This document shows positions 1 through 11,950 of a DNA stretch of 11,950 nucleotides, one piece after another. The stretch's first letter is position 1, and each line of letters starts with the position of its first letter. The stretch covers positions 1 through 11,950 of the forward strand of contig JAHLLK010000118.1 of the NCBI GenBank assembly GCA_020444165.1. The letters are read 5' to 3'. The stretch comes from Deltaproteobacteria bacterium (GTDB lineage: Bacteria > Desulfobacterota > Desulfarculia > Desulfarculales > Desulfarculaceae). Under the pieces are notes generated by a model. The model was given only the letters and a program-made list of their open reading frames with translations. It was not told where the DNA came from and did no database searches. The position numbers and the translations under genes are program-made.

Positions 1-208
1 AGGTACCTTGCACCAGTAAGCGCACCCCCCCGGGCCGCGTCGCCGCGGCTGGCGTAACGAGTCGGGGCAGGCCCTCCTCCGCTCCCAGCTAACGCGCTCC
101 CGAAGGTACCTTGCACCAGTAAGCGCACCCCCCCGGGCCGCGTCGCCGCGGCTGGCGTGCCGGGTCGGGCCAGGCTCCTCTCCGAACCAAGCTTGCGCGC
201 TCCCGAAG
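1..208. repeat. Tandem GC-rich ~103-bp repeat, left block (two units)
   Basis: Two adjacent direct copies of a 103-bp unit. The first 54 bases are identical in both, beginning AGGTACCTTGCACCAGTAAG at positions 1 and 104. Both copies end with GCTCCCGAAG (ends at 105 and 208). Each unit contains a small internal inverted repeat, CCGCG-TCGC-CGCGG. The middle part varies more than the ends. The array is cut by the left window edge, so more copies may lie outside. Related units recur at 1108-1530, on the other side of the lipoprotein gene. No coding potential is seen. Confidence 0.9.
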
Positions 209-528
209 TAATCCCTCCCAACTAAGACCATGTCGCAATCTTACCCCGCAGCTTTTCCGCCCGGGTTCCGCGGGTGACCCCCGGGCCCGCGGCTGCCCAA
301 CCTTGCCTGTTTTAAACCTCCGCCAATTTTGTTAGTATCAAAAAAGATATAGCGGGGGAAGCCACCGCAGCTGGCTTGCCTCTGAGACGCACCGGGCGGG
401 GCCCGTAGTTGACGTGGCACCCAGGTTTTCAAATAGGCAGCCCCGTGTTCCTCGCGCCAAAGTGGGGCACGCACCGGGGCCTATGTTTTTTTGGCTTTTG
501 GAGTTCGGACAGACCCTTGCTCATCTGC
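209..528. other. Non-coding stretch before the lipoprotein gene
   Basis: I see no convincing gene here. It holds a GC-rich inverted repeat (CCGCGGG at 268-274 against CCCGCGG at 286-292) and then the only AT-rich patch of this end of the window (about 307-351), the most likely place for a promoter of the gene at 529, although no good -35/-10 pair is visible. At about 366-397 a stretch sharing AGCTGGCTTG and AGACGCA with 1376-1400 looks like a decayed fragment of the surrounding repeat family. Confidence 0.5.
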
Positions 529-1104
529 ATGAAATACTTGCTTTGCGCTTTGGCCCTGGGCCTCTTTCTGGCCGCTGCCTGCGACAACTCACCTCCCCCC
601 AGCCCCGCCGTCCTGGCTTTTCAGGAAAAAGTGGATCACCGTTTCGCGGAGTTGCGCAAAGTCCTGCGCCAGCCCCTGGCCACCGGCAGTGTGGTCAACA
701 TCGACCGCGCCTTGAGCCATTACTACCAGGCGGAGCATAAAGCCAAACGCGACGTGAAGTTCGGGGTGTTTTTGCTGAACAAGGACGGGGTGATGATGAC
801 CGGCCGCCTTCCCGACCAGCGCATAGCCAATGGCGATGTCTGGGTACCGGCCACCCGCTTCATCAGCTACAAGGTGGTGGCCGGGGCCATAAAGGACCGC
901 CGGACCAGCCGGAGCGTGCTCTACCTGCCTCCCGGTGATCCGGACGGACCGGAAATCTACGTGATCTGCTCCCCGGTGGCCCAAAGCGGCGGCGAGGTGG
1001 GCGCCCTCTGCCTCAGCTTCTTCCCCAACCACATGAAAAAAGGCATCTCCCGGGAAGATTTCCTCGGCTTGCAATTCTCCGGCAGCGCGCCGAACCTGCC
1101 CTGA
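529..1104 (+). CDS. Predicted lipoprotein of unknown function, possible Cache/PAS-like sensor fold
   Basis: The ATG at 529 gives a 191-residue protein. I prefer it to an upstream in-frame alternative start at 409 because it begins directly with a signal peptide: MKYLL, a hydrophobic core, then a lipobox-like LAAAC with the acylated cysteine at residue 18. The residue after it is Asp; by the E. coli Lol rule (established) Asp at +2 favours inner-membrane retention. A Pro/Ser-rich spacer follows (residues 20-27), then an amphipathic stretch, then a region from about 76 to 166 with FGVFLLNKDGVMMTGR and EIYVICSPVA...GGEVGALCLSF. That strand-turn-strand pattern resembles extracellular Cache/PAS sensor folds; this is inference from pattern only. 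The Shine-Dalgarno site is weak. The gene stands alone between blocks of the 103-bp repeat, so it may be a cargo or relic of that array. I do not recognise a named family. Confidence 0.72.
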   Translation: MKYLLCALALGLFLAAACDNSPPPSPAVLAFQEKVDHRFAELRKVLRQPLATGSVVNIDRALSHYYQAEHKAKRDVKFGVFLLNKDGVMMTGRLPDQRIANGDVWVPATRFISYKVVAGAIKDRRTSRSVLYLPPGDPDGPEIYVICSPVAQSGGEVGALCLSFFPNHMKKGISREDFLGLQFSGSAPNLP

Positions 1105-1107
1105 ACA

Positions 1108-1283
1108 GGCCGCGTCGCCGCGGCTGGCGTATCGTGTCGGGTCAGGCTCTCCTCCGCACCAGCCCCGCGCGCTCCCGAAGGCGGCGTGCACCAGTATGCG
1201 CAATGCTCCGGGCCGCCTCGCCGCGGCTGGCGATGCGGGTCGGGTTAGGGTCTCTTCTAAACCACACTTGCGCGCTCCCGAAG
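1108..1283. repeat. 103-bp repeat family, right block (units ending at 1180 and 1283)
   Basis: The array resumes four bases after the lipoprotein stop codon. A partial unit starts at GGCCGCGTCGCCGCGGCTGGCG (1108) and ends in GCTCCCGAAG at 1180. A full unit follows and ends with the same ten bases at 1283, exactly 103 bp later. In this block the linker reads TGCACCAGTATGCGCAATGC instead of the left block's TGCACCAGTAAGCGCACCCC, so the right-hand units form a sub-family. Confidence 0.85.
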
Positions 1284-1378
1284 GCAGCCCGAACAGTCTC
1301 GCCCCGTCCCGTGAGGCCTGCCGCCGCCCCCAATGCGAGCCGGGCCATCCTTCGTAGCAAACCCCCCCGCTCCCGTAG
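1284..1378. repeat. Diverged unit of the 103-bp repeat
   Basis: This 95-bp interval sits in phase between recognisable units and ends with GCTCCCGTAG at 1378, one base different from the family's end motif. The interior has largely lost resemblance. Calling it a unit rests on spacing plus the end motif. Confidence 0.5.
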
Positions 1379-1530
1379 CTGGCTTGTCGGATAGACGCAA
1401 CGTCCCGGGCCGCCTCGCCGCGGCTGGCGTATCGTGTCGGGTCAGGCTATCCTCCGCACCAGCCCCACGCGCTCCCGAAGGTGCCCTGCACCAGTATGCG
1501 CAATGCTCCGGGCCGCCTCGCCGCCGCTGG
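1379..1530. repeat. 103-bp repeat family, units ending at 1480 and truncated at 1530
   Basis: The section 1408-1523 is nearly identical to 1108-1223, displaced by exactly 300 bp, with a handful of substitutions. The unit ends at GCTCCCGAAG at 1480 (102 bp after the previous end). A last partial unit runs into the dnaN terminator region and loses similarity after CGCCGCTGG at about 1530. The repeats therefore stop just outside the dnaN transcription unit. Confidence 0.8.
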
Positions 1531-1549
1531 TCCCGGTCCCGCCTCCCCC

Positions 1550-1584
1550 AAAAAGACCGGCAGGCGCCTCACCCGCGCCTGCCG
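1550..1584 (-). terminator. Intrinsic terminator of dnaN
   Basis: Reading the minus strand, a perfect 10-bp stem (arms 1575-1584 and 1558-1567, arm sequence GGCAGGCGC plus one closing pair) with a 7-base loop is followed three bases later by TTTTT (1554-1550). It lies about 50 bases past the dnaN stop codon, the expected place for a rho-independent terminator. It also separates dnaN from the repeat array. Confidence 0.88.
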
Positions 1585-1632
1585 TACCACGCCTCCCGCC
1601 GGAGCCAGGAGGCTATGTCCCGCGCCCGGCTC

Positions 1633-2745
1633 TCAGAGCCGCATGGGCATGATCACCGACAGGAAGCCCTCGTCACCCTCGCCCTTGATGAGGCAGGGGT
1701 TGTTCTCGTCCACAAACCCCAGGCTGATCATCTCCGAGCGCATGGCCCCGCAGAGATCCAGGAAATAGCGGGCGTTGAAGCCCACCTGGAAGGAGTCGCC
1801 GTCATACTCCACCTCCAGGGTTTCCCGCGCCTCGCCCAACTCCGGGTTCTGGCTGATCAGCTCCAGGAGGCTGTCCCGCAGCTCCAGGCGCACACCCTGG
1901 TAGCGGTCGGTGGCCAGGATGGAGACCCGGCGCAGCACGTCGGCAAAGGCCTGGCGGCCTACCATGATCCGGCGCTTGATGTTCTTGGGGATCACCACCT
2001 CATAGTCGGGGAAGGTGCCCTCGGTCATGCGCAGGATCAGCCGCTCCTCGGACTGGGTGAGCGAGGCCAGCTGCTTGCCCAGGCCCAGGGTCACCTGGCC
2101 GTCCTCGGCCATCTTGCGCATTTCCACCACCCCCTTGCGGGGGATGATCACGCCGTCTTCCAGGGTCAGGCCCTCCAGCCCGGGCAGGTCGCGGTCCACC
2201 AGGGACAGGCGATGGCCATCGGTGGAAACAAAGCGCAGGTAATAGGAATTGTCCCGCTGGCGCTTCTGGACGTAGAGACCCGCCAGATTGAAGCGGGTGT
2301 CCTCCTGGGAAATGGAGAAGATGGTCTTCTCGATCATTTCCTCCAGCAGCTCGCCGTCCATGGTGATCTCGCTCTGGTCGGCGATGTCGGGCAGCTTGGG
2401 GAAATCGTCGGCCGGCAAGCCCACCAGGTCATAATTGGTGCGCCCCCCGGAGACGTGGAGAAAGCTGTTCTCCTTCTCCTTGAGGTAAATATCCTCGCTG
2501 GGCAGCTCCTTCACGATCTCATAGAGCTTCCGAGCCGGCACGGTAAGACTCCCGGCACGGTTGATGTGCGCCTCGAAGGTTCCCTGATAGCTGGTTTCCA
2601 GGTCCGTGGCCCGGATGGAGAGCTTGCCGTCCGCCGCTTCCAACAGAACATTGCTCAGAATCGGCATGGAGGTGCGGCGCTCCACGACCGATTGCAGCTT
2701 GGCCAAGCCCTTGGCCAAGTTTTCTTTGCGCACCGTCAGTTCCAT
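1633..2745 (-). CDS. dnaN: DNA polymerase III beta subunit (sliding clamp)
   Basis: A 370-residue protein, close to the usual ~366 for bacterial beta clamps. The N-terminus (MELTVRKENLAKGLAKLQSV, then VERRTSMPILSNVLLEA) and the C-terminus ending in the family-typical VIMPMRL are diagnostic. Three consecutive clamp domains of roughly 120 residues are consistent with the length. In the cell two copies close as a ring around DNA and tether the replicative polymerase and other client proteins through a hydrophobic cleft formed partly by the C-terminal residues. The ATG at 2745 is preceded by a good ribosome site, GGAGAGAGG (about 2750-2759). Transcription points away from dnaA, but a terminator at 3827-3871 ends the dnaA transcript first, so dnaN probably has its own promoter within the gap. 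Nothing in the protein is odd. Confidence 0.98.
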   Translation of the reverse strand: MELTVRKENLAKGLAKLQSVVERRTSMPILSNVLLEAADGKLSIRATDLETSYQGTFEAHINRAGSLTVPARKLYEIVKELPSEDIYLKEKENSFLHVSGGRTNYDLVGLPADDFPKLPDIADQSEITMDGELLEEMIEKTIFSISQEDTRFNLAGLYVQKRQRDNSYYLRFVSTDGHRLSLVDRDLPGLEGLTLEDGVIIPRKGVVEMRKMAEDGQVTLGLGKQLASLTQSEERLILRMTEGTFPDYEVVIPKNIKRRIMVGRQAFADVLRRVSILATDRYQGVRLELRDSLLELISQNPELGEARETLEVEYDGDSFQVGFNARYFLDLCGAMRSEMISLGFVDENNPCLIKGEGDEGFLSVIMPMRL

Positions 2746-3014
2746 GTAGCCTCTCTCCGTATCGTTAGGGAACTTGCTTGCTTCCGCCTACCTTAACCCA
2801 ACCGTCCCCGCAAGGCAAGACCGGGGAGAAGCGCCCCAACACTCGGGCAGAGGCAGAGCAGGCAGTGCAGGCGGAATTCTGGAAGAGTGGTTCCGCTTGG
2901 CCGCCGGACAAGGGCGACCCGAGGCAGGAGAGGGAGCCGGCCATGTGGCTTCCCCCGGGAGACCCGGAAGCTGAGACCATTGCACGGTATTTTCTAGCAA
3001 ACAATAATTATAAC
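2746..3014. other. dnaN upstream region with decayed palindrome
   Basis: Non-coding leader side of dnaN. At 2805-2827 a short inverted repeat (TCCCCG / CGGGGA) sits in a context (ACCTTAACCCAACCGTCCCC GCAAGG) resembling the dispersed CTCACCC...TCTCCCGCAAGGGGAGA type intergenic elements of proteobacteria, here decayed. Open frames on the plus strand through this region lack a ribosome site and show no family features, so I do not call a gene. Confidence 0.4.
2980..3008 (+). promoter_or_regulatory. Candidate promoter firing into the hairpin row
   Basis: TTGCAC (2980-2985), a 17-bp spacer and AATAAT (3003-3008) give a sigma70-type arrangement. The -10 matches 5 of 6 consensus bases and the -35 matches 3 of 6. 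The expected start site, near 3015, coincides with the first base of the first hairpin. It lies in an isolated AT-rich island in GC-rich surroundings. Confidence 0.4.
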
Positions 3015-3036
3015 AGCCGATCATCTCGGCTATTGA
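3007..3036 (-). promoter_or_regulatory. dnaN: Candidate dnaN promoter (minus strand)
   Basis: The minus strand carries a perfect TATAAT at 3012-3007 with a poor -35 (TCAATA, 18-bp spacing, 3 of 6). It would give a dnaN leader of about 250 bases. It overlaps the plus-strand candidate and the first hairpin, so the two directions may compete. The weak -35 limits confidence. Confidence 0.35.
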
Positions 3037-3394
3037 TAGTTTTGTGTTGCGATGGTCTCCTGCGGGCCATGGACGGCCCGCCAAATCACAAGCCTGAAAG
3101 GCTAGTGATTTGTGCTGGTTGGCAAAACCGCGCTTTTGCCAACCACCTTAAGATGCACGGTGCAGGACGCACCGTGCATCACCCTCTATTCGTGAGGCTT
3201 GGCAAAACCCGGGCCCCCGGCAAGCTCTGTTTGATGGGGTGGAGTCACGCCTTTGCCAAGCCGATCGTTGCACAAGGCAGGGAGCCTTGTGCAACAGTCT
3301 CAAGCTGGGATTGGCCGGGAAGCCCGGCTGCTGGTCTGCGAGAAGAAGAAGGCGGACCGCCGGCCTGATCCCGGGAAAGAGCCCCGGTGGCCGG
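3015..3394. other. Row of at least nine consecutive hairpins (possible structured RNA or DNA cruciform array)
   Basis: Stems in order: 3015-3031 (AGCCGA/TCGGCT); 3062-3081 (GCGGGCC/GGCCCGC); 3082-3112 (CAAATCAC/GTGATTTG with inner AGCCT/AGGCT and one A-A mismatch); 3116-3145 (TGGTTGGCAAAA/TTTTGCCAACCA, 12 bp perfect); 3152-3180 (GATGCACGGTGC/GCACCGTGCATC, 12 bp perfect); 3196-3262 (GGCTTGGCAAA/TTTGCCAAGCC, 45-base loop); 3267-3295 (GTTGCACAAGGC/GCCTTGTGCAAC, 12 bp perfect); 3314-3328 (GCCGGG/CCCGGC); 3360-3394 (CCGGCC/GGCCGG enclosing a second stem). The stems differ in sequence but have similar size and a spacing near 30-35 bases, and none is followed by a T-run on the plus strand. They lie between the dnaA terminator and dnaN. 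I do not recognise any known RNA family; 6S, tmRNA, SRP and RNase P hallmarks are absent. Confidence 0.75.
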
Positions 3395-3826
3395 AAGCGA
3401 CGCGGGACGTTTGGAAGTGAGAACGAGGAAGAGAAAATCAGGAGAGAACGCTGCCGGAGCCCAAGCTCCTGAAGAGGAGGCTGGGAACATACGAAATCAG
3501 TTTACCTGCCCGCTTACCTGCGTCACGCGGCAGGAGACCGCCTAAGACACCTGGAGCCGAAACCGCGGGGGAGTGCTCGGGCAGGCTTTGCGCTCTCGGG
3601 GGAGAGCTGCGTACTCTAGCAGGCTGCTGCAAAACAGCCTGCCAGGGAAGAGCCGGGATTGCTCTTGATCACCCCGGGATTACTCCTCTCCCTGAGCAAA
3701 TGGTTCATCAGGAGACGCTGCGCCCACCCCTCTTCCCCTTTCCCTACCCTCTTCCCCTTCCGCGGCCCCACGTTCCGGCTCCCTGCCCCGCCCTGCCCAG
3801 GTGCCTCCGCCCGGAAACATATCCCC
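3395..3826. other. Non-coding gap between hairpin row and dnaA terminator
   Basis: No gene is supportable. One further hairpin stands out, GCAGGCTG (3619-3626) against CAGCCTGC (3635-3642) with loop CTGCAAAA, plus a small CTCCT-GAAG-AGGAG at 3466-3479. From about 3720 to 3800 the plus strand is pyrimidine-rich (many CCC and CTTCCCC runs), so the minus-strand sequence is purine-rich. Confidence 0.45.
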
Positions 3827-3871
3827 AAAAAAGCGACCGCGGCGGGGTGATCGAAATCTCCTCCGCCGCGG
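3827..3871 (-). terminator. dnaA: Intrinsic terminator downstream of dnaA
   Basis: On the minus strand CCGCGGCGG (3871-3863) pairs with CCGCCGCGG (3845-3837), extendable to about 11 bp with a G-T wobble, followed by TCGC and then TTTTTT (3832-3827). It lies some 165 bases beyond the dnaA stop, with the candidate oriC between. It implies that dnaA and dnaN are separate transcription units. Confidence 0.82.
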
Positions 3872-3872
3872 G

Positions 3873-4018
3873 TGTGTTCTTATATATTGATAGAGTCTTT
3901 TCTTTTTAAAGAAGTAATCAAGGCAGGGAAGGAGGAATGGTGGAAAACTAACCTAGGTTGCTGATTAAGCTGAGGAAAGAACATCAACAGTTTTCCACCG
4001 GTTCTCAGCTTGTCCACC
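3873..4018. other. Candidate oriC: AT-rich stretch plus DnaA-box-like sites
   Basis: An AT-rich tract (about 3874-3920, containing TCTTATATATTGATAG and TTTTCTTTTTAAAGAAG) in otherwise GC-rich DNA is a natural unwinding-element candidate. Beside it are TTTTCCACC on the minus strand (3947-3939), TTTTCCACC on the plus strand (3991-3999) and TTGTCCACC (4010-4018). These match the core TCCAC of the TTATCCACA DnaA box with two or three mismatches. The first two form an exact 11-bp inverted repeat (GGTGGAAAACT / AGTTTTCCACC) around a 39-base centre that contains the palindrome AACCTAGGTT (3950-3959). Location between dnaA and dnaN is a common oriC position (established). Only three boxes are seen, so part of the origin may be elsewhere, for example near TTTTCCACT at 5824-5832. 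Confidence 0.62.
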
Positions 4019-4037
4019 CTGCCCCGGCCGCGGAGGC

Positions 4038-5390
4038 CTACATTCCACCAGTCCTCAACCCGGCTCCCGGCATGTATCCCCCGCCCAACAGCTCGCGCTC
4101 CAGGTCGCGCACGTCCTCGGCCAGATTCGGCTCCTTGCCCAGCATCTCCTCGATTTTCTTGACGCCTTTGACCACGGTGGAGTGGTCCTTGCCGCCCAGG
4201 GCGCGGCCGATCTCCGGGAAGCTGGAGCGGGTGAGCCGCCGGGCCAGGTACATGGCCACCTGGCGGGGGTGGGTCACGTCCCGGGTCTTGCGCCCGGATT
4301 TCAGGTCGCTGACCTTGAGCCCGTAGCGCGAGGAGACCGCTTTCAAGACCTCCTCCACCCCCACCCGGCGCTCGCCCACCAGGGGGCCCACCACCCGGCG
4401 GGCCAGGTCCAGGGTCACCTCCACCCCCTGGAAGCGGCTCACCGCCAGGATGCGGGTGAGGTAGCCTTCCAGGACCCGGACGTTGGTCTCGGGCTGCCGG
4501 GCCAGGAAAAAGGCCACCTGCCTGGACAGCTCCAGGCCCTTTTCCCGGGACTTGCGCTGCAGGATGGCTACCTTGGTCTCCTCGTCCGGCGGCTGCAGGT
4601 CGCACAAGAGCCCGCTCTCAAAGCGGGTGCACAGCCGCTGCTCCAGGCCGGAGATGTCCCGGGGCGCCTTGTCGCTGGTGATGATGATCTGGCGTCCGGT
4701 CTCGTAGAGGGTGTTGAAGGTATGGAAGAACTCTTCCTGGGTGCGCTCGCGGCCGGCCAGGAACTGGACGTCCTCCATGATGAGGCAGTCCATCTGGCGG
4801 TATTTTTCTTGGAAGCGGTTCATGCCGTCGAAGCGGACCGCCTGGATCAGCTCGTTGGTAAAGGCCTCGGAGGTGCAGTAGTGCACCCGCTTGTTCTTGT
4901 GGTGCAGCAGAATGTAGTTGCCCACTGCGGTGACCAGGTGGGTCTTGCCCAGGCCGGCCCCGCCAAAGAGGAACAGCGGGTTGTAGTGCTTGCCCGGCTG
5001 CTGGGACACGGCCTGACAGGCGGCGTGAGCCAGCTCGTTGCAGGTGCCCACCACAAAGTTGGCAAAGGTATATAGGGGATTGAGCAAGGTGGGCGGCGTC
5101 GATTCCAGTGTCTCCACCGCGGCCATGACCGATGATTCGTCAAAGCCGCCGTCGGTCACCTCGAAGCTTACGTCCATCTGCTGGCCCGTGACCCGGTGCA
5201 GGGCCAGGGCGATATGACTGAGGTAGTGTTCCCGGATCCAGTCTATGAAGAACCGGTTCGGGGCCAGAATGACCGCTTGGGAGCCTTCCCGTCGAAGGCC
5301 GAGCGGAGCTATCCACGTCTCGTATTCTTGGATACCGAGCTGCGCTCTGAGGTGTTCGGAGACTCCCTGCCACAATTCGGATGCGGGCAA
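4038..5390 (-). CDS. dnaA: Chromosomal replication initiator DnaA
   Basis: A 450-residue protein with all DnaA landmarks. Domain I starts at once (LWQGVSEHLRAQLGIQEYETWIAPL, as separate blocks ELW and WIAPL). Domain II is a short linker (about 80-103). The AAA+ domain opens at NPLYTFANFVVG (104-115). Walker A is GGAGLGKT (143-150), Walker B is LIMED (203-207), and sensor/arginine-finger segments lie around TSDKAPRDISGLEQRL and TRFESGL. Domain IV ends with the DNA-binding signature PEIGRALGGKDHSTV (392-406). DnaA-ATP assembles on oriC and melts the adjacent AT-rich DNA. The start is TTG, supported by the GAAGGTG ribosome site four bases upstream and by domain I beginning immediately. Walker B has Glu-Asp where Asp-Asp is usual, a conservative change. 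Confidence 0.98.
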   Translation of the reverse strand: MPASELWQGVSEHLRAQLGIQEYETWIAPLGLRREGSQAVILAPNRFFIDWIREHYLSHIALALHRVTGQQMDVSFEVTDGGFDESSVMAAVETLESTPPTLLNPLYTFANFVVGTCNELAHAACQAVSQQPGKHYNPLFLFGGAGLGKTHLVTAVGNYILLHHKNKRVHYCTSEAFTNELIQAVRFDGMNRFQEKYRQMDCLIMEDVQFLAGRERTQEEFFHTFNTLYETGRQIIITSDKAPRDISGLEQRLCTRFESGLLCDLQPPDEETKVAILQRKSREKGLELSRQVAFFLARQPETNVRVLEGYLTRILAVSRFQGVEVTLDLARRVVGPLVGERRVGVEEVLKAVSSRYGLKVSDLKSGRKTRDVTHPRQVAMYLARRLTRSSFPEIGRALGGKDHSTVVKGVKKIEEMLGKEPNLAEDVRDLERELLGGGYMPGAGLRTGGM

Positions 5391-5576
5391 TCAGCACCTT
5401 CGCATCTGGAGTTCTCACGCGCCGCGCCGGCGGCGGCCGGTCCTCTCCCCCGGGGGGGAAAAGCCGACTGACTCTGCCATCCCTCCCCGGCGGCGGACCA
5501 GACAGCCGGCGCCGCCCGGAGGGGCCAGAATAGGAGAACCCGGGATTCTCCGGGCTTCTCCGACCTGCGTATCCAT

Positions 5577-5607
5577 AATATACCACAAATTTCCAGCAGG
5601 TATGCAA
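5577..5607 (-). promoter_or_regulatory. dnaA: Candidate dnaA promoter (extended -10)
   Basis: On the minus strand TTGCAT (5607-5602) is followed after 19 bases by TATATT (5582-5577). The -10 is preceded by TGG, giving an extended -10 element that can offset the long spacer. The implied leader is about 180 bases. Confidence 0.45.
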
Positions 5608-5965
5608 TTCAGGCCGGCCGCGTTCCCCGCCGGAGGGCCGCTGGCCGGCCCCGGGAGCCGGGCGGCGGCGGGCTTTTCCGCCGGAGCCCCCCGACACGGC
5701 TGGTTTTTTGGCAAAAACGAAATTAACTTACGATTCTAGGGTGGCGCTGGCGAAAGGGTCATAAAGCCCAAAAATTTTTTCCCGCCAGGGCCCGCCAGGG
5801 GCAAGTAAGCGAACCGGAACGCATTTTCCACTTTTTGCCGCGCGGGCCCGCGCCCCTTTCCGGGGCTCCGTCGCCGGTACGCGCGCCCCCTGCTGCGGTG
5901 TGTCCCCGGAGGGAAAGCCGAGGGCCTCTGTTACTGATGGTTACATGGGTGGATTTTTTAGCGCA

Positions 5966-5983
5966 ACGTGATACAAATCACGT
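5966..5983. promoter_or_regulatory. CRP/FNR-family operator-like palindrome upstream of cooC
   Basis: Perfect inverted repeat ACGTGAT-ACAA-ATCACGT. It contains GTGA-N6-TCAC, the core of the TGTGA-N6-TCACA operator recognised by CRP/FNR-family regulators (established). It lies 78 bases before the cooC start, in one of the few AT-rich patches. The family includes CO-, redox- and nitrosative-stress sensors, so a link to CO metabolism is plausible but inferred. Confidence 0.5.
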
Positions 5984-6060
5984 AGAGCTTGTGAAAATCG
6001 CGTAGGCATGAAGCCGCGGGGCCCCCAGGGGTCCGACCCGAGGAGGAAAGGAGCAGGAAT

Positions 6061-6831
6061 TTGGCTTTCACCATCGCCGTGGCCGGCAAGGGCGGAGTGG
6101 GCAAAACCACGGTGGCCGGTCTGTTGGTTCGTTATCTCGTGGAAAAAGGTCTCACCCCCGTCTTGGCGGTGGACGCCGATTCCAACTCCAACCTGAACGA
6201 CGTCATGGGCCTGCCCCTGGACAGCACCTTGGGCGACGCCCGCGAGGAGATGAAAAAGGGCCAGAGCCAGGGCATGACCAAGGATCTCTTCATAGGGATG
6301 CGGGTGAACCAATGCCTGGTGGAGTCCCAGGGCTATGACCTCATCGCCATGGGCCGGCCCGAGGGCGCGGGCTGCTACTGCGCGGCCAACCACCTCTTGA
6401 CCGACTGCATGGACAAGCTGGCCGAGAACTACAAGTACCTGGTGGTGGACAACGAAGCCGGCATGGAGCACATCAGCCGGGTGACCACCCAGCGGGTGGA
6501 CTACCTCCTGGTGATCAGCGACCCCAGCCGCCGGGGCCTCAACGCCGCCCGCCGGGTGGCCGAGCTGGCCGAGCAGATGAAGATCCTCACCGGCCCGGCC
6601 AAGTTGATCCTCTCCATGGTCCGCGGCGAGCCGGACCCCATCCTGGCGGAAGTGGCCCAGGACTTCGGGCTGGAGCTGGCCGGCTACATCCCCGATGACC
6701 CCGAGCTGGCGAGCTATGACCTTAAGGGCGCGCCGACTTCGGAATTGCCCGCAAACAATCCGGCCTTAACCGCGGCCTTTGCAATTTTCGATGAATTGCT
6801 GGCCAAGGAAGTAGCTGAAAACAAAGGCTAA
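6061..6831 (+). CDS. cooC: CooC-type nickel-insertion ATPase for CO dehydrogenase/acetyl-CoA synthase
   Basis: A 256-residue MinD/SIMIBI-type P-loop ATPase. The deviant Walker A GKGGVGKTT spans residues 9-17, with the signature lysine at 10. DADSNSNL (38-45) forms the switch region. The paired cysteines of CooC proteins appear as GCYC (Cys105, Cys107); in the family this CxC binds metal at the dimer interface (established). The protein hydrolyses ATP to load nickel into the C-cluster of CooS, and close relatives (AcsF) act on acetyl-CoA synthase; sequence alone does not separate the two roles. Start is TTG at 6061, supported by AGGAGGAAAGGAG (6041-6053) seven bases upstream and by the P-loop beginning right after it. 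It is the first gene of the cluster and is separated from acsD by 237 bases. Confidence 0.93.
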   Translation: MAFTIAVAGKGGVGKTTVAGLLVRYLVEKGLTPVLAVDADSNSNLNDVMGLPLDSTLGDAREEMKKGQSQGMTKDLFIGMRVNQCLVESQGYDLIAMGRPEGAGCYCAANHLLTDCMDKLAENYKYLVVDNEAGMEHISRVTTQRVDYLLVISDPSRRGLNAARRVAELAEQMKILTGPAKLILSMVRGEPDPILAEVAQDFGLELAGYIPDDPELASYDLKGAPTSELPANNPALTAAFAIFDELLAKEVAENKG

Positions 6832-6893
6832 AAACGCGAATGGAACAACACGCCCGGCGCGTTGTGCAATCCCGCTCCATCCTTGCTTTTTGC

Positions 6894-6922
6894 TTGACAG
6901 ATCAAGGGCGTTCACGTAGCGT
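6894..6922 (+). promoter_or_regulatory. acsD: Candidate internal promoter upstream of acsD
   Basis: A perfect -35 TTGACA (6894-6899) is followed after exactly 17 bases by TAGCGT (6917-6922), which matches the -10 consensus at 3 of 6 positions including both Ts and the A. It would let acsD and downstream genes be transcribed apart from cooC, with a leader of about 140 bases. Confidence 0.42.
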
Positions 6923-6968
6923 GGACGGGCTCTCAATATCGGTTGTTAAAAAATGCACAAGGTTCGTC

Positions 6969-7010
6969 TTCCGTTCGCAGCCCCGGCAGGGGCGCGGCCC
7001 GCGAACGGAA
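6969..7010 (+). promoter_or_regulatory. Two-tier hairpin in the acsD leader
   Basis: A perfect 10-bp outer stem TTCCGTTCGC (6969-6978) / GCGAACGGAA (7001-7010) encloses a second stem GCCCC (6980-6984) / GGGGC (6989-6993) with loop GGCA. It is not followed by a T-run, so it is not a terminator. It ends 58 bases before the acsD start. An RNA stability, processing or regulatory role is inferred; no cobalamin-riboswitch hallmark is seen. Confidence 0.55.
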
Positions 7011-7068
7011 AAGTTGAGGCGGCGGACCAAGTTAAACTCACATCCGTTCAACCACGGGAGGGAGTGCA

Positions 7069-8631
7069 TTGGCTTTCGAAGTCCCTAAAATCAAATACTC
7101 AGGTGCCATCAAGGAAGTAGAAGTGGGTCAGCCCGGCGCCACCGTCACGGTCGGCGGCGAGTCCAGCTACCCCTTCCATGTCTTTGAGGGCAAAATGCCC
7201 AACAAGCCGCTTCTGGCCATGGAAGTGTGGGACATGGAGCCCACCGAATGGCCGGCGGCTTGTGCCGAGCCTTTCCAAGGCGTGCTGGGCGACCCCGCCG
7301 CGTGGGCCAAGAAGTGCGTCGAAGAATTCGGCGCCCAAGCCATCGTGGTGCAGCTGAAGTCCACCGATCCCAACGGCGACGACGCGCCGGCCGCCCAAGC
7401 CAGCGCCAGCGTGGGCAAGGTGCTGGGCGCGGTGAGCGTTCCGGTCATCGTCTGGGGTTGCGCCAACGCCAACAAGGACGCCGAGGTTCTCAAGAAGATC
7501 GCCGAGGATTACGAGGGCAAGAACCTGCTCTTGGGTCCGGTGGACGAAGACAACCACAAGTCCGTCGGCGCCGCGGCCCTGGCTTACAAACATTCCCTGA
7601 TTTCTTCCAGCCCCATCGACGTCAACTTGGCCAAACAGTTGAACATCCTCCTGGGCAACCTGGGCGTGCCCCTGGAGCGCCTGGTGATCGATCCCACCAC
7701 CGGCGGTCTGGGCTATGGCATGGAGTACAGCTACTCCGTGATGGAGCGCATCCGCGCCGCCGCCCTGGTGCAGGAAGATGACAAGCTGGTGCTGCCCATG
7801 ATCAACAACGTGGGCAACGAGGTTTGGAAGTCCAAGGAAGCCGTGACCACCGAAGATGCCAGCCTGGGCGACAACATGAAGCGCGGCATCTTGATGGAAA
7901 CCGCCGCGGCCGTGGCTTACCTCTTGGCCGGCACCGACATCCTCATCCTGCGTCATCCCCAGACCCTGAAAAACATCCGCGCCTTCATCGACAAGCTCTC
8001 GGCCGAGCGGGCCCCCGCCGCCGCCAAGACCGCGGTCGACCGGCCCAAGGTGGCCGCTCTGGCCGGCGCCAAGCCCGCCGCCAAACCCGCCGCCGCTCCG
8101 GCCGCCAAGCCCGCCGCTCCGGCTGCGGCCAAGCCCGCCGCCGCCCCGGCTGCCAAGCCCGCCGCCGCCGCCCCGGCTGCCGCCGCGCCCGAGAAGGCCG
8201 CCGCGGAAGCCGATGCCAAGGCCAAGGCCGAAGCCGCCGCCAAGGTCAAGGCCGAAGCCGAGGCCGCCGCCAAGGCCAAGGCCTCTGACGCCGCCGCCGT
8301 CAAGGCCGCCGAGGAAGCCAAGGCCAAAGCCGCGGCCGATGCCAAGCTCAAGGCCGCGGCCGACGCCAAGGCCGAGGAAGCCGCCGCCGAAGCCGCCCGT
8401 CGCGACGCTGTGCAGAAGCAGCGCGACGAAGTGGCCGAGCTCCGCCGCCAGCGCGCCGCCGAACGGGCCAAGCTGGATGCCGAGCGCGAGGCCAAGGCTT
8501 GCGCCCCCGCGGCCGAGGACGTGGAGTACGGCGAGTACCGCGCCGCTGGCGTGGCCGGTCCCGAAGCATCGTACATCGAGCGGTCTCTCGCTCGTTGGCA
8601 CCTCCGCGGCGACGGTTACCTGAAGCGTTAG
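7069..8631 (+). CDS. acsD: CODH/ACS corrinoid iron-sulfur protein small subunit (delta) with long C-terminal extension
   Basis: 520 residues, against about 310-325 for typical bacterial AcsD. Residues 1 to about 312 are the TIM-barrel corrinoid-protein subunit, recognisable by PLLAMEVWDMEP, VIVWGCANANKD, LLGPVDEDNHKSVGAAAL and DPTTGGLGYGMEYSYSVMER. With AcsC it carries the methyl group from methyltetrahydrofolate to acetyl-CoA synthase (established). The extension has three parts: a repeated PAAKPAA-type linker (about 335-374), a charged Ala/Lys/Glu/Arg stretch likely to form a long helix (about 375-476), and a tail (477-520) ending in SLARWHLRGDGYLKR. The tail matches the protein of the next gene. 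The layout (flexible linker, helix, short conserved end) resembles docking modules such as those in 2-oxoacid dehydrogenase E2 proteins. Start is TTG at 7069 behind GGGAGGGAG. Confidence 0.94.
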   Translation: MAFEVPKIKYSGAIKEVEVGQPGATVTVGGESSYPFHVFEGKMPNKPLLAMEVWDMEPTEWPAACAEPFQGVLGDPAAWAKKCVEEFGAQAIVVQLKSTDPNGDDAPAAQASASVGKVLGAVSVPVIVWGCANANKDAEVLKKIAEDYEGKNLLLGPVDEDNHKSVGAAALAYKHSLISSSPIDVNLAKQLNILLGNLGVPLERLVIDPTTGGLGYGMEYSYSVMERIRAAALVQEDDKLVLPMINNVGNEVWKSKEAVTTEDASLGDNMKRGILMETAAAVAYLLAGTDILILRHPQTLKNIRAFIDKLSAERAPAAAKTAVDRPKVAALAGAKPAAKPAAAPAAKPAAPAAAKPAAAPAAKPAAAAPAAAAPEKAAAEADAKAKAEAAAKVKAEAEAAAKAKASDAAAVKAAEEAKAKAAADAKLKAAADAKAEEAAAEAARRDAVQKQRDEVAELRRQRAAERAKLDAEREAKACAPAAEDVEYGEYRAAGVAGPEASYIERSLARWHLRGDGYLKR

Positions 8632-8782
8632 GATAGGGCGAGCCCTGGAAGCCGGGCCCCAGGTCCGCGCTTCAGCCGGGCTCTTCCCCCGCGCCGGGGC
8701 TGATCCTGGCCCCCTGCAGCTCCGATTTTCCACCCCGGGGCGGGATGGCAAATAAACCCCCACCGGAGGAGGGAACTCTAAA
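8632..8782 (+). other. Intergenic spacer between acsD and the 55-residue gene
   Basis: A GC-rich spacer with an imperfect hairpin (GAGCCC 8640-8645 with GGGCTC 8678-8683, inner GAAGC 8648-8652 with GCTTC 8669-8673) and a short CCCC/GGGG hairpin near 8687-8699. Neither is followed by a T-run, so read-through into the next gene is likely. Confidence 0.4.
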
Positions 8783-8950
8783 ATGGCCGCTGGCAGCAAG
8801 AAAACGGCGATTCAGGCCAAGTGCGCTCCTGGAAGCGCCAAGGAATACGGTCAGGGTCGTGAAGCCGGTATGGCCGGGCCTCAGGCCCAGTTCATTGAAA
8901 AGTCCCTGCAGCGCTGGAAGCTCCGGGGCGACGGTTACCTGAAACATTAA
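8783..8950 (+). CDS. 55-residue protein: free-standing copy of the AcsD C-terminal tail
   Basis: ATG at 8783 with a strong ribosome site GGAGGAGGG (about 8765-8773); TAA at 8948-8950. From Cys14 to the end it aligns with AcsD 478-520 with one gap: 27 of 42 aligned residues are identical, including CAP, EYG, the AGP before the last helix, IE, SL, RW and LRGDGYLK. Both proteins end one basic residue after that block. The N-terminal 13 residues (MAAGSKKTAIQAK) are basic and unique. There is no signal peptide or membrane segment. Conserved protein sequence at lower nucleotide similarity, its own ribosome site and its place between acsD and cooS support a real gene. I know of no named family. Possible roles, all inferred: a docking competitor, an assembly factor, or a small structural subunit binding the same partner as the AcsD tail. 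Confidence 0.87.
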   Translation: MAAGSKKTAIQAKCAPGSAKEYGQGREAGMAGPQAQFIEKSLQRWKLRGDGYLKH

Positions 8951-9147
8951 GAACAAACCGGGGCTGCCCAAGGCCTGGCCCAAAGCGCCAGCCCCGCCCG
9001 CAGGCGGCCCCCCTGATGGGAGGAGATCGGGAAGCGTGCTTCCCGGGCTCGACAAAAGAGGCGAATAGCGCTAGCCGCGTCGCCGCCTCTGCTGCGGAAC
9101 CTAATAGGGGGCTTTGCCAACCAAAATAAGATGAGGAGGAACCTCTG
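8951..9147 (+). other. Hairpin-rich spacer before cooS
   Basis: Three hairpins follow one another: GGGGCTG (8960-8966) / CAGCCCC (8989-8995), CGGGAAG (9028-9034) / CTTCCCG (9039-9045) with loop CGTG, and AGAGGCG (9057-9063) / CGCCTCT (9084-9090). None has a downstream T-run. They may stabilise or process the polycistronic message so that the small gene and cooS are expressed at different levels. The spacer ends with GAGGAGG (9134-9140) for cooS. Confidence 0.5.
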
Positions 9148-11193
9148 ATGTCGGCAGACGAAATCAAAGTCAAGGCCGAGCCCAAGGAATCGAAGGCCGA
9201 TCCCAAGAAGGTCACCGTATGTGTGGCCTCCCAAGAGATGCTGGCCAAGGCCCAAGCCGAGGGTATCGAGACCATTTTTGACCGTGCCGTGTCCATGAAA
9301 CCCTGCCCCACCGGCAACCAGGGCACCTGCTGCAAGATGTGCGCCCAGGGTCCCTGCCGGCTGCCCTTGCCCAAGAAGGGCATCGAGGGCAAGGATGAGC
9401 GCAAGGGTCTGTGCGGCGCCACTCCCGAGACCATCGCGGCCCGTAACTTCGCCCGCATGGTCGCCGCCGGCGCGGCCGCGCACAGCGACCACGGCCGCGG
9501 GGTGGCCGAAACCTTCCTGGCCGCCGCTCGCCAGGAGACCCACGACTACAAGATTCAGGACACTGAGAAGCTGTTGGAAGTGGCCAAGGTCTTTGGCGTG
9601 CCCACCACCGTCATGGTGGAAAAGGACGGCCAGAAGATCGAAGAAGAGCGCGACATCTACGAGATCGCCGTGGAAGTCGGCGAATTGGCCCTGGGCGAAT
9701 GGGGCAAGCAGAACGGCGAGATCATCTACGCCAAGCGCGCTCCCGAGGCCCGTTACCAACTGTGGAAGGACCTGGACGTGATTCCCCGCGGCGTGGACCG
9801 CGAGATCGTGGAAATCATGCACCGCACCCACATGGGCGTGGACCAGGACTACAAAAACATCATAAAGCAGTGCTCCCGCGCGGCCCTGGCCGACGGCTGG
9901 TGCGGCTCCATGATCGCCACCGACCTCCAGGACATCATGTTCGGCACCCCTTACCCGGTGCAGGGCGAGATCAACCTGGGCGTCCTGAAGCAGGATCACG
10001 TCAACATCATCGTGCATGGTCACGAGCCGCTGTTGTCCGAGATGATCGTGGTGGCCTCCCAGAGCGAGGAGATGCTGAACTACGCCAAGCAGAAGGGCGC
10101 CAAGGGCATCGTGCTGGCGGGTATGTGCTGCACCGCCAACGAGATCCTGGTCCGCCACGGCATGCCCATCGCCGGCAACTTCCTGCAACAGGAACTGGCC
10201 CTGATCACCGGCGCCGTCGACGCCATGGTCGTGGACGTGCAGTGCATCATGGAGAACTTGGCCAACGTGGCCGGGTGCTACCACACCAAGCTCATCACCA
10301 CCAACCCCCGGGCCATGGTGGAATCCGGTGAGACCATCCACATCGAGTTCGACGAGCACCACGCCCTGGAAGACGCCAAGCGGATCGTCAAGGAAGCCGT
10401 CGACAACTTCACCAACCGCCGGGCCGAGGTCATCATCCCCAAGGCCAAGGAAATGATGGTGGCGGGCTTCTCCTCGGAAGCCATCACCTATCACCTGGGC
10501 GGCACCTTCCGCGGCTCCTACTTCCCGCTGAACGACAACATCATCAACGGGCGCATCCGGGGCATCGGCGGCGTGGTGGGCTGCAACAACGCCCGCACCA
10601 CCCAGGACGAAAGCCACCTGATCATCGTCAAGGAGCTTCTGAAGAACGACGTCATCGTGCTGACCACCGGCTGCAACGCCATGGCCTGCGGCAAGGCCGG
10701 CCTCCTGACCCCCGAAGCCGCCAAGGTCTACTGCGGCCCCGGCCTGGCCGAGGTCTGTGAGACCGTGGGCATCCCGCCGGTTCTGCACATGGGCTCCTGC
10801 GTGGACAACAGCCGCATTCTGATAGCCGCCACCGAAGTGGTGAAGGCCGGCGGTCTGGGCAAGGACATCAGCGACCTGCCCGCGGCCGGTTCCGCCCCCG
10901 AATGGATGAGCGAGAAAGCCATCTCCATCGGTCACTACTTCGTGGCCAGCGGTGTGTACACCGTCTTCGGCGTGGGCCTGCCCATCACCGGCGCCCCCCG
11001 CTTCCAGAACTACCTCTTCAAGGAGCTGGAAGACATCTACGGTGGCATGTGGGACTTGGTGGTGGATCCCTACGAGCACGCCCGCAAGATGATCGCCCAC
11101 ATCGACAAGAAGCGCGCCGCCCTGGGTCTGGACAAGGGCAAGGAGCGCGTGCTCATGGATATGGCCGCCCGTCAGAAATTGGACGTGGCCTAA
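9148..11193 (+). CDS. cooS: Ni-Fe carbon monoxide dehydrogenase catalytic subunit (CooS/AcsA)
   Basis: 681 residues, near the length of acetogen AcsA. It interconverts CO and CO2 at a Ni-Fe-S C-cluster and, in the CODH/ACS complex, supplies CO to AcsB. N-terminal cysteines Cys53 and Cys61 fit the inter-subunit D-cluster; Cys62, Cys65, Cys70 and Cys89 fit the B-cluster (pattern CCKMCAQGPC). C-cluster ligands are all present: histidine in HGHEP (290-294), Cys in GMCC (327/328), DVQC (366), VGCN (479), TTGCN (509) and GSC (551). HSDHGR (112-117) and ISIGHYFVASG (592-602) are typical conserved segments. The first ~25 residues are lysine-rich and acidic (EIKVKAEPKESKADPKK), probably a flexible extension. 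The ATG has a good GAGGAGG site eight bases upstream. Forty-two bases separate it from acsB. Confidence 0.98.
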   Translation: MSADEIKVKAEPKESKADPKKVTVCVASQEMLAKAQAEGIETIFDRAVSMKPCPTGNQGTCCKMCAQGPCRLPLPKKGIEGKDERKGLCGATPETIAARNFARMVAAGAAAHSDHGRGVAETFLAAARQETHDYKIQDTEKLLEVAKVFGVPTTVMVEKDGQKIEEERDIYEIAVEVGELALGEWGKQNGEIIYAKRAPEARYQLWKDLDVIPRGVDREIVEIMHRTHMGVDQDYKNIIKQCSRAALADGWCGSMIATDLQDIMFGTPYPVQGEINLGVLKQDHVNIIVHGHEPLLSEMIVVASQSEEMLNYAKQKGAKGIVLAGMCCTANEILVRHGMPIAGNFLQQELALITGAVDAMVVDVQCIMENLANVAGCYHTKLITTNPRAMVESGETIHIEFDEHHALEDAKRIVKEAVDNFTNRRAEVIIPKAKEMMVAGFSSEAITYHLGGTFRGSYFPLNDNIINGRIRGIGGVVGCNNARTTQDESHLIIVKELLKNDVIVLTTGCNAMACGKAGLLTPEAAKVYCGPGLAEVCETVGIPPVLHMGSCVDNSRILIAATEVVKAGGLGKDISDLPAAGSAPEWMSEKAISIGHYFVASGVYTVFGVGLPITGAPRFQNYLFKELEDIYGGMWDLVVDPYEHARKMIAHIDKKRAALGLDKGKERVLMDMAARQKLDVA

Positions 11194-11235
11194 TCGCGGG
11201 GCTAACCTCTCTAGACAAGGGGGAAGGAATAAAAA

Positions 11236-11950
11236 ATGTCTAAAATGGTCGCTTTCGCCGCCATCCAGGGTGCGTACAACATCGTATCCAAGGTGGAAGG
11301 TCAATATAAGCAAGCCGTGGAGAAGTACGGACCCGAGCAGAAGCTCGAATTCCCCAACACCGCTTACTATCTCCCCATCATCTACTCCCTGCTGGGCATT
11401 CCGGTCTCCGACCTGGCCACGGCCAAACGGCCCCTGGAAATCGCCCGCCAGCTCTTGCCCTCGCACGTGAAGAATTTCCATCACCTGCCCTACCTGGGTC
11501 CCCTGCTGGACGCGGGCATGGCCGCCCTGTTCGCCGAGGAAATCTCCGAAGCCATCCGCTACGTGGAAGACCCCGACTTCTATCAGTTGGGCGAGGACTG
11601 CGACCTGGAAAACGGCAAGCTGTGGCTGGGCGCGGCTGACGACACCATCATGCGTAAACGCGGCGTCGAGTTCGTGGACGGTTCGGCACCGGGCTTCGCG
11701 GCCATCGTGGGCGCGGCTCCCGATCCCGAGACCGCCAAGATGATCGCCGAGGAGTATCAGCGCCGCAACCTGTACATCTTCATGGCCGCCAATCAGAACG
11801 GCACCACTTTCTCCGAGCAGCTGGTGCAGGCGGGAGTGCAGGTGGGCTGGGGCACCCGGTTGGTGCCCTTCTCCCCGGACATCGCCGGCGCCGTGTTCGC
11901 CCTGGGCTTCGCCAACCGCGCGGCCATGGCCTTCGGCGGCGTGAAACCCG
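11236..11950 (+). CDS. acsB: Acetyl-CoA synthase subunit AcsB (5' part, cut by window end)
   Basis: The open frame runs from ATG 11236 to the window edge, 238 complete codons of a protein usually above 700 residues. The N-terminus reads MSKMVAFAAIQGAYNIVSKV, and KLEFPNTAYYLPIIYSLLG, FHHLPYLGPLLDAGMAA and NLYIFMAANQNGTTFSEQL are characteristic of the AcsB/CdhC family. This is the N-terminal domain that contacts CODH and forms the CO tunnel end; the Ni-Ni-Fe4S4 A-cluster ligands lie in the C-terminal part outside the window. AcsB condenses CO from CooS, methyl from the corrinoid protein and CoA into acetyl-CoA. A GGGGGAAGGAAT ribosome site precedes the start. AcsC, AcsE and other pathway genes may follow. 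Confidence 0.96.
   Translation, partial: MSKMVAFAAIQGAYNIVSKVEGQYKQAVEKYGPEQKLEFPNTAYYLPIIYSLLGIPVSDLATAKRPLEIARQLLPSHVKNFHHLPYLGPLLDAGMAALFAEEISEAIRYVEDPDFYQLGEDCDLENGKLWLGAADDTIMRKRGVEFVDGSAPGFAAIVGAAPDPETAKMIAEEYQRRNLYIFMAANQNGTTFSEQLVQAGVQVGWGTRLVPFSPDIAGAVFALGFANRAAMAFGGVKP

Follow-up and report, generated by a model that had tools for sequence, protein, structure and literature searches.

A module shared by the AcsD tail, small free proteins and the methyltransferase AcsE in Desulfobacterota, and its possible role as a docking pair

In the CODH/ACS operons of some Desulfobacterota, a module of about 40 residues ends the corrinoid protein (CFeSP) subunit AcsD and recurs either as a small free protein or at the C-terminus of the methyltransferase AcsE. 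This module family is real and conserved, and no description of it was found; a literature search that took in few subscription journals gave no paper on the AcsD tail or on the free copy. As the sequence-only reading of this DNA had proposed, one operon holds the same module both tethered and free, and an assembly or docking role is still the most sensible reading of that arrangement; judged from sequence, docking is likely. The narrower proposal, that the two copies form a docking pair, each half binding the other and so tying CFeSP to AcsE, has in our estimate close to an even chance of being right.

The module was noticed in a stretch of 11,950 nucleotides from a deltaproteobacterium of the Desulfarculaceae (contig JAHLLK010000118.1), called the window below. 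Open reading frames and domain searches gave the plus-strand order cooC, acsD, an ORF of 55 residues, cooS and the start of acsB. The product of the first gene we take to be CooC from gene order and family knowledge. The features are as follows.

6061..6831, plus strand: cooC-like nickel-insertion ATPase gene, first of the operon, TTG start, CbiA/ParA-type matches
7069-8631, plus strand: acsD, TTG start, 520 aa
7069..8001, plus strand: acsD core, residues 1-311, CFeSP small subunit barrel (CdhD, NF003377)
8041..8235, plus strand: Pro/Ala/Lys-rich hinge of AcsD, about residues 325-389, predicted disordered (pLDDT block means 35-52)
8236..8499, plus strand: single long charged helix of AcsD, residues 390-477 (88 residues), predicted by AlphaFold2 (pLDDT block means 51-91)
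8491..8526, plus strand: charge flank of the AcsD tail, AKACAPAAEDVE, net -2
8500..8628, plus strand: tail copy of the module, AcsD residues 478-520
8765..8773, plus strand: Shine-Dalgarno-like GGAGGAGGG of the small gene, found by eye, 9 bases 5' of the ATG
8783..8950, plus strand: small gene, 55 aa, ATG start, free module copy at residues 14-55
8810..8845, plus strand: charge flank of the free copy, IQAKCAPGSAKE, net +1
9148..11193, plus strand: cooS (acsA), CODH catalytic subunit, the gene after the small gene (TIGR01702, 2.5e-185)
11236..11950, plus strand: acsB, ACS subunit, truncated by the window end (Pfam CODH_A_N)

Upstream of the operon, minus-strand ORFs at 1633-5390 resemble dnaN and dnaA by eye. 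The acs operon of another genome, G012, is found close to the end of a contig of 4.48 Mb (C1 near 4476327 of 4479191) and is perhaps also near the origin. Spurious ORFs at 1-1600 of the window have similar peptides in common, such as PRRRGPGGCAYW, which suggests dispersed DNA repeats.

The likeness of the AcsD tail to the small protein is exactly as claimed, with 27 of 42 columns identical and one gap. The local alignment joins AcsD residues 478-519 to residues 14-54 of the small protein with a BLOSUM62 score of 142; none of 5000 shuffles scored above 44. Of the 41 aligned codons, 31 match at the first base, 32 at the second and 16 at the third, and different codons encode 17 of the 27 identical residues. 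Since the likeness is at the protein level with few third-position matches, the two copies are old and not the product of a recent DNA duplication. Both begin with Cys-Ala-Pro (8500-8508 and 8822-8830), so that a redox link is possible there; CAP is also found in the tails of G016 and G018 and in the free protein P0025, and most other copies lack a Cys at this point. The ten copies that make up our profile A1 have ten invariant columns, including G-x-A-G-P and RW..RG.G, some of which are relaxed in later copies (W is replaced by F in G011, and P by E in the G021 tail).

Used alone as queries against a large protein set, the small protein and the AcsD tail each matched only the window itself. 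The small protein matched no Pfam family at E<=1 and, in NCBIfam, only rodlin (E 0.078, at 13 bits where the cut-off is 75); a search of the PDB with A1 gave 0 hits at E<=10. It took a profile of nine free copies to find public free proteins, of which 29 further ones were matched at E<=0.01, most of them unnamed. The small protein fits this family, in which the module of about 40 residues is a protein of its own. Free-module genes lie in the acs operon in the window and in nine other mapped cases, genomic context having been seen for few of the 29 public proteins. One of these is named from Desulfarculus baarsii, and genome G011 is probably D. baarsii, judging from the near identity of its free protein. 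Four proteins of 47-52 residues (P0009, P0014, P0018 and P0020) bear the source label acetyl-CoA decarbonylase/synthase complex subunit delta, an annotation probably carried over from the AcsD tail.

The window AcsD belongs to the AcsD/CdhD family (Pfam CdhD barrel PF03599, 1.6e-46; NCBIfam NF003377, 8.2e-183, above cut-off). The NF003377 match covers residues 1-404, and part of the extension is thus already within a curated model; it ends before the C-terminal module, and the free gene has no match to it. Solved AcsD homologues align only as far as about residue 313. In an AlphaFold2 model made from an alignment of 37 sequences the barrel core is well predicted. The long helix ends in an LRRxRxxER segment common to Desulfobacterales AcsD, and is followed by a loop and a short helix of low confidence (498-512). 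Aligned AcsD proteins of the Desulfobacterales type likewise have the hinge, a long charged helix with an LR.KRA.ER end and a terminal helix; most of them differ in the final 25-30 residues, which are of the type TPAxxQKSxxDKxLxxLxRIHRR.

In the order of Dethiosulfatarculus sandiegensis, A1 matched 18 of 21 genomes at E<=0.01 (16 strongly, G020 and G022 weakly), AcsD itself being present in 19. Matches were found in 16 of the 63 genomes of the class at E<=0.001, and strong ones (E<1e-6) in at least 12 of 395 genomes in a sample of the phylum. All matches at E<=1e-6 within the 21 genomes of the order fall in AcsD, AcsE, the free gene of the acs operon or a second AcsD of G001. In the phylum sample, for which at most 18 candidates per genome were scored, weak matches with E near 0.003-0.01 were put down to chance, several of them lying in frames some 500-540 aa long.

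Counting the window, 21 places were scored for a second copy, the other 20 being genomes that have the Desulfarculales-type module or, in G022, a variant of it. The second copy is a free gene before cooS in 6 of these 21 (the window, G001, G002, G011, G021, G022), a free gene after acsE in four (G003, G007, G012, G015) and fused to AcsE in three (G010, G013, G014). In one more, G004, it is probably fused as well, the AcsE linker running off the contig. No second copy was seen in three genomes with the acsD end, cooS and acsE all visible (G008, G009, G016), so CODH/ACS does not require the pair; the remaining four (G006, G018, G041, G112) were left unassigned. The suggested search for copies fused to other subunits has thereby found them, on AcsE, which is a different enzyme from AcsD. 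A domain scan found the pterin-binding domain in the fusion protein L130; the AcsE parts of the other two fusions match it at 97% and 87%, and all three adjoin an ORF of 447-448 aa, which in L130 is AcsC.

A further, stand-alone AcsD of D. sandiegensis is 1056 residues long and contains four repeats, each a coil plus a module, set 110-113 residues apart.

L137 4815-7982: four-module AcsD paralogue of D. sandiegensis

Its 18-kb contig gave no match to cooS, acsB or acsE. The ORF just downstream of the paralogue resembles, by eye, a transposase or helix-turn-helix protein.

The small gene is kept in other genomes, where it is under purifying selection. Among the free genes of four Desulfarculales-type genomes, dN/dS was 0.04-0.22 (six pairs, 47 codons each), and for the other module type, described below, it was 0.12-0.28 (three pairs, 43 codons each). 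The sequence-only reading had named conservation of the small gene and selection on its frame as points on which it could fail; the relatives pass both, with dN/dS at 0.04-0.28, a count outside which the window's own copy lies. The two copies within a genome are also more alike than copies at large (0.72 against 0.61 in 10 genomes; 0 of 100000 permutations), examples being the F that replaces W in each G011 copy and a variant common to both copies of G022. Kinship and the similarity of the G002 copies at the DNA level account for part of this likeness, and gene conversion could contribute (third-position identity in G002, 0.88).

A further regularity concerns charge. The flank charge was defined as the net charge of the 12 residues before the module. 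In the 11 genomes with both copies its sign is opposite in 10, with a Spearman correlation of -0.90. The values for tail and second copy are -6/+5 in G001, -7/+3 in G003, -6/+3 in G012, -9/+5 in G013, -9/+7 in G014, -6/+3 in G015, -7/+6 in G022, +6/-7 in G021, -2/+1 in the window, -1/+1 in G011 and -1/-3 in G002. The window's own contrast is therefore weak, G002 has the same sign in both, and in G021 the polarity is reversed jointly in both partners. With flank lengths of 8 to 16 residues the correlation ranged from -0.72 to -0.91 and the signs were opposite in 9 to 11 of 11. A charge product test was equalled in 1 of 20000 shuffles, and after a clade of five had been collapsed to one point an exact permutation test gave 16 of 5040; without G021 the collapsed set has a correlation of -0.78 (P 0.07). 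Opposite sign taken alone is not significant, about 8.4 pairs being expected from base rates against the 10 seen. We first spotted the charge rule by eye, in the Desulfarculales-type sequences together with L017, L024 and L053, and scored and tested it on the same sequences afterwards, so that its P values are exploratory; the genomes are related, and few independent events lie behind the counts.

Eight tails had no second copy found, the operon being seen whole in only three. Seven of them are near neutral (-1, -1, 2, 0, 0, 0, -1), and the eighth, G004 at -10, has an AcsE with a fusion-type linker. Absolute charge is higher in the two-copy genomes (P 0.0013 without G004, 0.012 with G004 counted as single). 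Among the 29 public free proteins, scored over 14 residues, 18 were positive, 8 negative and 3 zero, from which it follows that free proteins are not basic by default; P0020, P0022 and P0028, encoded on metagenome contigs, are strongly acidic. The four module flanks of the D. sandiegensis paralogue are -5, -2, -7 and -6, and its free gene is +5.

A tail with a free copy is found with a second module type as well. The profile A2, made from the Desulfobacterales-type AcsD ending, matched 39 of 42 genomes. By position and frame length these matches are AcsD ends, except that the end is cut by the contig in G442 and lies on a separate tail ORF in G410; there are also free ORFs in G410, G417 and G439. 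In the order of G439, A2 matched 38 of 85 genomes, and free ORFs beside acsD were added in G485, G495, G460 and G477. The tail-plus-free-copy pattern therefore exists with two module types. The two were not claimed as one family: hhalign gave a probability of 0.2% and no support for a relation, despite the common helix just upstream and the alignment of the end helices by MAFFT.

Flank signs were opposite in 7 of 7 Desulfobacterales-type pairs, all from one order, with tails at -1 to -3 and free genes at +4 to +8. Only G485, G495, G460 and G477, four of the seven, were fetched after the charge rule had been noted, and they are kin of L017, L024 and L053. Compared with 55 other tails, those that have a partner are the more acidic (P 4e-5, uncorrected for kinship); among tails without a free gene found, 5 of 48 are also -1 or -2, and G491 is -3. 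One tail of 52 (L066) had no anchor and was left out of these charges.

Two AcsD genes are split between core and tail, by a TAA overlapping an ATG in L017 (9971-11739) and by an in-frame TAG in the linker in L050 (9784-11358). In 5 of 5 cooS genes examined from the Desulfobacterales-type free-gene group, an in-frame TGA stands exactly at the Cys of GVVGCNNAR (Cys479 of the window CooS), with the flanking frame conserved.

L017 13374: cooS in-frame TGA
L024 4135: cooS in-frame TGA
L053 3416: cooS in-frame TGA
L213 1387-1389, minus strand: cooS in-frame TGA
L215 258-260, minus strand: cooS in-frame TGA

We take this position to be a ligand of the C-cluster. The TGA-bearing genes look like candidate selenocysteine CODHs. 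An internal TGA with readthrough, after a first part of 1,203 bp, is described for acsA of C. autoethanogenum in PMC4895105.

Free/fused exchange and charge matching are most simply read as an arm and clip with a homologous clip. One half would be borne by AcsD at the tip of a flexible arm, made of the Pro/Ala hinge and the 88-residue helix, and the second half would be either the free small protein, as in the window, or the C-terminus of AcsE. The halves would be homologous helices with charge-matched flanks and would bind each other directly. Fusion of the second half to AcsE would tie the corrinoid protein to its methyltransferase. When free, the second half would cap the AcsD arm or serve it as an adaptor, in the simplest case by recruiting AcsE through a putative second contact. 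Methyl donor enzyme, corrinoid carrier and, by existing contacts, CODH/ACS would be kept close, with a possible gain in methyl transfer. Both copies may additionally touch CooS, AcsB or AcsC. A bolder version, offered tentatively and with some doubt, is a charge-coded, self-complementary clip system of the Wood-Ljungdahl carbonyl branch, in which the AcsD arm bears one half, and AcsE or a free adaptor some 50 residues long bears its counterpart. CFeSP, methyltransferase and CODH/ACS would then form one tethered complex, under a code that arose as, or diverged into, at least two module types, with polarity flipping between lineages and four clips on one AcsD of D. sandiegensis.

The original suggestion that the small protein is a competitor or spacer fares less well, since it predicts like copies; the flanks are opposite in charge and change together, which favours pairing of the copies with each other. 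The same observation weighs against a reading which we hold to be rather unlikely, that the core enzyme (CooS, AcsB or AcsC) offers a single site to the AcsD tail, the free copy and the AcsE tail alike. CFeSP and AcsE would be recruited to the CODH/ACS core by their tethered copies, with the free copy competing for sites or filling spare ones. This would suit one module on three carriers of one operon, the co-variation of copies within a genome, which a shared receptor would require, and the multivalent binding expected of four modules on one AcsD; jointly switching opposite charges are unexpected for two ligands of one site, and no receptor-side feature was found. In G022 the module is strongly changed, and CooS is still 81% identical to that of the window with 9 private substitutions, a number that is not telling because canonical-module genomes have 10 (G009), 4 (G011) and 1 (G008). 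Counts of private substitutions in CooS, AcsB, AcsC and AcsE indicated no receptor. AlphaFold2 gave the C-terminal helix low confidence both beside CooS and in AcsD. In a D. sandiegensis module-linker-CooS chain (alignment of 41 rows, eleven other rows also carrying the module) the module had pLDDT near 30, with a helix at 30-41, and was left unplaced on CooS, a weak argument from a single chain and a shallow alignment. The alignment of the four repeats was dropped for folding, single-copy rows having stacked on repeat 1.

It is improbable that the free gene is a split-off or leftover tail of AcsE or AcsD with little function of its own. Three genomes show no second copy, as noted, and in a CooS tree the four genomes with a free gene after acsE form one supported clade with two of the fused genomes, the fused pair nested inside, as a leftover would suggest (G010 was not placed and G004 fell outside this clade). 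Purifying selection on the free genes, the second lineage with a module type of its own and the spread of the before-cooS form, in six genomes, over the tree all speak against it. More improbable still is a C-terminal amphipathic helix that binds membrane or nucleic acid, the free copy being its modulator. The short helix 498-512 of the AlphaFold2 model is basic and contains Trp, as this would need; membrane helices are usually less strictly conserved than the ten invariant columns of A1, and the charge matching would be left unexplained. A targeting peptide for a protein shell, either microcompartment or encapsulin, was suggested by the likeness to encapsulation peptides, which are short C-terminal helices on long linkers. 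As a general explanation it is close to refuted, and the shell dock once proposed is not supported: in the order the encapsulin model PF04454, the only one used for encapsulins, matched 0 of 21 genomes and the BMC shell domain PF00936 matched 2 of 21, against 18 of 21 for the module.

The shuttling of methyl groups by CFeSP between AcsE and the A-cluster is a central question for the carbonyl branch. If the docking pair is real, some sulfate reducers would use a tethered arm and an exchangeable docking pair for methyl transfer, and small unnamed proteins would be real parts of CODH/ACS. The naturally charge-flipped pairs (G021 against G001 or G022) would be ready-made tests of specificity and possibly tags for coupling C1 enzymes.

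Several known systems resemble the proposed one. In 2-oxoacid dehydrogenases the Ala/Pro linker and peripheral subunit-binding domain of E2 hold the carrier enzyme in a multienzyme complex. That domain is likewise a short helical module on an Ala/Pro-rich flexible linker; the AcsD system differs in its free copy, the swap to another enzyme and an arm with a long helix, and neither AcsD nor the small protein matched the E2 domain in Pfam. Cohesin-dockerin scaffolds, CsoS2 and EPYC1 carry tandem binding modules or motifs on one chain, as does the four-module AcsD of D. sandiegensis, in which the repeat-bearing chain is AcsD itself; to our knowledge the module is unrelated to them in sequence. 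Docking domains of modular polyketide synthases, also terminal helices on flexible linkers, pair between proteins with a specificity set by matching charged residues. The module has no sequence family in common with them in Pfam or NCBIfam, and its pairing is suggested only indirectly, by charge matching; the differences are that here both halves are homologous and one is in some cases a free protein some 50 residues long. The structures 4djd-4djf, which we take to show AcsE (MeTr) paired with CFeSP, include a homologue of the window AcsD, in 4djd a chain of 323 residues without the tail, and the enzymes paired in them are those that the AcsE fusion would tie together.
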